Source of the DNA: Paenibacillus oralis
Lineage (GTDB): Bacteria > Bacillota > Bacilli > Paenibacillales > Paenibacillaceae
Length of the DNA stretch: 64,000 nt
Assembly: GCF_003863965.1 (NCBI RefSeq)
Contig: NZ_RRCN01000001.1
Coordinates: 3,182,304-3,246,303, forward strand
Direction of reading: 5' to 3'
The translations under genes were made by a program, and so were the position numbers. The notes beneath the pieces are model-generated. The model was not told where the DNA came from and did no database searches. It worked only from the letters and a program-made list of their open reading frames with translations. Of the stretch, positions 1 to 64,000 are shown one piece after another (within the stretch, counting starts at the first letter, position 1; every line of letters begins with the position of its first letter).

Positions 1-90
1 ACTCTTGATTGCTTTTACGGGAAGGAAATCATTCTCATGGGCGGTCAAAAGGTATATGAATTGCAATACAATGGAGGGGTAGTTAGATAA
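1..90 (+). CDS. C-terminal tail of an unidentified gene (partial)
   Basis: An open frame enters from the left edge and stops at TAA 88-90, giving about 29 residues that end in LQYNGGVVR. No start lies in the window. I do not recognise the family. The frame is short and could be chance, but the next 500 bases are repeat-rich non-coding DNA, so a gene ending here is reasonable. Confidence 0.4.
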   Translation, partial: TLDCFYGKEIILMGGQKVYELQYNGGVVR

Positions 91-183
91 CCTCTCCTAT
101 CAACAATAGTTACGATCTACATGTGCTTGACATCAGGAAGGCGTAACTTTTTAGGCGTAGATCCTTTAAGCGAGACCGTCATT

Positions 184-408
184 CTAACGGTTGTGAGCAT
201 CGTTATTTCGTTAAAATGTAGGGGAAACCAAATTTAACGGTTGCGGCAGAGCTTATTTTGCCTTTTTTCTGCAGATTCAAGCCTTTTCACCCCAATAAGC
301 GCGATTACAACCGTTAGAAATTGAAATCCCGACTTTTCGGCTAAATAAGCTCGACTACATCCGTTAGCGAAATACTGGGAGAACATAACGGAAAAAAAGT
401 CGCTATTT
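184..408. repeat. Array of 25-nt TAACGG...TTATTT units, two forward then two inverted
   Basis: Units follow the pattern CTAACGG, about 11 variable bases, then CTTATTT or CGTTATTT. They are at 184-208 and 234-258 (forward), 294-317 and 343-367 (inverted), and a looser forward unit at 386-408. The central four make an imperfect palindrome of about 184 bp. The same two-forward, two-inverted layout with similar spacing recurs at 30953-31135. No coding potential is apparent. Confidence 0.75.
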
Positions 409-429
409 CGGCGATATCAGCCCACTTGA

Positions 430-585
430 GAATAGAGGGAATTTATGCCTCTATTTTCCATCGTTGTAAGGAAATGCCCTGTTCTGAACCATTCAGAGGG
501 AAATAAGTACAAAAAATTCCGCTAATGGGGATGAGCACTCTCTGTTGAGGAAAATAAGACCATAAAATTCCCCTATTTTTCCAGG
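430..585. repeat. Dispersed intergenic repeat, copy A (second copy at 62598)
   Basis: This stretch matches 62598-62755 over most of its length, including the exact block CCGCTAATGGGGATGA (here about 519-534). It is built of subunits reading roughly AATAAG, ACAAAAAAT, CCGCTATTTT and is probably related to the 25-nt units just upstream. It ends about 30 bp from the 3' end of glf. Together with 184-408 it accounts for most of the gene-free stretch 91-613. Confidence 0.75.
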
Positions 586-613
586 CCGAAAGATTTTGCA
601 ATCCGGGACCTCC

Positions 614-1723
614 TCAACCCCGCTCCCCAAACTCCTTATCAACCGCGGCCAAGGCGGCGCCGATGATTTGGTGCATGTCATAGTATTTGTAGGTGGCCAA
701 GCGGCCGCCGAAGATCACATTTGCCTCGGCATCGGCCAGAGCCTTGTATTTCTTGTAGATTTCATTGTTTTTATCGTCGTTGATCGGGTAATAAGGCTCG
801 TCTCCCGGCTTCCACTCCGTTGGATATTCGTGGGTGATGACCGTTTTGTCTTGCGTTCCGAACTCAAAATGTTTATGCTCGATGATTCGCGTATACGGTG
901 TTTCTCTATCCGTGTAATTGACCACGGCATTGCCTTGATAATTGGCGGTGTCGTTCAATACGGCCGTCTCGAACCGCAAACTCCGGTATTCAAGCACGCC
1001 GTAGGCGTACTCGAAATATTGGTCGATCATGCCAGTATAAACAATCTTTTTGGCCAGTGGTTCAAACTCTCCCCGGTCATGAAAAAAATCCGCATTTAAT
1101 CTAACGTCTGCGCCCTCAAGCATCTTTTGTATAATGGCCTGGTAACCGCCGATCGGGATGCCTTGATACGTGTCGTTAAAGTAATTGTTGTCATAAGTAA
1201 AACGGACGGGCAGGCGTTTGATGATGAAGGAAGGCAGCTCTTTGGCGGATCTTCCCCACTGTTTTTCCGTGTAGCCTTTGATCAGTTTTTCGTAGATATC
1301 GGTTCCGACCAGAGAAATGGCCTGCTCCTCCAGGTTCCGCGGTTCCGTAATGCCAGCGGCTTTCCTTTGTTCGTCGATTTTCCGTTTAGCCTCATCCGGG
1401 GTGACGACGCCCCATAGTTTGTTGAACGTGTTCATATTAAACGGGAGATTGTAGATTTCCCCCTTGTAATTGGCGATGGGCGAATTAGTATAACGGTTGA
1501 ATTCGGCAAACCGGTTCACATAATCCCAGATCGCTTTGCTGTTGGTATGAAAAATATGGGCGCCGTATTTGTGCACCTGAATGCCTTCGATCTCTTCCGT
1601 GTAGACGTTTCCGCCGATGTGGTTTCTTTTATCGATAACCAGGCACTTTTTGCCTCTTTTTTTGGCCTCATAAGCAAAGACGGCTCCGAACAAACCCGCG
1701 CCGACGATTAAGTAATCATACAT
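614..1723 (-). CDS. glf: UDP-galactopyranose mutase
   Basis: A 369-residue flavoenzyme that interconverts UDP-galactopyranose and UDP-galactofuranose, supplying Galf for cell-surface glycans. The N-terminus carries the FAD-binding Rossmann motif GAGLFGAVFAYEA (residues 8-20) followed by the family signature GGNVYTE and HKYGAHIFHT. The length equals the usual family length of about 370, so the gene looks complete. It acts in the cytoplasm. It stands alone, divergent from the LysR gene at 1863, with repeat DNA downstream. The other Galf-pathway genes (galactofuranosyltransferases) are not in the window. The assignment rests on strong recognition of the sequence. Confidence 0.95.
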   Translation of the reverse strand: MYDYLIVGAGLFGAVFAYEAKKRGKKCLVIDKRNHIGGNVYTEEIEGIQVHKYGAHIFHTNSKAIWDYVNRFAEFNRYTNSPIANYKGEIYNLPFNMNTFNKLWGVVTPDEAKRKIDEQRKAAGITEPRNLEEQAISLVGTDIYEKLIKGYTEKQWGRSAKELPSFIIKRLPVRFTYDNNYFNDTYQGIPIGGYQAIIQKMLEGADVRLNADFFHDRGEFEPLAKKIVYTGMIDQYFEYAYGVLEYRSLRFETAVLNDTANYQGNAVVNYTDRETPYTRIIEHKHFEFGTQDKTVITHEYPTEWKPGDEPYYPINDDKNNEIYKKYKALADAEANVIFGGRLATYKYYDMHQIIGAALAAVDKEFGERG

Positions 1724-1862
1724 GTCGAAACTCCTTGTAATGTTATACTCCCATCACATCTTAGCATAATCACGCTGTGCCAACTACAGCGCGCCGATAA
1801 ATTTATGCTATACTATTGGCTAATGAGTGTCCGGGACGGGGATGTAGGGGGTTCTAGCCGGA

Positions 1863-2744
1863 ATGAATACCGAAGCATTGGAATATTTTATCAAGGTTTA
1901 CGAGAAAAAAAGCGTTACGGCGGCAGCCAAGGACTTGTACATAACTCCGCAAGGAATCAGCAAGACCATCAGGCAGTTGGAGATGGAACTGGAGACCGAA
2001 TTGTTCTACCGGGGCCCGCGGGGGATGGAGGCGACCAAAGCCGGCGAGCTGCTGCATGCCCGGGCCAAACATATCCATTACCTGATCGAAGACATCAAAA
2101 AAGAGATCCGGATCATGAACGGCAGAAAAGGGACTTTAAACGTGGTCATTACCTATTCGATCTCATCGGTGCTGCCGGTGGATTTTTTGTATCGGTTTTC
2201 GGTGAATTATCCGGAGATTCAAATCAAACTGAAAGAATTCCCCGACGAATATCCCTTGACGAAGATTTTTCAGGAAGAAGCGGATGTTGGTCTAGTGATC
2301 GGGATCGAAGAGATGGACGATTGTGAATTTGAGATGTTGGTCCGCGGCGAGGTCGTCGTTGTCGTCGCGAAAAGCCACCCCCTAGCCGGCAAAGATGAAA
2401 TTTCCGTGAAAGAGCTGGCGAACGAAGCGCTGGTCGTTAAAGCGGCGGGAAGCGGGAAGGAAAACGGGTTTGTCGAAAAATGCCTGGAGCAGGGCTTTAC
2501 CCCTAATGTGATCCATGAGTTCGGCAATATTATTTCGGCACACCGGCTGTGCGAGAGAAACGGAGCGGTGGCCGTTTCGATCGATTTTGTGGAGAACTCC
2601 CTGAACAATGACAACCTGAAACGGATCAGGCTGAAGGAAAAGATCCCCCAGGATATTTATCTCGTATTTCGCAAAAGGGGGATCCAATCGAAGGCAATTG
2701 CTTTGTTTCAAAGTTATGTCGCGGATAAATGCAAGTCGTTTTGA
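1863..2744 (+). CDS. LysR-family transcriptional regulator
   Basis: A 293-residue DNA-binding regulator. The N-terminal winged helix-turn-helix is at residues 1-60 (MNTEALEYFIKVYEKKSVTAAAKDLYITPQGISKTI), followed by a periplasmic-binding-like effector domain from about residue 90. ATG 1863 follows a GGGGG tract at about 10 nt. A perfect palindrome ATAAATTTAT at 1797-1806 and a TATACT hexamer at 1809-1814 lie upstream and may form its promoter and autoregulatory site. It is divergent from glf and upstream of the glycan cluster at 2940, so either could be a target. The effector is unknown. Confidence 0.93.
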   Translation: MNTEALEYFIKVYEKKSVTAAAKDLYITPQGISKTIRQLEMELETELFYRGPRGMEATKAGELLHARAKHIHYLIEDIKKEIRIMNGRKGTLNVVITYSISSVLPVDFLYRFSVNYPEIQIKLKEFPDEYPLTKIFQEEADVGLVIGIEEMDDCEFEMLVRGEVVVVVAKSHPLAGKDEISVKELANEALVVKAAGSGKENGFVEKCLEQGFTPNVIHEFGNIISAHRLCERNGAVAVSIDFVENSLNNDNLKRIRLKEKIPQDIYLVFRKRGIQSKAIALFQSYVADKCKSF

Positions 2745-2776
2745 CGGAACGAACCGCCCGTCGAAACGGCTTTTTT
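2733..2776 (+). terminator. Rho-independent terminator of the LysR gene
   Basis: Arms AAGTCGTTTTGACGG (2733-2747) and CCGTCGAAACGGCTT (2758-2772) pair with two wobble positions and run into a T tract. The left arm overlaps the LysR stop codon. Confidence 0.75.
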
Positions 2777-2867
2777 CGTTATAAACTAAAAGTTACCGCC
2801 CCCTAACAATTGGTTGATAGTTATTTGCCGGCCGATGGAGTAACCTTAGCTAAGGGTACCCGTTAAC

Positions 2868-2911
2868 TTGCAATCATGAAAGCACATACAAAATTTTTAT
2901 GATTGTTGCAA
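2868..2911. promoter_or_regulatory. Dyad upstream of the membrane GH3 gene
   Basis: TTGCAATCAT (2868-2877) faces ATGATTGTTGCAA (2899-2911), an inverted repeat with a two-base bulge about 30 bp before the GTG start at 2940. It could be an operator for a regulator of this cluster, or part of a leader hairpin. Confidence 0.4.
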
Positions 2912-2939
2912 CTCGGTTATTTACATAGGAGGCGAAGAA

Positions 2940-5867
2940 GTGAGCAAGTCAGGAAGAGGCAAGAAAACTTTTAAGGCATGGGCGGCATTATTTTTGGCGC
3001 TGGCCATCGGTACGGTTGTAACCGTTTCAATGGCGTCGGTGGCAAAAACGATCCAAATCATGCTCGTTGCGGCCATTATCCTTTCCGTTATCGTATTGAT
3101 CAGCGGATTCATGTGGGCAAGAAGGAACCAAACGGAGCGAAAAGGCTTAAGAAGAACTTTGATGGCGCTGCTTAGTTTGGGGCTCGTCATCGTGATTGGC
3201 CTCGACGTGGCCGTATACAAGTATCAGGTGGTCATCAACCAATACCTGTCCAAAGCGAAGATCGACGACGCGGCGCTAGCGAAAGCTTCGGCGGATTCCA
3301 AAGCGGTTACGGAACAAATCGAAGACGAGGGGATCGTGCTGCTCGAAAATAAAGAGCATGCCCTGCCTCTGGATATAAATAACGACAAGGAAAAAAATGT
3401 AAACGTATTTGGCCAGGCATCCGTAAAAATGATTTACGGCGGAAGCGGCTCCGGTTCGGGAGACGAAAGCGCGAACGTCACGATCCAGCAAGGCCTGGAG
3501 AACGCCGGGTTTAAGGTGAACAGCGAACTCACCGAGTTCTATAAAGCCCATGCTCCCGAGAAAAAGAAAACGGACACCTTTAATCTGGATGGCGGCGACT
3601 ATACACTCAGCGAACCGGCCACCAGCGATTTCAGCGACGAACTGCTCGCTAAAGCGGAGGAATTTTCCGATGTAGCGGTCATCGTCCTCTCCAGATCAGG
3701 CGGCGAAGGCGGCGACCTGCCGTTTGAAACGGCGGAATACGGCGGTTCCAAAGACCGCCATTACCTTGAGCTGTCGGAAGCGGAAGAACAAATGATCGAC
3801 ATGGTCACTTCACGCGATTTCGCAAAGGTGATCGTGGTGATTAACTCCAGCAATGCCATGGAACTTGGGTTCCTGGAAAATAAGGGGATCGACGCCGCGA
3901 TGCTGATCGGCGGCCCCGGCTCGACCGGCAATAACAGCGTCGGAAGCATCCTGGCCGGCAAAGTGAATCCGTCGGGCCGCCTGGCCGACACCTATGCTTA
4001 CGATGTATCGACATCCCCGGCTTTTTACAATGCGGGCGATTTCAGGTACTTGAATACCAAACATAAATCCGTAGACAAATTCGGCAAAGAGAGCGAAAAA
4101 TACCACGCTTTCGTCAATTACGTCGAAGGCATTTACGTCGGCTACCGCTATTATGAAACCCGTTACGTCGACAATGCGACAGGGCAAGTGGACGAGGCGG
4201 CGTATCGCAAAACGGTCCAATACCCGTTCGGTTACGGCTTAAGCTATACGAATTTCAAGCAGGAAATTACGGACTATCAAACGACGAACGATAAGATTAC
4301 CGTCGAGGTCAAAGTGACGAATACCGGCAATGCGGCCGGCAAGGATGTCGTGCAGCTGTATTACACTCCGCCTTACTATGAGGGCGGGATTGAAAAATCC
4401 CATGTCGTGCTAGGCGCTTTCGATAAAACCGAAATCCTCGAGCCCGGCGCTTCCGAGACGGTCACGCTGGAAATCCCGGTGGAAGACATGGCGTCTTACG
4501 ACTACAAGAATGAAAAAGCATATGTGCTGGAAGCGGGAACTTATGGGATCAAGCTGATGAAAAACGCCCATGAGGCGATCGATTCCAGAACGTATGAAGT
4601 GAAAGACACGATGGTTTATGGCGGAGACAACAAACGCGCTTCGGATCAAGTCACGGCAACGAATGTGTTTGATGATGCCATCGGCGATTTGACCTATGTG
4701 TCCAGAGCCGATTGGGAAGGCACCCTGCCGGCGCAGCGGACTCCGGAAAAGGAAGCTCAGCAGGAACTGGTCCAGGCTTTGGAAAACAAACAGGTGACCG
4801 ACAATCCGGACGACCAGGATATCGTCTTGGCCAAACACGGTTTGGAACTGGAAGATATGGCCGGGCTGGACTACAACGATCCGAAATGGAGCGAACTGCT
4901 GGAGCAGCTGTCCGTTGAGGATATGGCGAAATTAATCGGGTTTGGCGGCTACGCAACCCAGCCGGTCGAGTCGATCAACAAACCGGCCACAACCGATCTG
5001 GACGGCCCGGCCGGCATCAATGCGCTGCTAACCGGCATTAACGGCGTGCAGTTTATGAGCGAAGTGGTGCTGGCGTCGACGTGGAATGTGGAGCTCGCTC
5101 AAAAAATGGGCGAAGCTCTGGCGAACGAAGCGCTGGTTTACAGCGTGACCGGGATGTACGCGCCGGCCATGAACATTCACCGTACACCGTTCTCGGGCAG
5201 AAACTTCGAATATTATTCGGAAGATGCTTTCCTTTCCGGCCAAATAGGAGCCTTTGTGGTTCAGGGAGCCGCGTCCAAAGGCGTGTATGCTTACATCAAG
5301 CACTATGCCCTGAACGATCAGGAAACGAATCGCGACGGTGTGGCCGTTTGGACCAATGAACAGGCGGTTCGCGAGATCTACTTGAAGCCTTTTGAAATTT
5401 CCGTCAAGCAAGGGAAAACCACCGCGGTCATGTCCTCCTTTAACCGGATCGGCACGACATGGGCGGGCGAACATTACGGCCTGTTGACCACCGTGCTGCG
5501 CGATGAATGGGGCTTTAGGGGCATGGTCATCACCGACTGGGACCTGTACCCGCATATGGATGTGGACCGGGCGATCCGCGCAGGGGGCGACCTGATGCTG
5601 ACAACGCTGGGCGACAAACCGACGAAACTGAGCACGGACACGAATACGGGGAAACAGGCGATGCGAAAAGCGAGCCACAACATTCTTTATACCGTGGCGA
5701 ACAGCAAAGCTTTGGAAATCAACGCCGCGCCGTATCCGTACTGGCTGCTGCTTCTCGGCCTCGCCAACATCATCCTTCTGGCCTTGCTGACGCTCGGGTT
5801 CTATAAGGTCACGCACCGGAAGGTCCGTAAAATCGAAGCTATTGAAACGCAAAACCAAAATATATAG
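2940..5867 (+). CDS. Membrane-tethered GH3 glycosidase with swapped domain order
   Basis: A 975-residue glycoside hydrolase family 3 protein in which the usual order is reversed. Three membrane helices (about residues 12-35, 37-59, 72-94) come first, then the GH3 C-terminal alpha/beta domain (about 110-430, DEGIVLLEN and SGRLADTY), a fibronectin-III-like domain (about 435-560), the (beta/alpha)8 barrel (about 660-925) and a last helix (about 930-955) with a basic tail. The catalytic nucleophile candidate is D866 in VITDWD. The acid/base candidate is E256 in GGEGGD. Both therefore lie in the usual motifs but in opposite order to normal GH3. Positive charges at both ends suggest that the catalytic part faces outside. 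GTG is the start, 7 nt after AGGAGG. It heads a run of same-strand glycan genes. The substrate is probably a beta-glucoside, which is inference only. Confidence 0.9.
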   Translation: MSKSGRGKKTFKAWAALFLALAIGTVVTVSMASVAKTIQIMLVAAIILSVIVLISGFMWARRNQTERKGLRRTLMALLSLGLVIVIGLDVAVYKYQVVINQYLSKAKIDDAALAKASADSKAVTEQIEDEGIVLLENKEHALPLDINNDKEKNVNVFGQASVKMIYGGSGSGSGDESANVTIQQGLENAGFKVNSELTEFYKAHAPEKKKTDTFNLDGGDYTLSEPATSDFSDELLAKAEEFSDVAVIVLSRSGGEGGDLPFETAEYGGSKDRHYLELSEAEEQMIDMVTSRDFAKVIVVINSSNAMELGFLENKGIDAAMLIGGPGSTGNNSVGSILAGKVNPSGRLADTYAYDVSTSPAFYNAGDFRYLNTKHKSVDKFGKESEKYHAFVNYVEGIYVGYRYYETRYVDNATGQVDEAAYRKTVQYPFGYGLSYTNFKQEITDYQTTNDKITVEVKVTNTGNAAGKDVVQLYYTPPYYEGGIEKSHVVLGAFDKTEILEPGASETVTLEIPVEDMASYDYKNEKAYVLEAGTYGIKLMKNAHEAIDSRTYEVKDTMVYGGDNKRASDQVTATNVFDDAIGDLTYVSRADWEGTLPAQRTPEKEAQQELVQALENKQVTDNPDDQDIVLAKHGLELEDMAGLDYNDPKWSELLEQLSVEDMAKLIGFGGYATQPVESINKPATTDLDGPAGINALLTGINGVQFMSEVVLASTWNVELAQKMGEALANEALVYSVTGMYAPAMNIHRTPFSGRNFEYYSEDAFLSGQIGAFVVQGAASKGVYAYIKHYALNDQETNRDGVAVWTNEQAVREIYLKPFEISVKQGKTTAVMSSFNRIGTTWAGEHYGLLTTVLRDEWGFRGMVITDWDLYPHMDVDRAIRAGGDLMLTTLGDKPTKLSTDTNTGKQAMRKASHNILYTVANSKALEINAAPYPYWLLLLGLANIILLALLTLGFYKVTHRKVRKIEAIETQNQNI

Positions 5868-5884
5868 ATTATATAAGATCTTTA

Positions 5885-5911
5885 GGCGGTAGCTGATTGT
5901 CGGCTACCGCC
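5885..5911 (+). other. Intercistronic hairpin
   Basis: GGCGGTAGC (5885-5893) pairs perfectly with GCTACCGCC (5903-5911) between two GH3 genes. No T-run follows, so it is more likely an mRNA processing or stabilising hairpin, or a weak attenuator, than a terminator. Confidence 0.5.
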
Positions 5912-5937
5912 CAAAGGCTAAAATGGGGTAGTTGGAG

Positions 5938-8400
5938 ATGAAACACAAACACTTGATAGAACAGATGACATTGGAGGAGAAAGCTTCTTTAATGTCGGGG
6001 AAAGATTTCTGGCAAACGCAGGATATTCCGCGCTTCGGCGTTCCCAGCATTTTTCTGGCGGACGGACCGCACGGCATTCGCAAACAGGCGGAGGCGGCGG
6101 ACCATCTCGGTCTGAATCCGAGCCTTCCGGCCACTTGCTACCCGACGGCCGCGACCGTGGCCAACAGCTGGAATACCGAACTGGGCGAGAAGCTTGGCGA
6201 ATATCTCGGCAGGGAGGCGCTTAGCCAACGAGTCCATGTGCTGCTGGGGCCGGGCGTAAATATGAAGCGAAATCCGCTGTGCGGCAGAAACTTCGAATAT
6301 TTCAGCGAAGATCCTTACCTGGCCGGCAAACTGGCGGCGGCATATATCCGGGGCATTCAGGCGCAGGGTATTTCCGCCTGCGTGAAGCATTTTGCCGTCA
6401 ACAATCAGGAAGAAAGACGGATGTCGATCGATACGATCGTCGACGAGCGGACGCTCAGGGAGATTTATTTAACCGCGTTTGAAATCGCCGTAAAGGAAGG
6501 CCGGACCAAGACGGTGATGTCTTCCTATAACATGCTGAACGGCGAATATACGAATGAAAACATTCATTTGCTGCGCGAAATCCTGCGCAAAGAATGGGGG
6601 TTCGATGGGGTTGTCGTCACGGATTGGGGCGGCAGCAACGACCGCGTGGCCGGTCTGATCGCCGGGAACGAGCTGGAAATGCCGACGACGGCCGGGGAAA
6701 CCAATGCGGAAATCGTCCGGGCCGTGCAAAGCGGACAACTCAAGGAAGAAGTATTGGACGAATGTGTGGACCGGCTGCTTGAGCTGATTTTTTCCACGGA
6801 AGAAGTGTTCAAGACAGCATCGGATAAACAACAGTATGACATGGATCAGCACCATCGCGTGGCCCAGGAGGCTGCCGAAGAATCTATCGTGCTGCTGAAA
6901 AACGAAGGTAATATATTACCGATTAACGATGGCGTGAAAGTAGCGATCATCGGCGAGTTTGCCAAGGAAGCGCGTTATCAAGGGGCCGGTTCTTCGATCG
7001 TTAACCCGACCGTGCTGGACCATACTCTGGATGGTTTGGCGGAAGCGGGCTTGACGAGCATCGGGTATGAACCCGGATTTGAACGGTACGGCAAGAAAAA
7101 CCGGGGGAAAATCACCCAAGCGTGCGACCTAGCCAAGCAAGCGGATGTCGTGCTGTTATATATCGGCCTGGACGAGGTGACCGAAGCGGAAGGCCTGGAC
7201 CGACAAAACATGAAGCTTCCCGAGAACCAGGTTGAACTATTAAACGCCTTGTACCGGGTGAATCCCAACATCGTGGCGGTTCTGTCCTGCGGCTCCGCGG
7301 TGGAAATGCCGTGGATCGATAAAGTGAAAGGACTGGTGCACGGTTATTTAAGCGGTCAGGCGGGAGCCAAAGCGATCCTGCGGGTATTGACGGGAGAAGT
7401 GAATCCTTCCGGAAAACTGGCGGAAACGTATCCGCTCCGTTACGAGGATACGCCGTCTTTTCATCATTTTCCCGGCAAGGAAGTCAGCGTCGAGTACCGG
7501 GAAGGCCCCTATATCGGCTACCGTTATTATGATACGGCGCAGGTAGAGGTGCTTTTCCCGTTTGGATACGGCCTTAGCTATACGACTTTTGCCTATTCCG
7601 ACGTGCAGGTGAACCGGGATGGCGCCACTTTTAAAATTACGAACACCGGCAGCGTGCCGGGGAAGGAAATCGCCCAGCTCTACGTTGGCTGCCAATCGGG
7701 AAAGGTCTTCCGGCCGAACAAAGAACTGAAAGGATTTGCCAAGGTATACGTTAATCCGGGCGAGACGAAAATGGTCACGATCCCTTTTGACGACAAGGCG
7801 TTCCGTTATTTTAACGTGAACACGAACGGGTGGGAAATCGAAGCCGCAGAATACGAAATCATGATCGGCGCCTCCAGTGCGGATATCCGGCTAACCGCAA
7901 CCCTTGAGGTAGAGGGGACGGGGGCGGCGCTGCCATATGAGAAGGAGAATCTTCCTTCCTATTATTCGGGCAAAGCGAGCAAGGTTAGCCAGGAGGAATT
8001 CGAACACCTGCTTGGACGGAAAGTTCCGGTTTCCACGTGGGATCGGACGCAGCCGCTTGGTTACAACGATACGATCGCTCAATGCCAGTATGCCAAGGGC
8101 GGCGTGGCTAGACTTGCTTTTCGCCTGATGAATGTTGCCCATTGGTTTTTGTGGAAAACCGGAAAAAGAAGCACGGCCAACCTGATCATGATGTCGGTCT
8201 ACCATATGCCGTTTCGCGGCATTGCCAGAATGACCGGCGGGATCGTGAACATGCCGATGCTGGACGGCATTCTGATGATGGTCAACGGCCGTTTCTTCAA
8301 GGGCCTTAAGCATTTTCTGAAAGAGAGAAGCAAATTGTTAAAGGGCGTCAAAGCGCCTGCAAGCCTGCCAGCCCAAGCCACAAAAGGAGAAGAAATATGA
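5938..8400 (+). CDS. GH3 family beta-glycosidase, cytoplasmic
   Basis: An 820-residue enzyme of family GH3 in standard order: barrel (about 1-290), alpha/beta domain (about 310-500), fibronectin-III-like domain (about 545-655) and a C-terminal extension of about 150 residues. The nucleophile candidate is D229 in VVVTDWGG, with KHFAVNNQE at 150-158. The acid/base candidate is the first Glu of TEAEGLDR. No signal peptide is present, so it acts in the cytoplasm. ATG 5938 is preferred over TTG 5932 because the paralogue at 10210 begins at the same residue and the GGGGT tract is better spaced. It overlaps the next gene by 4 bp (ATGA), which implies translational coupling. The substrate, likely a beta-glucoside, is unproven. 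Confidence 0.93.
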   Translation: MKHKHLIEQMTLEEKASLMSGKDFWQTQDIPRFGVPSIFLADGPHGIRKQAEAADHLGLNPSLPATCYPTAATVANSWNTELGEKLGEYLGREALSQRVHVLLGPGVNMKRNPLCGRNFEYFSEDPYLAGKLAAAYIRGIQAQGISACVKHFAVNNQEERRMSIDTIVDERTLREIYLTAFEIAVKEGRTKTVMSSYNMLNGEYTNENIHLLREILRKEWGFDGVVVTDWGGSNDRVAGLIAGNELEMPTTAGETNAEIVRAVQSGQLKEEVLDECVDRLLELIFSTEEVFKTASDKQQYDMDQHHRVAQEAAEESIVLLKNEGNILPINDGVKVAIIGEFAKEARYQGAGSSIVNPTVLDHTLDGLAEAGLTSIGYEPGFERYGKKNRGKITQACDLAKQADVVLLYIGLDEVTEAEGLDRQNMKLPENQVELLNALYRVNPNIVAVLSCGSAVEMPWIDKVKGLVHGYLSGQAGAKAILRVLTGEVNPSGKLAETYPLRYEDTPSFHHFPGKEVSVEYREGPYIGYRYYDTAQVEVLFPFGYGLSYTTFAYSDVQVNRDGATFKITNTGSVPGKEIAQLYVGCQSGKVFRPNKELKGFAKVYVNPGETKMVTIPFDDKAFRYFNVNTNGWEIEAAEYEIMIGASSADIRLTATLEVEGTGAALPYEKENLPSYYSGKASKVSQEEFEHLLGRKVPVSTWDRTQPLGYNDTIAQCQYAKGGVARLAFRLMNVAHWFLWKTGKRSTANLIMMSVYHMPFRGIARMTGGIVNMPMLDGILMMVNGRFFKGLKHFLKERSKLLKGVKAPASLPAQATKGEEI

Positions 8401-9008
8401 GCGGTAGAAAAACAGCGGCCAGGCCGCTGGGCCTTTGGGCCCGATACAAAGAAAAACATCCCCATATTGCGCAGTTTCTGATATTCTTTATATTGAGCAA
8501 TGGCATTACCGTCTTGCAGTTGTTTTTAATGCCCGCATTTAAAAGTCTGTTTGCCCGGACGTCTCTAGTAAACAGCAATTTTCAAATTTTGCAGTTTGGG
8601 CATAACTTTGACGGCAGCCTTTATTATGTATTCGATTATGCGGCAGGCCCGCTGGCCGCGGGCGGCGGAGGCGGTCTGGCTTATTTTCTCGCCGTGCAAA
8701 TCACGATTGCGATCGCCCAGATTCTCAATTTTTTTGCGCAAAGAAGCATTACGTTCAAATCGAACAGCAACATTTGGCAGGCGGCGTTTTGGTACGTCGT
8801 CGCTTATGTCGTGATCACGCTCGGGGCCGCGGCGGCTCAAGGCATCTACAAGGCGCCGATCTACAACCTGTTCATCAATACGTGGGGATGGGGAGCCACG
8901 GGCGAGACGACGGCCGACGTGATTACGATGATTATCAACAGCGCCATTTCGTTCTGGGTGTTTTTCCCGATTTTTAAAATCATTTTTAAACAGGAACCCG
9001 AAAAGTAG
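8397..9008 (+). CDS. GtrA-like membrane protein
   Basis: A 203-residue protein with about four hydrophobic segments and the GtrA-type sequence QILNFFAQRSITFKSN in the middle. GtrA family members are thought to help flip undecaprenyl-phosphate-linked sugars, or otherwise assist surface glycan glycosylation. The protein is longer than many GtrA members (about 120-150) because of a loop between the first two helices. It starts inside the stop codon of the preceding GH3 gene and precedes a GT2 glycosyltransferase. That matches the common pairing of GtrA with a glycosyltransferase. The family call is good; the exact role is inferred. Confidence 0.8.
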   Translation: MSGRKTAARPLGLWARYKEKHPHIAQFLIFFILSNGITVLQLFLMPAFKSLFARTSLVNSNFQILQFGHNFDGSLYYVFDYAAGPLAAGGGGGLAYFLAVQITIAIAQILNFFAQRSITFKSNSNIWQAAFWYVVAYVVITLGAAAAQGIYKAPIYNLFINTWGWGATGETTADVITMIINSAISFWVFFPIFKIIFKQEPEK

Positions 9009-9025
9009 GAACAGTTAAAGTGTGA

Positions 9026-9061
9026 GTTCCAAAAGACGATCTTTTTGAACAACCTCTTAAA
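9026..9061. repeat. Short relic of the GTTCAAAAAGTCA element
   Basis: GTTCCAAAAG (9026-9035) and CTTTTTGAAC (9041-9050) form an imperfect palindrome. The run on to 9061 is the reverse complement of the left end of the element at 47011 (shared block CTTTTTGAACAACCTCTTAA). It appears to be a minimal copy consisting of the two ends only, placed between the GtrA and GT2 genes. Confidence 0.6.
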
Positions 9062-9075
9062 GGTAGAGTGAATCG

Positions 9076-10092
9076 ATGAAACTATTATCCGTGGTAATAC
9101 CTTGCTACAACTCGCAAGATTACATGAAGTACTGCATTGAATCCCTTTTGCCTGGGGGAGAGCAGGTGGAACTGCTGATCGTCAACGACGGCTCGGCGGA
9201 CCAGACCGGGCAAATCGCGGACGAGTACGCAGCCCGGTACCCTGGGATCGTCAAAGCGATCCACCAGGAAAACGGCGGACACGGGGAAGCGGTCAATGCC
9301 GGAATCCGGCATGCAACGGGCTTATATTTTAAAGTCGTCGACAGCGATGATTGGGTGGATGTCCGGGCATATCTGAAAATCCTGGAGACCCTAAGCGTTT
9401 TAGCACAGGAAGATCAACATGTGGACATGCTGGTCAGCAATTTCGTCTATGAAAAAGAAGGCAAGAAGTACAGAAAAATCATGAAATACGATGATGTGCT
9501 TCCGGAAGGCCGGATTTTTACGTGGGATGATATCCAGTGTTTTCGCAAAGGCCAGTACATGTTAATGCATTCCGTCATGTACAGGACGCAGCTTCTCCGG
9601 GATTGCCGGTTGGAGCTTCCGAAACACACCTTTTATGTCGACAATTTATTTGTGTATACCCCGCTGGCGCATGTCAAAACGCTCTATTATGTCAACGTCG
9701 ATTTTTACCGGTATTTTATCGGCAGGGAAGGCCAGTCGGTTCAGGAGAGCATTATGATCCGCAGAATCGATCAGCAAATTAAAGTCAATAAACTGATGAT
9801 TGACCAAGTGCAGCTGGATATGATCGAAAATCCGAACCTGCGCCGCTATATGTTCAGGCATCTGGAAATCGTCACGGTCGTATCGGTGATTTTATTGATC
9901 CGCTCGGGAACGGACGAACATCTTGAGAAGAAAGATGAATTATGGGACTATATTAAAAATAAAGATATGAAGCTGTACCAGGATCTGAAATACGGCCTGA
10001 TGGGAAGATTGATCAATTTGCCCGGACGGGCCGGCCGCCGCATTTCCGTGGGGGCGTACAAGATTTCGCAAAGGTTGGTAGGGTTTAACTAA
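9076..10092 (+). CDS. Glycosyltransferase family 2
   Basis: A 338-residue inverting GT-A glycosyltransferase that moves a sugar from a nucleotide-sugar donor. The start LLSVVIPCYNSQDYM and the strand LLIVNDGSADQT (about 36-47) are the GT2 signature. The metal-binding motif is VVDSDDWVD (about 91-99). Unlike GtrB enzymes it has no C-terminal membrane helices. The start follows AAAGGTAGAG. Position directly after a GtrA-like gene suggests a role in modifying a surface polymer. A terminator-like hairpin follows, so the unit may end here. Donor and acceptor cannot be told from the sequence. Confidence 0.92.
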   Translation: MKLLSVVIPCYNSQDYMKYCIESLLPGGEQVELLIVNDGSADQTGQIADEYAARYPGIVKAIHQENGGHGEAVNAGIRHATGLYFKVVDSDDWVDVRAYLKILETLSVLAQEDQHVDMLVSNFVYEKEGKKYRKIMKYDDVLPEGRIFTWDDIQCFRKGQYMLMHSVMYRTQLLRDCRLELPKHTFYVDNLFVYTPLAHVKTLYYVNVDFYRYFIGREGQSVQESIMIRRIDQQIKVNKLMIDQVQLDMIENPNLRRYMFRHLEIVTVVSVILLIRSGTDEHLEKKDELWDYIKNKDMKLYQDLKYGLMGRLINLPGRAGRRISVGAYKISQRLVGFN

Positions 10093-10099
10093 CGTGGGG

Positions 10100-10133
10100 A
10101 GCAGGAGCCTGTAGGGTGTCCTGCTTTTCTTTT
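10100..10133 (+). terminator. Terminator after the GT2 gene
   Basis: AGCAGGA (10100-10106) and TCCTGCT (10119-10125) form a stem followed by TTTTCTTTT. It separates the GH3-GtrA-GT2 unit from the next GH3 gene. Confidence 0.7.
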
Positions 10134-10209
10134 CCCATTAGAAAGTGAAGGAAATCTATAGTAGAATATCTTTGAATATCCCGTCCATCATACAGAAGAG
10201 GAACCAAAG

Positions 10210-12627
10210 ATGAAATATAAAGAGATCATTGCACAAATGACATTGGAAGAGAAAGCGTCTTTAATGTCGGGGAAAGATTTTTGGCAGACCCAGGACATTA
10301 AACGCCTTGGCATTCAAAGTATATTTCTTGCCGATGGACCGCACGGAATCCGGAAACAGGCGGTTGCGGCGGACAAATTGGGCCTAAATGAAGGCGTCCC
10401 CGCCACTTGTTATCCCACGGCCGCGACGGTGGCCAACAGTTGGAACGTGGAACTGGGAGAAACCGTAGGAGAGTATCTCGGGGAAGAAGCGATCGCGCAA
10501 AAAGTCAGCGTCCTGCTGGGTCCCGGCGTCAACATGAAGCGGAATCCCCTGTGCGGCCGGAATTTCGAATATTTCAGCGAAGATCCTTATCTGGCGGGTA
10601 AAATGGCGGCGGCGTACATTCGGGGCATTCAGTCGCAGGGCATTTCCGCTTGCGTTAAGCATTTTGCCGTCAACAATCAGGAGAAGCGGCGGATGTCGAT
10701 CGATGCGATCGTCGATGAAAGAACGCTGCGGGAAATCTATTTGACCGCTTTTGAAATTGCGGTGAGGGAAGGCAAAACGAAGGCGATCATGTCTTCTTAC
10801 AATAAATTGAACGGTACCTACACGAACGAAAACTTACATATTATGCAGGATATTTTACGCGGCGAGTGGGAGTACCAAGGGGTTGTGATCACGGATTGGG
10901 GCGGAAGCAACGACCGTGTGGCAGGGCTTGTGGCCGGGAATGAGCTGGAGATGCCGACAACCGCGGGCGAGACCGATCAGGAGATTGTCCAGGCCGTTCG
11001 CAGCGGAAAGATCCCGGAAGAAGTATTGGACGAAAACGTGGCCCGGCTGCTGGAGCTGGTTTTTACAAGCGAAAAGGCTTTTCAGCAGCCGCATTTGGAG
11101 TTTAATGTGGAATATCATCACCGGATGTCCCAGAAGGTGGCGGAAGAGTCGATCGTGCTGCTGAAAAACGAAGGGAATATTCTACCGCTCAAGTTCGGCA
11201 AAAAGGTGGCGGTGATCGGCGATTTTGCGGAAAACGCCCGGTTTCAGGGCGCAGGTTCCTCGATCGTCAACCCGACGATTTTGGATCATACCCTTGATTG
11301 TTTTGAGCAGTCGGGCATCGTCAGCATCGGTTATGAACCCGGCTTTGAGCGCTACGGCAAGAAGGACCGGAAAAAAATCGACAAAGCCTGCGCCCTTGCG
11401 GAGCAAGCGGACGTCGTTCTGTTATATATCGGTCTGGATGAAGTGACGGAAGCGGACGGCCTGGACCGGCAGAGCATGGGGATTCCGGACAATCAGATTG
11501 AGCTGCTGGATGCTTTGCACAAAGTGAACCCGAATATCGTGGCGATTCTTTCCTGCGGTTCTGCCGTGGCCATGCCGTGGATCGATAAAGTAAAAGGGCT
11601 GCTGCACGGGTATTTGGGCGGACAGGCCGGGGCCAGGGCGATCCTGCGGGTGCTGTCGGGAGACGTCAATCCATCGGGCAAGCTGGCGGAAACGTACCCG
11701 CTTCGTTATGAGGACACTCCGTCCTCCCGGTATTTTCCCGGTAATGAAGCCAGCGCGGAGTACAGGGAGGCCGTTTATATCGGTTACCGCTATTACGATA
11801 CGGCGGACGTTGATGTTCTTTTCCCTTTCGGATACGGGCTGAGTTATACCACGTTCGAGTACTCCGGCCTGCAAATCGATAAGGCGGGGGTGACGTTCAA
11901 GCTGACCAATACCGGCGGGGTTGCCGGGATGGAAGTCGCCCAGCTTTACGTCGGCTGCAGCACCGGGGAAATATTCAGACCCCGCAAGGAATTAAAGGGA
12001 TTTGTCAAAGTATTTATCAATGCCGGCGAGTCCAAGACGGTGTATATTCCGTTTGACGACAAGACGTTCCGCTATTTTAACGTAAAAACAAACGGGTGGG
12101 AAATCGAAGAAGCGGACTACACCATCATGGTTGGCGCATCGAGCGCAGACATCCGGTTGACCGATACCTTGTTTGTGGCAGGCACGGGTGCGCCTACGCC
12201 TTATGACAAGGCGAAGCTTCCGTCCTACTATTCGAGCCAAATCACCGATGTTGGCACTGCGGAATTCGAAAACCTGATTGGACGCAAGGTGCCGGTTCCC
12301 ACCTGGGACCGCGCCCAACCGCTCGGGTATAACGATACGATCGAGCAATGCCAGTATGCCAAGGGCGCATTTGCCCGGTTGGCCTATCATACCATCGTGT
12401 TTGCTTATTGGTTTCTTAGAAAAATAGGGAAACGCAGTACGGCGAATCTGATCATGATGTCGGTCTATCATATGCCGTTCAGAGGAATTGCCAGAATGAC
12501 CGGCGGCGTTGTCAACATGCCGATGCTGGACGGGATTTTGCTGATCGTAAACGGGCATTTCTTTAAAGGGCTGGCTCATTATTTAAGGGAAAGAAAAAGA
12601 AAGCTGAAGCGTGCAAAAGCGAAGTAA
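10210..12627 (+). CDS. GH3 family beta-glycosidase, second paralogue
   Basis: An 805-residue GH3 enzyme, very close along its whole length to the product at 5938 and clearly a duplicate. The nucleophile candidate is D229 (VVITDWGG) and the acid/base candidate is E414 (TEADGLDR). A fibronectin-III-like domain spans about 555-655. The last 100 residues form a conserved extension (IMMSVYHMPFRGIARMTGG) containing hydrophobic stretches that might touch the membrane next to the GtrA-like partner. There is no signal peptide. It has its own upstream region after a terminator. Two copies kept in one cluster suggest dosage or slightly different specificity. The substrate is not determinable here. Confidence 0.93.
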   Translation: MKYKEIIAQMTLEEKASLMSGKDFWQTQDIKRLGIQSIFLADGPHGIRKQAVAADKLGLNEGVPATCYPTAATVANSWNVELGETVGEYLGEEAIAQKVSVLLGPGVNMKRNPLCGRNFEYFSEDPYLAGKMAAAYIRGIQSQGISACVKHFAVNNQEKRRMSIDAIVDERTLREIYLTAFEIAVREGKTKAIMSSYNKLNGTYTNENLHIMQDILRGEWEYQGVVITDWGGSNDRVAGLVAGNELEMPTTAGETDQEIVQAVRSGKIPEEVLDENVARLLELVFTSEKAFQQPHLEFNVEYHHRMSQKVAEESIVLLKNEGNILPLKFGKKVAVIGDFAENARFQGAGSSIVNPTILDHTLDCFEQSGIVSIGYEPGFERYGKKDRKKIDKACALAEQADVVLLYIGLDEVTEADGLDRQSMGIPDNQIELLDALHKVNPNIVAILSCGSAVAMPWIDKVKGLLHGYLGGQAGARAILRVLSGDVNPSGKLAETYPLRYEDTPSSRYFPGNEASAEYREAVYIGYRYYDTADVDVLFPFGYGLSYTTFEYSGLQIDKAGVTFKLTNTGGVAGMEVAQLYVGCSTGEIFRPRKELKGFVKVFINAGESKTVYIPFDDKTFRYFNVKTNGWEIEEADYTIMVGASSADIRLTDTLFVAGTGAPTPYDKAKLPSYYSSQITDVGTAEFENLIGRKVPVPTWDRAQPLGYNDTIEQCQYAKGAFARLAYHTIVFAYWFLRKIGKRSTANLIMMSVYHMPFRGIARMTGGVVNMPMLDGILLIVNGHFFKGLAHYLRERKRKLKRAKAK

Positions 12628-12658
12628 CGATAGTCAGCGGAAGGAGCGAAGGTTTGGG

Positions 12659-13222
12659 ATGTCTAAGCCTGTAATGAACATTGCATTGGTGTGCGGGCCG
12701 GATTGCGATATGGAAACGCAGGCGGTGCGTGCCGCTTTGGAGCTTTTTGGCGCGCGGGTGTTTACGTATTGGATCGGCCGGCCAAACGATTTGATTTCCG
12801 TTCTGTCGGGGGAAGATCTGTACGCCGGGACGGATATGATCGTTCTCTGTTTTCATGGCGATGAAGGGAAATTTATCATGCCGGAATTGGGTGAGGACGT
12901 TTACGAGGAAGGGGAGCCCCAGGGAGACTTCGGGCCGGCCGAGATTTTACGCTATGCCAAGCTGGACGGAAAAATCGTCATCGGCAACGGGTGTACGCTC
13001 GGCGATCCAGAGTTGGCCCGGGCGTTTCTCGAGCGCGGCTGCCGCATCTATATCGGCCCGGACGATTATCCGGACGGGAATGACGCGCTCATGTACCTGC
13101 TGCGGTTCTTCTATGAAATGATCCAGCACGGAAAAAGCGCGGAAGAAGCTTACGCTCTGGCCGTAACGATGAGCAAGGAGCTGCCGATGTACCGACTGTA
13201 CAAAAGTTCCACGTTGATTTAA
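12659..13222 (+). CDS. Small protein with caspase/CHAT-like His-Cys pattern
   Basis: A 187-residue protein I cannot place in a named family. Visible features resemble a minimal caspase-type fold. A strand ends in His-Gly (MIVLCFHGDEG, H66), the next ends in Gly-Asn-Gly-Cys (KIVIGNGCTLGD, C112), and then comes a helix and a strand (ARAFLERGCRIYIGP) and a tail like FFYEMIQHGKSAEEAYALA. CHAT and caspase-like peptidases show this order, with His and Cys as the catalytic dyad. ATG 12659 is chosen; AAGGAG lies 12 nt upstream. It follows the GH3 gene by 31 bp and is probably co-transcribed with it. An alternative is a non-catalytic Rossmann-like protein. Peptidase activity is a hypothesis. Confidence 0.75.
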   Translation: MSKPVMNIALVCGPDCDMETQAVRAALELFGARVFTYWIGRPNDLISVLSGEDLYAGTDMIVLCFHGDEGKFIMPELGEDVYEEGEPQGDFGPAEILRYAKLDGKIVIGNGCTLGDPELARAFLERGCRIYIGPDDYPDGNDALMYLLRFFYEMIQHGKSAEEAYALAVTMSKELPMYRLYKSSTLI

Positions 13223-13300
13223 TGATAAAATGTTGTCAAAATTAGTATGTGTTCGGAAAATGCGACTACAATCGAATAGTGAGTTTCTAGGAGTGGTGTT

Positions 13301-14323
13301 ATGTCTGTTACGATTCAAGATATTGCCAAAGAGGCGCAAGTTTCGGTAGCAACCGTTTCCAGGGTCATCAATAATTCCAAAGCGGTCAGTCCGGAGCTGA
13401 AAAAAAGAGTAAATGATGTGATTCAAAAAAGGAACTTCAAGCCGAATTCTTTGGCAAGAGGGTTAATCATGAATCAAACCAACATCATCGGAATCATCGT
13501 TCCGGACATTTCAAATCCCGTATTCGGAGCATTGACCAGGGGGATCAACAGCTTTTGCCAACAGAAAGGTTATACTTTAATGGTTTGTGAATCGGGGGGA
13601 CAACAGGAAAAGGAAATTGAATTGCTGGGGGTATTGGCCAATAAAAAGGTTGATGGAGTTTTGTTTGCGGGGGTCGACGTTAATTCTACCCTGGTGGAAG
13701 AAATGAAAAGGAGAGATTACCCCATCGTACTGGTGACCCAAGAAGCTTCGGAAGGAGAAGAGGTTATTCATACGGTCATTCATGACAATGTGAAGGCTAC
13801 GTATGATGCGGTTTCTTTTTTAATTGAAAACGGGCATGAAAAAATAGCTTTTATAGGCGGACCGGAAAACGACTATTCATCCGGACAAAAACGTTTAAGG
13901 GGATTCGAGCTGGCCCTGAAAGAACACAATATTGAAGTTCCGGATTCTTATATCGAGCATGGGAACTTTTCCTTCGAATCCGGGTATGAGTGCATGAGAA
14001 AAATATATGAAGAAAATGGTGTCTTGCCAACCGCCGTCATGGTGTGTAACGATGTCATGGCGATTGGGGCCATACGTTTTTTGAAAAATACGAAGGTTTC
14101 GGTGCCTGCGGATATTTCCATTATGGGTTTTGACGACTTGGAGTTCGGCAAGTATTTCAGTCCCGAATTGACAACGGTTCGAATCTCATATTTTGATGAG
14201 GGGCTGAAAGCCGTGAAGACTCTGTTCAAGCTGATTCATCATAAGCAGCAGGCCATACCGAAGACCCAATTTATTCCGCACAAAATCATAAGAAGAATTA
14301 GTGTGCGCAAAATATCTTTTTGA
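13301..14323 (+). CDS. LacI-family repressor of the adjacent sugar operon
   Basis: A 340-residue regulator. The N-terminal helix-turn-helix and hinge are at 1-60 (TIQDIAKEAQVSVATVSRVI then FKPNSLARGL), followed by a periplasmic-binding-like ligand domain beginning IIGIIVPDISNPVF. This is the standard LacI/GalR layout and length. It sits 280 bp upstream of a sugar ABC operon whose promoter carries two identical inverted-repeat operators. The simplest reading is that this protein represses that operon until its sugar, or a derivative, binds. The ligand is unknown. Confidence 0.95.
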   Translation: MSVTIQDIAKEAQVSVATVSRVINNSKAVSPELKKRVNDVIQKRNFKPNSLARGLIMNQTNIIGIIVPDISNPVFGALTRGINSFCQQKGYTLMVCESGGQQEKEIELLGVLANKKVDGVLFAGVDVNSTLVEEMKRRDYPIVLVTQEASEGEEVIHTVIHDNVKATYDAVSFLIENGHEKIAFIGGPENDYSSGQKRLRGFELALKEHNIEVPDSYIEHGNFSFESGYECMRKIYEENGVLPTAVMVCNDVMAIGAIRFLKNTKVSVPADISIMGFDDLEFGKYFSPELTTVRISYFDEGLKAVKTLFKLIHHKQQAIPKTQFIPHKIIRRISVRKISF

Positions 14324-14341
14324 GAAGGCGCAAAATTTCTA

Positions 14342-14371
14342 TTGATTTTTATCGAAAATCAGAGGTATAAT
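14342..14371 (+). promoter_or_regulatory. Promoter of the sugar ABC operon
   Basis: The -35 hexamer TTGATT (14342-14347) is separated by 18 bp from the -10 hexamer TATAAT (14366-14371). The predicted start near 14378 lies directly before operator O1, a typical arrangement for LacI-type repression. Confidence 0.75.
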
Positions 14372-14380
14372 ATATCCACA

Positions 14381-14400
14381 TCAGGAAAAGGTTTTCCTGA
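14381..14400. promoter_or_regulatory. LacI-type operator O1
   Basis: TCAGGAAAAGGTTTTCCTGA is a perfect 9-bp inverted repeat around a central GG. It covers the start of transcription predicted from the promoter at 14342. Its 14-bp core GGAAAAGGTTTTCC is repeated exactly at O2 and at 18330. Confidence 0.8.
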
Positions 14401-14478
14401 AATTGATTCGGAAAACCTTATTTCTGGGTAAACAAGGGGGGATTGAAGGTAAAAATGAGTGCCATTTTTTTAAGTAAC

Positions 14479-14494
14479 AGGAAAAGGTTTTCCT
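14479..14494. promoter_or_regulatory. LacI-type operator O2
   Basis: AGGAAAAGGTTTTCCT repeats the core of O1, 96 bp downstream centre to centre (about nine helical turns). This spacing would allow DNA looping by a LacI tetramer or a dimer pair. A further half-match, GGAAAACC, lies at 14410-14417. Confidence 0.8.
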
Positions 14495-14535
14495 AAAGGC
14501 GATTTTAAAGGGGGAATATTTTTTTTAGCCATTCA

Positions 14536-14549
14536 AGAAAGCGTTTCCT
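14536..14549. promoter_or_regulatory. cre-like site (carbon catabolite control)
   Basis: AGAAAGCGTTTCCT resembles the CcpA catabolite-responsive element (TGWAANCGNTNWCA), with mismatches at the ends. It lies in the long leader between O2 and the binding-protein gene, a position where CcpA can block elongation. It could instead be a third, weaker site for the local LacI protein. Confidence 0.5.
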
Positions 14550-14602
14550 ATTTGTTTTTGTATTAGAAGGTTAGCAATTTATACTTAGATGGGGGTACTT
14601 TC

Positions 14603-15901
14603 ATGAAACTGTTAAAAGGGAAAAAATTTTGGTTGCCTTTAATTGCGGGTTCTCTTGTTTTTTCGTTGGCAGGATGCGGCGGGAATTCGGCCAAACCGGA
14701 GCCGGCATCAAACGGCACAAAAGACCCGGTGACCATCACCTTTTCGTTTGACCAAGGAATCGGGCAGCCGGCGCAAACGCTTGTTGATGAATACAACGCA
14801 AGCCAGGATCAGTACGTTGTTAAAACGAAAATCCTGCCGCAGGACGCCAATGTGGTTCACGATGATTTTGTGAATAAGCTGGCCTCCGGCGATAAAAGTG
14901 TGGACGTTATGGCTTTGGACGTCGTCTATGTGGCAGAGTTCGCGGCTGCCGGGTGGTTAACCGATCTAACTCCGTATTTTGATCAAGCAACGCAGGATAA
15001 ATATTTGCCGGGTACCATTGAAACGGCAACATACAACGGTCAACTTGTCGCTTTTCCGTGGTTTACAAATGCAAGCGCTCTCTTTTACCGTAAAGACGTC
15101 CTTGATCAATTGGGTGTAGAACCTCCTACTACGTATCAAGGTTGGATGGATTTGCAAAGCAAAGTGCAAGGCATGAACGATGTTCAATACACAGGGGTTT
15201 TTCAAGCTGCTCTGTCCGAAGCGTTGGTATGCAACTGGGTTGAATATGTAGCCAACAACGGTGGAGAGATCCTGGATGCATCGGGCAAACCGGTTGTCAA
15301 TTCGGAAAATAATATCGAAGCGACGCAAATCATGCTTGATATGGTCAAAAGCTATGCTCCTCAAGGTGTAACAACTTATACCGAGCCGGAAAGCGAGCAA
15401 GTATTCTTGGACGGCAAAGCGCTTTTTATCCGAGATTGGTCCGGATTCTGGAGCCAAGCTAACAAAGAAGGTTCCAAAGTAAAGGATAAAGTGGGCGTTG
15501 CCGCTCTGCCGGTTGGCCCTAAAGGAACCGAAGCGCATTCCACTTTAGGCGGTCTGAATTTGGTGATCAATAACTCCGTCGATGACGAGCATAAAGCGGC
15601 TGCCGTCGACTTTATCAAATATTTGTCCAGCGAAAGCGTACAGAAGAAAATGAATTTGATCGCCGCCCAACCGCCGGTATTAAAAGAGGTTTATCAAGAT
15701 CCCGAAGTTTTGAAAGCGAATCCATTCTACGCGGATTTCTATGACATTATTATGAATGGGAAAGCAAGACCGATGTCTCCTCATTATTCTAGAGTTTCCG
15801 ATTCGATTCAACGTAATATCCATGCGGCGCTGTCGGAACATATCGATATAAAAACGGCTTTGGACACCATCCAAAGTGATCTCGAAGCATTAAGCAAATA
15901 A
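14603..15901 (+). CDS. Sugar ABC transporter substrate-binding lipoprotein
   Basis: A 432-residue extracellular solute-binding protein of the family 1 (MalE/UgpB-like) class. The signal peptide ends in the lipobox LAGC (about residue 27), so it is lipid-anchored outside the membrane and delivers sugar to the permeases encoded next. The mature part contains the usual two-lobe pattern with LPVGPKGTEAHSTLGG near the hinge. It is the first gene of the operon, after a leader of about 220 nt holding the operators. An intercistronic hairpin downstream may keep its mRNA more abundant than that of the permeases. The ligand is probably an alpha-glucoside, judged from the phosphorylase gene downstream. 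Confidence 0.93.
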   Translation: MKLLKGKKFWLPLIAGSLVFSLAGCGGNSAKPEPASNGTKDPVTITFSFDQGIGQPAQTLVDEYNASQDQYVVKTKILPQDANVVHDDFVNKLASGDKSVDVMALDVVYVAEFAAAGWLTDLTPYFDQATQDKYLPGTIETATYNGQLVAFPWFTNASALFYRKDVLDQLGVEPPTTYQGWMDLQSKVQGMNDVQYTGVFQAALSEALVCNWVEYVANNGGEILDASGKPVVNSENNIEATQIMLDMVKSYAPQGVTTYTEPESEQVFLDGKALFIRDWSGFWSQANKEGSKVKDKVGVAALPVGPKGTEAHSTLGGLNLVINNSVDDEHKAAAVDFIKYLSSESVQKKMNLIAAQPPVLKEVYQDPEVLKANPFYADFYDIIMNGKARPMSPHYSRVSDSIQRNIHAALSEHIDIKTALDTIQSDLEALSK

Positions 15902-15916
15902 AGAAAATGGACGGTT

Positions 15917-16000
15917 TGGACTGCAGGCAGGGTTAAAAAGTTGAACTATTGATTGTACGGATCGGGGCAACTTAAATAATACCCGCTTCGCTGCAGTCCA
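15917..16000 (+). other. Long-range stem between binding-protein and permease genes
   Basis: TGGACTGCAG (15917-15926) is complementary to CTGCAGTCCA (15991-16000). The loop is 64 nt. There is no T-run, so it is more likely an mRNA-stabilising or processing element that sets different levels for the two genes. Confidence 0.5.
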
Positions 16001-16026
16001 TGCCGCCAGAAGGAGTTAATGAGGGA

Positions 16027-16911
16027 ATGAAGAGTTTACAGCAAAGAAAGGAAACCAGAGACGCCTGGCTGATGATGTTCCCTGCGCTAGTTATTTTATT
16101 GGTCATTGCGGTTTATCCGATTTTAAGGACATTTTGGTTAAGTCTGCATGAGATGGTGCTTACGGATCCGGGCTCAGGATATCCGTTTGTCGGTTTAAAA
16201 AATTATTCCGATATACTTCGGGATGAAAGAGCGGGAGCTTCGATTTTTTTTACATTTAAATTCACGATTGCAACTGTTTTTTTAGAATTAATCGTTGGTT
16301 TTGCTGCAGCGATGATTATGAACAAAACGTTTAAAGGCAGAGGATTGGTTAGAGCGGCGATTCTTATTCCATGGGCGATTCCGACTACCGTATCGGCCCT
16401 GATGTGGAAATTTATATATAATGACCAGTACGGTTTGTTTAATGATGTGCTGTACAGACTTGGGATGATTGACGGCTATAAAGCCTGGTTAAGCACGGAA
16501 AGCGGTACATTCATGGCGCTGGTGATTGCGGATGTTTGGAAGACGGCTCCGTTTATGGCGCTGCTCATCTTGGCGGGGCTGCAAATGATTCCCGGCGATT
16601 TGTATGAATCGGCGAAAATCGACGGCGCCAATGCTTTTCAAGCGTTCGTAAAAATTACTTTGCCGATGGTCAAGAGCACCGTGCTCGTCGCTCTTCTTTT
16701 CAGAACGATCGACGCGTTCAGGGTATTCGATTTGGTTTCCGTGATGACCGGCGGGGCAAACGGTTCGGAAAGCGTATCTCTATATGCTTACGCCCACCTG
16801 ATGAAATTTCTGAATTTTGGCTATGGTTCAGCGTTATCGATTCTGATCTTCTTGGTCGTATTTGCCATTAGCTTAATTTATATGAAATTAATCGGCAAAA
16901 ATCTGGCCTAG
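16027..16911 (+). CDS. Sugar ABC transporter permease (MalF/UgpA type)
   Basis: An integral membrane permease of about 294 residues with six predicted helices. The cytoplasmic EAA loop is present as LYESAKIDGANAFQAFVKITLP (about 195-216), which docks with the ATPase subunit. ATG 16027 is preferred over ATG 16000, because AGAAGGAG (16008-16015) is properly spaced from it and the earlier ATG lies in the hairpin arm. It is followed 27 bp later by the second permease. No ATPase gene is in the operon, so a shared MsmK/MalK-type ATPase from elsewhere must energise it. Confidence 0.93.
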   Translation: MKSLQQRKETRDAWLMMFPALVILLVIAVYPILRTFWLSLHEMVLTDPGSGYPFVGLKNYSDILRDERAGASIFFTFKFTIATVFLELIVGFAAAMIMNKTFKGRGLVRAAILIPWAIPTTVSALMWKFIYNDQYGLFNDVLYRLGMIDGYKAWLSTESGTFMALVIADVWKTAPFMALLILAGLQMIPGDLYESAKIDGANAFQAFVKITLPMVKSTVLVALLFRTIDAFRVFDLVSVMTGGANGSESVSLYAYAHLMKFLNFGYGSALSILIFLVVFAISLIYMKLIGKNLA

Positions 16912-16938
16912 TATTTTTCGGAAAGGAGGGAAGTTCCA

Positions 16939-17778
16939 ATGGATTTTAAAATATCGAGGACGTTAAAGTCGAGCTTATTATATGTGTTGGTTTTGTTATT
17001 TTTAGCCTTCATATTGCTGCCCTATATCTGGCAATTTTTAACTTCGATTAAACCGCTTGCGGAGATATCGGCCATTCCCGCCAAATGGATACCTGGCAAA
17101 ATTAACGTTGAATATTATTTTAATGTATTCCAGAAGCATCCGTTTGCCAGATATTTATTCAACAGTGTGATTGTTGCAACGATCACCACCGTTGTAAGTA
17201 TTCTAATTGGCGCTTCGGCATCCTATGCCTTGGCGAGACTGCGCTTTAAAGGGAAAAAAGTCATCCTGCTGTCCATCCTGACGATTTCCATGTTTCCCAC
17301 CATTTCCACGGTCAGCCCTTTGTTTTTAATCTTGAAAAAGATGGACTTGTTAAATACGTATGCCGGGCTTGTTATCCCTTATACAACCTTTGCTTTGCCT
17401 ATGGCGATCTGGTTATTAACGAACTTCTTCAGTCAACTGCCGAAGGGTTTCGAGGAAGCGGCAACCATCGATGGGTGTTCCAGACTGCAAACTTTTTTCA
17501 GAATTATGCTGCCGCTCATTAAACCCGCCACCTTTTCGGTAGGCCTATTGGTTTTTATCAATTCCTGGAATGAGTATATTTATAGTTTGACTTTTATGAC
17601 GGACGACAGCATGAGAACGGTGCCGGTTGGGATCGCGCTGTTTCCCAGCAATTATGAACTGCCGTGGGGCGACATGGCGGCGGCGTCCATCGTTGTAACG
17701 GTTCCGCTTATCGTGTTGGTTTTAATCTTCCAGCAGAAAATCATTGCCGGCTTAACCTCCGGGGGGATTAAAGGATAA
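16939..17778 (+). CDS. Sugar ABC transporter permease (MalG/UgpE type)
   Basis: A 279-residue permease with six helices, partner of the gene just upstream. The EAA loop reads FEEAATIDGCSRLQTFFRIMLP, the canonical ATPase contact. The start follows AAAGGAGGG. The C-terminus ends in the frequent GLTSGGIKG pattern seen in MalG-like permeases. It forms the membrane pore with the MalF-type protein and receives ligand from the lipoprotein at 14603. Confidence 0.94.
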   Translation: MDFKISRTLKSSLLYVLVLLFLAFILLPYIWQFLTSIKPLAEISAIPAKWIPGKINVEYYFNVFQKHPFARYLFNSVIVATITTVVSILIGASASYALARLRFKGKKVILLSILTISMFPTISTVSPLFLILKKMDLLNTYAGLVIPYTTFALPMAIWLLTNFFSQLPKGFEEAATIDGCSRLQTFFRIMLPLIKPATFSVGLLVFINSWNEYIYSLTFMTDDSMRTVPVGIALFPSNYELPWGDMAAASIVVTVPLIVLVLIFQQKIIAGLTSGGIKG

Positions 17779-17800
17779 AAACTTCAAAGGGAGAATGAGG

Positions 17801-18880
17801 ATGAATAAAATAAGATTTGGGCTTATAGGTTCAGGGTGGAGAGCTGAATTTTACATTCGTATTGCAAAGGCCATTCCCGAAAAATTTGAATTGACCGGGG
17901 TGGTGATCCGAAACCGGGAAAAAGGAGAGGAGTTCGCCCGGAAATTCGGAGTAAACGTTGTCCATTCGCTGGACGAGCTGCTCGAAAGCCAGCCTGATTA
18001 TGTGGTGTTATCCGTCAAAAGAGGTTTTGTTACCGATTATTTAATCGATTTATTTAAAAAAGGAATTCCCGTTTTATGCGAGACCCCACCGGGAGAATCG
18101 CTAGAAGCATTGGAAGAGCTATGGGAACAGTCCGATAAATACAAAGCCAAGATTCAAATCGCCGAACAATATTTTGTGCAACCGCTGTATGCCGCTTGGT
18201 TAAAGGTGATTCAAGACGGTAAACTTGGAGAAGTCAGCAATATTAATCTATCGTCCTTGCATGGGTATCACGGCGTCAGCATCATCAGAAAGTTTTTGAA
18301 CACGGGCTATGAAAATTGTATCATCTCTGGGAAAAGGTTTTCCTTCAATGTCACGGAAACCTACGGCCGTGAAGGCATGGACTTTGACGGGCAGATTTTT
18401 TCCTGTACAAGAGACCGTTTGACTTTGGAATTCGATCATGGGAAAGTCGCGTTTTTTGATTTTTCCGATCCGGCTCAGTACCACTCGTTTATCCGTACCC
18501 GCCAACTGACTGTGCAAGGCGTAAGAGGCGAAATCGATGACCTGACCGTGCGATATCTTACGCCTGGCAACGTGCCGGTAACGCAGGAATTAAACCGTAT
18601 CGACTTAGGCAAATACAACAATCAGGAATGGTCTCATTACGGAATCATGTTGGGTGAAGAATTCGTTTATAGGAATCCGTTTGCGAATGCTCGATTGAAC
18701 GATGATGAAATCGCCGTGTCCGCTTGCTTGGAACGGATGGGCGAATATTTGGCCGCCGGAACCGAATTTTATTCATTAAAAGAAGCGCTGCAGGATACTT
18801 ATATTTCTTTGATGATGGACGCGGCGCTTAAAAATCCGCATCAAGAAGTAAGAACTTCAACAAGAATATGGGCTCAGTAA
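17801..18880 (+). CDS. Gfo/Idh/MocA-family oxidoreductase
   Basis: A 359-residue NAD(P)-dependent dehydrogenase-like protein. The Rossmann fold starts at once (IRFGLIGSGWRAEFYIRIA), and the cofactor-side motif LCETPPGES (about residue 91) replaces the common CEKP, with the usual lysine not evident. Loss of that Lys may alter or remove redox activity. ATG 17801 is 7-8 nt after GGGAG; ATG 17795 would be too close. Members act on sugars, inositols or amino sugars. Its place between permeases and a kinase suggests modification of the imported sugar. An exact copy of the operon operator core lies inside the gene at 18330. Confidence 0.88.
   Translation: MNKIRFGLIGSGWRAEFYIRIAKAIPEKFELTGVVIRNREKGEEFARKFGVNVVHSLDELLESQPDYVVLSVKRGFVTDYLIDLFKKGIPVLCETPPGESLEALEELWEQSDKYKAKIQIAEQYFVQPLYAAWLKVIQDGKLGEVSNINLSSLHGYHGVSIIRKFLNTGYENCIISGKRFSFNVTETYGREGMDFDGQIFSCTRDRLTLEFDHGKVAFFDFSDPAQYHSFIRTRQLTVQGVRGEIDDLTVRYLTPGNVPVTQELNRIDLGKYNNQEWSHYGIMLGEEFVYRNPFANARLNDDEIAVSACLERMGEYLAAGTEFYSLKEALQDTYISLMMDAALKNPHQEVRTSTRIWAQ
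18330..18343. promoter_or_regulatory. Intragenic copy of the operator core
   Basis: GGAAAAGGTTTTCC occurs inside the oxidoreductase gene in the same orientation as in O1 and O2. It could be an auxiliary operator or roadblock for the LacI protein. It could also be coincidental codons (GKRFS), although a 14-bp exact match in the same operon is unlikely by chance. Confidence 0.45.
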
Positions 18881-18900
18881 GCGGATTCCGGGGGACTGAC

Positions 18901-19869
18901 ATGTATAATTTTGATCATCCAATCGAGCTTCAAAATAATAGTAACGATCTGCTTGTGGCAGGAGAAATTCTGATCGATATGATATCCGCGGACTATAATG
19001 ATAATTTTACATGCCATACTTACCACAGGTTTTTTGGCGGGTCGCCCTCCAATATCGCGATGAACGCGAAGAAATTAGGGATTCGGCCTGTTGTAGCATC
19101 GGCTGTGGGGGAAGACGGATTAGGAGCCTTTTTAATCAATGAATTAAACAACGCCGGTATAAATACGAGTTATGTTCAGAGGGCAGCCGATTATTCCACG
19201 AGTATGGTCGTCGTAACAAAAAGTCAATCTACGCCGATCCCTGTTTTTTATCGAGGAGCGGATTATCACCTGTCTTACACCGCGGAGCTTGCAGAGGCTT
19301 TGAAAAATTCCAAAGTCGTACATTTCTCTTGTTGGCCCATCTCCAGGAGACCGGCGAGAGACACGATTGAAAAGATCATAGCAGCGGCCAAAATGAATCG
19401 ATTATTGGTCTGTTTTGATCCAAACTACCATCCGATGTTGTGGGAAGACGGTGAGGATGGCGTCCGGTATGTGAAGTCGCTCATCGGGAAGGTGGATATT
19501 GTAAAACCGTCCGAGGACGATGCGGAAAGATTGTTTGGCAAACAAACGCCCGAACGTTATCTGGAAACGTTTCTGAAGCTTGGCGCGAAACTCGTCATCC
19601 TGACCTTGGGAAAAGACGGCGCCCTGGTTTCCAACGGTGCGGAAACCGTCCGCTTTAGCACCTTGGCCACCAAGGTGGCGGATACGACGGGCGCGGGAGA
19701 TGCCTTTTGGTCGGGATTTTACGCGGCGGCGGTAAAAGGGTATACGATCAGACAAGCCTTGACCCTGGGGTTTGCGGTCAGCGCCTATAAGTTGAAATAT
19801 ACCGGCGCCATTGTCGATTTGCCAAGGCTGGAAGTCATAAAAGACATGTATGGATTACGGGAGGAGTAA
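18901..19869 (+). CDS. PfkB-family carbohydrate kinase
   Basis: A sugar kinase of about 322 residues. Family signatures are FFGGSPSNIAMNAKKLG near the N-terminus and the ATP/anion-hole motif DTTGAGDAFWSGF near the C-terminus, with the catalytic Asp in GAGD. The start at ATG 18901 follows GGGGGAC and avoids a long overlap with the upstream gene. Relatives include fructokinase, 5-dehydro-2-deoxygluconokinase and ribokinase. Next to a GH13_18 phosphorylase, phosphorylation of released fructose is the easiest role. A glycerate-type or keto-sugar substrate is possible given the oxidoreductases around it. Confidence 0.9.
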   Translation: MYNFDHPIELQNNSNDLLVAGEILIDMISADYNDNFTCHTYHRFFGGSPSNIAMNAKKLGIRPVVASAVGEDGLGAFLINELNNAGINTSYVQRAADYSTSMVVVTKSQSTPIPVFYRGADYHLSYTAELAEALKNSKVVHFSCWPISRRPARDTIEKIIAAAKMNRLLVCFDPNYHPMLWEDGEDGVRYVKSLIGKVDIVKPSEDDAERLFGKQTPERYLETFLKLGAKLVILTLGKDGALVSNGAETVRFSTLATKVADTTGAGDAFWSGFYAAAVKGYTIRQALTLGFAVSAYKLKYTGAIVDLPRLEVIKDMYGLREE

Positions 19870-19872
19870 AAA

Positions 19873-21342
19873 GTGGCAGTTCATAATCAAGTACAACTGA
19901 TCACGTATCCGGATTCGTTAGGAGGTGATTTAAAGACGCTCAACCACGTTCTTTCCACGTATTTTTCGGATATTTTTAAAGGCGGGATTCATATCCTTCC
20001 GCCGTTCCCTTCTTCGGGAGACCGGGGGTTTGCTCCGCTTACTTATTTGCAAATTGATCCGAAATTCGGTACCTGGGACGATGTGAAAGCGATTGGCGAA
20101 AACTTTGACGTATTGGTCGATTTAATGGTGAATCATATTTCGCGGCAGTCGGAATATTTTGGGGATTTTCTCCAAAAAGGCCGCAAATCCGAATATGCTG
20201 ATTTATTTATCACGCTGGATAAAATTTGGAAAGACGGAGAACCGGTACAAGCGGATATTGAAAAAATGTTTTTGCGCAGACCGCTGCCGTATTCGGCGTT
20301 TACCATCGAAGAAACCGGCAAGGAAGAAAAGGTGTGGACGACGTTTGGAAAAACCGATCCTTCCGAACAAATCGATTTGGATATAAACTCGCCGAAGGTT
20401 AAGCAGTTGTTTACCGACTTCTTTATGAATTTTAAACAACATCATGTGAAAATTGTGCGTCTCGACGCTGTCGGTTATGTCATTAAAAAATTAGGGACGA
20501 GCTGCTTCTTCGTGGAACCGGAAATCTACGAATTTCTTGATTGGATCAAAGGGCTTGCCGATTCCATGGAAATTGAATTGCTTCCCGAAGTGCACGCTCA
20601 TTACTCCATCCAGTACAAACTAGCGGAACGCGGCTACCTAATCTACGATTTCATTTTGCCTTATCGCATATTGGAGGCGTTAATCAATAAATCCGGCGAA
20701 TCTCTGAAGCAATACCTGAAGACTCGGCCGCCTAAACAATTTACGATGCTGGACTGCCATGACGGCATTCCGGTCAAGCCGGATTTGGACGATTTGCTGG
20801 ATACCCAAGAAGCGAGAAAATTAGTCGCTACCTGCCTGGAAAGAGGGGCGAATCTTAGTCTGATTTTATCGGATGAGCATAAAGCCGAGGATGGTTTTGA
20901 TGTTCATCAAATCAGGTGCTCATACTACTCCGTTCTAAATGGCGATGACGATGCCTATTTGGCTGCCCGGGCGCTGCAGTTCTTTACGCCGGGCGTACCC
21001 CAGGTTTATTATGTCGGACTGCTGGCCGGGGAAAACGATCTTGAAAATGTGAAAAAAACCGGGGAAGGGCGGGAAATCAACCGCCACAATTTTACCCTTG
21101 GGGAAATCGAACAAGCTTTGGAAAAAGCAGCGGTTCAGAGACTGTTGAAGCTGATCCGGTTTCGCAATGAACATGAGGCGTTTAACGGGGAGTTTCAGGT
21201 GCTTAACTCCGCTGCGGATGAAATTCGGCTTTCTTGGCAAAAGGATGAAACGCGGTGCACCTTGTTCGTTAATCTTAAAACGAACAAGTCGATCATCGAT
21301 TACACGGATGAAAATGGCGCTATGAAACAATATTTTGTATAA
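19873..21342 (+). CDS. GH13_18 sucrose-phosphorylase-like enzyme
   Basis: A 489-residue glucoside phosphorylase that would release alpha-glucose 1-phosphate from an alpha-glucoside in the cytoplasm. Catalytic residues are all present: nucleophile D198 (RLDAVGY), acid/base E239 (LLPEVHAHY) and transition-state D297 (LDCHDGI). The first lines (LITYPDSLGG, LPPFPSSGDRGFAP) match sucrose phosphorylase. However, the segment after D297 reads IPVKPDLDDLL where typical sucrose phosphorylases have GIGVVD-type sequence. Related GH13_18 enzymes use sucrose 6'-phosphate, glucosylglycerate or glucosylglycerol. GTG 19873 follows GGAGGAG. I am sure of the subfamily but not of the substrate. Confidence 0.88.
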   Translation: MAVHNQVQLITYPDSLGGDLKTLNHVLSTYFSDIFKGGIHILPPFPSSGDRGFAPLTYLQIDPKFGTWDDVKAIGENFDVLVDLMVNHISRQSEYFGDFLQKGRKSEYADLFITLDKIWKDGEPVQADIEKMFLRRPLPYSAFTIEETGKEEKVWTTFGKTDPSEQIDLDINSPKVKQLFTDFFMNFKQHHVKIVRLDAVGYVIKKLGTSCFFVEPEIYEFLDWIKGLADSMEIELLPEVHAHYSIQYKLAERGYLIYDFILPYRILEALINKSGESLKQYLKTRPPKQFTMLDCHDGIPVKPDLDDLLDTQEARKLVATCLERGANLSLILSDEHKAEDGFDVHQIRCSYYSVLNGDDDAYLAARALQFFTPGVPQVYYVGLLAGENDLENVKKTGEGREINRHNFTLGEIEQALEKAAVQRLLKLIRFRNEHEAFNGEFQVLNSAADEIRLSWQKDETRCTLFVNLKTNKSIIDYTDENGAMKQYFV

Positions 21343-21359
21343 CAGAGGATGTGCTTGAG

Positions 21360-22337
21360 ATGACAGTATTGCCAATTCATAATCACGGATTGAACGCAAG
21401 CCGGCTTATTTTGGGATGCATGGGGTTTGGCGGAGGCTGGAGCCGGGATCCCATTCTAACCGAACATGTAAAGCAGGCGCATGAAGCGGTGGAGACGGCT
21501 TTGGCCAGCGGGATCCATATGTTCGATCATGCGGATATTTACGCCTACGGAAAAGCCGAGACCGTCTTTGGCCAGGTGTTGCAGGAAAAACCGGAGTTAA
21601 GAGAAAAAATGATCATTCAATCCAAATTAGGGATTCGCTTTCCGGATGAAGCGGGCGGCATTCCGGCGCGTTATGATTTTTCCAAGGCCTATATTTTGGA
21701 GAGTGTGGACGGGATTCTTTCCAGACTGGGGATTGATTACTTGGATATTCTGCTCTTGCATCGACCGGACGCGCTCATGGACGCGCGGGAAGTAGGGCAA
21801 GCCTTTCATCATTTAAAAGCATCCGGAAAAGTCCGCTATTTTGGCGTTTCCAACATGAGCGCCGGACAAATTCGTTTATTGCAAACCCATTGCAGTGAAA
21901 AGCTGGTGGTAAACCAACTGGAACTGAGCTTGCACAAAATCGGCTGGCTTGAAACCGGCATCCATGTGAATCAAGACGCGGCGAAAAACAATATTTTTCC
22001 CGAGGGCACGCTCGAATACTGCCAGTTGGAAAACATTCAGCTCCAAGCCTGGGGTTCGCTGGCCAAGGGCTTATTTTCAGGAGCCAGCCTAGAGAATACC
22101 AGCGAAAGTGTGAAAAATACGGCTCAACTGGTTAAACGGCTAGCGGAAGAGAAGCAAACATCGCCGGAAGCGATTGTGCTTGCGTGGCTGATGAAACACC
22201 CTGCCGCCATCCAACCGGTCATCGGGACAACCGCTCCTTCCCGAATTCGGGCGTGCGCGGAAGCCGAAAACATCGTATTGAGCCGCGATGAATGGTACAC
22301 CTTATACGTTAGTTCGCGAGGTGTAGGTTTGCCTTGA
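21360..22337 (+). CDS. Aldo/keto reductase (YdhF-like)
   Basis: A (beta/alpha)8 NAD(P)H-dependent reductase of about 325 residues. The catalytic tetrad region is visible (FDHADIYAYGKAE with Asp and Tyr, IQSKLGI with Lys, LLHRPDALMD with His). The C-terminal cofactor site is PVIGTTAPSRI. ATG 21360 or GTG 21351 could be the start; only four residues differ. It is the last gene of the sugar operon, before a strong terminator. A paralogue lies at 60310. It may reduce a carbonyl sugar formed by the neighbouring Gfo/Idh enzyme. Confidence 0.9.
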   Translation: MTVLPIHNHGLNASRLILGCMGFGGGWSRDPILTEHVKQAHEAVETALASGIHMFDHADIYAYGKAETVFGQVLQEKPELREKMIIQSKLGIRFPDEAGGIPARYDFSKAYILESVDGILSRLGIDYLDILLLHRPDALMDAREVGQAFHHLKASGKVRYFGVSNMSAGQIRLLQTHCSEKLVVNQLELSLHKIGWLETGIHVNQDAAKNNIFPEGTLEYCQLENIQLQAWGSLAKGLFSGASLENTSESVKNTAQLVKRLAEEKQTSPEAIVLAWLMKHPAAIQPVIGTTAPSRIRACAEAENIVLSRDEWYTLYVSSRGVGLP

Positions 22338-22352
22338 TGGAGATAACAACCC

Positions 22353-22398
22353 AAAACGACAAACGCTTGGGCCACCCGGCCCAAGCGTTTGTCGTTTT
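22353..22398. terminator. Bidirectional terminator with 21-bp perfect stem
   Basis: Arms at 22353-22373 and 22378-22398 are perfectly complementary with a four-base loop. The outer bases are AAAA and TTTT, so it can end transcription of the sugar operon (+) and of the FAD lipoprotein gene (-). Confidence 0.92.
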
Positions 22399-22422
22399 GT
22401 TGCATCGTTTGTTCGTAGTTTC

Positions 22423-23976
22423 TTACTGAGCCTTCACATATTCCGCCGATTTGATCCCGGCTTGGCGTCCGAAAATGATGATTTCCGCCACGGAGTTGCC
22501 GCCGATCCGGTTTTGGCCGTGCAGGCCGCCGGTTACTTCGCCGGCTGCAAACAGGCCTGGGATGGCTTGGCCTTCTTTATTCAATACTTCCGTGTTCGTA
22601 TTGATTTTTACGCCGCCCATCGTGTAGTGGATTCCGGGACCGATTTTGATGGCGAAGTATGGACCCGCGGACAAATCGTTGTCCATCCCGGTTGTTCTGC
22701 CGAATTCGGCATCTTTTTTGTTTTTCACCGCGCCGTTCCACGTGTCCAGCGTCGTTTTCAACGCATCCGCCGGCACGCTCATTTGCCCGGCCAACGTCTC
22801 GGTGGAATCCGCTTGGAGCACAAAGCCCATTTTTTCGTACTGTTCGATTGCTTTCACGCGCGATTTCACGCCGGAATCAAATACGAGATATGCGGATTTT
22901 TCCGGCAGTTTATTAATCGCCGCCGTGACATTATCCCGGGTGTCCATCTCATTGGTGAATCGTTTGCCTTCGCTGGACACGAGGATCGCGCCTTCACCGC
23001 GAACGGCTTCCCCGATCAGATACGATTTTTCCTGCTGCACGGTCGGGTGAACCTGGATTTGATCCATATCGACCGTCGTACCGCCGAGTTTTTCAATCAT
23101 TTGAATGCCGTCGCCGGTGCTGCCGGTCTGATTCGTGGTCACATATCCTTGCAAATCCGGCCGAACTTTAGAGATCATATCCATATTGGCGCCGAAACCG
23201 CCGGTCGTCACGACAACGGCACCCGCTTCGATCGTTTTTTCATCCGTTTGGTTGAAAAGCACTTTGACGCCGTTCGCCTTGCCGTCTTTTTCCGTAATTT
23301 CCTTGACATCGGCGTTCACGAACAGTGGGATTCCTTGTTCATTGACGTTCTTCAGCAACCCGTTGACAAGGTATTGCCCGACGGCGGAGCCGTCTTCGGG
23401 ACGGTGGGTGCGTTTTTCGCTCATCCCGCCCGTAATCGTTATATTGTTTAAGCGAATCCCGATGGAATCCAGCCAATCGATCGCCGCTGCGGAATTATCA
23501 ACGAAGAAGCGGAGCATCTCTTTGTCGTTGGTGTCATGGCCGCCTTTTAAAGTCTCTTCATAAAATAAATCATTGCTGTCTTCAATGCCTTGCTCTTTTT
23601 GGAATTTCGTTTCGGAAGCGTTCATCCCCGACGAAGCTTTCGTTGTGTTTCCGCCGGCCACCGGCATTTTTTCGAAAATCACCGGGTTCATCCCGCTGGC
23701 TTTCGCTTCAAGTGCGGCCGTCATCCCGGCGCCGCCCGCGCCAACGATGATGATATCGTATTTGTCCTTAAGCTGGTCGATTGGCGTATAGCTCGTTTGG
23801 GATGCGCCCGAAACGGCTTCGGCTTCTTTGCCCTTGTCCTTGTTTCCGGCGTTTTGGCTCTGGTTTTGGTCCTGGGTCTGGTTCTTGGCCTGATTTTGGT
23901 TCCCGCCGCCGCATCCCGCCAGTACGAGGACGAGCGAGAGAACGAGGATCAGTGCTGTTGTTGTTTTCTTGGTCAT
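22423..23976 (-). CDS. Fumarate-reductase-like FAD lipoprotein
   Basis: A 517-residue flavoprotein of the flavocytochrome c/fumarate reductase/urocanate reductase family, secreted and lipid-anchored (lipobox LAGC, Cys22) with an Asn/Gln-rich linker to about residue 65. The FAD motif is IIIVGAGGAGMTAALEA. Active-site motifs of the family are present: HPT, GKRFTNE, HYTMGG and NRIGGNS. There is no heme domain and no FMN-binding domain, so electrons must come from another extracellular or membrane carrier. The substrate may be fumarate or another enoate such as urocanate. Its promoter carries a perfect FNR/Rex-type palindrome at 24041, which fits use as a terminal reductase under low oxygen. Confidence 0.9.
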   Translation of the reverse strand: MTKKTTTALILVLSLVLVLAGCGGGNQNQAKNQTQDQNQSQNAGNKDKGKEAEAVSGASQTSYTPIDQLKDKYDIIIVGAGGAGMTAALEAKASGMNPVIFEKMPVAGGNTTKASSGMNASETKFQKEQGIEDSNDLFYEETLKGGHDTNDKEMLRFFVDNSAAAIDWLDSIGIRLNNITITGGMSEKRTHRPEDGSAVGQYLVNGLLKNVNEQGIPLFVNADVKEITEKDGKANGVKVLFNQTDEKTIEAGAVVVTTGGFGANMDMISKVRPDLQGYVTTNQTGSTGDGIQMIEKLGGTTVDMDQIQVHPTVQQEKSYLIGEAVRGEGAILVSSEGKRFTNEMDTRDNVTAAINKLPEKSAYLVFDSGVKSRVKAIEQYEKMGFVLQADSTETLAGQMSVPADALKTTLDTWNGAVKNKKDAEFGRTTGMDNDLSAGPYFAIKIGPGIHYTMGGVKINTNTEVLNKEGQAIPGLFAAGEVTGGLHGQNRIGGNSVAEIIIFGRQAGIKSAEYVKAQ

Positions 23977-24040
23977 GATTACCCCTCCACTTTCTATGCC
24001 TGTTGTTCCCGTTTACTATAACATGATTGCTTGTAAAATT

Positions 24041-24058
24041 TTGTGAACAAATTCACAA
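24041..24058. promoter_or_regulatory. FNR/Rex-type palindrome in the FAD lipoprotein promoter
   Basis: TTGTGAACAAATTCACAA is a perfect palindrome arm pair, TTGTGAA-N4-TTCACAA, which fits both Rex and FNR (TGTGA-N6-TCACA). On the minus strand a -10-like TATAGT lies at 24015-24020 with no good -35. The palindrome centre then falls near -41.5, the classical activator position. A weaker dyad, CTATGTGAA...ATTCATAG, lies at 24060-24079. Confidence 0.72.
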
Positions 24059-24088
24059 ACTATGTGAAACAATTCATAGTCCGGAAAT

Positions 24089-24126
24089 AAAACAACGCCG
24101 CCAATATTAATCGGCAGCGTTGTTTT
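24089..24126 (-). terminator. Terminator of the zinc-ribbon gene
   Basis: AAAACAACGCCGCC (24089-24102) pairs with GGCAGCGTTGTTTT (24113-24126) with one mismatch, directly downstream of the gene ending at 24128. Confidence 0.85.
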
Positions 24127-24127
24127 C

Positions 24128-24631
24128 TTATTTTTTCTTGGCAGGCACCCATTTGTGTCCGCAGTTCATACAGCCGTTTACAATCGTGCTTCTTCCGACA
24201 AAGCCAACTAATATGCTTACAGGCAATGAAAAGAATATAAAAACTAGCCCGAGGGGTCCCAAAAAGCCAAAAGCCGAAGCCGTATGTATATTGGCGGAAA
24301 GGAGCATCACGCCGTTAAGTATAAAGAGGAAAATGCCGAAAAGAATCATAGTGACAAGGCAGGTAAACAGGTAGGCGAAGCTGTAACCCCGCTTGTTGGC
24401 AACGATCTGCGGAGATTTACATTTTCGGCATACGACGGTCTTTTGGTTTGCGCTGTTGGCCGGGTATCCCGCACCTGCGGACGTAGCGGCAGACGCGCGG
24501 TTTGGCGAATTACCGGCCGCTCTGGCCTGCCCGCTGGCCGTCCGTCCGGCTTGAGGCGCGGATGATCTTTGCGCCGGGCTTGCGGTTGGTTTCGATGTGC
24601 GTTGCACTTTCTTAGATTCCCTCCAATTCAT
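24128..24631 (-). CDS. Membrane protein with split zinc ribbon
   Basis: A 167-residue protein of unknown function. The first 60 residues are low-complexity (Ala, Ser, Pro, Arg) and probably disordered. A CRKC pair follows at about residues 68-71, two membrane helices lie at about 83-145, and a second CMNC pair sits near the C-terminus (about 154-157). The four Cys could form one zinc site if both ends face the cytoplasm, which an even number of helices allows. It stands alone on the minus strand with its own terminator. Confidence 0.75.
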   Translation of the reverse strand: MNWRESKKVQRTSKPTASPAQRSSAPQAGRTASGQARAAGNSPNRASAATSAGAGYPANSANQKTVVCRKCKSPQIVANKRGYSFAYLFTCLVTMILFGIFLFILNGVMLLSANIHTASAFGFLGPLGLVFIFFSLPVSILVGFVGRSTIVNGCMNCGHKWVPAKKK

Positions 24632-24677
24632 AATTCCAGGTCTATAGACCTATTCGACGAATGCTTCCCAAATCCTT

Positions 24678-26063
24678 CTAAAGGCCGAGTGTAACCTGGT
24701 TCCTGCCGTTATTTTTGGACTTATACAAGGCCGTGTCGACGGATTCAATAATTTGCTCTTTGACAATGTCGGATGATTGGGTGGTGACTCCTGCTGAGAA
24801 GGTCATCGTAATAGGTTCTCCATGCTCTTCCGGAACCGGAATGGGGGTTTCCCGAACCGCTTTCAGCAACCTTATTCCAATTTTTTCGGCTTCTTCCAGT
24901 TCGGTTTCAGGCATCAAAACGGCGAATTCTTCTCCGCCCCAGCGGGCCACAACATCGGTATCCCGCACATGGCTTTCCAGTTGCTTGGCTATCGTTGACA
25001 ACACAAGATCCCCGATGCGGTGACCGTATGTATCGTTGATGTTTTTAAAATGATCCAGATCGATCAGCAATAACGAAAGCGGGCGGCCATATCGATTGGA
25101 GCGAATGATTTCTTCGTCAAGCCGCCGCTCAAAATGCCTCCGGTTCGCAAGTTTGGTCAAATCATCCGTAACCGAGAGCTCGTACAGCTTCTTTTCGGCG
25201 GTTTTTCTTTCGGTAATATCATTTAATACGACGATAACGCCGCTCACCAGTCCGTCGTCATTAACGGGATAGGTATCCGCCAAAAACGTGGAAGTCCCCT
25301 GGCCGTCCGGAACTTGGAGCTCGAATTGCTCTGTTTTTTTACACTGGGCCAGCAGTTGAAAGATTTGATCCACCGCTTCCCCGGATACTTTGGCACCAAC
25401 CTCCCAAAAAAAGTGATCCAACACCTCGTCTTGTTTCATTTTCAAAAGCCGGCACATCGCCGGGTTGCACAAGTCGACTTTTCCGGTGCGGTCGATTCCG
25501 ATCATTAAGGCGCGGGAGTTTTCCACGAAAATATTTTGCTTGTTGATGAGTCTGGATCTTACTTTCAGCGCCCGATTCATGATGAAGATGAGCAGTGTAC
25601 AGATCCCCACCTCCAGCACAGCCGAAAAAATCGCATCCCCATTGATGCCGCTCAAATGCCAAAGGACGTTGACGACGCTGATCACGACACAGGACAACAG
25701 GACGAACACCGATTCTTTCAGAGAGAAAAACAATAACGTCAAAATGATAGGCACGATAAAAATCTCAACGCTGAACATGTGGTTCGAGTGTTGAGTCCTC
25801 AGAAAATCCCAAGCGTAGCTTAAAACGATTATAATGCCCAGCATCAGGCGAATCGCGAAATTTCTTTTCCTGGGAAACGATTTCATCCATAGGGGCGAGG
25901 CAACGAAATAGGTAAACACGATCAGGAGCGCGATGGCCAGCAATTGGATCGTCAGCGAAATATGCCCGTAAAACCTGAATTCGATGAAAAGAAAACACGT
26001 ATATAATAGAAGAACTCCGGCGTTCTTCAGAATGTCGACGATGATATTTTTTATTTTCCCCAT
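24678..26063 (-). CDS. PAS-GGDEF diguanylate cyclase, membrane-bound
   Basis: A sensor of about 461 residues that makes cyclic di-GMP. About six membrane helices fill residues 1-185, a PAS domain follows (about 195-295, RALMIGIDRTGKVDLCNPAM), then a GGDEF domain. The active site is RWGGEEF, and the inhibitory-site pattern RDTD lies just before it, so both catalysis and product feedback look intact. The start is uncertain. ATG 26063 is the best methionine, but GAGGAG abuts it directly; a longer frame reaches 26174 without a clear ribosome site. The signal sensed is unknown. Confidence 0.88.
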   Translation of the reverse strand: MGKIKNIIVDILKNAGVLLLYTCFLFIEFRFYGHISLTIQLLAIALLIVFTYFVASPLWMKSFPRKRNFAIRLMLGIIIVLSYAWDFLRTQHSNHMFSVEIFIVPIILTLLFFSLKESVFVLLSCVVISVVNVLWHLSGINGDAIFSAVLEVGICTLLIFIMNRALKVRSRLINKQNIFVENSRALMIGIDRTGKVDLCNPAMCRLLKMKQDEVLDHFFWEVGAKVSGEAVDQIFQLLAQCKKTEQFELQVPDGQGTSTFLADTYPVNDDGLVSGVIVVLNDITERKTAEKKLYELSVTDDLTKLANRRHFERRLDEEIIRSNRYGRPLSLLLIDLDHFKNINDTYGHRIGDLVLSTIAKQLESHVRDTDVVARWGGEEFAVLMPETELEEAEKIGIRLLKAVRETPIPVPEEHGEPITMTFSAGVTTQSSDIVKEQIIESVDTALYKSKNNGRNQVTLGL

Positions 26064-26222
26064 CTCCTCGAATAATCCATGCTCATGTCGAAAATTGTAG
26101 CCTTCTGGAGAGGGGGACGTCAATGAAAATCTTTGATCCGAAGGACAAAGTTTCCAAGCGGGGCATCCGCTCATTTTCTCCCGGATTACATGTTTGCGGA
26201 TGGAGAGATAGTTCTTGGCGGC

Positions 26223-26639
26223 CTACATTTCCTTCTGATATTTGTTCATATAATAAAGGCCGATTGCGGTATGGAGCAGAAAAACGGCTACAACCGCCAG
26301 CGTGACCCATAAGGGGGCTGAAATGAGGATCGTCATGTAAGCAATGCCCATAATGAGCCAATGGGTGATGTCGCCGGCTTTCGCTTTGGCCCGATGGCGG
26401 ATCAGCGTGTTCCGCTCATCGCTTATTTCGATTTCCGTCTGCTTTACGAGCTCGGGATTCTTGGATTCAAACCGTTTCATATAGAGCTGAGCCACACTCA
26501 TCCCGATCAATCCCGCCCCGACGCCGATCAGCATTCCGGATACGGTTTTTACCTCCTCGCTTTTGAAACCGAAGCTGGCCGCGATGCAGCAAATGCCCGC
26601 GATCAACGCAGCTATATAAACCGATGTTTTTATTTTCAT
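26223..26639 (-). CDS. Small membrane protein paired with an Xre regulator
   Basis: A 138-residue protein with an N-terminal helix pair (about 7-25 and 33-52), a charged cytoplasmic stretch with ISDERNTLIRHRAKAK, and two further helices (about 92-132). I do not know a function. The gene overlaps the upstream Xre gene by 4 bp. Small Xre regulators are often encoded with membrane proteins whose SDERN-like segment is conserved, so the pair probably works together. Confidence 0.8.
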   Translation of the reverse strand: MKIKTSVYIAALIAGICCIAASFGFKSEEVKTVSGMLIGVGAGLIGMSVAQLYMKRFESKNPELVKQTEIEISDERNTLIRHRAKAKAGDITHWLIMGIAYMTILISAPLWVTLAVVAVFLLHTAIGLYYMNKYQKEM

Positions 26640-26839
26640 GATGTCTCCTCCTCATAGATGAAAATGTCTTCAATACTCATACCGAAGTATCGGGCAATCT
26701 TGAAGGCCAGGATGATGGACGGATTGTACCGCCCGTTCTCCAGCGAGCCGATCGTCTGCCGTGAAACCTTGAGCGCAGCAGCCAGATCTTCCTGACTAAT
26801 CCCGTCCCGTTTGCGTATTTCCTCAAGCCTGTTTTTCAC
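26636..26839 (-). CDS. Xre-family (Cro/CI) small regulator
   Basis: A 67-residue single-domain helix-turn-helix protein. The HTH is ISQEDLAAALKVSRQTIGSLENGRY, and the C-terminal FGMSIEDIFIYEE is typical of stand-alone Xre regulators. It is co-transcribed with the overlapping membrane-protein gene. An inverted repeat flanking the promoter (26864-26925) is a likely autoregulatory site. Confidence 0.93.
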   Translation of the reverse strand: MKNRLEEIRKRDGISQEDLAAALKVSRQTIGSLENGRYNPSIILAFKIARYFGMSIEDIFIYEEETS

Positions 26840-26863
26840 ATATTCACCTCAAATGCTTGAAAT

Positions 26864-26925
26864 GGAAAGTTAACTTTACATCAAAAATTAACACACCCAA
26901 ACGCTAAATGTCAAGTTAGCCTTCC
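26864..26925 (-). promoter_or_regulatory. Promoter of the Xre operon with flanking inverted operators
   Basis: On the minus strand TTGACA (26909-26914) and TTAATT (26886-26891) are 17 bp apart. GGAAAGTTAACTTTACAT (26864-26881) and ATGTCAAGTTAGCCTTCC (26908-26925) are inverted copies matching at 15 of 18 positions. One overlaps the -35 and the other lies after the -10. The left copy contains the palindrome AAAGTTAACTTT. Confidence 0.72.
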
Positions 26926-27011
26926 ATACGATCTTCTCCTCGGCCGGATTTAAAGCGGCAGGGGGTTCTCTCCCATCCTCTCGCAACGCTTAAAGTATGG
27001 GGCTGCACATC

Positions 27012-27048
27012 AAAGAACCGCCGGAGCGAGATGCCCCGGCGGTTCTTT
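27012..27048 (-). terminator. Hairpin at the end of the ABC exporter operon
   Basis: AAAGAACCGCCGG (27012-27024) and CCGGCGGTTCTTT (27036-27048) are perfectly complementary and overlap the exporter stop codon. The T-run is short on the minus strand (TTT). Confidence 0.75.
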
Positions 27049-28826
27049 TACATAGCTTCCATCTTCTGCGCCGTGTACAGGCGGTAGTAAAGGCCGCGGC
27101 GGGCGATCAGCTCGTCATGCGTTCCGCATTCGGCGATGCCTTTGTCCGAGACGTACATGATCCGGTCGCAGTTTTTTACGGTAGACAGCCGGTGCGCGAT
27201 GATGAACGAGGTGCGCCCCTTGAGGAGCTCGTTTAAGCCTTTTTGCAGCAAACGTTCGGTCTTGGCGTCGATGGACGAGGTCGCTTCGTCCAGGATCAGG
27301 ATGCGCGGATCGGCGAGCAGCGTCCGGGCAAACGAGATGAGCTGGCGCTGCCCCTGGGACAGCTTGGAGCCGCGCTCGTTCACCTCCGTTTGATACCCCT
27401 GATCAAACTCGCGGATGAACTCGTCGGCGCATACGGTCTTGGCGGCGGCGATAATTTCCTCTTCGGTGGCGTTCAGCCGGCCGTAGCGGATATTGTCCAA
27501 TATCGTACCGGAGAAAATAAAGCTGTCCTGCAGCATAATCCCCATCTGGCTGCGCAGGGACTTCAGCGTCACCTGCGAAATGTCTTCGCCGTCGATCAGA
27601 ATCCTGCCGTTCGTTACATTATAGAACCGCGATATCAGGTTGACGACGGTCGTTTTGCCTGCGCCGGTCGGGCCGACGAGCGCGATGCTTTCCCCGGCCT
27701 TCACCTCGAATGATAGATTCTCCAGGATGTTGAGGCCCGGGTCATACGCGAAGGTGACGTTGTCAAAGGTCACATTGCCCTTCACCTGCGGCAGCTCTTT
27801 CGCATTCGGAACGTCGCTGACGGTGACCGGCTCATCCAGCGTTTCGAAGATCCGCTCCAGGTAAGCGACAGCGTTGATAAAGCTGTTGTACAGGTTGGAC
27901 AGGTTCAGGATCGGCTGCCAGAAGCGGGCCGCATAGTTGCTCATGGCCAGGATCACACCGAAAGTGACCTCCGCCGGATTCAGCGCGAGCAGGCCGATCA
28001 TGTAGATCAGCATCGTCACGATCGTCGCCAGATTGTCGACCGAAAACGGAATCAGTGCATTGTAGTGGATCGCTCGCATCCATTCGCGCCGGTAATTGCC
28101 GGCCAGGCGCGTAAATATCCCCTCATTGCGTTGCTCGCGGGAGAAAATCTGGGTCACGCGAATGCCGCTGATGCTCTCCTGCAAGTAAGCGTTCATGTTG
28201 GAGCTTTTGTTCGATACCGCTTGCCATGACCGGCGCTGCTTGTTTTTGATCATCAGCATGATGCCGAGGAACACCGGCAGCCCCGCAAGCGTGATCAGCG
28301 AAAGCCGGACGTCAACGGCGAACATGAACGCGGCGATAAAGATCAAGTTGAGCAGTTCCAAAATAAAGTTGATGATGCCGTTGGACAGTACGTCGGAAAC
28401 CGCGTTGACGTAGTTGACGACCCGGATCAGGATTTTGCCCTGCGGCCGGTCGTCGTAATATTTGAACGGCAGCTCCTGCAAATGCATGAACAGGTCCGAC
28501 CGGATGTCGAAGATAATATCCTGGCCGACGACCGTCATAATACGCGAGCGGATCGTCGCCAGGATCACGCTGACGACGATCGTCGCCAGCATCAGCGCCG
28601 ACCAGCCCAGCAGGGGAAGGACGGCCTTCTCGGGAATCGTCACGTCGACGACGTGCTGCATGATCAGCGGGGCCGACAGCCCGATCGCCGCGGACAAAGC
28701 GCTGAGCGCAAAGGCGGCGAGCATCGGCTTTTTCTGCCGCTTGATATAGACCATCGCCCGCCGGAAGTGCTTGATGTCAAAAGGCGATTCCAGGTTTTCG
28801 TCGATGTCGAATCTATTCCTTGCCAT
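27048..28826 (-). CDS. ABC exporter half-transporter, second subunit (YheH/BmrD-like)
   Basis: A 592-residue fused permease-ATPase: six membrane helices (about 30-320) and a nucleotide-binding domain (about 350-585). Walker A is GPTGAGKTT, the signature loop is a variant LSQGQ, Walker B is ILILDEATSSID with the catalytic Glu present, and the switch His is in IAHRLSTV. It overlaps its partner gene (28813-30588) by 14 bp, so the two form a heterodimer of the multidrug or peptide exporter class. The substrate is unknown. Confidence 0.93.
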   Translation of the reverse strand: MARNRFDIDENLESPFDIKHFRRAMVYIKRQKKPMLAAFALSALSAAIGLSAPLIMQHVVDVTIPEKAVLPLLGWSALMLATIVVSVILATIRSRIMTVVGQDIIFDIRSDLFMHLQELPFKYYDDRPQGKILIRVVNYVNAVSDVLSNGIINFILELLNLIFIAAFMFAVDVRLSLITLAGLPVFLGIMLMIKNKQRRSWQAVSNKSSNMNAYLQESISGIRVTQIFSREQRNEGIFTRLAGNYRREWMRAIHYNALIPFSVDNLATIVTMLIYMIGLLALNPAEVTFGVILAMSNYAARFWQPILNLSNLYNSFINAVAYLERIFETLDEPVTVSDVPNAKELPQVKGNVTFDNVTFAYDPGLNILENLSFEVKAGESIALVGPTGAGKTTVVNLISRFYNVTNGRILIDGEDISQVTLKSLRSQMGIMLQDSFIFSGTILDNIRYGRLNATEEEIIAAAKTVCADEFIREFDQGYQTEVNERGSKLSQGQRQLISFARTLLADPRILILDEATSSIDAKTERLLQKGLNELLKGRTSFIIAHRLSTVKNCDRIMYVSDKGIAECGTHDELIARRGLYYRLYTAQKMEAM

Positions 28827-30588
28827 TTGCCGTCACCGCCCTTCCAACGCCTTCGTTCTGCAGCATAAACACATCGTAATAATAACCCCGCTTCGCCAGC
28901 AGCTCGGCATGGGTTCCTTCCTCGATCACGCGGCCGCCGTCCAGGATGAGGATGCGGTCGGCTTCGGCGGTGGTGGACACCCGTTGCGCGATGATGATTT
29001 TTGTGCAGGGATACTCCAGTTCGCGCAGGCTTTTTTGGATATGCTCCTCGGTCTCAAGGTCGACCGCCGAGGTCGTGTCGTCCAGGATCAGAATCGGCCG
29101 GCGGACCGCCATGGCGCGCGCCAGCGCGATCCGCTGCTTCTGGCCGCCGGACAAGCCAACGCCGCGCTCCCCGACGATGGTGTCATATCCTTCGGGCATC
29201 TTGACGATAAAGTCGTGCGCCGCGGCGAGCCGGGCGTATTCGACCGTCTCCTCCTCCGGCAGGTCGGGATCGCCGAAGGCGATGTTGCCGTCGATCGTAT
29301 CGGAGAAGAGCAGCACGTCCTGGGTCGCGACGCCGATGTTTCCGCGCAGCTCATCGAGCTCAAGCTGCCGCACATCGGTTCCGTCGACGAGCACGCGCCC
29401 CTCGGCCACATCGTAAAACCGCGGGATCAGGTTGACGAGCGTCGTTTTGCCCGATCCGGTCGAGCCCATGATGGCAACGGTTTCACCTGGCTCGACCGTA
29501 AAGCTCACATCGTCCAGCACCAGCGCGTTGTCGTATTTAAAGCTGACATGATCGAATTCGATCCGGCCTTCATAGCGCCGTGGCTTCTCGGCATTATGCC
29601 CGTTGATGATCTGCGGCTTGGCGTAATAGATCTCCACAATTTTGGTCAAGCTGGCGAAAAAGCGCTGAATGTCGTTGATGATGATACCGATATTGCGCAT
29701 CGGGTTGGAAACCGCCCACACCAGCGCGGCGAACGCCGAATATTCCCCAAAGGTGATCCGTCCGTTCATCACGAACAGCCCGCCGGCGATCATTAGGATT
29801 ACGTTGAAGGCTTGCGCGAACGTCTCCAGATAAGGAAAATAGTCCAGCCATACGAGCGCGGCCGCTTTGTTGGCCTTCGAGAAGTTTACGTTTTTCTCGG
29901 TAAATTTCTCGATTTCGTAGTTCTCGCGGGCGAAGGCTTTGACGACGCGGTTGCCCGAAATATTTTCCTGGGTCGTCGTGTTCAGTTGGGACAGCCGTTC
30001 GCGCAGGTCGACATACATGGGGCGGACACGCTTCGCAAACAAGTAGGCCACGATGAAAATCGGCGGCGACAGGATCAGCAGCCACCAGGTCAACACGGCG
30101 TCGATGGTGAAAAAATAAACAACCGCAGCAACGAAAATCGTCAGCGATTCGATGATCGTTTTGATAATCCACGCCATCGAGTGCCGAACCATGTCCAGAT
30201 CGCCTGTCATCTTGGTCATGAGATCGCCGGTGCGGTTGTGATCGTAGTAATGCATGTCCTGTTCCTGGATTTTGTCGTACAGATAAATGCGGACGCGGTA
30301 CAGCATGTTTTGCGAGGCCCGCTCGTACTGCATCATCGTTAAGTAAGCAAGACCCGTGCGCAGCAAGGAAAAGCCGACCATTCCCAAGCAGAGCATAATC
30401 AGCAATTGCCGTTCCTGCGTCAAGTTTTGCATGGCATCGGGCCCGGCGATAAACGTATCGACGATACGCTGGCCTATGTACGGATTCACGATCATCAGCG
30501 AGGAGCCCACGACGGAGAGGATGAGTGCCAGTATGTACCTGGTCCTGTCCCCGCGCAGATTTTGCCACAGCCATTTTAGTTCGAACAT
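28813..30588 (-). CDS. ABC exporter half-transporter, first subunit with degenerate ATP site
   Basis: A 591-residue fused permease-ATPase. Walker A is GSTGSGKTT and the signature LSGGQKQRIA is canonical. Walker B reads ILILDDTTSAVD, so Asp replaces the catalytic Glu, and the switch position is Gln (IIAQRVST). These changes mark the degenerate site typical of heterodimeric exporters such as BmrCD and TM287/288, where only one site hydrolyses ATP well. It is encoded first in the operon, with the complementary subunit after it. Confidence 0.93.
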   Translation of the reverse strand: MFELKWLWQNLRGDRTRYILALILSVVGSSLMIVNPYIGQRIVDTFIAGPDAMQNLTQERQLLIMLCLGMVGFSLLRTGLAYLTMMQYERASQNMLYRVRIYLYDKIQEQDMHYYDHNRTGDLMTKMTGDLDMVRHSMAWIIKTIIESLTIFVAAVVYFFTIDAVLTWWLLILSPPIFIVAYLFAKRVRPMYVDLRERLSQLNTTTQENISGNRVVKAFARENYEIEKFTEKNVNFSKANKAAALVWLDYFPYLETFAQAFNVILMIAGGLFVMNGRITFGEYSAFAALVWAVSNPMRNIGIIINDIQRFFASLTKIVEIYYAKPQIINGHNAEKPRRYEGRIEFDHVSFKYDNALVLDDVSFTVEPGETVAIMGSTGSGKTTLVNLIPRFYDVAEGRVLVDGTDVRQLELDELRGNIGVATQDVLLFSDTIDGNIAFGDPDLPEEETVEYARLAAAHDFIVKMPEGYDTIVGERGVGLSGGQKQRIALARAMAVRRPILILDDTTSAVDLETEEHIQKSLRELEYPCTKIIIAQRVSTTAEADRILILDGGRVIEEGTHAELLAKRGYYYDVFMLQNEGVGRAVTANGKE

Positions 30589-31418
30589 CTGATCACCTGC
30601 TTTACGTTTGTTCTCTCATTTAAGCTGAAAAACGGTTTTTCCAATTTGCAAATCATGGAGATTATACCATATCCATCAGCAGGTAAAACCCGCATATTCC
30701 CGCGTGTTTTCACGTAAGACTGCGTTTTCTCCATGGAATCATCCCTTTGCTTTTATTTCGTTACATTATTTAGGATATCAACGGGATATTACGTTTTTTT
30801 ATTGGCCTGAACAAAAAAATGATGGAATTCTTATTTCATGGCAAAAGCCACTGACCCTTCAGCGGTTTTTTCGACCTTATAGCATTTATAAAATTTCGGG
30901 CATGGTAGAGGGCGATGGCAGGTAGAGAGGGGGGAGAAGAGGGGCCTGGGGGCTAAGGGACACCAGAGCCGTTATTTTCGAAAAAACGGAGGTTTGCAAA
31001 ATGTAACGGACACAGATGACGTTATTTAGCACAAATCGTCCTGGATGAACGGGTTTGGAGCGAGATAGGGTCCTGTGTCCGTTAGGCTGGGAAATACCCG
31101 GGAAATGGGCAAATAAGGTCGCTGGTGTCCCCTAGAGCAGCGTCCCAAAATAAAGCACCCAAGATTTAGGAAAAAGAGCGGCGTTTTTACATAGATTTAA
31201 CATAGGGAGAGGACGTTCCATAAGGCTTGCACGAGCGGCGATCCCAATATTCCTGCAAACGCTTACTATCTAGATTCCTAGCGGCATTAGCAGATTGGCT
31301 TGTTTTCCGCATTGGCCTAAATCCTTCACATTATCATCCTTTTCCTTACAAAAAAAAGCAGACAAGGGATTAATAACTTGCCGCGAAAGGGAGGTGGTTT
31401 TTTGATCGGGCCATTTTA
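30589..31418. other. Long gene-free region between exporter and phosphatase genes
   Basis: About 830 bases with no convincing gene. It holds a small hairpin with a T-run near 30844-30871 (GCCACTG...CAGCGG then TTTTTT), the palindromic repeat 30953-31135, and otherwise AT-rich sequence. A 73-codon frame at 30704 has no ribosome site and no recognisable composition. Confidence 0.6.
30953..31135. repeat. Second copy of the two-forward, two-inverted 25-nt element
   Basis: Units CTAAGGGACACCAG...TTATTT (30953-30978) and TAACGGACACAG...TTATTT (31004-31027) are forward. Inverted counterparts lie at 31063-31085 and 31111-31135. The outer pair resemble each other (GGACACCAG) and so do the inner pair (TAACGGACACAG), so the element can fold as one long hairpin. 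The layout matches 184-367. Confidence 0.75.
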
Positions 31419-31456
31419 TTTAAAACCCTTAACGAAAATTTAATATCCCCTTAACG
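31419..31456 (+). promoter_or_regulatory. Pho-box-like array (PhoP binding)
   Basis: TTTAAA (31419-31424), TTAACG (31429-31434), TTAATA (31440-31445) and TTAACG (31451-31456) are direct repeats; the last three have an exact 11-bp period. Bacillus PhoP binds tandem TT(A/C/T)A(C/T)A hexamers about 5 bp apart upstream of phosphate-starvation genes. The downstream gene is a secreted phosphoesterase, which supports the reading. Confidence 0.72.
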
Positions 31457-31465
31457 ATGCATGAA

Positions 31466-31494
31466 TTGAATGAAACCAAGCTAAAGCGTATCAT
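31466..31494 (+). promoter_or_regulatory. Promoter of the phosphatase gene
   Basis: TTGAAT (31466-31471), a 17-bp spacer and TATCAT (31489-31494) lie just downstream of the Pho-box-like array, placing the array at about -45 to -80. The weak hexamers suit an activated promoter. Confidence 0.6.
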
Positions 31495-31536
31495 TTCCTT
31501 CGATCATCAATACTTTGACTGGGAGGGAGTTTGGGA

Positions 31537-34500
31537 GTGAAAAGTAGGGTTGCGCTGACAAGCCGGGTGCTTGCGGTGGTTATGCTTTTAACCTCGTTGT
31601 TCTCTACGGGGTATGTTCCGGTTCGGCCGGCGCTGGCGGAGTCCGGGGACGTTAATGTGTTTGCCGGCGCAGGCGTAACGGCCACGGCAAATGGAGAAAT
31701 ATCGGACGATTTTGCTCCGTCAAAAGCGATTGACGGAAATTTTACAGGCAGTAAATGGTCTTATGAGGGAAATACGTTGTCCCCTGACTCACAGAACCCT
31801 TATTGGCTCAAAATCGACGCGGGCGCCGAAGCGGCGGTGCACAGGTTCGTGGTGGCCCATGCGGATGCGGGCGAGGCGGGTGAACCGGACGGCTTCAACA
31901 CCCGCGATTTTACGATTGAAACCAGTTCCGATGACGTGCATTGGACAACCGCGGTAACGGTGACGGACAACACGTACGGAACGACGGATCATGTATTGGA
32001 TACGCCGGTGACGGCCCGTTATTTCAAGCTGAACATCACCGATCCGGGGGATGCGAACGAAAGCGGGAACTATCAGGCGAACATCTATGAGTTTGAGGCT
32101 TACGGTGTTTTCGGGGGAAATCCGGCTGCCGTACCTGTGACCGGCATTACGCTGGACAAGCATAACCTGGAACTGGCTGTGGGCGACACGGACAGGCTGA
32201 CGGCGACGGTTGCGCCAAGCGATGCGACCAATGCCGCCTATACATGGTCGTCGGATGACCCGGCCATCGCCGAGGTGAGCGCTGACGGTCTCGTTACGGC
32301 CAAATCGCCGGGGACGACCGGGATCACCGCGACCACGGCGGATGGCGGTTATAAAGCGTCCGCACTGGTCACCGTCACGGCAGCAAAAGCGGCAGAAGTC
32401 CTCGCGGCCGGACAGCTGATTGCGAAAAACAGCGATTGGACCTATCTCGACAACGGCACCGATCAGGGAACGGCCTGGCGCGCCGTCGACTTTGACGACA
32501 GCGAATGGAAGACGGCTCCGGCTTCGCTCGGATATGCCGGCAGCAGCAAACCGCAGCCGACGACCGTGATCGAATATGGCCCCAGTTCAAGCAATAAATA
32601 CATTACGACTTATTTCCGCAAGGAATTCCAGGTAGCGGATGCCGATGCGATTAAACAGCTTTCCGCCGCCTTGATCCGTGACGATGGCGCGGTCATTTAT
32701 TTGAACGGCCAGGAAGTGTACCGCACGAATATGCCTCAGGGCGCGATCACGTATAATACGCTTGCTCCTGAAGCGGTGGGCGACGAGCGGGAGGAACAGT
32801 CTTTCGATATCGATCCGTCCTTGCTGGTTGACGGCACGAATGTGATCGCCGCAGAAGTCCATCAGCAGCGCGCCGACAGCTCTGACCTCTATTTTTCATT
32901 AGAGCTGAACAGTTCTGACGCGGTTCCGCCCGTACTTGGAAAAAATCAAGGCCTGGTGGGCGAATATTACACCAACAACGGCGATGTACCATTTAATTTT
33001 GTCGAACACAAAGCGACCATCGTCGACTCGCAAATCAATTTCACCAATCTGGACCCGATTCTGCAAACCTGGACGGGCAGACAGGACGACGCCAACATCC
33101 GTTGGACCGGACAGATCATGGCGCCGGAATCGGGCGATTATACGTTTTACATGATCGGCGACAACGGGTTCAAGCTGTGGATCGACGATAAAGTCGTCAT
33201 CGACCATTGGGTGAACGACTGGGACAAGGAGCAGACCAGCCAGCCGGTGACCCTGGAGGGCGGCGTCAAATACAAGTTCAAGGTGGAATATTTCGAGGAT
33301 TACGGCGGCTCCAACCTGTATTTGCGCTGGTCGACGCCGAACATGGTCAAGGATATCGTGCCGGCGAGCGCTTTTTATTTGCCGGAAAACTATACCGGAC
33401 CGGTCTCGGGCAGCTTGGGGGCGGACGGCCTGACCGTTTCGCTTAACCTGATGGCGGACCTGGGCGGTTTGCCGTCCGGCTTGAAGGACCATCTGACGGT
33501 GAAAGCCGGCGGCAAAGAGCTTAAGGTCGAAAGCGCGGAGCAGGGCGCCGATCCGACCGTGCTTAAGCTTAAGCTGGAAGCTACCGTCAAGCCCAAGGAA
33601 ATCGTAAATGTCATTTACGACGGGCAAGCCGGGCTGCAGTTTGCCAGCGGCGGAAGCGTGGGCGGCTTTACCTTCAGTCCGGTCAACCAATCCGAAGCCG
33701 TTGACTATTCGCCGAAGGATATAGCAATGTCCCTTTACGGCGACGCGAAAACAGTCCGTTCGTTTGCCTGGTATACCTCATATGAGGTTCCGGATAACGC
33801 GCCCGCCAATATTCTGGACAGCATCGTGGAAGTCGTGCCTGCCGATCAGGATTTCGATTCGGCGGCGGTGATGCGTTTTGTCGGTGATCCTAAAGATACG
33901 CAGATCCTTAAGAACTTAAATCTCGGCAGCACCAGCGGCTCTTTTATCAGCCACAAGGCGATCGCGACGGGCCTCACTGCCGGAACGGCCTACAAATACC
34001 GGGTAGGCAGCGACGGCAACTGGAGCCAAACCGGCCGCTTTACGACCGAGGGGAATAACGAGAACGAATACGATTTCCTGTATATGACGGATTCGCAGGG
34101 CGCGAATACTGAAGACTACCGCGTCTGGGCCAATTCGCTGAAAAACGCTTTGGACGACTATCCGGACGCGAGATTTCTGGTCATGCCCGGCGATCTGGTG
34201 GATGCCGGAGCGAACGAAGGACAGTGGAGCGATTATTTCGGACAGCCTCAGGATTTGCTGATGAATCTGCCGTTGATGGCGACGATCGGCAACCATGAAG
34301 GGCCGAACAACAACAATTTTTACTATCATTTTAATTTGCCGGACGACTCGCACACCGATCCCAAACCGAGAGGTACGGTCTATTCGTTTGATTACGGGCC
34401 CGCTCATATCATGGTATTGAATACCGGTGATATCCCTTGGGACGCGGCGCAGAAGAATTCGTTCAACAAGCAAATCGAGTGGCTGCGAAAAGAAGTGGCC

Positions 34501-35814
34501 CAAACGGACAAAAAATGGAAAATCGTCGCCTTCCACAAAGCGATTTATTCCGTGGGCAACCACGCCACCGATACCGATATTGCAGAGTTGCGGGAGAAGC
34601 TCTACCCGGTGCTGGACGAACTCGGGATCGACCTGGTTCTGCAAGGGCATGACCATACTTTCATGAGATCGTATCAAATGTACAACAACCAGCCTGTAGC
34701 GGATGTGAAGACGGATGCTAACGGCCGGGTACTCAATCCGGACGGAACGCTTTATATGATCAACAATTCGCCGGGACGGAAATATTATCAAATCAATCCA
34801 AATGCGGACAAGTATTACGCCGCGACTTATCAGCAACCGAATAAACCGATCTATTCGGGCGTTCAGATCACGGAGGACAGCCTGACCATCAACACCTATA
34901 TTTCGGGTGAAGATACTCCGTTCGACAGCTATACGATCGTTCAAAACAGCGAAAAACCGAATCCGGTTGAAGGGCTTTCCATCGACAAGAAGGAGGATGG
35001 GAAAACGGTGCTTTCCTGGACCAAACCGGCCGACAAAAGCGCCGATGACGCCGTTCGCGGCTTCCGGATTTACGAAGTGAACGGCAGACTGGGCCCGAAT
35101 TGGAGCGCCTACGTACCGGCAGTCGATGGCCAAACGAACTATCAATACACGGTCGACAATACGGATTCTGCTTTAACGTATGAGTTTGCGGTCAGAGCGG
35201 TGGATAAACGGGACAATTCGGACATTCAAACGGCCGTTTTGCAGGGCGATGTGCCGCCCGCGCCAACCGTTCCGGTGGTGGACGATGCACGCAACACGTT
35301 TGGCTGGACTTTGGTTCCGGGTTATGACGAGCTGTCCGCTTATGAATACAGCGTTGACAGCGGCAAGACCTGGCAGCCGGTGACAGCCAACCCGCAGCCG
35401 GTTGGGGGTCATGATTACCCCGCGGGCACGGTGCTGGTGCGCGTGAAAGGGGATGAAGCGGCAGGAACCGCAGCCGGTTTGCCGTTGGCTTCGGATAAAC
35501 CTTTTACCGCAAACAGCGTTCGGGATACGTATTCCCTGTCGGGCACTTTAAAAAGAGAAGACCAGCTCCGGGTGGACGTTGAGGTCGAGCGATTGGCCGA
35601 TTACACCGGCCCTGCCTACGTGGTGTTTGAGCTGCTGAACGGGAACGAGCCGCTGCTGATCAACGCCATTCCGCTGCAGGACGGCAAGCTGAACGTTTCG
35701 CAATACTTTAATGTCAGCGGAGACAAGTACAGTGTCAAAGTGTTCGTGTTCGACGAGTTTAACAGCAACCTTGAAGTGCCGCTCCAGTTGGCGAAACCGG
35801 TTGTGTTTCAGTAA
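31537..35814 (+). CDS. Secreted multidomain purple-acid-phosphatase-like phosphoesterase
   Basis: A 1425-residue exported protein. Order of parts: signal peptide (to about 33), F5/8-type C domain (about 40-185), BIG_2 domain (about 200-283), galactose-binding-like module (287-465), PA14 domain (468-616), purple acid phosphatase N-terminal domain (727-842), metallophosphoesterase core (843-1133), FN3 (1142-1238) and a C-terminal module (1240-1425). The metal-site motifs are TDSQ, MPGDLVD, GNHEG, VAFHK and GHDHTF. It would remove phosphate from extracellular phosphomonoesters or diesters while the accessory domains bind glycans. GTG 31537 is 8 nt after GGGAGGGAG. A Pho-box-like array precedes it. 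Two modules recur in the GH92 protein at 37786. Confidence 0.92.
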   Translation: MKSRVALTSRVLAVVMLLTSLFSTGYVPVRPALAESGDVNVFAGAGVTATANGEISDDFAPSKAIDGNFTGSKWSYEGNTLSPDSQNPYWLKIDAGAEAAVHRFVVAHADAGEAGEPDGFNTRDFTIETSSDDVHWTTAVTVTDNTYGTTDHVLDTPVTARYFKLNITDPGDANESGNYQANIYEFEAYGVFGGNPAAVPVTGITLDKHNLELAVGDTDRLTATVAPSDATNAAYTWSSDDPAIAEVSADGLVTAKSPGTTGITATTADGGYKASALVTVTAAKAAEVLAAGQLIAKNSDWTYLDNGTDQGTAWRAVDFDDSEWKTAPASLGYAGSSKPQPTTVIEYGPSSSNKYITTYFRKEFQVADADAIKQLSAALIRDDGAVIYLNGQEVYRTNMPQGAITYNTLAPEAVGDEREEQSFDIDPSLLVDGTNVIAAEVHQQRADSSDLYFSLELNSSDAVPPVLGKNQGLVGEYYTNNGDVPFNFVEHKATIVDSQINFTNLDPILQTWTGRQDDANIRWTGQIMAPESGDYTFYMIGDNGFKLWIDDKVVIDHWVNDWDKEQTSQPVTLEGGVKYKFKVEYFEDYGGSNLYLRWSTPNMVKDIVPASAFYLPENYTGPVSGSLGADGLTVSLNLMADLGGLPSGLKDHLTVKAGGKELKVESAEQGADPTVLKLKLEATVKPKEIVNVIYDGQAGLQFASGGSVGGFTFSPVNQSEAVDYSPKDIAMSLYGDAKTVRSFAWYTSYEVPDNAPANILDSIVEVVPADQDFDSAAVMRFVGDPKDTQILKNLNLGSTSGSFISHKAIATGLTAGTAYKYRVGSDGNWSQTGRFTTEGNNENEYDFLYMTDSQGANTEDYRVWANSLKNALDDYPDARFLVMPGDLVDAGANEGQWSDYFGQPQDLLMNLPLMATIGNHEGPNNNNFYYHFNLPDDSHTDPKPRGTVYSFDYGPAHIMVLNTGDIPWDAAQKNSFNKQIEWLRKEVAQTDKKWKIVAFHKAIYSVGNHATDTDIAELREKLYPVLDELGIDLVLQGHDHTFMRSYQMYNNQPVADVKTDANGRVLNPDGTLYMINNSPGRKYYQINPNADKYYAATYQQPNKPIYSGVQITEDSLTINTYISGEDTPFDSYTIVQNSEKPNPVEGLSIDKKEDGKTVLSWTKPADKSADDAVRGFRIYEVNGRLGPNWSAYVPAVDGQTNYQYTVDNTDSALTYEFAVRAVDKRDNSDIQTAVLQGDVPPAPTVPVVDDARNTFGWTLVPGYDELSAYEYSVDSGKTWQPVTANPQPVGGHDYPAGTVLVRVKGDEAAGTAAGLPLASDKPFTANSVRDTYSLSGTLKREDQLRVDVEVERLADYTGPAYVVFELLNGNEPLLINAIPLQDGKLNVSQYFNVSGDKYSVKVFVFDEFNSNLEVPLQLAKPVVFQ

Positions 35815-35838
35815 CGGACAGAAAGAGAGGACGATACG

Positions 35839-37494
35839 GTGAAAAAATATGTGGCGGCCATCCTGGCGTTGTTGTTCGTGCTTACGCCGGTTTCGAGCTT
35901 CGCCGCGGCTTCCTTCACGCTGGAGTTAAGCGTGAAGGAGGTGCTGCGCGGCGGCGAAATCACGCTTTCCGGAACGGTGGCGGGCGAAACGGACGACGTC
36001 GTGGTCAAAATGGTGAGTCCGAATCAAACGGTTTTTTATATTGATGTCATTTCTGCCGAAAACGGCGCTTATTCACAAACGGTGGCGATCCCGGAAACGG
36101 AAGACCTGGCGCCATCCGGCGTTTATACGGTCGTTGCCGGCAACGGCGGCTTGACGCAGTCCGGCACGTTTACGATTCCTGGCAAAGACGGAAATAATCC
36201 GGAGCCTCCGGGTGGGGAGCCTTCCAAACCAAGTAACCCGAGCAGAGGCTCGAATTCGAATCCCGTCACAACGACTCCACCGGCGGATGATTCCGATACC
36301 GATGACATTCCTCGGTCTGCGGGACAGGCGAACGGAGCAAACGTTCAGCCGGAACTGGCCAAGGACGGCCGTTATATCGTCGGCAGCGACGTACTCGCGA
36401 AAGCCGCAGAGCAAGCGAAAGACGCGGTAACGATTGAACTGCCCGCATCTGCTGCTGAAACCGGCAGCGCGCTGGAAATTTCTGCGAAATCCTTGAACGC
36501 CATCAAGGATAAAAATCTGGCCCTCATCGTCACGACGGATAACCGCACGGTTCATTTGCCCGCCGGCTCATTTGCGGTCCCGAACGATGATCTGTCGCGA
36601 GTCCGCGTCGTGCTGAACGCTGCCTGGAGCGATGAAGCCCAGGCGGTCGTTGAACAGTCGCTGCGCGTAAGTCCTGACTACACGTCCACCGGCGTTGTGC
36701 TCTCCGTCGTGATTCAGCTGATCTCCGGCGACAGTGTGACGGAAATCCATCAGTTGGACAAACCCGCCGTGGTGACGCTGAAGCTGACGGACGAGCAGGC
36801 GAAACGGATTTCCGCGGATCTTGCCGGTGTTTATTATGCGGACGGCAAGACGGTTGAATATACACCGGGTACGGTTAAGAACGGAACATTTATGTTTAGC
36901 GTGGAGCATTTTTCCTATTACACGATTCTGGAATACAGCAAAACGTTTGCGGATTTGGTCGGGCATTGGGCGGAAAGCTCCGTCAAATCGCTGGCCGCCA
37001 AAGGGATTGTGAACGGCGTCGACGCGAACCATTACGCGCCGGGACGCAGCATCACCCGCGCCGAATTCGTCGCCTTGATCATGCGGGCGCTGGAGCAGTC
37101 GGGCGATCCGCTGGCTGACCAGGGCGCTGAGGGGACATTTACGGACGTGCCGGCCGGCCAATATTACACCCGGAATGTGGCCGACGCGGCGGCGCTTGGC
37201 ATCATTACCGGATATAACGGCAAATTCCGGCCGAATGACCAAATTACCCGCGAGGAAGCGGTCGTAGCGCTGGTCCGCGCCGCGGAGTATTTCAACCTGA
37301 CAGCGGCGAACGGGGGTCAGCCCGCTTTTGCCGATACCGGCAGCATTTCCGGCTGGGCGAAGGCCGCCGTCAGCAGCGCATGGAGCAAAGGCCTGATTCA
37401 AGGCGACGGGAAGAAATTCAGCCCGGACCGGGCCGTGACCCGCGCCGAAGTTGCCGTTATGGTTAAACGACTGATTACTAACAGTTCTCTATAA
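35839..37494 (+). CDS. Secreted SLH-domain surface protein
   Basis: A 551-residue protein with a signal peptide (cut near AFA/A, about 24), an Ig-like domain (about 27-110), a Pro/Ser/Asn-rich linker (about 115-155), a mid domain of unknown type (about 165-365) and three S-layer homology repeats (about 370-412, 432-475, 492-545; TRAEF, TREEAV and TRAEVA motifs). SLH repeats bind pyruvylated secondary cell-wall polymer, so the protein is held on the outside of the wall. GTG 35839 lies 24 bp after the phosphatase gene, so the two are co-transcribed. Neither neighbouring enzyme has SLH repeats, so this protein might hold them at the surface; that is inference. Confidence 0.92.
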   Translation: MKKYVAAILALLFVLTPVSSFAAASFTLELSVKEVLRGGEITLSGTVAGETDDVVVKMVSPNQTVFYIDVISAENGAYSQTVAIPETEDLAPSGVYTVVAGNGGLTQSGTFTIPGKDGNNPEPPGGEPSKPSNPSRGSNSNPVTTTPPADDSDTDDIPRSAGQANGANVQPELAKDGRYIVGSDVLAKAAEQAKDAVTIELPASAAETGSALEISAKSLNAIKDKNLALIVTTDNRTVHLPAGSFAVPNDDLSRVRVVLNAAWSDEAQAVVEQSLRVSPDYTSTGVVLSVVIQLISGDSVTEIHQLDKPAVVTLKLTDEQAKRISADLAGVYYADGKTVEYTPGTVKNGTFMFSVEHFSYYTILEYSKTFADLVGHWAESSVKSLAAKGIVNGVDANHYAPGRSITRAEFVALIMRALEQSGDPLADQGAEGTFTDVPAGQYYTRNVADAAALGIITGYNGKFRPNDQITREEAVVALVRAAEYFNLTAANGGQPAFADTGSISGWAKAAVSSAWSKGLIQGDGKKFSPDRAVTRAEVAVMVKRLITNSSL

Positions 37495-37501
37495 TTAGGT
37501 A

Positions 37502-37744
37502 GTTCAAAAAGTCATCTTTTGATCACGAAGCAGGGTCAAGTAGCGGACTCGACATCGAATCTTGAATTCAGCCGGGCCTAGCATATGCTTTCGAAGTATG
37601 TTTCCTACGGAAACATTTCAGTTGCTCACGTACCCAAAACGTACGCTCCGCTACTCAGTCCCTAGCTTCATCCAATCTAAAGCGTTTTGAAAAAACGCAC
37701 ATCGGAAGCATATGCTTCGGTGCTGAAAACCTGACTTTTTGAAC
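37502..37744. repeat. MITE-like element, copy 1 (243 bp)
   Basis: Perfect 13-bp terminal inverted repeats GTTCAAAAAGTCA (37502-37514) and TGACTTTTTGAAC (37732-37744) enclose a sequence made of small hairpins (for example GCATATGCTT, TTTCCTACGGAAAC). A longer relative is at 47020-47296 and an ends-only relic at 9026. It lies between the SLH gene and the GH92 gene and has no coding capacity. Confidence 0.82.
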
Positions 37745-37785
37745 TTACATTATACATGCGAACAAGAGGAGGAGAACCAAACGCG

Positions 37786-40700
37786 ATGAAGAAGAGGATT
37801 TTTGCAGCGCTCATGACGGTGCTGCTGCTGTGCGGCTTGATCCAGTCGATGATTCCGGGGGCCGTTCCTGTTTCCGCTGCAGCCGCGGGCCCCGCGGTCC
37901 AGGGAGAACCGACGCGGAACGTCGCTTTGAACGCGGCGGTGACGGCTTCGGGGCAATGCAACAGCAACGAAGCCGCCAAATTTGCCGTCGATGGCAAAAC
38001 CGACACGAAGTGGTGCGACAATACGAACGCTAAAATCAAATGGCTAAAGCTTGATTTGGGCCAAGTGTACAACATTAACGAATGGGTCGTTATCAATGCG
38101 GGCATCAACGAAGGCAACAGCCCGTTTTGGAACACGAAAAATTTCCGCTTGCAAAAAAGCGATGACGGCAAAAAGTGGGAGGACGTCGACGTCGTGCAAA
38201 ACAACGCGCAGACGATCGTCGACCGCTATTTGCCGGAGCCTTTTTCCGCCCGGTACGTCCGGTTTTATGTGAGCCAAGGAGCGCATGACTCGAATACCGT
38301 GCGTTTGTATGAGCTTGAGCTGTACGGAGTAGATGCCGGTCAAACGCCGGCCTATCCGCCGGCCAACCTCGACCCGGTCGACTATGTGGACCCGTTCATC
38401 AACACGCTTGGCGACAACGGCCAGACAAACCCGGGACCAACGATGCCGTTTGGCCTCGTTTCTCTGGGACCCGATAGCGATGGCGGAGCCTTCAGCGGCT
38501 ACTATTACCAGGATAAAAACCTGAAGGGCTTCTCGCACCTGCGGTTCAGCGGCGTAGGCTGCAGCGGGGCGGGCGGCAACATCCTGATGATGCCGGAAAC
38601 CCGCTCCTTTACGAAAAACGTCAACGAGTACAAGCAAAAATACGATAAAGCCAGCGAACAGGCTTCCGCCGGTTATTACGCGGTGACGCTTGCTTCCGGC
38701 ATCGGCGTTGAGCTGACCGCTTCGGACAATGTGGGCTTTCACCGTTACTCGTTCCCGGCATCGGCAACGACCGGCTCCGTGCTGGTTGATCTGTCCAACT
38801 CGTATGCCGGCATGATCGACGCTAATCTTAAAGTGGAGAGCAACAATGAAATCTCCGGCATGGTTAAATCGAAAAATGTGTGCGGAAACGGATACTACGT
38901 CATGTATTACTCCATCCAGTTCGACCATGATTTCGACTCCTATACGTCCTGGCAGGGCGATGCGACGGGAACCGACCCGGTGCGCAGCGGCACAAACAGC
39001 GGCGTGTGGGTGAACTTCGAAAACGCCGGCGGCAAAGTGATCCAGGCCAAAGTGGGCCTGTCGCCGATCAGCATTGAACAGGCGAAATACGAACGCGACA
39101 ACGACATCGCGGGCTGGGATTTCGACGCCCAGCATGCCAAGATTCGCGGCGCCTGGAGCGATTTGCTCGGCAAAGTGGAAATCACCGATGCCGACGAAGA
39201 GAACAAGAAGATTTTTTATACGCAAATGTATCATACGTTCCTTCATCCGAAAAACGTGACCAGCTCCGCCGGCACCTTTAAGGCGGGACGGGACGAAAAC
39301 ACGGTCCGGCAGGCTTCCGAGCTGGGCGCTGATTTTGAATACTACAACGGCTGGTCGACCTGGGACGATTTCCGCAAATACGCTCTGTTCTCCGTGCTGA
39401 CGCCAACGGAATACAATAACATGGTGAAATCATTGGCGGATCTGTACAAGACGCGCGGCAGCTATACGCAATGGGGAGACGGTTACTGGCCGAGCCCGAC
39501 GGTGCGGAACGAATTTAACGGCGCGGTTCTGCTGGACGCGTATGCCAAGGGATTCCAGGATTTCGATGCGTACACGGCGATGAAAGACATGGGGGTCGAC
39601 GCGGATAATTTCGGCGATCAGGACAAAGTGTCGGGCCAGCTGGAAAAAGCGAAAAGCGCTTATTTCCCGATGAAGCTGGCCGAACTGCTAGGAGACAAAG
39701 CGACTTACGAGAAATACAAGAAAGTGGCCTTGTCCTATAAGGACCTGTGGAATCCGGATCAGGTCGACGAAAACGGCGACAAGATGGGGTTCTTCACCCC
39801 GAACGGGATTACCGTTAGCAGCGGGGATGTAGCGGTGGTGGACAGATACGCCTACCAGGGAAATCTGTGGCACTACCGCTGGTCCGCGTCGCAGGACATG
39901 AACGGCTTGGCCGAGCTGATGGGCGGCAAGACGGAAATGGCCAAGCAACTGTTGGACTTTTTCAATCGAGATGAATACATGGCCGTCAACGAGCAGGATT
40001 TGGACGCGCCGTATTTGTTCAACTATTTGGGTTACCCGTATTTGACCCAATATTTTGTCCGTGAGTTTACGACGGAAGTGGTGACGCAAAAATACCACAA
40101 TCACGGCACGTATAGCCATCCGCTGAAATCGCGGGTGTACCGGGCCGACCCGGAAGGCTACCTGCCGTCGATGGACGATGACGCGGGCGCGATGGCTTCC
40201 TGGTTCGTTTACGGCGCGCTGGGGATTTACCCCGCCAATCCGGGCGACGCGGCTTTCCTGATCGGATCGCCGATTTTCGCGGAAGTGAAGCTGCACCTGG
40301 ACGGCGGCAAAACGTTTACGATCAAAGCGAACAACGTGTCCAGCGAAAACCGGTTTATCCAATCCGCCACGCTGAACGGCGGGAAATTCGATCAAGCCTG
40401 GATCAGTTACGAGGACATTATGGCTGGCGGCACGCTGGAATTCGACATGGGTTCGGAGCCAAACGAAGCTTGGGGCTACAAGTCCAAAGCGGCTCCGCCG
40501 ACCACGGACTACGACAACACGGCGTTCCGTCAAGAGCTGATCGCATTAGGTTCGGAGTGGAAGTATTACGACAAGGGCCAAGCCGCCGGCAGCGGCTGGA
40601 CGGACACCGGATATGATGACAGCGCGTGGAGCGCCGGGGCGGCGCCGCTCGGATACGACAACAAGGGGTATGCGAAAACGGTCGTCAGCTATGGGCCCGA

Positions 40701-43158
40701 CGGCAACAATAAGTACCCGACGACGTATTTCCGCAAAACGTTCGAGGTTGCGGACACCACAGGCATCCTTGAGCTGAACGCCAGCCTGGTCCGCGACGAC
40801 GGTGCTGTCGTGTACTTAAACGGGCAAGAAATCATTCGCAGCAATATGCAGGCCGGCCCGGTAAGCTATAATACGTACGCCAATGCGACCGTTAATGACG
40901 AACGGGACCGGAATGTTTTCCAGATTGATCCTTCGCTTCTGGTGAAAGGGACCAACGTGCTGACCGCGGAGGTACACCAGGTGAATGCGACCAGCTCGGA
41001 TATCGCCTTTGACTTCGGTCTTGCCGCGGTGAAGGAAATGGCGCAGCCGGCCGCGCCGACCGGACCGGTCGTGGACGATACGGCCAACACGTTCGGCTGG
41101 ACCTATGTGCCGGGCTTTGAGCAGCCGTCCGACTATCAATTCAGCACGGACGGAGGCAGCACTTGGACGACCGCCACCGCCAATCCGCAAATCGTGGGTC
41201 CGGTCGCTTACGAGGCGGGTCAAGTGCAGGTCAGAGTCAAAGCGAACGAAAGCCTGGGCGTGACCGCCGGGGAGCCGCTGCTCTCGGATGCTAAATACAC
41301 CTCCGACATTAAATGGGACGTGTTTGATCTGAACGCCGAAGTCAAGCGGACCGGCAATATGGTCGTTGACTTGTCGGGCACGCTGAAAGGCGCTTATACG
41401 GATTCGGCCGTTGCCGTCATCCAATTGATGAACGGCGGCGAGCAGGCTTTTGTATCCAGCGCGGTGCCGGTGAAAACCGGAAACTTTGATTTGACGCAAA
41501 GCTTCAACGTCAACGCCAGCAAATATCAGGTGAATATTTACCTGGTTGACAAATACGACGGCAACATCTATGATTCGCTCTGGCTGGCCGAGCCGATCGT
41601 CTCGCAAGCGGAAAAGCCGAACCCGGGTACGCCGGGCGGCGAAGAGCCGGGGCAGCCGGGCGAAGAAGAGCCGCAACCGGAGAAGATTCCGGTACCGAAG
41701 AAGACGCCGGATCAGCCGGAACCTCCGATTGAGCCGGAACCTCCGGCGGAAACGCCGAATTTCGAGGCGGCGGACGGAAAGTTGGCGATCCAATTTGAGG
41801 CTTATACCGATATGACCGATGCCAAACATTCCAACGGCAGCGGGTTAGGCACGGAACAACGGCTTAACAACACGATTACCGTCGTCAAAAACACCTTCGA
41901 CGGCGCATGGCTGGCTTATCAGCGTGCGGACTTCGGAACGGCGGGCATGAACCGGGTTCAAGTGGTTTATGACGCCCCGTCCGGGAGAGTGCCGGCCGGC
42001 GCGAAAGCGGAAATCCGCCTGGGCTCGGTAGACGGCACCTTAATCGGCACCGTTGACCTTGCGCACACCGGCAGCAGCTGGGATTCGTATCGGACCGCCT
42101 CGGCCATCCTGAACACCACCGTCACTGGTGTCCAGGATGTGTATATCGTGCTGAAAGGCACGACAACGGGCGCCCTTCCGTATATCGGCAATTTCGATAG
42201 TTTCACGTTTGACAAGATCAGAAGCGATTATGCCAAACTGGAATTGGAAAACTTTGATGCATGGTCGACGGAGCTCAACCCGGCCAAAGGCACGCCGCTA
42301 AAAACGGAAAACGGAAAAAGCGGGAAGCAGGTAGCGAACACGTTTAATGGGGCGTGGCTTGCTTATAAAGGGATGGATTTCGGCAACGCGGGCGTCAATC
42401 AGTTCGCAATCGAATACTCCGGCAACAGCAACAGCGTCCCGGCCGACGCCGCCGTTGAAGTTCGCCTCGGCTCCGTGAACGGAACGCCTGTCGGCAAGGT
42501 TGCCGTACCGCCGACGGCCGGCTCCTGGGGGACCTATAAAACGGTAACCGCGGAGCTGAACCAGACCGTAACCGGCGTTCAAGACATATACCTTGTGCTG
42601 ACCGGTACGACCGATTCAAAGTATACCTATATCGGGAACTTCGATAACGCCAGCTTCTCGCTGAAGCCAGCGGAACCCGAGGAACCGGGGGAACCGAATT
42701 TCAAGCCGGTGGACGGAAAATTGGCGATTGAATTCGAGGCCAGATCCGAGTGGACGACGGCAAAAAATACGTTCAACAACAGTCCCCTTGATACGGAACC
42801 TGGCAATGGCGGCACCGTGGTTAAAAACACCTTTGACGGGGCGTGGCTGGCATATAAGAAGGCCGATTTTGGAGCGGACGGCATGAACCATATCGAAGTG
42901 GTTTACGATGCTCCAACAAGCAGGGTTCCGGCCGGCGCGAGTGCGGAAATTCGTCTGGGCTCGGTAGACGGCACTTTGATCGGCACCGTCGCGCTTCCCA
43001 ACACCGGCAGCGGCTGGGGCACGTACAGAACCGCCACGGCGACTCTAAACACCACGGTCACCGGCGTGCAGGATGTGTACATCGTACTGAAAGGCGCCAC
43101 AACCAGCTCGCTGCTTTACATCGGCAACTTCGACCGCTTCACGTTTGACAAGATATGA
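37786..43158 (+). CDS. Secreted GH92 alpha-mannosidase with repeated carbohydrate-binding modules
   Basis: A 1790-residue exported enzyme. Signal peptide (to about 33), F5/8-type C domain (about 42-182), GH92 catalytic region (about 200-900), galactose-binding-like module (about 913-1087), a module shared with the phosphatase C-terminus (about 1090-1275), Pro/Glu-rich linker (about 1280-1320) and three CBM6-like repeats (from about 1325, 1481 and 1639). GH92 hallmarks include DPFINTLGDNGQTNPGP, KKIFYTQMYHT and MDDDAGAMASWFVYGALGIYP, which carries the catalytic acidic pair. GH92 enzymes are calcium-dependent exo-alpha-mannosidases; some release mannose from mannose-phosphodiester caps. ATG 37786 follows AGAGGAGGAG. 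It has no wall anchor of its own. Confidence 0.92.
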   Translation: MKKRIFAALMTVLLLCGLIQSMIPGAVPVSAAAAGPAVQGEPTRNVALNAAVTASGQCNSNEAAKFAVDGKTDTKWCDNTNAKIKWLKLDLGQVYNINEWVVINAGINEGNSPFWNTKNFRLQKSDDGKKWEDVDVVQNNAQTIVDRYLPEPFSARYVRFYVSQGAHDSNTVRLYELELYGVDAGQTPAYPPANLDPVDYVDPFINTLGDNGQTNPGPTMPFGLVSLGPDSDGGAFSGYYYQDKNLKGFSHLRFSGVGCSGAGGNILMMPETRSFTKNVNEYKQKYDKASEQASAGYYAVTLASGIGVELTASDNVGFHRYSFPASATTGSVLVDLSNSYAGMIDANLKVESNNEISGMVKSKNVCGNGYYVMYYSIQFDHDFDSYTSWQGDATGTDPVRSGTNSGVWVNFENAGGKVIQAKVGLSPISIEQAKYERDNDIAGWDFDAQHAKIRGAWSDLLGKVEITDADEENKKIFYTQMYHTFLHPKNVTSSAGTFKAGRDENTVRQASELGADFEYYNGWSTWDDFRKYALFSVLTPTEYNNMVKSLADLYKTRGSYTQWGDGYWPSPTVRNEFNGAVLLDAYAKGFQDFDAYTAMKDMGVDADNFGDQDKVSGQLEKAKSAYFPMKLAELLGDKATYEKYKKVALSYKDLWNPDQVDENGDKMGFFTPNGITVSSGDVAVVDRYAYQGNLWHYRWSASQDMNGLAELMGGKTEMAKQLLDFFNRDEYMAVNEQDLDAPYLFNYLGYPYLTQYFVREFTTEVVTQKYHNHGTYSHPLKSRVYRADPEGYLPSMDDDAGAMASWFVYGALGIYPANPGDAAFLIGSPIFAEVKLHLDGGKTFTIKANNVSSENRFIQSATLNGGKFDQAWISYEDIMAGGTLEFDMGSEPNEAWGYKSKAAPPTTDYDNTAFRQELIALGSEWKYYDKGQAAGSGWTDTGYDDSAWSAGAAPLGYDNKGYAKTVVSYGPDGNNKYPTTYFRKTFEVADTTGILELNASLVRDDGAVVYLNGQEIIRSNMQAGPVSYNTYANATVNDERDRNVFQIDPSLLVKGTNVLTAEVHQVNATSSDIAFDFGLAAVKEMAQPAAPTGPVVDDTANTFGWTYVPGFEQPSDYQFSTDGGSTWTTATANPQIVGPVAYEAGQVQVRVKANESLGVTAGEPLLSDAKYTSDIKWDVFDLNAEVKRTGNMVVDLSGTLKGAYTDSAVAVIQLMNGGEQAFVSSAVPVKTGNFDLTQSFNVNASKYQVNIYLVDKYDGNIYDSLWLAEPIVSQAEKPNPGTPGGEEPGQPGEEEPQPEKIPVPKKTPDQPEPPIEPEPPAETPNFEAADGKLAIQFEAYTDMTDAKHSNGSGLGTEQRLNNTITVVKNTFDGAWLAYQRADFGTAGMNRVQVVYDAPSGRVPAGAKAEIRLGSVDGTLIGTVDLAHTGSSWDSYRTASAILNTTVTGVQDVYIVLKGTTTGALPYIGNFDSFTFDKIRSDYAKLELENFDAWSTELNPAKGTPLKTENGKSGKQVANTFNGAWLAYKGMDFGNAGVNQFAIEYSGNSNSVPADAAVEVRLGSVNGTPVGKVAVPPTAGSWGTYKTVTAELNQTVTGVQDIYLVLTGTTDSKYTYIGNFDNASFSLKPAEPEEPGEPNFKPVDGKLAIEFEARSEWTTAKNTFNNSPLDTEPGNGGTVVKNTFDGAWLAYKKADFGADGMNHIEVVYDAPTSRVPAGASAEIRLGSVDGTLIGTVALPNTGSGWGTYRTATATLNTTVTGVQDVYIVLKGATTSSLLYIGNFDRFTFDKI

Positions 43159-43195
43159 GCAGATTGCGCCAGACCAAATAAATCGATGTGAGAGT

Positions 43196-43247
43196 GGAGC
43201 TGCCCGAAACGTCATCATTTGACGTGGAGGCGGCTCCTTTTTTGCAT
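43196..43247 (+). terminator. Terminator of the GH92 gene
   Basis: GGAGCTGCC pairs with GGCGGCTCC, with an inner ACGTCA/TGACGT stem, followed by TTTTTT. It closes the extracellular-enzyme block. Confidence 0.9.
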
Positions 43248-43282
43248 CACTGTAATTTCACATTTTTTAGGTAAAATACCTA

Positions 43283-43311
43283 TTGAATAACTGGAAAAGC
43301 AGGATTATAAT
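43283..43311 (+). promoter_or_regulatory. Promoter of the TetR-glycosyltransferase operon
   Basis: TTGAAT (43283-43288), a 17-bp spacer and TATAAT (43306-43311) lie about 55 bp before the TetR start. The -10 is a consensus match. Confidence 0.7.
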
Positions 43312-43366
43312 GTGAATGAACATTAAATAACCAGTCAGAAAATATTCATAATGCGAGGACATACCT

Positions 43367-44152
43367 ATGAAGGACAACGCTAAGGCCAAAATTAAAAAAG
43401 CCGCAGAGGAGCTGATTATACAGAAGGGATACAAGGATACGACCATACAGGATATTGCAACAAACGCCAACGTGGCGGTGGGGACCATTTACCGCTATTA
43501 CAAAAGCAAGGACGACATCCTCATGGACATAGGCCGAATGGATTTGAAGGGTTTTTCTATTTCTCAGGACATCCGGCGGAAGGAAATCATGGAGGCTGCT
43601 CTTCATGTTTTTGGGACAAAAGGGTACAGCCGCACAAACATCGAGGATATAGCCCAAGAAATCGGCATGTCCAAAGGCTCGATTTATCAATATTTTAAAA
43701 GCAAAGAGGAGCTGTTCATATCCACCATTAAGGAATCTTCACAGATGCGGACCCTTTTAAAGCTTACAAAGTTTAAGCAGGAAAATCTAAACATAGAGGA
43801 GGTTTTGGTTGAAATCGGAAGGGTGTTTTTGTCCATTTTCAAAGATCCGCGAAGAATCAAGCTTATGCGGATTATTATCGGAGAAACGCCTAACTTTCCG
43901 GAAATAGGGGAACTGTTTTTCCATGAAGTCATCAAAAAAACCTCCGAGCAGATCGGCGAAATGTTAAAGCCCTATGTGCCCAGCGAGATTGATCCCGTCC
44001 TTTCGATTAGGCTGTTCATTGGTTCGATTTGGTCGTTTGTGATTTTCCAAGAGATGGTTCCCATGAAAGACAGGAAATATGAGCACGAAGCGATCATTAA
44101 AGACGCCATACGTGTTTTTCAGCATGGATTTCTGAATGAGAATCGACCTTGA
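43367..44152 (+). CDS. TetR-family regulator with two tandem HTH domains
   Basis: A 261-residue regulator, about 65 residues longer than usual because it has two TetR-type DNA-binding domains in a row. The first (residues 5-50) contains TIQDIATNANVAVGTIYRYY; the second (about 68-115) contains NIEDIAQEIGMSKGSIYQYF. A standard ligand/dimerisation domain follows. Both HTHs keep the family pattern, so neither looks decayed. It is transcribed with the glycosyltransferase 17 bp downstream and probably regulates it. The pair is visibly richer in A+T than the flanking genes, which suggests acquisition by transfer. Confidence 0.92.
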   Translation: MKDNAKAKIKKAAEELIIQKGYKDTTIQDIATNANVAVGTIYRYYKSKDDILMDIGRMDLKGFSISQDIRRKEIMEAALHVFGTKGYSRTNIEDIAQEIGMSKGSIYQYFKSKEELFISTIKESSQMRTLLKLTKFKQENLNIEEVLVEIGRVFLSIFKDPRRIKLMRIIIGETPNFPEIGELFFHEVIKKTSEQIGEMLKPYVPSEIDPVLSIRLFIGSIWSFVIFQEMVPMKDRKYEHEAIIKDAIRVFQHGFLNENRP

Positions 44153-44169
44153 AATGGGAGTGAATATTT

Positions 44170-45333
44170 ATGAAAGTTTTAATTTCACCCATGTCGGCGA
44201 TGGTAGAGACCAAAGGACCTTTTTCAAGAACAGCCGTATTGGCAAACGAATTTATGGAAAGAGGCCATGAAGTAGCCTTATGTGCACCGGAGGATAACAA
44301 TTATTACAGTATAAATAAAGTGCAAAATTATTATGCGCCTGTACCTTCACCCTTAGGGATGCCTGTATTTATTGGCAGGGGTATGTTTAAACTATTTCAA
44401 TCCGTGGGATTTCAGCCCAAAAAGAAAGCCAACAGCTTTGAAGATATTTTACATTTTATAGGAGCCATTGATAGACGGTATTTTCGAAAAGATGTGTCCA
44501 GCATTAGAAAAGCGATTCAAGCGTTTAAACCCGATGTGATGTATTCGGAATTTAGAATATCAGCGATTGTCGCCGCCCGGTTGGAGAAAGTGAAAATTGC
44601 TACTGGCTTCAGTTATCCGGTGCAAAAAAACTTTGCCTGTAACCCTGAGTACAGTAAGGGCGTTAATCAATATTTGCAAGAGAACGGCTTGGACAAAGTG
44701 GAATCGGTTTTGGAAATCTTCGATTGGGCGGATTTTAAGATTATTCCTAGTTCCTATGAGTTGGAACCGATGGATGGAGAAGATGTAGTTTTTGTGGGAC
44801 CTCTTTCCGCGCCAAGGGGGACAAATGCTACAATCGCAAAAAACAAAATAATAGCCTATATGGGAAACGGCGTGATTTCTCCAAGGCAAGTTATCAATGC
44901 GTTGACTAAAGCTTTTGCAGGATCAGACTATGAAGTATATATTGCATCGGAGCAAGTAAAACCCTTTAAGACAAACAACATCGTTGTCGGCAAAAAATTT
45001 GATTTCAGTAAGCTAATGCCGGAAGCCAGCGCATATATCAATCACGGAGGACAAAATAGTATTATGACCGGCTTAATGTATGGAGTACCTCAAATCGTAT
45101 GTCCGGGCGGCGTGTTTGAACGGCGGTACAATGCCTCTTCCGTAGCCAAGTTAAACGCAGGCGTATTTCTTGAGGCTAACGATTTCAACTCGGAAACCCT
45201 AAAAAGAATCGTACATGACTTTAAGGAAAATCCCGCATACGCCAATAATGCCAAACAGGCCGGAGAAAAGTTATTAAGTCTCGGTGGCGTAAGAAAAGCA
45301 GTTCAAGCGATGGAAAACCTGGTATTGAAATGA
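44170..45333 (+). CDS. GT1/MGT-type glycosyltransferase
   Basis: A 387-residue GT-B glycosyltransferase resembling macrolide/UDP-glucosyltransferases. The N-domain begins KVLISPMSAMVETKGPFSRT, and the donor-binding signature is INHGGQNSIMTGLMYGVPQIVCPG (about 287-310). No membrane segment is evident. Such enzymes glycosylate small hydrophobic molecules, lipids or antibiotics. Pairing with a TetR regulator suggests detoxification or secondary metabolism. The gene ends 6 bp before the stump of another gene (45340), marking a recombination joint. Confidence 0.88.
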   Translation: MKVLISPMSAMVETKGPFSRTAVLANEFMERGHEVALCAPEDNNYYSINKVQNYYAPVPSPLGMPVFIGRGMFKLFQSVGFQPKKKANSFEDILHFIGAIDRRYFRKDVSSIRKAIQAFKPDVMYSEFRISAIVAARLEKVKIATGFSYPVQKNFACNPEYSKGVNQYLQENGLDKVESVLEIFDWADFKIIPSSYELEPMDGEDVVFVGPLSAPRGTNATIAKNKIIAYMGNGVISPRQVINALTKAFAGSDYEVYIASEQVKPFKTNNIVVGKKFDFSKLMPEASAYINHGGQNSIMTGLMYGVPQIVCPGGVFERRYNASSVAKLNAGVFLEANDFNSETLKRIVHDFKENPAYANNAKQAGEKLLSLGGVRKAVQAMENLVLK

Positions 45334-45339
45334 TACGCG

Positions 45340-45498
45340 CCCATCAAGGATATGGGCATCGCATTGGAGTCAGCCAAAGAGATGGGGCTGAATACCCCGG
45401 GGCTGGCGCTGGCCGAATCGCTCTACAAACAGCTTGCGGACCAGGGTTATGAGGATAAAGGCACGCAAGCGCTGTTCAAGTATTATCTCGGGTTATAA
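45340..45498 (+). pseudogene. C-terminal stump of a 6PGDH/3-hydroxyisobutyrate dehydrogenase-like gene
   Basis: Fifty-two codons with no start: PIKDMGIALESAKEMG, then LNTPGLALAESLYKQL and a GTQALFKYYLGL end. This is the characteristic C-terminus of NAD-dependent beta-hydroxyacid dehydrogenases (KDMGIALE helix). The rest of the gene is missing and its place is taken by the TetR-glycosyltransferase pair, so the gene was probably cut when that pair arrived. Confidence 0.8.
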
Positions 45499-45525
45499 TG
45501 CCCCGCGGGGCAGCGGCCGGATCAA

Positions 45526-46272
45526 TCAGTCTTGCTCTCCCGACAACAGCCTGAGCAAATTCTCGGGAATATTGATCTTGCGGTCGTCGATCATCAGCTG
45601 AAATTCGCCTGCTGCTGCGGCCTGATTGGCTAGCTTGATCTCCTCCATTTCCCGCTGCAGCTGCTCCATTTTGATGTCCAACTCGTACGCGGTGTCGGCG
45701 GCTTTTTTTAAATCCTGAAGCAGCCGCTCTGGGACGGACTCATTGTATTTGTAAAAAATTTTGTGCTCCAGACTGGCCCAGAAATCCATGGCGATCGTGC
45801 GGATCTGGATTTCCACGCACACCGGCTCTTCGCCGTCCGACATGAACACGGGAACCTCGACCAGCATGTGCAAACTTTTGTAGCCATTGGATTTCGGGTG
45901 TTTGATGTAATCCTTGATCGACAACACGTTTAAATCCTTCTGGTTTTGCAGCATTTGGCTGATCCGGTAAATGTCCGAAATGAAGGAGCAGGTGATCCGG
46001 ATGCCGGCGATATCGTGGATACTGCTTTTGATGCCGTCCAGGGAGAGCGGACCGCCTTTGCGGTATATCTTTTTCATAATGCTCTCCGGGGATTTGAGGC
46101 GCGATTTCGTATGCTCGATCGGATTGTAGTCGTGCAGCATCTGGAATTCTTCCTGCAAGATCTCGATTTTCGTCTCCAGCTCTTGCAAAGCGAATTTATA
46201 CATCATCATAAAACGGGTCAGCTTTTTCTGTAAGGCTTTCATTTGTTCCAGGGGTAAAGAAATATCGGTCAT
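45526..46272 (-). CDS. Small alarmone synthetase (RelP/RelQ-type (p)ppGpp synthetase)
   Basis: A single-domain RelA/SpoT synthetase of about 248 residues that makes (p)ppGpp from ATP and GTP or GDP. Motifs: HDIAGIRITCSF near the middle, the GTP-binding stretch KHPKSNGYKSLHMLVEVP, and VEIQIRTIAMDFWASLEHKIFYKY. There is no hydrolase, TGS or ACT domain. ATG 46272 is used, because the frame upstream of it lies in the divergent promoter region and AAAGGACGG precedes this ATG. It is slightly longer than B. subtilis YwaC and YjbM (about 210). Likely induced by cell-wall stress, as for YwaC homologues. Confidence 0.92.
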   Translation of the reverse strand: MTDISLPLEQMKALQKKLTRFMMMYKFALQELETKIEILQEEFQMLHDYNPIEHTKSRLKSPESIMKKIYRKGGPLSLDGIKSSIHDIAGIRITCSFISDIYRISQMLQNQKDLNVLSIKDYIKHPKSNGYKSLHMLVEVPVFMSDGEEPVCVEIQIRTIAMDFWASLEHKIFYKYNESVPERLLQDLKKAADTAYELDIKMEQLQREMEEIKLANQAAAAGEFQLMIDDRKINIPENLLRLLSGEQD

Positions 46273-46396
46273 GTTTACCGTCCTTTTTTGCCAAGAAGTC
46301 TGAAAATAATTCAGTAAGTTTATTATACCGCAGAGGAGAAGGTAGATTCCAGAAAGGGGGATGCTATAATGGTAAATATAGTTAAGGAGGGGTGAT

Positions 46397-46835
46397 ATGC
46401 GCTTAGACAACATCGATCAATTAAAAAAAGAGCTGGACGCAGTTCGGCCATTGCCGCCGGCGGCCGTCAAAAATCTGGACGAGGTCTATCGGATAGAATG
46501 GACGTACAACTCGAATGCGATGGAAGGCAACACGCTTACCCTCTTGGCAACGAAGCTCGTGCTTGAGGAAGGGTTAACAATCGGCGGCAAAAAGCTGCGC
46601 GAGCATTTTGAGGTAATCAATCACTCCGAAGCTATCGACTATGTCGAAGATATTGTGCAGCGCGAAACGGAGCTTTCGGAATTTGTACTCAAGTCGCTTC
46701 ATCAACTCATCTTAAAAAATATCGATGGAGGCCCTTGAAACAGCCAGCGTTCATGGCGATCTCGAGCCGTTTGTGGAGCTGGTCTCCGGATGCGTGGAGG
46801 ACAGCTTGCGCAGATACATCGGTACGGTGAAATAA
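46397..46835 (+). pseudogene. Fic-family protein with the catalytic core deleted
   Basis: Codons 1-113 (46397-46738) match the N-terminal half of a Fic AMP-transferase, including the inhibitory-helix motif S39NAMEGN. The homology stops after LKSLHQLILKNIDGG. A second frame from 46725 (ALETASVHGDLEPFVELV... to TAA 46833-46835) reads as the extreme C-terminus of the same family. The intervening catalytic region with HPFxDGNG is absent, so an internal deletion of several hundred bases with a frame change is likely. The product cannot be an active AMPylator. Confidence 0.82.
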
Positions 46836-46869
46836 TTACATCAGGCCCACTGCAAAAGGGGGAAATATC

Positions 46870-47013
46870 ATGAGAACGGAAGACCAAATCAAGCGCAAAC
46901 TCTATGAATTAAAACAACTGTCGGCCAAAAGAGCCAATGACCCTGTTGTACAAGCCCAGATTGAGATACTGGAATGGGTGTTAAACCAGCCGATCGAGAA
47001 ATACCACGTTTAA
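46870..47013 (+). CDS. 47-residue hypothetical protein
   Basis: ATG 46870 follows AAAGGGGGAAAT and opens a 47-codon frame (MRTEDQIKRKLYELKQLSAK...). The sequence is mostly charged helix and may form a small coiled coil. I do not recognise the family. The TAA stop lies where the MITE-like element begins, so the original C-terminus may have been different. Confidence 0.6.
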   Translation: MRTEDQIKRKLYELKQLSAKRANDPVVQAQIEILEWVLNQPIEKYHV

Positions 47014-47019
47014 GAGGTT

Positions 47020-47296
47020 GTTCAAAAAGTCATCTTTCCATGACGAAGTCGTTCATGAAGCGGGTTCGACGTCGAATCTTGAATTCAGCCGGGCCTAGCG
47101 TATGCTTCCGAAGCATGTTTCCTGCGGAAACATTTCAGTTGCTCACGTAGGCTCACGAGCATATGCTTCCGAAGCCGTTTTCTCCGAAAACGTTTAGCTC
47201 CGCTACTCAGTCCCTAGCTTCATCCGACCTAAAGCGTTTTGAAAAAACGCACATCGTAAGCAAAAGCTTCGGTCCTGAAAACCTGACTTTTTGAAC
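47020..47296. repeat. MITE-like element, copy 2 (277 bp)
   Basis: Termini GTTCAAAAAGTCA (47020-47032) and TGACTTTTTGAAC (47284-47296) are identical to copy 1 at 37502. Long interior blocks are shared (for example GAATTCAGCCGGGCCTAGC and TACTCAGTCCCTAGCTTCAT). This copy has about 34 extra bases in the middle containing more hairpins. With the promoter region of gldA it accounts for the gene-free stretch 47014-47415. Confidence 0.82.
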
Positions 47297-47323
47297 ACGA
47301 ACTTTAAATAAAAGTTTGGTATA

Positions 47324-47351
47324 ATAAATTTAGCATGATAAATTTGGCATA
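47324..47351 (+). promoter_or_regulatory. Tandem 14-bp repeats upstream of gldA
   Basis: ATAAATTTAGCATG (47324-47337) and ATAAATTTGGCATA (47338-47351) are adjacent direct repeats matching at 12 of 14 positions. They sit in the likely promoter region and could bind a regulator. Confidence 0.45.
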
Positions 47352-47415
47352 ATGTAGAATGTTTGGCACATGTTATAACCGAATATGGACAAAAACCATG
47401 TAAGGAGTGATCGCA

Positions 47416-48519
47416 ATGGCAAACATCGTTTTTATCTCACCGGGCAAATACATTCAGGGCGCAGGAGCGCTCAAGGAACTGGGTAAACACATTAAAGAGC
47501 TGGGCCGTAAACCGCTGATCATCGCCGATGAGGTGGTTTGGGGCATTACCGGGGACGTGATCAAGCAAAGCTTGTCTTCGGAGGGCAAGGAGTTTCATTT
47601 CGTTTCTTTTAACGGCGAAGCTTCTAGCAATGAAGTCAACCGTATCGCCCAGGAGGGGCAGTCGCAATCCGTCGATTTCGTCATCGGCGTCGGCGGCGGC
47701 AAAACGCTGGACACGGCCAAGGCCGTTTCCGACGAACTGAAATCCAAAGTGGTGATCGTTCCGACCACGGCGTCGACCGATGCGCCTACAAGCGCTTTGT
47801 CCGTAATCTATAGCGATGCAGGCGTATTCGAGTCCTACCGGTTTTACCATAAAAATCCCGACTTGGTCCTGGTCGACACCGCCGTTGTGGCTAAAGCGCC
47901 CGCCCGCCTGTTCGCTTCGGGGATCGCCGACGCGATGGCGACATGGATTGAAGTGCGCGCCACGGTAAAAAGCAACGGTACCGCCATGTCCGGCGGTAAA
48001 ACGAGCATTGCCGCGCAAGCGATTGCCCAAGCCTGCGAAGAAACGCTGTTCAAGTACGGAATCCCCGCTTATCAAGCCGTGCAAAAAGGACTGGTCACCC
48101 GGCATGTGGAGGCGGTTGTCGAAGCGAACACCCTGCTGTCCGGCCTCGGTTTCGAAAGCGGCGGTTTGGCGGCGGCCCACGCAATTCACAACGGATTTAC
48201 GGTGTTATCGGGCGATATCCATCACTTGACCCACGGCGAAAAAGTAGCCTACGGCACGCTGGTTCAACTGGTGCTGGAACTGCATCCTGAGGCGGAGATC
48301 ATCAAGTATATCGACTTTTACCAGGAACTGGGTCTTCCGACAACCTTGAAGGAACTGCACCTGGAACATGTGACTTTTGAGGAACTGCTGAAAGTGGGCC
48401 AAGCCGCCACGCAGCCAAATGAAACGATGGTGAATCTGTCGAACGAAATTACCGCCGAGCAAGTAGCCAACGCCATCTTGGCGGTTGATGTGTTGAGCAA
48501 CCAGGTGGCATCGGCGTAA
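47416..48519 (+). CDS. gldA: Glycerol dehydrogenase
   Basis: A 367-residue zinc-dependent, NAD-linked iron-containing-alcohol-dehydrogenase-family enzyme that oxidises glycerol to dihydroxyacetone in the cytoplasm. The NAD-binding motif is [14 protein letters not shown]. The metal ligands are the Asp of GIADAMATW and the His residues of AAHAIHNGF and [13 protein letters not shown] 47416 is 8 nt after AAGGAG; the GTG at 47407 overlaps that site and is rejected. It is a single-gene unit with its own terminator. No dihydroxyacetone kinase gene is nearby. Confidence 0.94.
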
Positions 48520-48540
48520 ACCCTTTGATCCAGCGATCCC

Positions 48541-48583
48541 AAAAGCGAAAGTGCATGCAAGCCGTGCACCTTCGCTTTTTTCT
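48541..48583 (+). terminator. Terminator of gldA
   Basis: AAAAGCGAAAGTGCA (48541-48555) pairs with TGCACCTTCGCTTTT (48565-48579), with one mismatch, then a T-run. Confidence 0.9.
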
Positions 48584-48749
48584 TTGGACTCCATTTTTAG
48601 GCCGACGGAAAAATATCATAATTCATCCGGCCAGAGCTCGCTCCGGCCGGAAATGTACTATCTTCCTTGTCTATTTATCCAAGAAATAGACTCTTATGTC
48701 TCATATATTGTGAGGTTAATGACCACTTTATATGAGGGAGTTGAGTTTA

Positions 48750-48884
48750 ATGGCAGTAAGTCCAAGTCCAAGTCCGCTTTGCCGTAAGTTTGCGGCAATC
48801 CTTGGTGCAACACCTCAAGTTATTAACGGCGTCTGTACCGCTTCGAGAGTTCGCAATATGCCAGGGAAGTCCGCGATGCCTTGA
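48750..48884 (+). CDS. Possible 44-residue protein
   Basis: ATG 48750 follows AGGGAG by about 10 nt and opens a 44-codon frame starting MAVSPSPSPLCRKFAAILGA. A clear terminator hairpin follows at 48948, so a short transcript is plausible. I do not recognise the sequence. It is the only candidate gene in the stretch 48520-49027. Confidence 0.3.
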   Translation: MAVSPSPSPLCRKFAAILGATPQVINGVCTASRVRNMPGKSAMP

Positions 48885-48947
48885 ACGTCCTGACAACCCG
48901 GATTGTAAAGCCGTAAAGGAAAACCTGCGTTGCGTTAGCTATCATAT

Positions 48948-48988
48948 ATAAAGTCCTCTAACCCGTTGGATCGGTTTGAGGACTTTAT
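48948..48988. terminator. Hairpin terminator
   Basis: ATAAAGTCCTC (48948-48958) and GAGGACTTTAT (48978-48988) are perfectly complementary, with an inner AACC/GGTT pairing. It lies between the possible 44-residue gene (+) and the HTH gene (-) and may serve both. Confidence 0.75.
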
Positions 48989-49027
48989 CATTTTACGGAC
49001 CTTTGCCGCCAGCCCAATGGACAGTCT

Positions 49028-49243
49028 CTATTGATCATTCTCATCCACGGACACGATCAGTTGATCGACCGTAATATTCAAAGCATTGCAAATCTGCTCC
49101 AGCGTGCGAATATAGACCCTGTCCACCGAATCGGAACAGAGATGATTGATAGTCGCAATCCGCATATTCATCGACAGGGCGAATTGTCTTTGTGAAATAT
49201 TCCGTTTGGCAAGGATTTCCCGTAAGCGTATACGAATTTTCAT
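49028..49243 (-). CDS. Small Xre-type HTH regulator
   Basis: A 71-residue single-domain DNA-binding protein: LREILAKRNISQRQFALSMNMRIATINHLCS carries the helix-turn-helix, and LEQICNALNITVDQLI is the usual C-terminal helix. It starts beside the left end of an IS605-type relic (49261), so its own promoter may be altered by that insertion. Targets are unknown. Confidence 0.88.
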   Translation of the reverse strand: MKIRIRLREILAKRNISQRQFALSMNMRIATINHLCSDSVDRVYIRTLEQICNALNITVDQLIVSVDENDQ

Positions 49244-49445
49244 TAATAATGTAAAGGATACTCGAGACTTAAGTCATGAGAGGAATTTGTGTAGTTTCCA
49301 CCTCACTGACAAGCTATATTCCTTTACTTCCTCCCTTCAAAATATTGCAAAGACATTACTTTCACTTTAAATGGGAACAAATGTTTGGTACAATAGAATG
49401 AGATAGATGTTGCTTTCTTGTATTGACTTCACCTTTTGAAGTGTG

Positions 49446-50245
49446 GTGACAGGTTTGAAACTTACTTTAACAGCGAAAGTGAAAATACTGCCTAATGAAC
49501 AACAAGCGGATTGGTTACGGCAAACTCTATGTGCTGCTGCTGAGTAACGACTTATATCTGGCGATGACGGTTCTCATAACGGACTGGGCCATTTGCGACC
49601 GGAGAGAGAATTGCGCAATACTTTTCGAGCAACCACTTGTCTCTACTTATACATAAAGACAAAATCCTCTCCAAGACTCTACTCCACAACATGATGTATC
49701 GACCCCTTGGAAATGCATCCTTTTCAAGAAATCCGAGTACGACCTGGTGTGGAATAGGGACTATTCGCTCTCCGAACAAATCATCTCCATCAACACGCTG
49801 TTTGGTCGGATCAAAGTACCCTACATAACGAAAGGTATGGATTCTTACTTTGATGGATCTTGGTCCTACGGCACTGCAAAGTTGGTCCACAAGAAGGGGA
49901 AGTTTTTCCTCCATATTCCAGTATCCCAAGAAATCTCCGAAATCGAAACAGGAGCCATCCATCAAGTCGTTGGTATTGATCTTGGGATCAACTTTATCGC
50001 CACCAGTTATGATTCGCAGGGCAAGTGTACGTTCTTCCATGGTCGACCGAAAAGTGATTGCAGTAGATCCCAAGTACACCTCACAGACCTGCCCAAAGTG
50101 CGAACATAAAAATAAAGGGAACCGGGACAAGAAGAAGCATCACTTCAAATGTAAAAAATGCGGGTATAGCTCAAATGATGATCGAGTGGCCGCCGTGAAT
50201 CTTCAGCGTATTGGAATGAAGTACATCACTGAAGGGATTGTATAG
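49446..50245 (+). pseudogene. tnpB: Broken tnpB (RNA-guided nuclease relic)
   Basis: Three separated pieces are visible. The N-terminal piece 49446-49547 reads LKLTLTAKVKILPNEQQ and hits a stop. The middle piece (about 49720-50040) contains the RuvC-I block HQVVGIDLGINFIATSYDSQGK. After an internal deletion and a frame change near 50045, the C-terminal piece (to TAG 50245) has VDPKYTSQTCPKCEHKNKGNRD, a second CxxC and the RuvC-III block SNDDRVAAVNLQRIG. The helical part with the RuvC-II Glu is gone. The protein cannot be active. Confidence 0.85.
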
Positions 50246-50361
50246 GTATTCTTATACAATGGGGCAGATGTCAACCTGCCTATAGTAACGCCATGTTAAG
50301 GAAGGAGACTTTTTGCCCATGCACTTCCGGGCAGTTACAAGCTCGTGACTTTAGTCATGAG
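50110..50361 (+). ncRNA. Possible omega-RNA (reRNA) region of the TnpB relic
   Basis: In IS605-type elements the guide RNA spans the 3' end of tnpB to the right end, and its guide is the flanking DNA. Here the 3' coding end and right-end palindrome are uninterrupted. The guide would start after about 50361. This is assigned by position only; no promoter or structure was verified. Confidence 0.35.
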
Positions 50362-50442
50362 TAGTTGACAGTTCCTCTAAGATAGAACATGACAATAAAA
50401 GAGATATTTCGGTGACAAATTAATATATACCTTTACTTTTTG

Positions 50443-50473
50443 GCAGACATTATATTATTATATTTATGTCAGC
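50443..50473. promoter_or_regulatory. Dyad in the promoter region of the small RHH-like gene
   Basis: GCAGACAT (50443-50450) and ATGTCAGC (50466-50473) are inverted at 7 of 8 positions around an AT-only spacer that could hold the -10. This layout fits autoregulation by the small DNA-binding-like protein that follows. Confidence 0.4.
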
Positions 50474-50497
50474 AAAAACAAATTTTAGGAGGTGAGA

Positions 50498-50674
50498 CTG
50501 ATCACCAACAAGAAAATAGGGCGTCCTTTTTCGGAAAATCCGAAAGAAATCCGTCTTACGGTGCGGCTTGATAAGAGGCACAATGACATCCTCGAACGTT
50601 ATGCCGCAAAGCATAAGGTGACCAGAAATGAGGCTATGAGACGGGGCATCGAGAAACTGGACGACCATGCATAA
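50498..50674 (+). CDS. Small ribbon-helix-helix-like protein
   Basis: A protein of about 58 residues: GRPFSENPKEIRLTVRLDKRHNDILERYAAKHKVTRNEAMRRGIEKL. A short strand (IRLTVRLD) followed by two helices matches the CopG/Arc ribbon-helix-helix pattern of small DNA-binding proteins and antitoxins. The start is unusual. AGGAGG (50488-50493) is followed by no ATG; CTG 50498 is 4 nt away, and GTG 50492 overlaps the ribosome site. No partner toxin is evident; the next gene is of unknown function. Confidence 0.7.
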   Translation: MITNKKIGRPFSENPKEIRLTVRLDKRHNDILERYAAKHKVTRNEAMRRGIEKLDDHA

Positions 50675-50814
50675 GAAAGGGAAGTGGCTCACCCCTCTAA
50701 AGAATTCGCCACTTCCACAACGCGAGCTGTCTGGACGACAGACTGCACCTTAAATTTATCATGTGCATGTCTTTCTTTCAAGGCGCCGCGATCCCACACG
50801 AAAGGAAGATGAAA

Positions 50815-51099
50815 ATGAAAAGTATGCTAGAAGCCTTATACTGCGGTGAAATCCGCCCGGAGGCATCGATTGTTCCGGCAGATCCCGAGTACCGAGCCGT
50901 AAATCGAAAGCTATCCGAGGCCATACAAATGTGGAAAGAAAAACTTTCGCCTAATGAGTTTAAGCAGCTTGAGGATATGTTTGATTTACGCCGCAAATCG
51001 GAATCGTTATTAGCCGCAGCTTCTTTTGTTAACGGATTTCAATTGGGGACGCTGATGATGATCGATGTGTATTCGGCTAAGGATGGGCTTGGATTGTAG
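50815..51099 (+). CDS. Hypothetical protein (MKSxLEELYxGxIxP family)
   Basis: A 94-residue protein beginning MKSMLEALYCGEIRPEAS, the hallmark of a widespread uncharacterised Firmicutes family (I believe DUF6809). The remainder is helical with a final FVNGFQLGTLMMIDVY helix typical of that family. ATG 50815 is 8 nt after AAGGA. It lies 140 bp after the ribbon-helix-helix-like gene and ends before a terminator. Members are often found near mobile elements or HTH genes, as here. The function is unknown. Confidence 0.72.
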   Translation: MKSMLEALYCGEIRPEASIVPADPEYRAVNRKLSEAIQMWKEKLSPNEFKQLEDMFDLRRKSESLLAAASFVNGFQLGTLMMIDVYSAKDGLGL

Positions 51100-51176
51100 T
51101 GTAGATAACGATTATTAGATACGCCGAGATTGCACCAACGTAAATCCGCGGGAAGTCCTTAGAAAGTCCTTAGAAA

Positions 51177-51207
51177 GTCCGTGCTTAGCCGCACGGGCTT
51201 TTTTCGG
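51177..51207 (+). terminator. Terminator preceded by short direct repeats
   Basis: TCCGTGC (51178-51184) pairs with GCACGGG (51191-51197) before TTTTTT. Just upstream, AGTCCTTAGAA is repeated in tandem (about 51154-51179). Confidence 0.8.
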
Positions 51208-51267
51208 TTAATTCATATAACTAGTCTGAAGTATCCATCTCCTCACGTTGCCCCGCAAGCGAACGAA

Positions 51268-51448
51268 GTGCAAAAGTGCAGTTCATTCGGCCCCAATCAG
51301 GCCATTTATGCGGGTTCAAATGCAAAAGTGCAGGCGATTTTTACCATTTTGATCAAATTTGTCTCCAAACCCCGTTTTCAACTGCACTTTTGCATTTCAT
51401 TGGGCAAATTTACCGATTTTAGCTTATTTCAACTGCACTTTTGCATTT
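51268..51448. repeat. ATGCAAAAGTGCA repeats, two forward then two inverted (copy 1)
   Basis: TGCAAAAGTGCAG occurs near 51269-51281 and, as AAATGCAAAAGTGCAGG, near 51318-51334. Its reverse complement AACTGCACTTTTGCATTT occurs near 51380-51397 and 51431-51448. The same motif recurs at 57411-57593. It is non-coding and fills the gap before sbcD. Confidence 0.75.
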
Positions 51449-51639
51449 GGAGCGGCCGGGCGTGGGAACCACGGGGTATTTGGAGCGGTCGGGGCGTGGG
51501 AACCGCGGGTTATTTGGAGCATTTTGAGCTAGATTCTTCTGATATAATAGAGTTGTTTAGACGAAAATAGAAACCGACGAGGTATAAATACACTAGAATC
51601 GTGTTTTGGTCATAGAAGAGAAAGGATGGTCGGAAGCTG

Positions 51640-52836
51640 ATGAAAATTTTTCACACGGCGGACTGGCATCTGGGGAAGCTGGTGCAGGGCGTATATATGA
51701 CGGAGGATCAGAGGCACGTATTGAAGCAGTTTATAAAAGACATTGAAGCGGAGCGGCCGGATGTGGTGATCATTGCGGGCGACTTGTACGATCGGGCGGT
51801 TCCGCCGACGGAGGCCGTGCAATTGCTGGACGATCTGCTGGAGAGCATCGTGCTGCGGCTCAAGGTGCCGGTGCTGGCGGTGGCCGGGAATCATGACAGC
51901 CCGACGCGGCTGGATTTCGGTCATCGCATCATGAGGGCGTCGGGATTACATATTGCGGGGGTGCTGTCCGCCCAGCTCGAACCGGTGGTGCTTCGCGACG
52001 AGTATGGAGAAGTTCATTTCCATCTCGTCCCTTATACCGAACCCGGCAAAGTGCGGCAAACGTTCGGCGACCAGGAAGTCCGCACCCATGATGACGCGAT
52101 GCGGGTCATCACGGACGCGATCAAGCGGACGATGGACCCGGTCGCGAGACATGTATTGGTGGGACATGCCTTCGTGACGCCGCACGGGGAGCCGGAAGCG
52201 AACACCAGCGATTCGGAGCGGCCGCTGGCCATTGGCGGAGCCGAGCATGTGAGCGCCCGGCATTTTGCCGGATTTCATTATACGGCGTTGGGGCATTTGC
52301 ATCAGGCGCATCATGTCGGCGACGAAACGGTCCGTTATGCGGGTTCGCCGCTAAAGTATTCGATTTCCGAGGAGCATCACCGGAAAGGATATTTGATCGT
52401 CGAGCTGGATGGTACAGGGCAGGTACGAGTGGAGCAGCGGTCGCTTCTCCCAAGGCGCGATATGCGCACGGTGGAAGGGCTGATCGCCGATATCGAACGC
52501 CATCCCGTCAACGAAGATTACGTGTTTGTGCGTCTGCTGGACGAGGCGCTGGTGCTTGCGCCAATGGAGCGGGTGCGCTCGGTGTATCCGAACGCCATGC
52601 ACGTGGAGCGGAAACAGGCGATCCGCAGCCTGACGGGAGATCTGCAGGAAACCCAGGGACGTGCGCAAATGGACGGGTATTCTTTGTTCAGGGCTTTTTA
52701 CCAGGAAGTTACGGGCGACGAGCCTTCCGCGGAAACGGAACGGCTGTTTGCCGAAACCTTGCAGGAAATCGTTTTGAAGGAAGGGGAACGGGATGAAGCC
52801 ATTGAAGCTGACGATGACGGCATTCGGGCCGTATAA
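51640..52836 (+). CDS. sbcD: Exonuclease subunit SbcD
   Basis: A 398-residue Mre11-type nuclease, the catalytic subunit of SbcCD, which opens hairpins and trims blocked DNA ends. Phosphoesterase motifs are complete: FHTADWHLGK (1), IAGDLYDRAVPP (2), VAGNHDSPTRL (3), and VGHAF plus ALGHLHQAHH (4/5). A C-terminal capping region follows. The gene overlaps sbcC by 44 bp, so the two are translated together. A TATAAT lies upstream at 51543-51548, without a clear -35. Confidence 0.96.
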   Translation: MKIFHTADWHLGKLVQGVYMTEDQRHVLKQFIKDIEAERPDVVIIAGDLYDRAVPPTEAVQLLDDLLESIVLRLKVPVLAVAGNHDSPTRLDFGHRIMRASGLHIAGVLSAQLEPVVLRDEYGEVHFHLVPYTEPGKVRQTFGDQEVRTHDDAMRVITDAIKRTMDPVARHVLVGHAFVTPHGEPEANTSDSERPLAIGGAEHVSARHFAGFHYTALGHLHQAHHVGDETVRYAGSPLKYSISEEHHRKGYLIVELDGTGQVRVEQRSLLPRRDMRTVEGLIADIERHPVNEDYVFVRLLDEALVLAPMERVRSVYPNAMHVERKQAIRSLTGDLQETQGRAQMDGYSLFRAFYQEVTGDEPSAETERLFAETLQEIVLKEGERDEAIEADDDGIRAV

Positions 52837-55800
52837 AGATACGGAAGTCATCGATTTCTCCGTGCTGTCGGAGCAGCGTCTGTTTGTGGTATCCGGGAAT
52901 ACCGGGGCAGGTAAAACCTCGATTTTCGACGCGATCTGTTTTGCCTTGTACGGCAGCGCCAGCGGGGAGGACAGGAGCGACAGCAAAATGCTGCGCAGCC
53001 ACTTCGCGGATGATCAGGTGTACACCTCGGTCGATTTCGAGTTCGAGCTGAAAGGACGCGTATACCGGGTGTACCGGCAGCTTGCTCACGTCAAAGCGGG
53101 CAACAAGGTGGCGACAGGCGACCGGTACGAGCTGTATGAATTGGTGCATGGTGAAGAAGTTGCGCTGACCGACCGCCAGATCGTTTCGCAAATCGACCAA
53201 AAGATCCGCGAGCTCATCGGCTTGACCAAAGAACAGTTCATTCAGATCGTTATGCTGCCGCAGGGAGAATTCCGCAAGCTGCTCACTTCGGAAACGGAAA
53301 ATAAAGAGGAGATTTTGCGGCGGATTTTCAAGACCGGACTGTACAAGCACGTCGCCGACCACCTCAACGAAAAGCGCAAGGAAATGCAGCAAATTGGCCA
53401 AAGTCTGCAAAAGACGCGGGATTTGTACATAGAGCAGGTCAAAAGCGCTTTGGGCGGGCGCGAAAGCTCTGCGCTTTACAACGTTTTCCGCCAGGAATAT
53501 TACAATACCCATCAAGTGCTTGAGGCGCTGGATCAGGAAATCGCCTATTACGCCGGGCAGACGAACGAGAAAAAGCAGCTGCTGGAGCGGGAAACGGCCG
53601 AGCAGCAGCGGCAGACCGCGTTGTATCATCAGGCCAAAAGCATCAACGAGCAGTTTGACCTCCTTGAGCAGAAAGCTGCAGCCTGGCAGCAGTTGGCCGA
53701 ACAGGAGCCGGAATACCGGGAAAAAGCGGCCCGTCTTAAGCGGGCGGAGCAGGCCGTGCATTTGCAGGTGTATGAACGGCACGACTTTGAGGCGGCGGAC
53801 GATTTGGCGCGCAAAGAAAAGCTGCTGGAAACGGCCCTGGCCCAAAGCGAGGCGGCCAAGCAGCTGCTGGAGACGGCGGCGGCCCTGTATGCCGAGGAGG
53901 AAGGCAGAAAGGCGGACAGGGAGCAGGCTTTGCGCGAGCTTGACCGGCTGCAGGGCTACCTGCCGACGGTCAAACAACTCGACAGCAAGCAGCAACTTGT
54001 CGCCGCGCTGGCCGCGGAAGCCGAGAAGCTGTCCAAGCAGACGGAGCAAGTTCAGCGCGAGTTAGAGCAGCTAAGGACGGAGCGGTCCGCCAAAGGGGCC
54101 CGGGTCAAAGAAATCGAAGAGCGGGTCGCTTCTTTGCCGGATAAGTCCGCGAGATTGGCGGTTCTTAGGCAGCAGGCCCAGATCGTGCAGGATTATTTGA
54201 AGCTGTCCGAAAAAGCGAAAAAAGAACTTCAGGCCGAACAATCGGCAAAAGCGGCTTACGATCATGCCAACGAGCTGTATACGGCGATGGAGGAGCGCTG
54301 GATGGAAGGGCAGGCGGGCCTGCTGGCAAGCCTTTTGCAGAACGGCGAGGCTTGCCCGGTGTGCGGCAGCGTTCATCATCCCCATAAGGCGGCGGCCTCG
54401 GGAGATGCGCCGGACAAAGAAGCGCTCGACCGGCTGCGCCGCGACAAATCGGATGCCGAAAAAGCCTACCTGCAAGCGCAGGCGGAACTCGCCGCAACGC
54501 GGCGGCAAATGGACGAGCGCCTGCAGGAGGTGCGGGAACACGGATTTGATCCTTCCGATATCCGCCATATTTTTGACGAGCTGGTGAAGGAAGGGAAAGC
54601 GCTGGCTGACGAGGAAAAAACGCTCAAGGAGCAACATGCCGGGCTTCTGGAGCAACGCAAGGGGCTGGAAGCTGTGGATCAGCGGCTGGAGGAGCTGCGG
54701 ATTCGCAAAGAGCAGGCCGATCATGCCTATCAGGAAAAGAAGACAAGCTACGCCCGGGAGAAGGCGCTGTTCGATCAGGCGCTCACGGCATTGCCCGAGG
54801 ATGCGCGCAGCCTGAATCAGCTGGAAGAGCGGATTCGGCAGGCGGAGCAGCACAAAAGCCGGCTGGAATCGGCCTGGCAGGAAGCCCAGCAGCGGTATCA
54901 GGAAGCAAGCGGACAGAACATCAAGGCCCAGGAAAACCGCAGCCACGCGGAGAGCCAGCTAACGGATGCACGGGCGCAGCGGGAGAAAGCCCGGCAAAGT
55001 TATGCCGAAGCTTTGAGCCAGGCCGGTTTTGCCACCGAGGCAGAGTATAAAGCCGTAAAAATGGGGGATGCCGAACGCCTGGCGCTGAAGGAGCGAATCG
55101 AAGCCTACAATACGGCCGTCGCTGCCAATCGGGCACAGCTTGAGGAAATGACGGCGCAGTTGGCCGGCAAGGAACGGCGGGATCTGGTTTCCCTGGAGCA
55201 GCGGCTGCAGGAGCTTGAGCGTCAAGTGGAAGCGCTGCGGGCGGAGTGCCAGACAGCCGAAAGACAATGCAAGGAAGCTGAGGAGAGCAAGGAGAAGATT
55301 GTGCGCGCGGAGCAAACGTGGCAAGACGCCGAACGGGAGCATGGGCTGGTCAAAGAACTGTATGATGTCGTACGCGGGGAAAACAGCAAAAAAATCTCGT
55401 TCGAGCGTTATTTGCAAATTGAGTTTTTGGTCAAAATCATCCACCATGCCAACGAACGGCTGGCCCGGATGTCCGGCGGCCAATTTTACCTCGTCCGCAG
55501 CGAGCGGATGGAGAAGCGCGGGAAACAGAGCGGCCTTGGCCTTGACGTATTCGACAATTACACGGGCCAGCTGCGCGACGTCAAGACGTTGTCCGGCGGG
55601 GAAAAATTCAACGCATCGCTGTGCCTCGCGCTCGGCATGGCCGACGTGATTCAAGCCTACGAAGGCGGGATTTCGCTGGAAACGATGTTCATCGACGAAG
55701 GCTTCGGTTCGCTGGACGAAGAATCGCTCAACAAGGCGATCGAAACGCTGATCGACCTGCAGCAATCGGGGCGGATGATCGGCGTCATCTCGCATGTCCA

Positions 55801-55885
55801 GGAGCTGAAGCAGGCGATTCCGGCCATTCTGGAGGTCAAGAAAACAAAAGAAGGCCACAGCTACACGCGTTTTGTGGTCAGCTGA
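52793..55885 (+). CDS. sbcC: Exonuclease subunit SbcC
   Basis: A 1030-residue SMC-like ATPase that pairs with SbcD and grips DNA ends. Walker A is GNTGAGKTSIFDAI (about 35-48). Two long coiled coils flank the zinc hook CPVCG (about residues 522-526), through which two molecules join. The C-terminal half has the signature LSGGEKFNASLCLALG and the Walker B region MFIDEGFGSLDEESL. Length and layout match the family. The start overlaps the sbcD end and has its own GGAAGGGGAA ribosome site. Confidence 0.96.
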   Translation: MKPLKLTMTAFGPYKDTEVIDFSVLSEQRLFVVSGNTGAGKTSIFDAICFALYGSASGEDRSDSKMLRSHFADDQVYTSVDFEFELKGRVYRVYRQLAHVKAGNKVATGDRYELYELVHGEEVALTDRQIVSQIDQKIRELIGLTKEQFIQIVMLPQGEFRKLLTSETENKEEILRRIFKTGLYKHVADHLNEKRKEMQQIGQSLQKTRDLYIEQVKSALGGRESSALYNVFRQEYYNTHQVLEALDQEIAYYAGQTNEKKQLLERETAEQQRQTALYHQAKSINEQFDLLEQKAAAWQQLAEQEPEYREKAARLKRAEQAVHLQVYERHDFEAADDLARKEKLLETALAQSEAAKQLLETAAALYAEEEGRKADREQALRELDRLQGYLPTVKQLDSKQQLVAALAAEAEKLSKQTEQVQRELEQLRTERSAKGARVKEIEERVASLPDKSARLAVLRQQAQIVQDYLKLSEKAKKELQAEQSAKAAYDHANELYTAMEERWMEGQAGLLASLLQNGEACPVCGSVHHPHKAAASGDAPDKEALDRLRRDKSDAEKAYLQAQAELAATRRQMDERLQEVREHGFDPSDIRHIFDELVKEGKALADEEKTLKEQHAGLLEQRKGLEAVDQRLEELRIRKEQADHAYQEKKTSYAREKALFDQALTALPEDARSLNQLEERIRQAEQHKSRLESAWQEAQQRYQEASGQNIKAQENRSHAESQLTDARAQREKARQSYAEALSQAGFATEAEYKAVKMGDAERLALKERIEAYNTAVAANRAQLEEMTAQLAGKERRDLVSLEQRLQELERQVEALRAECQTAERQCKEAEESKEKIVRAEQTWQDAEREHGLVKELYDVVRGENSKKISFERYLQIEFLVKIIHHANERLARMSGGQFYLVRSERMEKRGKQSGLGLDVFDNYTGQLRDVKTLSGGEKFNASLCLALGMADVIQAYEGGISLETMFIDEGFGSLDEESLNKAIETLIDLQQSGRMIGVISHVQELKQAIPAILEVKKTKEGHSYTRFVVS

Positions 55886-55910
55886 TTTGCGGTTCCTGCT
55901 TCCCTTAAGA

Positions 55911-55943
55911 CAGCCGCCCTCGTTTCCTTAACGAGGGCGGCTG
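55911..55943. terminator. Convergent terminator after sbcC
   Basis: CAGCCGCCCTCGTT (55911-55924) and AACGAGGGCGGCTG (55930-55943) form a perfect 14-bp stem between sbcC (+) and the stalk-domain gene (-). Confidence 0.88.
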
Positions 55944-55959
55944 CTTTGTTCCGTGTATT

Positions 55960-56634
55960 TTATTGATAATAAGACGTCGTAAGAGGGATCAAGAAACCTC
56001 CGTCAGAAGATTGTTCGACGCTAATCGAAATATTTTTAACCCCGGTAATATCCACTTCGATCTTTTTCATTCCGCTGTCCGGATAGATGCTCTTGACATT
56101 CGCTAGCAAGGCATTGTTATCGTTGTCTTTAATGCTGACGGAGTCAATGTTCTTTTCCAGGGCTGCGATTTGTAGAACCAGCTTTTTATATTTGCCGTTC
56201 GGGCTTAGTGCGGTGTATTTGATGGTCGATCCCGCCGGGCTGTAAAGAACCTCTTTGTAATCCTTGCCATTGTACGAAGTTTGACGTGTATCTTTGGAAT
56301 ACAATGTTTTATTGAAATCCTCTTGTTTTACCGCTACCCCTGCCATCTCACCGATCAGGATCTCTTTCGCGGCTCCATCATAGTTCACCGGTACATCAAG
56401 CAAGCTCGAAACCGCTCTTACAGGCAAGTAAGTTGTCCCTTTGTATGTAATCGGCAGTACGGTATTGCCGTTCACATCCTTTAGCTCCTGTAATTCCCCA
56501 TTAAACCTTACCGCAAGGTCTCTGTTAAGGTAGGCTTTGATTTCTTGCAGCTTTGAGGCGCCAAATGCTCCCAGGCTCATTCCAACCATAAGCAGCATGG
56601 CCCCGCAAAACGTAATCATTAACTTTTTCTTCAT
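55960..56634 (-). CDS. Secreted protein with copper-amine-oxidase-type stalk domain
   Basis: A 224-residue exported protein: signal peptide (to about 26), then a Cu_amine_oxidN1-like domain (YLNRDLAVRFNGELQELKD, then TYLPVRAVSSLLDVPVNYD), then a beta-rich C-terminal half. This stalk domain is common in Paenibacillus wall-associated proteins and does not itself imply amine oxidase activity. The C-terminal half (SIKDNDNNALLANVKSIYP) resembles the NPCBM-like part of such proteins but is not firmly recognised. Single gene. Confidence 0.85.
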   Translation of the reverse strand: MKKKLMITFCGAMLLMVGMSLGAFGASKLQEIKAYLNRDLAVRFNGELQELKDVNGNTVLPITYKGTTYLPVRAVSSLLDVPVNYDGAAKEILIGEMAGVAVKQEDFNKTLYSKDTRQTSYNGKDYKEVLYSPAGSTIKYTALSPNGKYKKLVLQIAALEKNIDSVSIKDNDNNALLANVKSIYPDSGMKKIEVDITGVKNISISVEQSSDGGFLIPLTTSYYQ

Positions 56635-56746
56635 TGTTGTTCTCCCCTCAGCTTAATAATTCAATATTTAAATTCAGTATTTATTATATTATCAAGATTT
56701 TCGAGGAGAACAATGAGTCTCAATTCGTAATTTGGTAAGCGCGAAA

Positions 56747-56791
56747 AGAAAAAGATGACTTCGGCGGTTATCCGAGGCCATCTTTTTTCTG
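56747..56791 (-). terminator. Terminator of the coat-protein pair
   Basis: AAAAAGATG and CATCTTTTTT flank an inner TTCGG/CCGA pairing. On the minus strand the stem runs into a T-rich tail, downstream of the gene ending at 56810. Confidence 0.7.
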
Positions 56792-56809
56792 TTCGTAAAT
56801 TTCCTGATA

Positions 56810-57058
56810 TCAGCCGCCCAACTGCGACTTTACCTGCTGAATCTCCTGGTTGTCGGCCATCATCGCCGGTTTGTAAAAACCTTTGGATTGGGCGAGCTGA
56901 AACAGCTCGTATTGCGATGCTTCACAGTTGTTTCTGATTTGCTGAATCGTGGATCTCAGCTGGGGATTGGCGCACTCCGAGATCACGTTGGTATAGGTCG
57001 TCAAGCTGCTTTTGACCATCGAAAGCGCATCGTTGACCATTTCTTTGTCTTGCATCAT
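56810..57058 (-). CDS. CotF-like spore coat protein
   Basis: An 82-residue helical protein matching half of the CotF spore-coat domain (MVNDALSMVKSSLTTYTNVISECANPQLRSTIQQIRNNCEASQYELFQLAQSKGFY in two helices). It would be deposited in the spore coat or made late in sporulation. It is encoded 17 bp after a second, similarly sized CotF-related gene, so the two probably form one operon and may associate. It supports a spore-forming host. Confidence 0.86.
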   Translation of the reverse strand: MMQDKEMVNDALSMVKSSLTTYTNVISECANPQLRSTIQQIRNNCEASQYELFQLAQSKGFYKPAMMADNQEIQQVKSQLGG

Positions 57059-57075
57059 ATTGACCTAATTCCTCC

Positions 57076-57261
57076 TTATTTCAAAAATGACATCAGCTGT
57101 TGTTTGGTGTTTAACGCGTCCTGGGCCGATTTCTGAAAATAAGCCTTCACCTGCGGATCCGTGCATTGCTGCGCGTAAGTCAGCATTTTTTGGTTTTCCG
57201 TCTCGTGGGCGCCGATCAGATGCCGCAGGTTCTGCAGCTCCTGTTCATTGATTTGGGTCAT
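57076..57261 (-). CDS. CotF-related small protein
   Basis: A protein of about 61 residues (MTQINEQELQNLRHLIGAHETENQKMLTYAQQC...) corresponding to the first helices of a CotF-like domain. ATG 57261 is chosen because AAAGGAGC precedes it. It is the first gene of a two-gene coat operon with 56810-57058. The pair may be a split version of one CotF domain. Confidence 0.8.
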   Translation of the reverse strand: MTQINEQELQNLRHLIGAHETENQKMLTYAQQCTDPQVKAYFQKSAQDALNTKQQLMSFLK

Positions 57262-57410
57262 CCTTTTGCTCCTTTCATTGGTATTCACGGGTTATTGTCT
57301 TCCGTTTGCGGACAAATATGCGGGCAGCCGTGTTTTCCTGTTCCAGGAAAGGGGAGTTTGGTGAATGAATTGTGACTGCTCGCGTCCGAAACGTTGGCTT
57401 GGGCCGAATC

Positions 57411-57593
57411 AAATGCAAAAATGCATTCCGTTTTCTACGAATTTCCGCTTTAGAGCGATTGAAATGCAAAAATACATCTGTTTTAGAGCGATTTGATCAA
57501 AAAGTATCTTTTGACCGGAAATGAACTGCACATTTGCATTTGAGGAGCCATTTTCGAGGGGGTTCGACGAAATCCGCATGCACTTTTGCATTT
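57411..57593. repeat. ATGCAAAAGTGCA repeats, forward and inverted (copy 2)
   Basis: AAATGCAAAAATGCATT (57411-57427) and AAATGCAAAAATACATCT (about 57462-57479) are forward; AACTGCACATTTGCATTT (about 57524-57541) and ATGCACTTTTGCATTT (about 57578-57593) are inverted. This is the same two-plus-two layout as at 51268. With flanking AT-rich sequence it makes up the gene-free stretch 57262-57883; nothing else was recognised there. Confidence 0.75.
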
Positions 57594-57883
57594 CGCGGGA
57601 TTTGCAGGTCGTTCTCGGGACTTGCTGGTCGTATTTGCAGGTCGTTCCCGGGGCTTACTGGTCATCCTCCGGACTTGCCATCCCCAGATAGTCCTGTTTT
57701 TATTGCCAACGTTTCGCCGCTCCGTGTCTTAAGTCATAGACGTTATGAAAATAGTCACTGTGATTTTAGTGGTAATTGTTAAAATTTAGTAGTCCTATTA
57801 GGCGTAAGGTTGCTACTTTAGGATAAATTTGGCAAAATCATCTAGTTATGTTGTGTAAATCATCGTAAAAGGTGGCGAGTTTT

Positions 57884-59698
57884 ATGATCGGGCCAGTTAA
57901 GCCGAGCGAAACAGATAGGCCAAACAACCCAAACAACCCAAACAACCTAAACAAGCGAAGCAGACCAGTTAAGCCGAACATGCCTCAGCCGATAAACTCC
58001 TCCAGGCGGATCAGGTTTTTCAGATCGCTAACCGGAAAAATACTTGCCGTACTCCTGTCGTTGATTGCGGTATGCGCCGTGTCTTTTGCGCTAGTGTCGT
58101 ATACGGAAATCCAAAGATCGATGACCAGCCAAATGAAAAGCGACGGGACGACCCTTGTGGCCAACATCAAACGGGAAATCGTCAAGGATGAGCTGCTGAA
58201 TTTGCAGGAATTGCAGCAGGTGTTTCAAACGATCAAACAGGACAGCGGCGGCAATATCGTCTACATCTCGCTTGCCGATGCTAAGGGGCAGGTGATCGTT
58301 TCGGACAGCAGCCTGCAAACGGAAGGGGAAGCCGGAGCGGCGGATGCTGTCTCTTCAGCTTCGACCGCCAACACCGGCAGCGATCTGTCGGCGGTCGTCG
58401 AGCGGCAGGAAACGCAGGGCCGCATTTTGGAAGCGGCCGGCGGGGAGAAAGTATACAATATTTCTACCGATTTTACGTTCAGTCCGGAGCTTTCAGGAGC
58501 GTTGAACGTGGGGATATCGCTGAAAAGCATGTACGGGCAAATCCGCGAGGCGCAGCTTGAAACGCTTGTTCTTTCGCTGATTATTTTCGTTTTGGCGGCG
58601 GGCATCGGACTCTTCCTGGCGCGAAAAATGATCCGGCCGATCACCATGATGTCAGAGCGGATTAAAGGTTTTGCCGAAGGGGATTTCAGCGGGGAATTGA
58701 CCCACCATGGAAAGGATGAGATCGGGGCGATGGCCGCCGATCTGGCTCATATGCGGCAAACGCTGGGCGGAATGGTCGAAACGATTCAGAAGAACGCGGA
58801 CCAAGTATTTGCAAGTTCCCGGAATCTTACCGCTATGATCGATGAAACCTCTTTTGCGGCCGGAGAAGTCTCCAAAGCCGCGGATGAACTGGCGGCCGGA
58901 TCCGGCGGTTTGGCGGAGAACTCACAGGCCGGGCTGGACCGGCTTAACCGTCTGGCGGCGGAAATTATGGCGCTGACCGAACGCGCGGACCGGATGAAAG
59001 CGAGCATTGAACAGACGCGGGAGGCTAACCATACCAGCATAAACAGCATGGAGCAGCTGCAGCGGGCCATTCGTGAAAATGAGGAGATCACCGTGAAAAT
59101 CGAAGAACAGGTGAACGAGCTCAGCACTAAATCGGCAGCGATTACGAAAGTTGCGGCGGTGATCAAAGCGGTGGCCGGGCAAACCAATATGCTCGCCTTG
59201 AACGCGATGATCGAAAGCGCAAGAGCGGGCGAACAAGGGCGCGGTTTTGCCGTCGTCGCCGAGCAAATCCGGGTTTTGTCGGAGCAGACGAGAGGATCGG
59301 TTCAGGGGATCGAGGACATGGTCCGGGAAGTCGGCGCGGCCGTGGCCGACGCCAAAAGCTACATGCAGCAGGGAGCCGAAGCCATCAACCGGACAAACGC
59401 CGCGTCCCTGGAAACCGGGCAAGCTTTCAACATGATCGATCGCACGGTGCAGCAGATCACCCAGGAAATCGAGGTGCTGGTCAACGGCATTGCCCAGGTT
59501 AACGAAGACAAAAATGAGGTGATCGGAACGATCGAAAGCATGTCGTCGATTGCCCAGGAGTCCACGGCGTCCACGGAGGAGATTTCGGCCTCCACACAGC
59601 AGCAGCTGGCCAATATGGAGCAGGTATCGGCATCCGCCAAAGGGCTGGAATCCATCGCGGATCAGCTCGGCAAATCGGTGGAACGGTTCAAATTTTGA
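57884..59698 (+). CDS. Methyl-accepting chemotaxis protein (transmembrane)
   Basis: A receptor of about 604 residues. An Asn/Pro-rich cytoplasmic N-tail is encoded by a 9-bp tandem repeat (near 57920-57953). Then come TM1 (about 46-68), an extracellular sensor with coiled and short sensor-like parts, TM2 (about 222-245), HAMP (about 246-298) and the signalling domain with tip [37 protein letters not shown]. It signals to CheA and the flagellar motor. ATG 57884 is 8 nt after AAAGGTGG. The ligand is unknown; no che genes are nearby. Confidence 0.92.
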
Positions 59699-59765
59699 TT
59701 GGAGTACCCGTTCCCTAAGCCTTATAATTATGGACAAGTGTGTTTAAAGAAAGGCGGGGAATAGG

Positions 59766-60195
59766 GTGAGTGTTGTACCGGAAGTTCCGAGATTGGGCGT
59801 AGGGGCCGTTATTTTAAACGAGCGGGGCGAAATTTTATTGGTGCGGCGAAACCGGGAGCCGGAAAAAGATACCTGGAGCATCCCCGGCGGAAAGGTGGAC
59901 CTGTACGAGACGATGGAGACCTGCGTCGTCCGCGAAATCAAAGAGGAGGTCGACCTCGACGTGGAAGTGGAAGGGGTTGCTCTGCACGGCGGAACTAATC
60001 GAGCCGGAGAAGGGAAATCACTGGGTTTCGGCGTTATACGAAGTGGCCGTGACGGGCGGAGAACCGCGCAATATGGAGGAGGGCGGCGCCATCGGGGAGG
60101 TGCGGTGGTTTTCGCTGGACCGGCTTCCCGGCAATTTAGCCCGATTTACCGTACCGGCGATTGCCCAATTGCAAAAGCGGAGCGAGAAAGGCTGA
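59766..60195 (+). pseudogene. Nudix hydrolase with a single-base frameshift
   Basis: The first part encodes a normal Nudix domain, with the Nudix box GGKVDLYETMETCVVREIKEEVDL complete. Homology then continues in the next frame from about 59977 (CTAELIEPEKGNHWVSALYEV ... to TGA 60193-60195). The switch falls in GGGG at 59973-59976. With one G fewer the two halves join into an ordinary protein of about 142 residues. It is either a recent frameshift or a sequencing error. The read-through product of the first frame ends at 60218. GTG 59766 is the start. Confidence 0.85.
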
Positions 60196-60219
60196 CTTTG
60201 CCTTTGGCGAAAAAATAAC

Positions 60220-60255
60220 AAAACGGATGCTTCCTTCTATGGAGGCATCCGTTTT
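60220..60255. terminator. Convergent terminator
   Basis: AAAACGGATGCTTCC pairs with GGAGGCATCCGTTTT with one mismatch, between the Nudix gene (+) and the aldo/keto reductase gene (-). The A and T ends serve both directions. Confidence 0.9.
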
Positions 60256-60309
60256 GTCGCGGTTGGCGCTAATATATCACACGATCAGCCCTGGTTATGG
60301 CAGTGCGGT

Positions 60310-61227
60310 TTACGGCAACACGTTGCCCGCCGCGCGGTAAATTTCGTACCATTCCTCGCGGGTCAGGCGAATGTCGGCCGCTTTGCAGCAATCTTTAAGC
60401 CGCTCGGCGTTCATCGTGCCGGTTACCGGCTGCATCTGCGCCGGATGGCGAAGCAGCCAGGCGATCGCGATGGTCGTGTTGGTTACGCTGTATTTGCCGG
60501 CGATTTCGTCGATTTTTTGATTGAGCTCGGGGAATTTATCGCTTCCCAGGAACACGCCTTCGAAAAATCCGTATTGGAACGGCGACCAAGGCTGAATCGT
60601 AATGTCGTGCAGCCGGCAGAAATCGAGCACGCTGCCGTCGCGGTTTACGGCCGAGTCGTTTTCCATGTTGACGTTGATGCCGCTCGAAATCATCGTGGCG
60701 TTGGTGATGCTGAGCTGCAGCTGGTTGGCCACGATCGGTTGTTTGACGTGTTTTTTCAGCAGCTGGATCTGCATCGGATTCTGGTTGGAAACACCGAAAT
60801 GGCGCACCTTGCCGGAGCTTTGCAGTTGATCGAACGCTTCGGCGACTTCCTCCGGCTCCACGAGGGCGTCGGGGCGGTGCAGCAGCAGCACGTCAAGATA
60901 ATCGGTTTTCAGCCGTTTCAGGCTGCCGTCGACGGAGGCCAAAATATGTTCCTTGGAAAAGTCAAAGCTTCCCTGGCGAATGCCGCATTTTGACTGCAAA
61001 ATGATCTTTTCCCGGACATCGTCCGTCATATGGATAGCTTCGGCGAAAATTTCCTCGCAGGCTCCGCCGCCGTAAATATCGGCGTGATCGAAAAAGTTGG
61101 CCCCTTCCTCCAGCGCGGTTTGCACAAAACGTTCCGCCGCGGGTTTGTCCAAAGAATTTATGCGCATGCAGCCGACGGCCACGACCGGCACTTCCAGCGA
61201 GCTCGTTCCAAGCTTGATCGTTCTCAT
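60310..61227 (-). CDS. Aldo/keto reductase (YdhF-like), second paralogue
   Basis: An NAD(P)H-dependent reductase of about 305 residues. The tetrad regions are FFDHADIYGGGACEE, LQSKCGI and LLHRPDALVEPEEVAEAFDQL; the cofactor end is PVTGTMNAERLKDC. ATG 61227 follows AAGGAGGAATC; a longer frame reaches 61296 without a ribosome site. It is related to the enzyme at 21360, but this copy stands alone. The physiological substrate is unknown. Confidence 0.93.
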   Translation of the reverse strand: MRTIKLGTSSLEVPVVAVGCMRINSLDKPAAERFVQTALEEGANFFDHADIYGGGACEEIFAEAIHMTDDVREKIILQSKCGIRQGSFDFSKEHILASVDGSLKRLKTDYLDVLLLHRPDALVEPEEVAEAFDQLQSSGKVRHFGVSNQNPMQIQLLKKHVKQPIVANQLQLSITNATMISSGINVNMENDSAVNRDGSVLDFCRLHDITIQPWSPFQYGFFEGVFLGSDKFPELNQKIDEIAGKYSVTNTTIAIAWLLRHPAQMQPVTGTMNAERLKDCCKAADIRLTREEWYEIYRAAGNVLP

Positions 61228-61379
61228 TCGTGATTCCTCCTTAAAGCGGATTAGGTGCAGGGCTGCTCGGTTTTGAAAATATGTAAGCGATACCATGAGA
61301 TCGTGCCAAGCAAGCCCGGCTCTCCATTATTTTGACACAGGGAAGGCGCGGTTTTCAAGGTCGGCCGCAATTTAGTTTA

Positions 61380-61407
61380 TTGTTAATCCGGGCGGGACGA
61401 GTATAAT
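61380..61407 (+). promoter_or_regulatory. Promoter of the yojF-bshB2 operon
   Basis: TTGTTA (61380-61385), 16 bp, then TATAAT (61402-61407), about 70 bp before the yojF start. Confidence 0.6.
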
Positions 61408-61475
61408 GGTACTGTAAAAAAGAAAGCAAGGTCGTGCAGGTATGCGAAAAAATACGGCAGCAAAGGAATGCATTG

Positions 61476-61790
61476 ATGATGAAACCAATCGACAGAGAGC
61501 AAGTGGAGAAGGAGCTTCGGGCTTTCGCGGGCGCGGTAGCGTATGTTCACAGCGAGGCGACTTCTTATATGTTTGTACGCAATTTTAAAGTGAGTGTGAC
61601 GGAAGCTTTTATCGCCGGGCAAGGTCCTTACCGGGCCGCGCTGCGGTTTGACAGGCACGGCTGGCTGCGCATCGAGGAGCTCACGCATTATGAGGTAGAC
61701 GAGCTGGGGCGCCTTTTGCTGGCGGGCTATGATGAGCGGGGCCGGATGAACGTCGCCTTGCATCTTGGAAAGGAGCCGTTTCCGGAATGA
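61476..61790 (+). CDS. yojF: YojF family protein (DUF1806)
   Basis: A protein of about 105 residues starting MMKPIDREQVEKELRAFAG, with the family core GQGPYRAALRF, WLRIEELTHYEVDELGRLLLAGYDERGR and LGKEPFPE. It overlaps the next gene by 4 bp. In Bacillus, yojF directly precedes bshB2 (yojG), exactly as here. The function is unknown but probably linked to bacillithiol. ATG 61476 or 61479 is the start; AAAGGAA lies 8 nt before the first. Confidence 0.85.
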   Translation: MMKPIDREQVEKELRAFAGAVAYVHSEATSYMFVRNFKVSVTEAFIAGQGPYRAALRFDRHGWLRIEELTHYEVDELGRLLLAGYDERGRMNVALHLGKEPFPE

Positions 61791-62536
61791 ATAAAACGAA
61801 TCTGACAGAACAACGTACTCGCAAACTGCTGGCCGTCTTCGCCCACCCGGACGACGAGAGCTTTATTTGCGGGGCAACTTTAGCCAAATACGCCCATGAG
61901 GGCGTGGAAATCACGCTGGTCAGCGCCACGCGTGGCGAAATGGGGCGGCGCATGGGCAATCCCCTGTATTTGAACCGGGAGACGATGGGCGCGGCCCGGG
62001 AACAGGAACTGCGAAACGCCTGCGCCAGTCTCGGCATCCGCGATTTGCGGTTTTTGGACATTCGCGATAAAACGGTTGAGTTTATCGACGAGGAGCTGTT
62101 GATCGGCCGCATCGCCGGATTGATGGAGGAGATCGAGCCGGACGTCGTGCTCACATTTCATGAGCGGCTTGGCGGCCATCCCGACCACTGCGCCATCGGC
62201 AAGGCGACAACGGCGGCCTTCCGGCGGCTCGGTGAGCGGGGAGCGTTATATTTCATTTCTTTCGGCGACGCCATGGAGCGGCCGGAGGTTTTTGGCTACA
62301 CCCGCAGCGATATCGTAAAAATCGACGTGCAAAACCATCTGCCGGCCAAGCTGGCCGCGTTCCGGGACCATCGCTGCCAGTCCGAAATCGAGGCTTGGGT
62401 TTGGCAACCGGACAAAGAGGCGCTTAAGCGGTTGGGGCGATATGAATATTTCATCAGAGGGAACCGTCAGGGGGCGTCCGGGAGTGCCGGAAGTGCAGCG
62501 GAAGCGGCAAAGCCGGGCGATTTGTTCGTTTACTGA
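61787..62536 (+). CDS. bshB2: Bacillithiol biosynthesis deacetylase BshB2
   Basis: A 249-residue zinc-dependent LmbE/PIG-L-family deacetylase that removes acetate from GlcNAc-malate in bacillithiol synthesis. The metal-binding motif is AHPDDES near the N-terminus, with the second His in GGHPDHCAIGKAT. Translation is coupled to yojF (ATGA overlap). The last 20 residues (SGSAGSAAEAAKPGDLFVY) are an odd low-complexity tail and may have been altered by adjoining repeat DNA. The order yojF-bshB2 supports the name. Confidence 0.88.
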   Translation: MNKTNLTEQRTRKLLAVFAHPDDESFICGATLAKYAHEGVEITLVSATRGEMGRRMGNPLYLNRETMGAAREQELRNACASLGIRDLRFLDIRDKTVEFIDEELLIGRIAGLMEEIEPDVVLTFHERLGGHPDHCAIGKATTAAFRRLGERGALYFISFGDAMERPEVFGYTRSDIVKIDVQNHLPAKLAAFRDHRCQSEIEAWVWQPDKEALKRLGRYEYFIRGNRQGASGSAGSAAEAAKPGDLFVY

Positions 62537-62597
62537 TAAGGCGATAAACATAAGGGAAAAAAATGGCGTTATTCCAGCAATATCCGTCCCTTTGAGA

Positions 62598-62755
62598 GAA
62601 ATAGAGGAAAATTATGTCGCTATTTTCTCGAATCGCCAGGAAATGCCCGCGTTCTGGGCGATTTATAGGAAAATAAGGACAAAAAATGCCGCTAATGGGG
62701 ATGAACCTGCCTCGCTCCGGATAATAAGTACATAAAGTACCGCTATTTTGAAGGC
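62598..62755. repeat. Dispersed intergenic repeat, copy B
   Basis: This matches 430-585 in order and spacing, including CCGCTAATGGGGATGA at about 62689-62704 and flanking AAATAAG, CATAAA and CTATTTT blocks. It lies shortly after bshB2. It is non-coding and, with the hairpin at 62901, accounts for most of 62537-63021. A 60-codon frame between about 62755 and 62930 is not recognisable as a gene. Confidence 0.75.
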
Positions 62756-62900
62756 TCGGCCGACGGTTCTCCGTTCCAGCAACTGGCTGTCAAAGCGCAG
62801 CTTTCCAGGTTGATCCAACTGCCAAGTCGAGCTGGCGAAGACGCGCAGATCGGCGATCATTTCGAGTTCTCACTCAGGGATTATCGTCCGAAAAGGAAGG

Positions 62901-62946
62901 AGCGGGGCCATCATAAGTCATCTACATGACCTATGATGGTCCCGCT
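62901..62946. terminator. Hairpin terminator between bshB2 region and chemotaxis gene
   Basis: Arms 62901-62921 and 62926-62946 are complementary over 21 bp with two mismatches and a four-base loop. It lies downstream of the minus-strand gene ending at 63022. T-runs are weak on both sides. Confidence 0.75.
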
Positions 62947-63021
62947 TTCGTTTCGGCTGAAATGTCTTCTGTATGAGGAAAACGATCAACGGTTGGACAA
63001 ATTTTTACGGTTCCCGAAAAA

Positions 63022-63843
63022 CTACCTCGTGAACGACTGGATAAACACGGCCATTTCCTTGCTGGCCTGGTTAAGACGGTCGATGACCTCGCTGAAATCA
63101 TTGACAAGCTCGGCCTGAACATTGGAGGAGGCGGCAATCGATTGAATTTCCCTTTCCATCTGCTCGATGGAGCGCTGTACGGTGACCAGTGATTTTTCGA
63201 TGTTCTGCGTCGCCTCTTTAGAGTGAACGGACAGCTTGCGGACTTCGTTCGCCACCACTCCGAAGCCGGCTCCGAGCTCGCCCACGCGAGCGGCCTCGAT
63301 GGCGGCGTTTAGGCCCAGCAGATTCGTTTGGTCGGAGATTTCGCGGATAAGACCGGCCACTTTGCCGACTTGCTCCGAATCCTCTACCGTCTTGCGGGTG
63401 TTCTCGAGAATTTGCTCGGTCGTCGCGGACAGTTCCTCCGAATGGGCCGCCACGTTTTGAACCATATCGACCAAATGGCCGGTGATCCCGTTCACTTCCT
63501 CCATCAACGCTTCAAGCTTTTGTTCGTTTTCCAGCGTGTACGCGATGGCAAACGCCCCGACGACTTCCTGATCCTGGCCGTAAATGGGCACCCCCGCCGA
63601 AATGACCGGATTACCGTAAATTTCGGCCGGAAGCCGGTTGATCGTTCTTTGTCCGGCCAAGGCATTCATTAGGGTCGGATCTTCAGGAGGGACCGGACTG
63701 CCTTTGACCAAACCGAAATCCAGCGTCCGGCTGGGAGCGTAATAATGAAAATTCTCCCGATCCGTAATACCGATCATAATATCTTGGGAATGAATTTGCT
63801 TGAAATAAGGTGCGGCTTGTACCAGTGCGGCAATAATATCCAT
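63022..63843 (-). CDS. Soluble methyl-accepting chemotaxis-type protein (YfmS-like)
   Basis: A protein of about 273 residues without membrane helices. The N-terminal part (about 1-115) is a PAS/Cache-like sensor ([40 protein letters not shown]). The C-terminal part is a short MCP signalling domain with tip [37 protein letters not shown]. It resembles the small cytoplasmic receptors of Bacillus such as YfmS. ATG 63843 is preferred, with GGGGAGG about 11 nt before; an ATG at 63894 is possible. The signal is unknown. Confidence 0.88.
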
Positions 63844-64000
63844 GTCTGTTCTTGTCCTCCCCTGATATAGATGCGTATAAGAAAATATCGGCATTTGATG
63901 ATTATTTTTAAAATAATAGAATTTAAAATTTTATGATAATAGAATCGTAGGTGCCGATGTATATAAACCGTGCGGAAAGCCTGGAATTTACGCTATAGCA

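What the first reader, a model, noticed from the sequence alone, without database searches (positions are those of the whole stretch)
31419..43158. Candidate PhoP-controlled extracellular system for phosphorylated mannan
Seen: a Pho-box-like array, a giant secreted phosphoesterase, an SLH wall protein and a giant secreted GH92 enzyme in one block; the two enzymes share two accessory modules. Known: some GH92 enzymes cleave mannose-phosphodiester caps, which leaves phosphomonoesters. Inference: GH92 uncaps phosphomannan (as in fungal walls), the phosphatase harvests phosphate, and the SLH protein keeps the machinery on the wall. I know of no described system with this combination.
Basis: partly seen in the sequence, partly recalled or inferred. 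Interest (0 to 1): 0.85.

Follow-up and report, generated by a model that had tools for sequence, protein, structure and literature searches.

The report
Phosphate-starvation operon for mannose-phosphate glycans
A Paenibacillus-like bacterium carries a conserved gene set, apparently switched on by phosphate shortage, that looks built to strip sugar caps off phosphate groups on fungal-type mannans, cut the phosphate free and keep the machinery at the cell surface.

Summary
Window 31429-31456 has three 11-bp-spaced Pho-box-like repeats ahead of a phosphatase, an SLH wall protein and a giant GH92 enzyme. In 37 of 37 named loci (seven genera by title) the GH92 has the same phosphatase just upstream. 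In 197 family genomes the two orthologues occur in the same 24. The array scores >=16/18 in 29 of 39 orthologous upstreams, against 4 of 245 other upstreams and 0.94 on average in shuffles; pstS has a similar array. The GH92's nearest solved relative is CcMan5, a mannose-phosphodiester 'decapping' GH92; like CcMan5 it has Gln at the general-acid position, in 38 of 38. The phosphatase has a purple-acid-phosphatase fold but Asp for the Tyr ligand. The third protein is a wall anchor: SLH in 35 of 38, LPXTG in 3. An unannotated 'twin' module is in 38 of 38 phosphatases and 37 of 38 GH92s. Best reading: PhoP-induced, surface-held, two-step phosphate scavenging from mannosyl-phosphodiester glycans. 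Regulation, substrates and docking are unproven.

The parts
31429..31456 (+). Three direct repeats at 11-bp spacing (TTAACG, TTAATA, TTAACG), Pho-box-like
   Evidence: (conserved footprint and controls)
31466..31494 (+). Promoter-like elements: TTGAAT (31466-31471), 17 bp, TATCAT (31489-31494)
   Evidence: Sequence; TATCAT/TATGAT in 9 of 9 genus copies; best -10 at 60 nt from box 1 in 17 of 33 loci scored
31537..35814 (+). Secreted metallophosphoesterase, 1425 aa, purple-acid-phosphatase-like
33679..34953 (+). Phosphatase catalytic region (PAP N-domain plus Metallophos) used for model and searches
35257..35811 (+). C-terminal 'twin' module of the phosphatase, also present in the GH92
   Evidence: 38 of 38 phosphatases, 37 of 38 GH92s; no solved relative at E <= 1; no Pfam match there
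35839..37494 (+). Wall anchor protein, 551 aa: signal peptide, MG2-like domain, linker, alpha/beta domain, three SLH repeats
35902..36180 (+). N-terminal beta domain (MG2-like by fold comparison); the part shared by SLH-type and LPXTG-type anchors
37497..37744 (+). MITE-like repeat with terminal inverted repeats between genes 2 and 3
   Evidence: 31-nt gap in the P. macerans locus L117
37786..43158 (+). Secreted GH92 enzyme, 1790 aa
39856..39858 (+). Gln codon at the GH92 general-acid position (Gln691 of the 1790-aa protein)
41026..41610 (+). 'Twin' module region of the GH92
   Evidence: (43% identity to the phosphatase C-terminus)
41797..43155 (+). Three CBM6 modules of the GH92 (approximate bounds)
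   Evidence: CBM_6 in 24 of 24 GH92s scanned; nearest solved to the last one: BH0236

Best explanation
This is an operon for phosphate scavenging from mannosyl-phosphodiester glycans. Inferred: under phosphate shortage PhoP~P binds the 11-bp repeat array and activates the promoter. Shown by sequence: three exported proteins follow in fixed order. Inferred from the nearest relative and the Gln substitution: the GH92 removes the mannose cap from Man-alpha-1-phosphate-6-Man, leaving mannose 6-phosphate on the glycan. Inferred from fold and linkage: the phosphatase then releases inorganic phosphate for uptake by Pst. The third protein is a wall anchor (shown by domain content); that it tethers the two enzymes, for example by its MG2-like domain binding their shared twin module, is a guess. 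The likely natural substrate is fungal or yeast cell-wall phosphomannan.
For: Co-inheritance: 37 of 37 named loci; 9 of 40 genus genomes have the near-full-length GH92 and all nine have the order phosphatase-SLH-GH92, and only these nine of 39 have a phosphatase match of 60% or more; the same 24 of 197 family genomes carry both orthologues, on one contig and strand, other phosphatase matches being <=47%. Regulation: array >=16/18 in 29 of 39 upstreams (30 once the L121 start is moved) against 0.94 on average (maximum 4) in 200 shuffles, 0-2 at other spacings and 4 of 245 other upstreams; a score of 16-17 ahead of pstS in 9 of 9. GH92: best PDB hit CcMan5; Gln in 38 of 38, L149 read in a shifted frame; Glu in 10 of 10 in-genus GH92 paralogues aligned. 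Phosphatase: PAP fold. Anchor: SLH in 35 of 38, LPXTG in 3 of 38. Fungal-wall hints: CBM6 in 24 of 24 scanned, nearest solved BH0236, with an alpha-1,6-mannanase among the hits. The window genome has no GH76 match, so a full carbon-feeding mannan pathway is not conserved with the operon.
Confidence: 0.7

Rival explanations
1. The operon is Pho-controlled and acts on glycosyl-phosphate polymers of bacteria (teichoic-acid-like or capsular mannosyl phosphates, perhaps the cell's own wall) rather than on fungal mannan.
For: Gram-positive Pho responses remodel wall polymers (recalled). Nothing in the sequence fixes the acceptor side of the GH92. 5 of 9 operon-bearing genus genomes have no GH76 match, so full mannan breakdown is not the purpose.
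Against: CcMan5 has mannan 'decapping' activity on Man-PO4-Man (passages of PMC5930347). CBM6 modules are in 24 of 24 GH92s scanned; the nearest solved one (BH0236) binds beta-1,3-glucan (recalled). None of the 16 window neighbours scanned with Pfam is a teichoic-acid enzyme by name; neighbours in other loci were listed but not annotated.
Confidence: 0.15
2. The system is an ordinary carbon-scavenging mannan-degradation cluster; the phosphatase only clears phosphate that blocks mannosidases, as in Bacteroides.
For: Bacteroides thetaiotaomicron uses phosphatases, and a GH38 that removes phosphate-linked mannose, during yeast mannan breakdown (passage of PMC10154615). 4 of 9 operon-bearing genus genomes have a GH76.
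Against: The conserved Pho-like array. None of the 16 window neighbours scanned is an alpha-mannan enzyme. The window genome has one GH92 and no GH76 match.
Confidence: 0.1
3. The 11-bp repeats are bound by another OmpR-family regulator (for example of the WalR type), so the operon is a wall-stress or remodelling response.
For: OmpR-family regulators share 11-bp direct repeats (recalled); 12 PhoB-family matches at E <= 1e-60 in the genome.
Against: The half-sites resemble those ahead of pstS in 9 of 9 genomes, and in some lineages the -10 lies at the same 48-nt distance. The genes encode a phosphatase and a phosphodiester-type GH92.
Confidence: 0.1

Closest known systems
CcMan5 / CcGH92 of Cellulosimicrobium cellulans (PDB 2xsg, 4aq0)
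   Same: Nearest solved sequence (E 1e-102); Gln at the acid position in YQGxLW; a CBM32 (F5/8C-type) domain according to a passage of PMC10167667
   Different: Known as a single enzyme; here in a conserved operon with a phosphatase, with CBM6 modules and a Pho-like promoter
Bacteroides thetaiotaomicron yeast-mannan utilisation
   Same: Removal of phosphate-linked mannose and then of phosphate from yeast mannan
   Different: A GH38 removes the phosphate-linked mannose, after import of mannan fragments (review passage, PMC10154615); no Pho control is mentioned in the passages read
Purple acid phosphatases (kidney bean PAP, wheat phytase, lupin PPD1)
   Different: The iron-binding Tyr of GDxxY is Asp; multi-modular and bacterial
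Pho regulon of Bacillus/Paenibacillus (pstS and extracellular phosphatases)
   Same: 11-bp direct repeats, pstS-like array, exported phosphatase
   Different: Adds a glycosidase that would unmask the phosphate, and a wall anchor of its own

Membership tests
GH92, CcMan5-type (mannose-phosphodiester) subgroup | GH92 N and catalytic domains | tested here: met
   (24 of 24 members scanned)
GH92, CcMan5-type (mannose-phosphodiester) subgroup | Gln instead of Glu at the general-acid position (rationale recalled; Glu assignment in other GH92s from PMC5930347 passages) | tested here: met
   38 of 38, L149 in a shifted frame
GH92, CcMan5-type (mannose-phosphodiester) subgroup | Catalytic-base Asp residues kept | tested here: met
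   (D797, D798, D799 invariant in 24)
GH92, CcMan5-type (mannose-phosphodiester) subgroup | Hydrolysis of Man-1-P-6-Man | not testable with these tools
   Needs an enzyme assay
Purple acid phosphatase | PAP fold with N-terminal domain | tested here: met
   (Metallophos and Pur_ac_phosph_N in 24 of 24)
Purple acid phosphatase | Asp, Asp, Asn, His, His-x-His metal ligands (motifs recalled) | tested here: met
   D138, D172, N205, H286, H324, H326 invariant in 30
Purple acid phosphatase | Tyr ligand of iron (GDxxY; motif recalled) | tested here: not met
   GDxVD with D175 invariant in 30; so PAP-like, not filed as a PAP
Pho regulon (PhoP-controlled) | 11-bp direct repeats upstream, similar to those of pstS | tested here: met
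Pho regulon (PhoP-controlled) | PhoP binding and induction by low phosphate | not testable with these tools
   Needs footprinting and RT-qPCR
Pho regulon (PhoP-controlled) | A recognisable PhoP in the genome | tested here: inconclusive
   12 PhoB-family matches, none over the cut-off
SLH wall protein | Three SLH repeats | tested here: met
Bacteroides-type mannan utilisation locus | SusC/SusD-like importer | not tested
   Not searched

The most novel reading that the evidence does not exclude
A dedicated, wall-tethered phosphate-mining complex: the MG2-like domain of the anchor binds the twin module carried by both the uncapping GH92 and the phosphatase, so that cap removal and phosphate release are coupled on the bacterial surface while it sits on a fungal wall. 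Bacteria would thus use fungal phosphomannan as a phosphate store rather than as a carbon source.
Probability: 0.35. Interest if true: 0.85.

Novelty: new variant of a known kind. Interest (0 to 1): 0.74.

Why it matters
Phosphorus scavenging is usually pictured as phosphatases acting on exposed phosphates. Here a glycosidase of the 'decapping' type would unmask phosphate hidden as a sugar diester, under phosphate control, in dozens of Bacillota genomes. It gives a testable route by which bacteria mine fungal walls for phosphorus, a set of candidate uncapping enzymes for mannose-6-phosphate glyco-engineering, and a possible new docking pair for surface enzymes.

Tried and rejected
Rejected: chance occurrence of the array (alone is weak). 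Rejected: the trio being a strain oddity. Not supported: a canonical alpha-mannosidase role, since the acid Glu is Gln; a passage of PMC10167667 says that Ala and Gln variants at this position of Bt3990 lost much, not all, of their activity on mannobiose. The PhoB family search did not single out PhoP. A sample of 398 phylum genomes gave no match at E <= 1e-60 besides the window's own, so the operon is uncommon; the named Bacillaceae loci come. Two other array-like places (L003 beside a gene that looks like purT by eye, L014 ahead of a secreted DUF6359 protein) were looked at but not pursued. That the anchor holds the enzymes could not be tested: no complex modelling. The fold lists hardly test the middle domain of the anchor.

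Literature: the listings of searches showed no description of this operon; the library misses most subscription papers. Seen as passages only: PMC5930347, PMC10167667, PMC10154615, PMC4415409, PMC7344514 (70, not used), PMC5992200. Tiels 2012 and Cuskin 2015 were not read (Cuskin not held). A 'phosphomannanase' activity of Bacillus circulans is recalled only; the search for that word listed three papers, which I did not open.

Rows dropped or capped: one search left out 2 of 12 paralogue loci (L043, L048; frame too short). Alignments A3 and A5 used 23 of 37 named loci plus the window, A6 29 of 37 plus the window, A4 all 37 plus the window. One search lists only the 33 of 39 loci scoring >=15. 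The 39 loci are related, so the Fisher value overstates significance. One search scored at most 11 candidates per genome. One search does not name the one GH92 without the twin module; L149, whose frame is cut short, is my inference.

Full report
WHAT IS THERE. The block 31429-43158 holds a repeat array and three exported proteins on the + strand. The array is TTAACG-N5-TTAATA-N5-TTAACG at 31429-31456. The pattern TTAAYR x3 occurs without mismatch at two places in the 8.1-Mb genome; with up to two mismatches the genome holds 33 places against 26 for the reversed control, so the case rests on conservation, below. The phosphatase gene most likely starts at GTG 31537 behind a GGGAGG-like site, and the GH92 gene at ATG 37786. 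Domains: phosphatase with F5/8C, Big_2, PA14, purple-acid-phosphatase N-domain, Metallophos and fn3; anchor with three SLH repeats; GH92 with F5/8C, GH92 N and catalytic domains and three CBM6. The enzymes share three regions.

IT IS A CONSERVED OPERON. In the genus sample 9 of 40 genomes have a full or near-full-length GH92 at 71-100% identity. All nine have the order phosphatase, SLH protein, GH92, in differing surroundings, and the same nine of 39 are the only ones with a phosphatase match of 60% or more. A scan of genome contigs gave 37 named loci: by record title 27 Paenibacillus, 5 Cohnella, and one each of Fontibacillus, Saccharibacillus, Lentibacillus, Gracilibacillus and Neobacillus. 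All 37 have the phosphatase upstream on the same strand, 56-95% identical in the catalytic region. In 34 only the SLH-type anchor gene lies between; in three (L136, L138, L140) the two enzyme genes are adjacent. In 197 family genomes the GH92 (64-100%) is in 24 and the phosphatase orthologue (57-100%) in the same 24, on the same contig and strand; further phosphatase matches are at most 47% (E <= 1e-100). With first-start ORF calls, gene gaps are mostly -4 to about 54 nt; outliers such as L121, L122, L127, L133 and L142 may be start-call errors. In the window's strain a MITE-like repeat lies before GH92.

THE PROMOTER. Upstream alignment of the nine genus loci shows little conservation except the array, the stretch just behind it and a TATCAT/TATGAT element. 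Over 39 loci the best three-box score at 11-bp spacing is >=16/18 in 29; at other spacings from 7 to 16 in 0-2; in 200 rounds of dinucleotide shuffles 0.94 on average, at most 4. Other upstreams in the named loci and the window reach it in 4 of 245 (the loci are related, so the p-value is only indicative). L121 joins the positives once its start is moved, giving 30 of 39; the rest are weaker (e.g. L124, L128) or lack a clear array (e.g. L142, L144, L145, L148). pstS in nine of nine genus genomes has a score of 16-17, with TATAAT 48 nt from box 1; its third unit is AAAACA or AATACA. In the operon the best -10 is at 60 nt in 17 of 33 scored loci (18 with a tie) and at 48 nt in 3 (7 with ties). 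Passages of PMC4415409 describe Pho boxes as 11-nt direct repeats; the TTAACA-type consensus for Bacillus is recalled.

THE GH92. The best solved relative is CcMan5 (E 1e-102; next 6f8z, E 2e-73). Passages of PMC5930347 say that CcMan5 targets Man-alpha-1,6-PO4-Man phosphodiesters and name Glu as general acid in Bacteroides GH92s. At that position the window has Gln, as CcMan5 does, and so do the 37 relatives (36; L149 in a shifted frame). Ten of ten GH92 paralogues aligned from the genus have Glu. That a phosphate leaving group needs no acid is recalled. All 24 GH92s scanned carry CBM6 and F5/8C domains. The last CBM6 of the window protein is nearest to BH0236, and an alpha-1,6-mannanase is among its 12 solved matches.

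HOW IT MOST LIKELY WORKS. Low phosphate leads to PhoP activation (inferred) and export of the three proteins. GH92 removes capping mannose from mannosyl-phosphate (inferred, strong), the phosphatase frees phosphate (inferred, moderate), and the anchor keeps the system at the surface (inferred, moderate). Yeast high-mannose glycans often carry mannose-1-phosphate-6-mannose, and yeast cell-wall mannoproteins have served as a source of it (passages of PMC5992200, an engineered strain). The window genome has one GH92 and no GH76 match, which fits phosphate rather than carbon as the goal; 4 of the 9 genus genomes do have a GH76.

COMPARISON. Bacteroides removes phosphate-linked mannose (by GH38) and phosphate from yeast mannan (passage of PMC10154615). 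The listings of searches of an open-licence library showed no Pho-type, wall-associated version. I rate it a new variant of a known kind: a phosphate-scavenging system with an added uncapping step and its own anchor.

Noticed in passing
window 37497-37744: MITE-like repeat (terminal inverted repeats GTTCAAAAAGTCA / TGACTTTTTGAAC) between the SLH and GH92 genes; 53 match pieces in the genome, eight of them (this one included) nearly full length at 88-100% identity
   Followed up: partly
L003 around 1501-1528 (G000:C1:6143854): The other mismatch-free three-box array of the genome (four units by eye) lies just ahead of a gene on the opposite strand that looks like purT
   Followed up: partly
L014 around 1501-1528 (G000:C1:2604490): Array-like TTTACA..TTAACA..TAAACA upstream of a secreted DUF6359 protein, a possible further Pho target
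   Followed up: no
L136 14833-15558, L138 14070-14774, L140 14838-15632: In three loci the SLH anchor is replaced by a short protein with the same N-terminal domain and an LPXTG tail, encoded downstream of GH92
   Followed up: yes
L149 9449-12104: The GH92 reading frame in the record titled Cohnella rhizosphaerae is interrupted by a frameshift or a sequencing error
   Followed up: no
G000:C1:3259208-3259921: A second PstS-like gene (PF12849) lies about 13 kb beyond the end of the window
   Followed up: no
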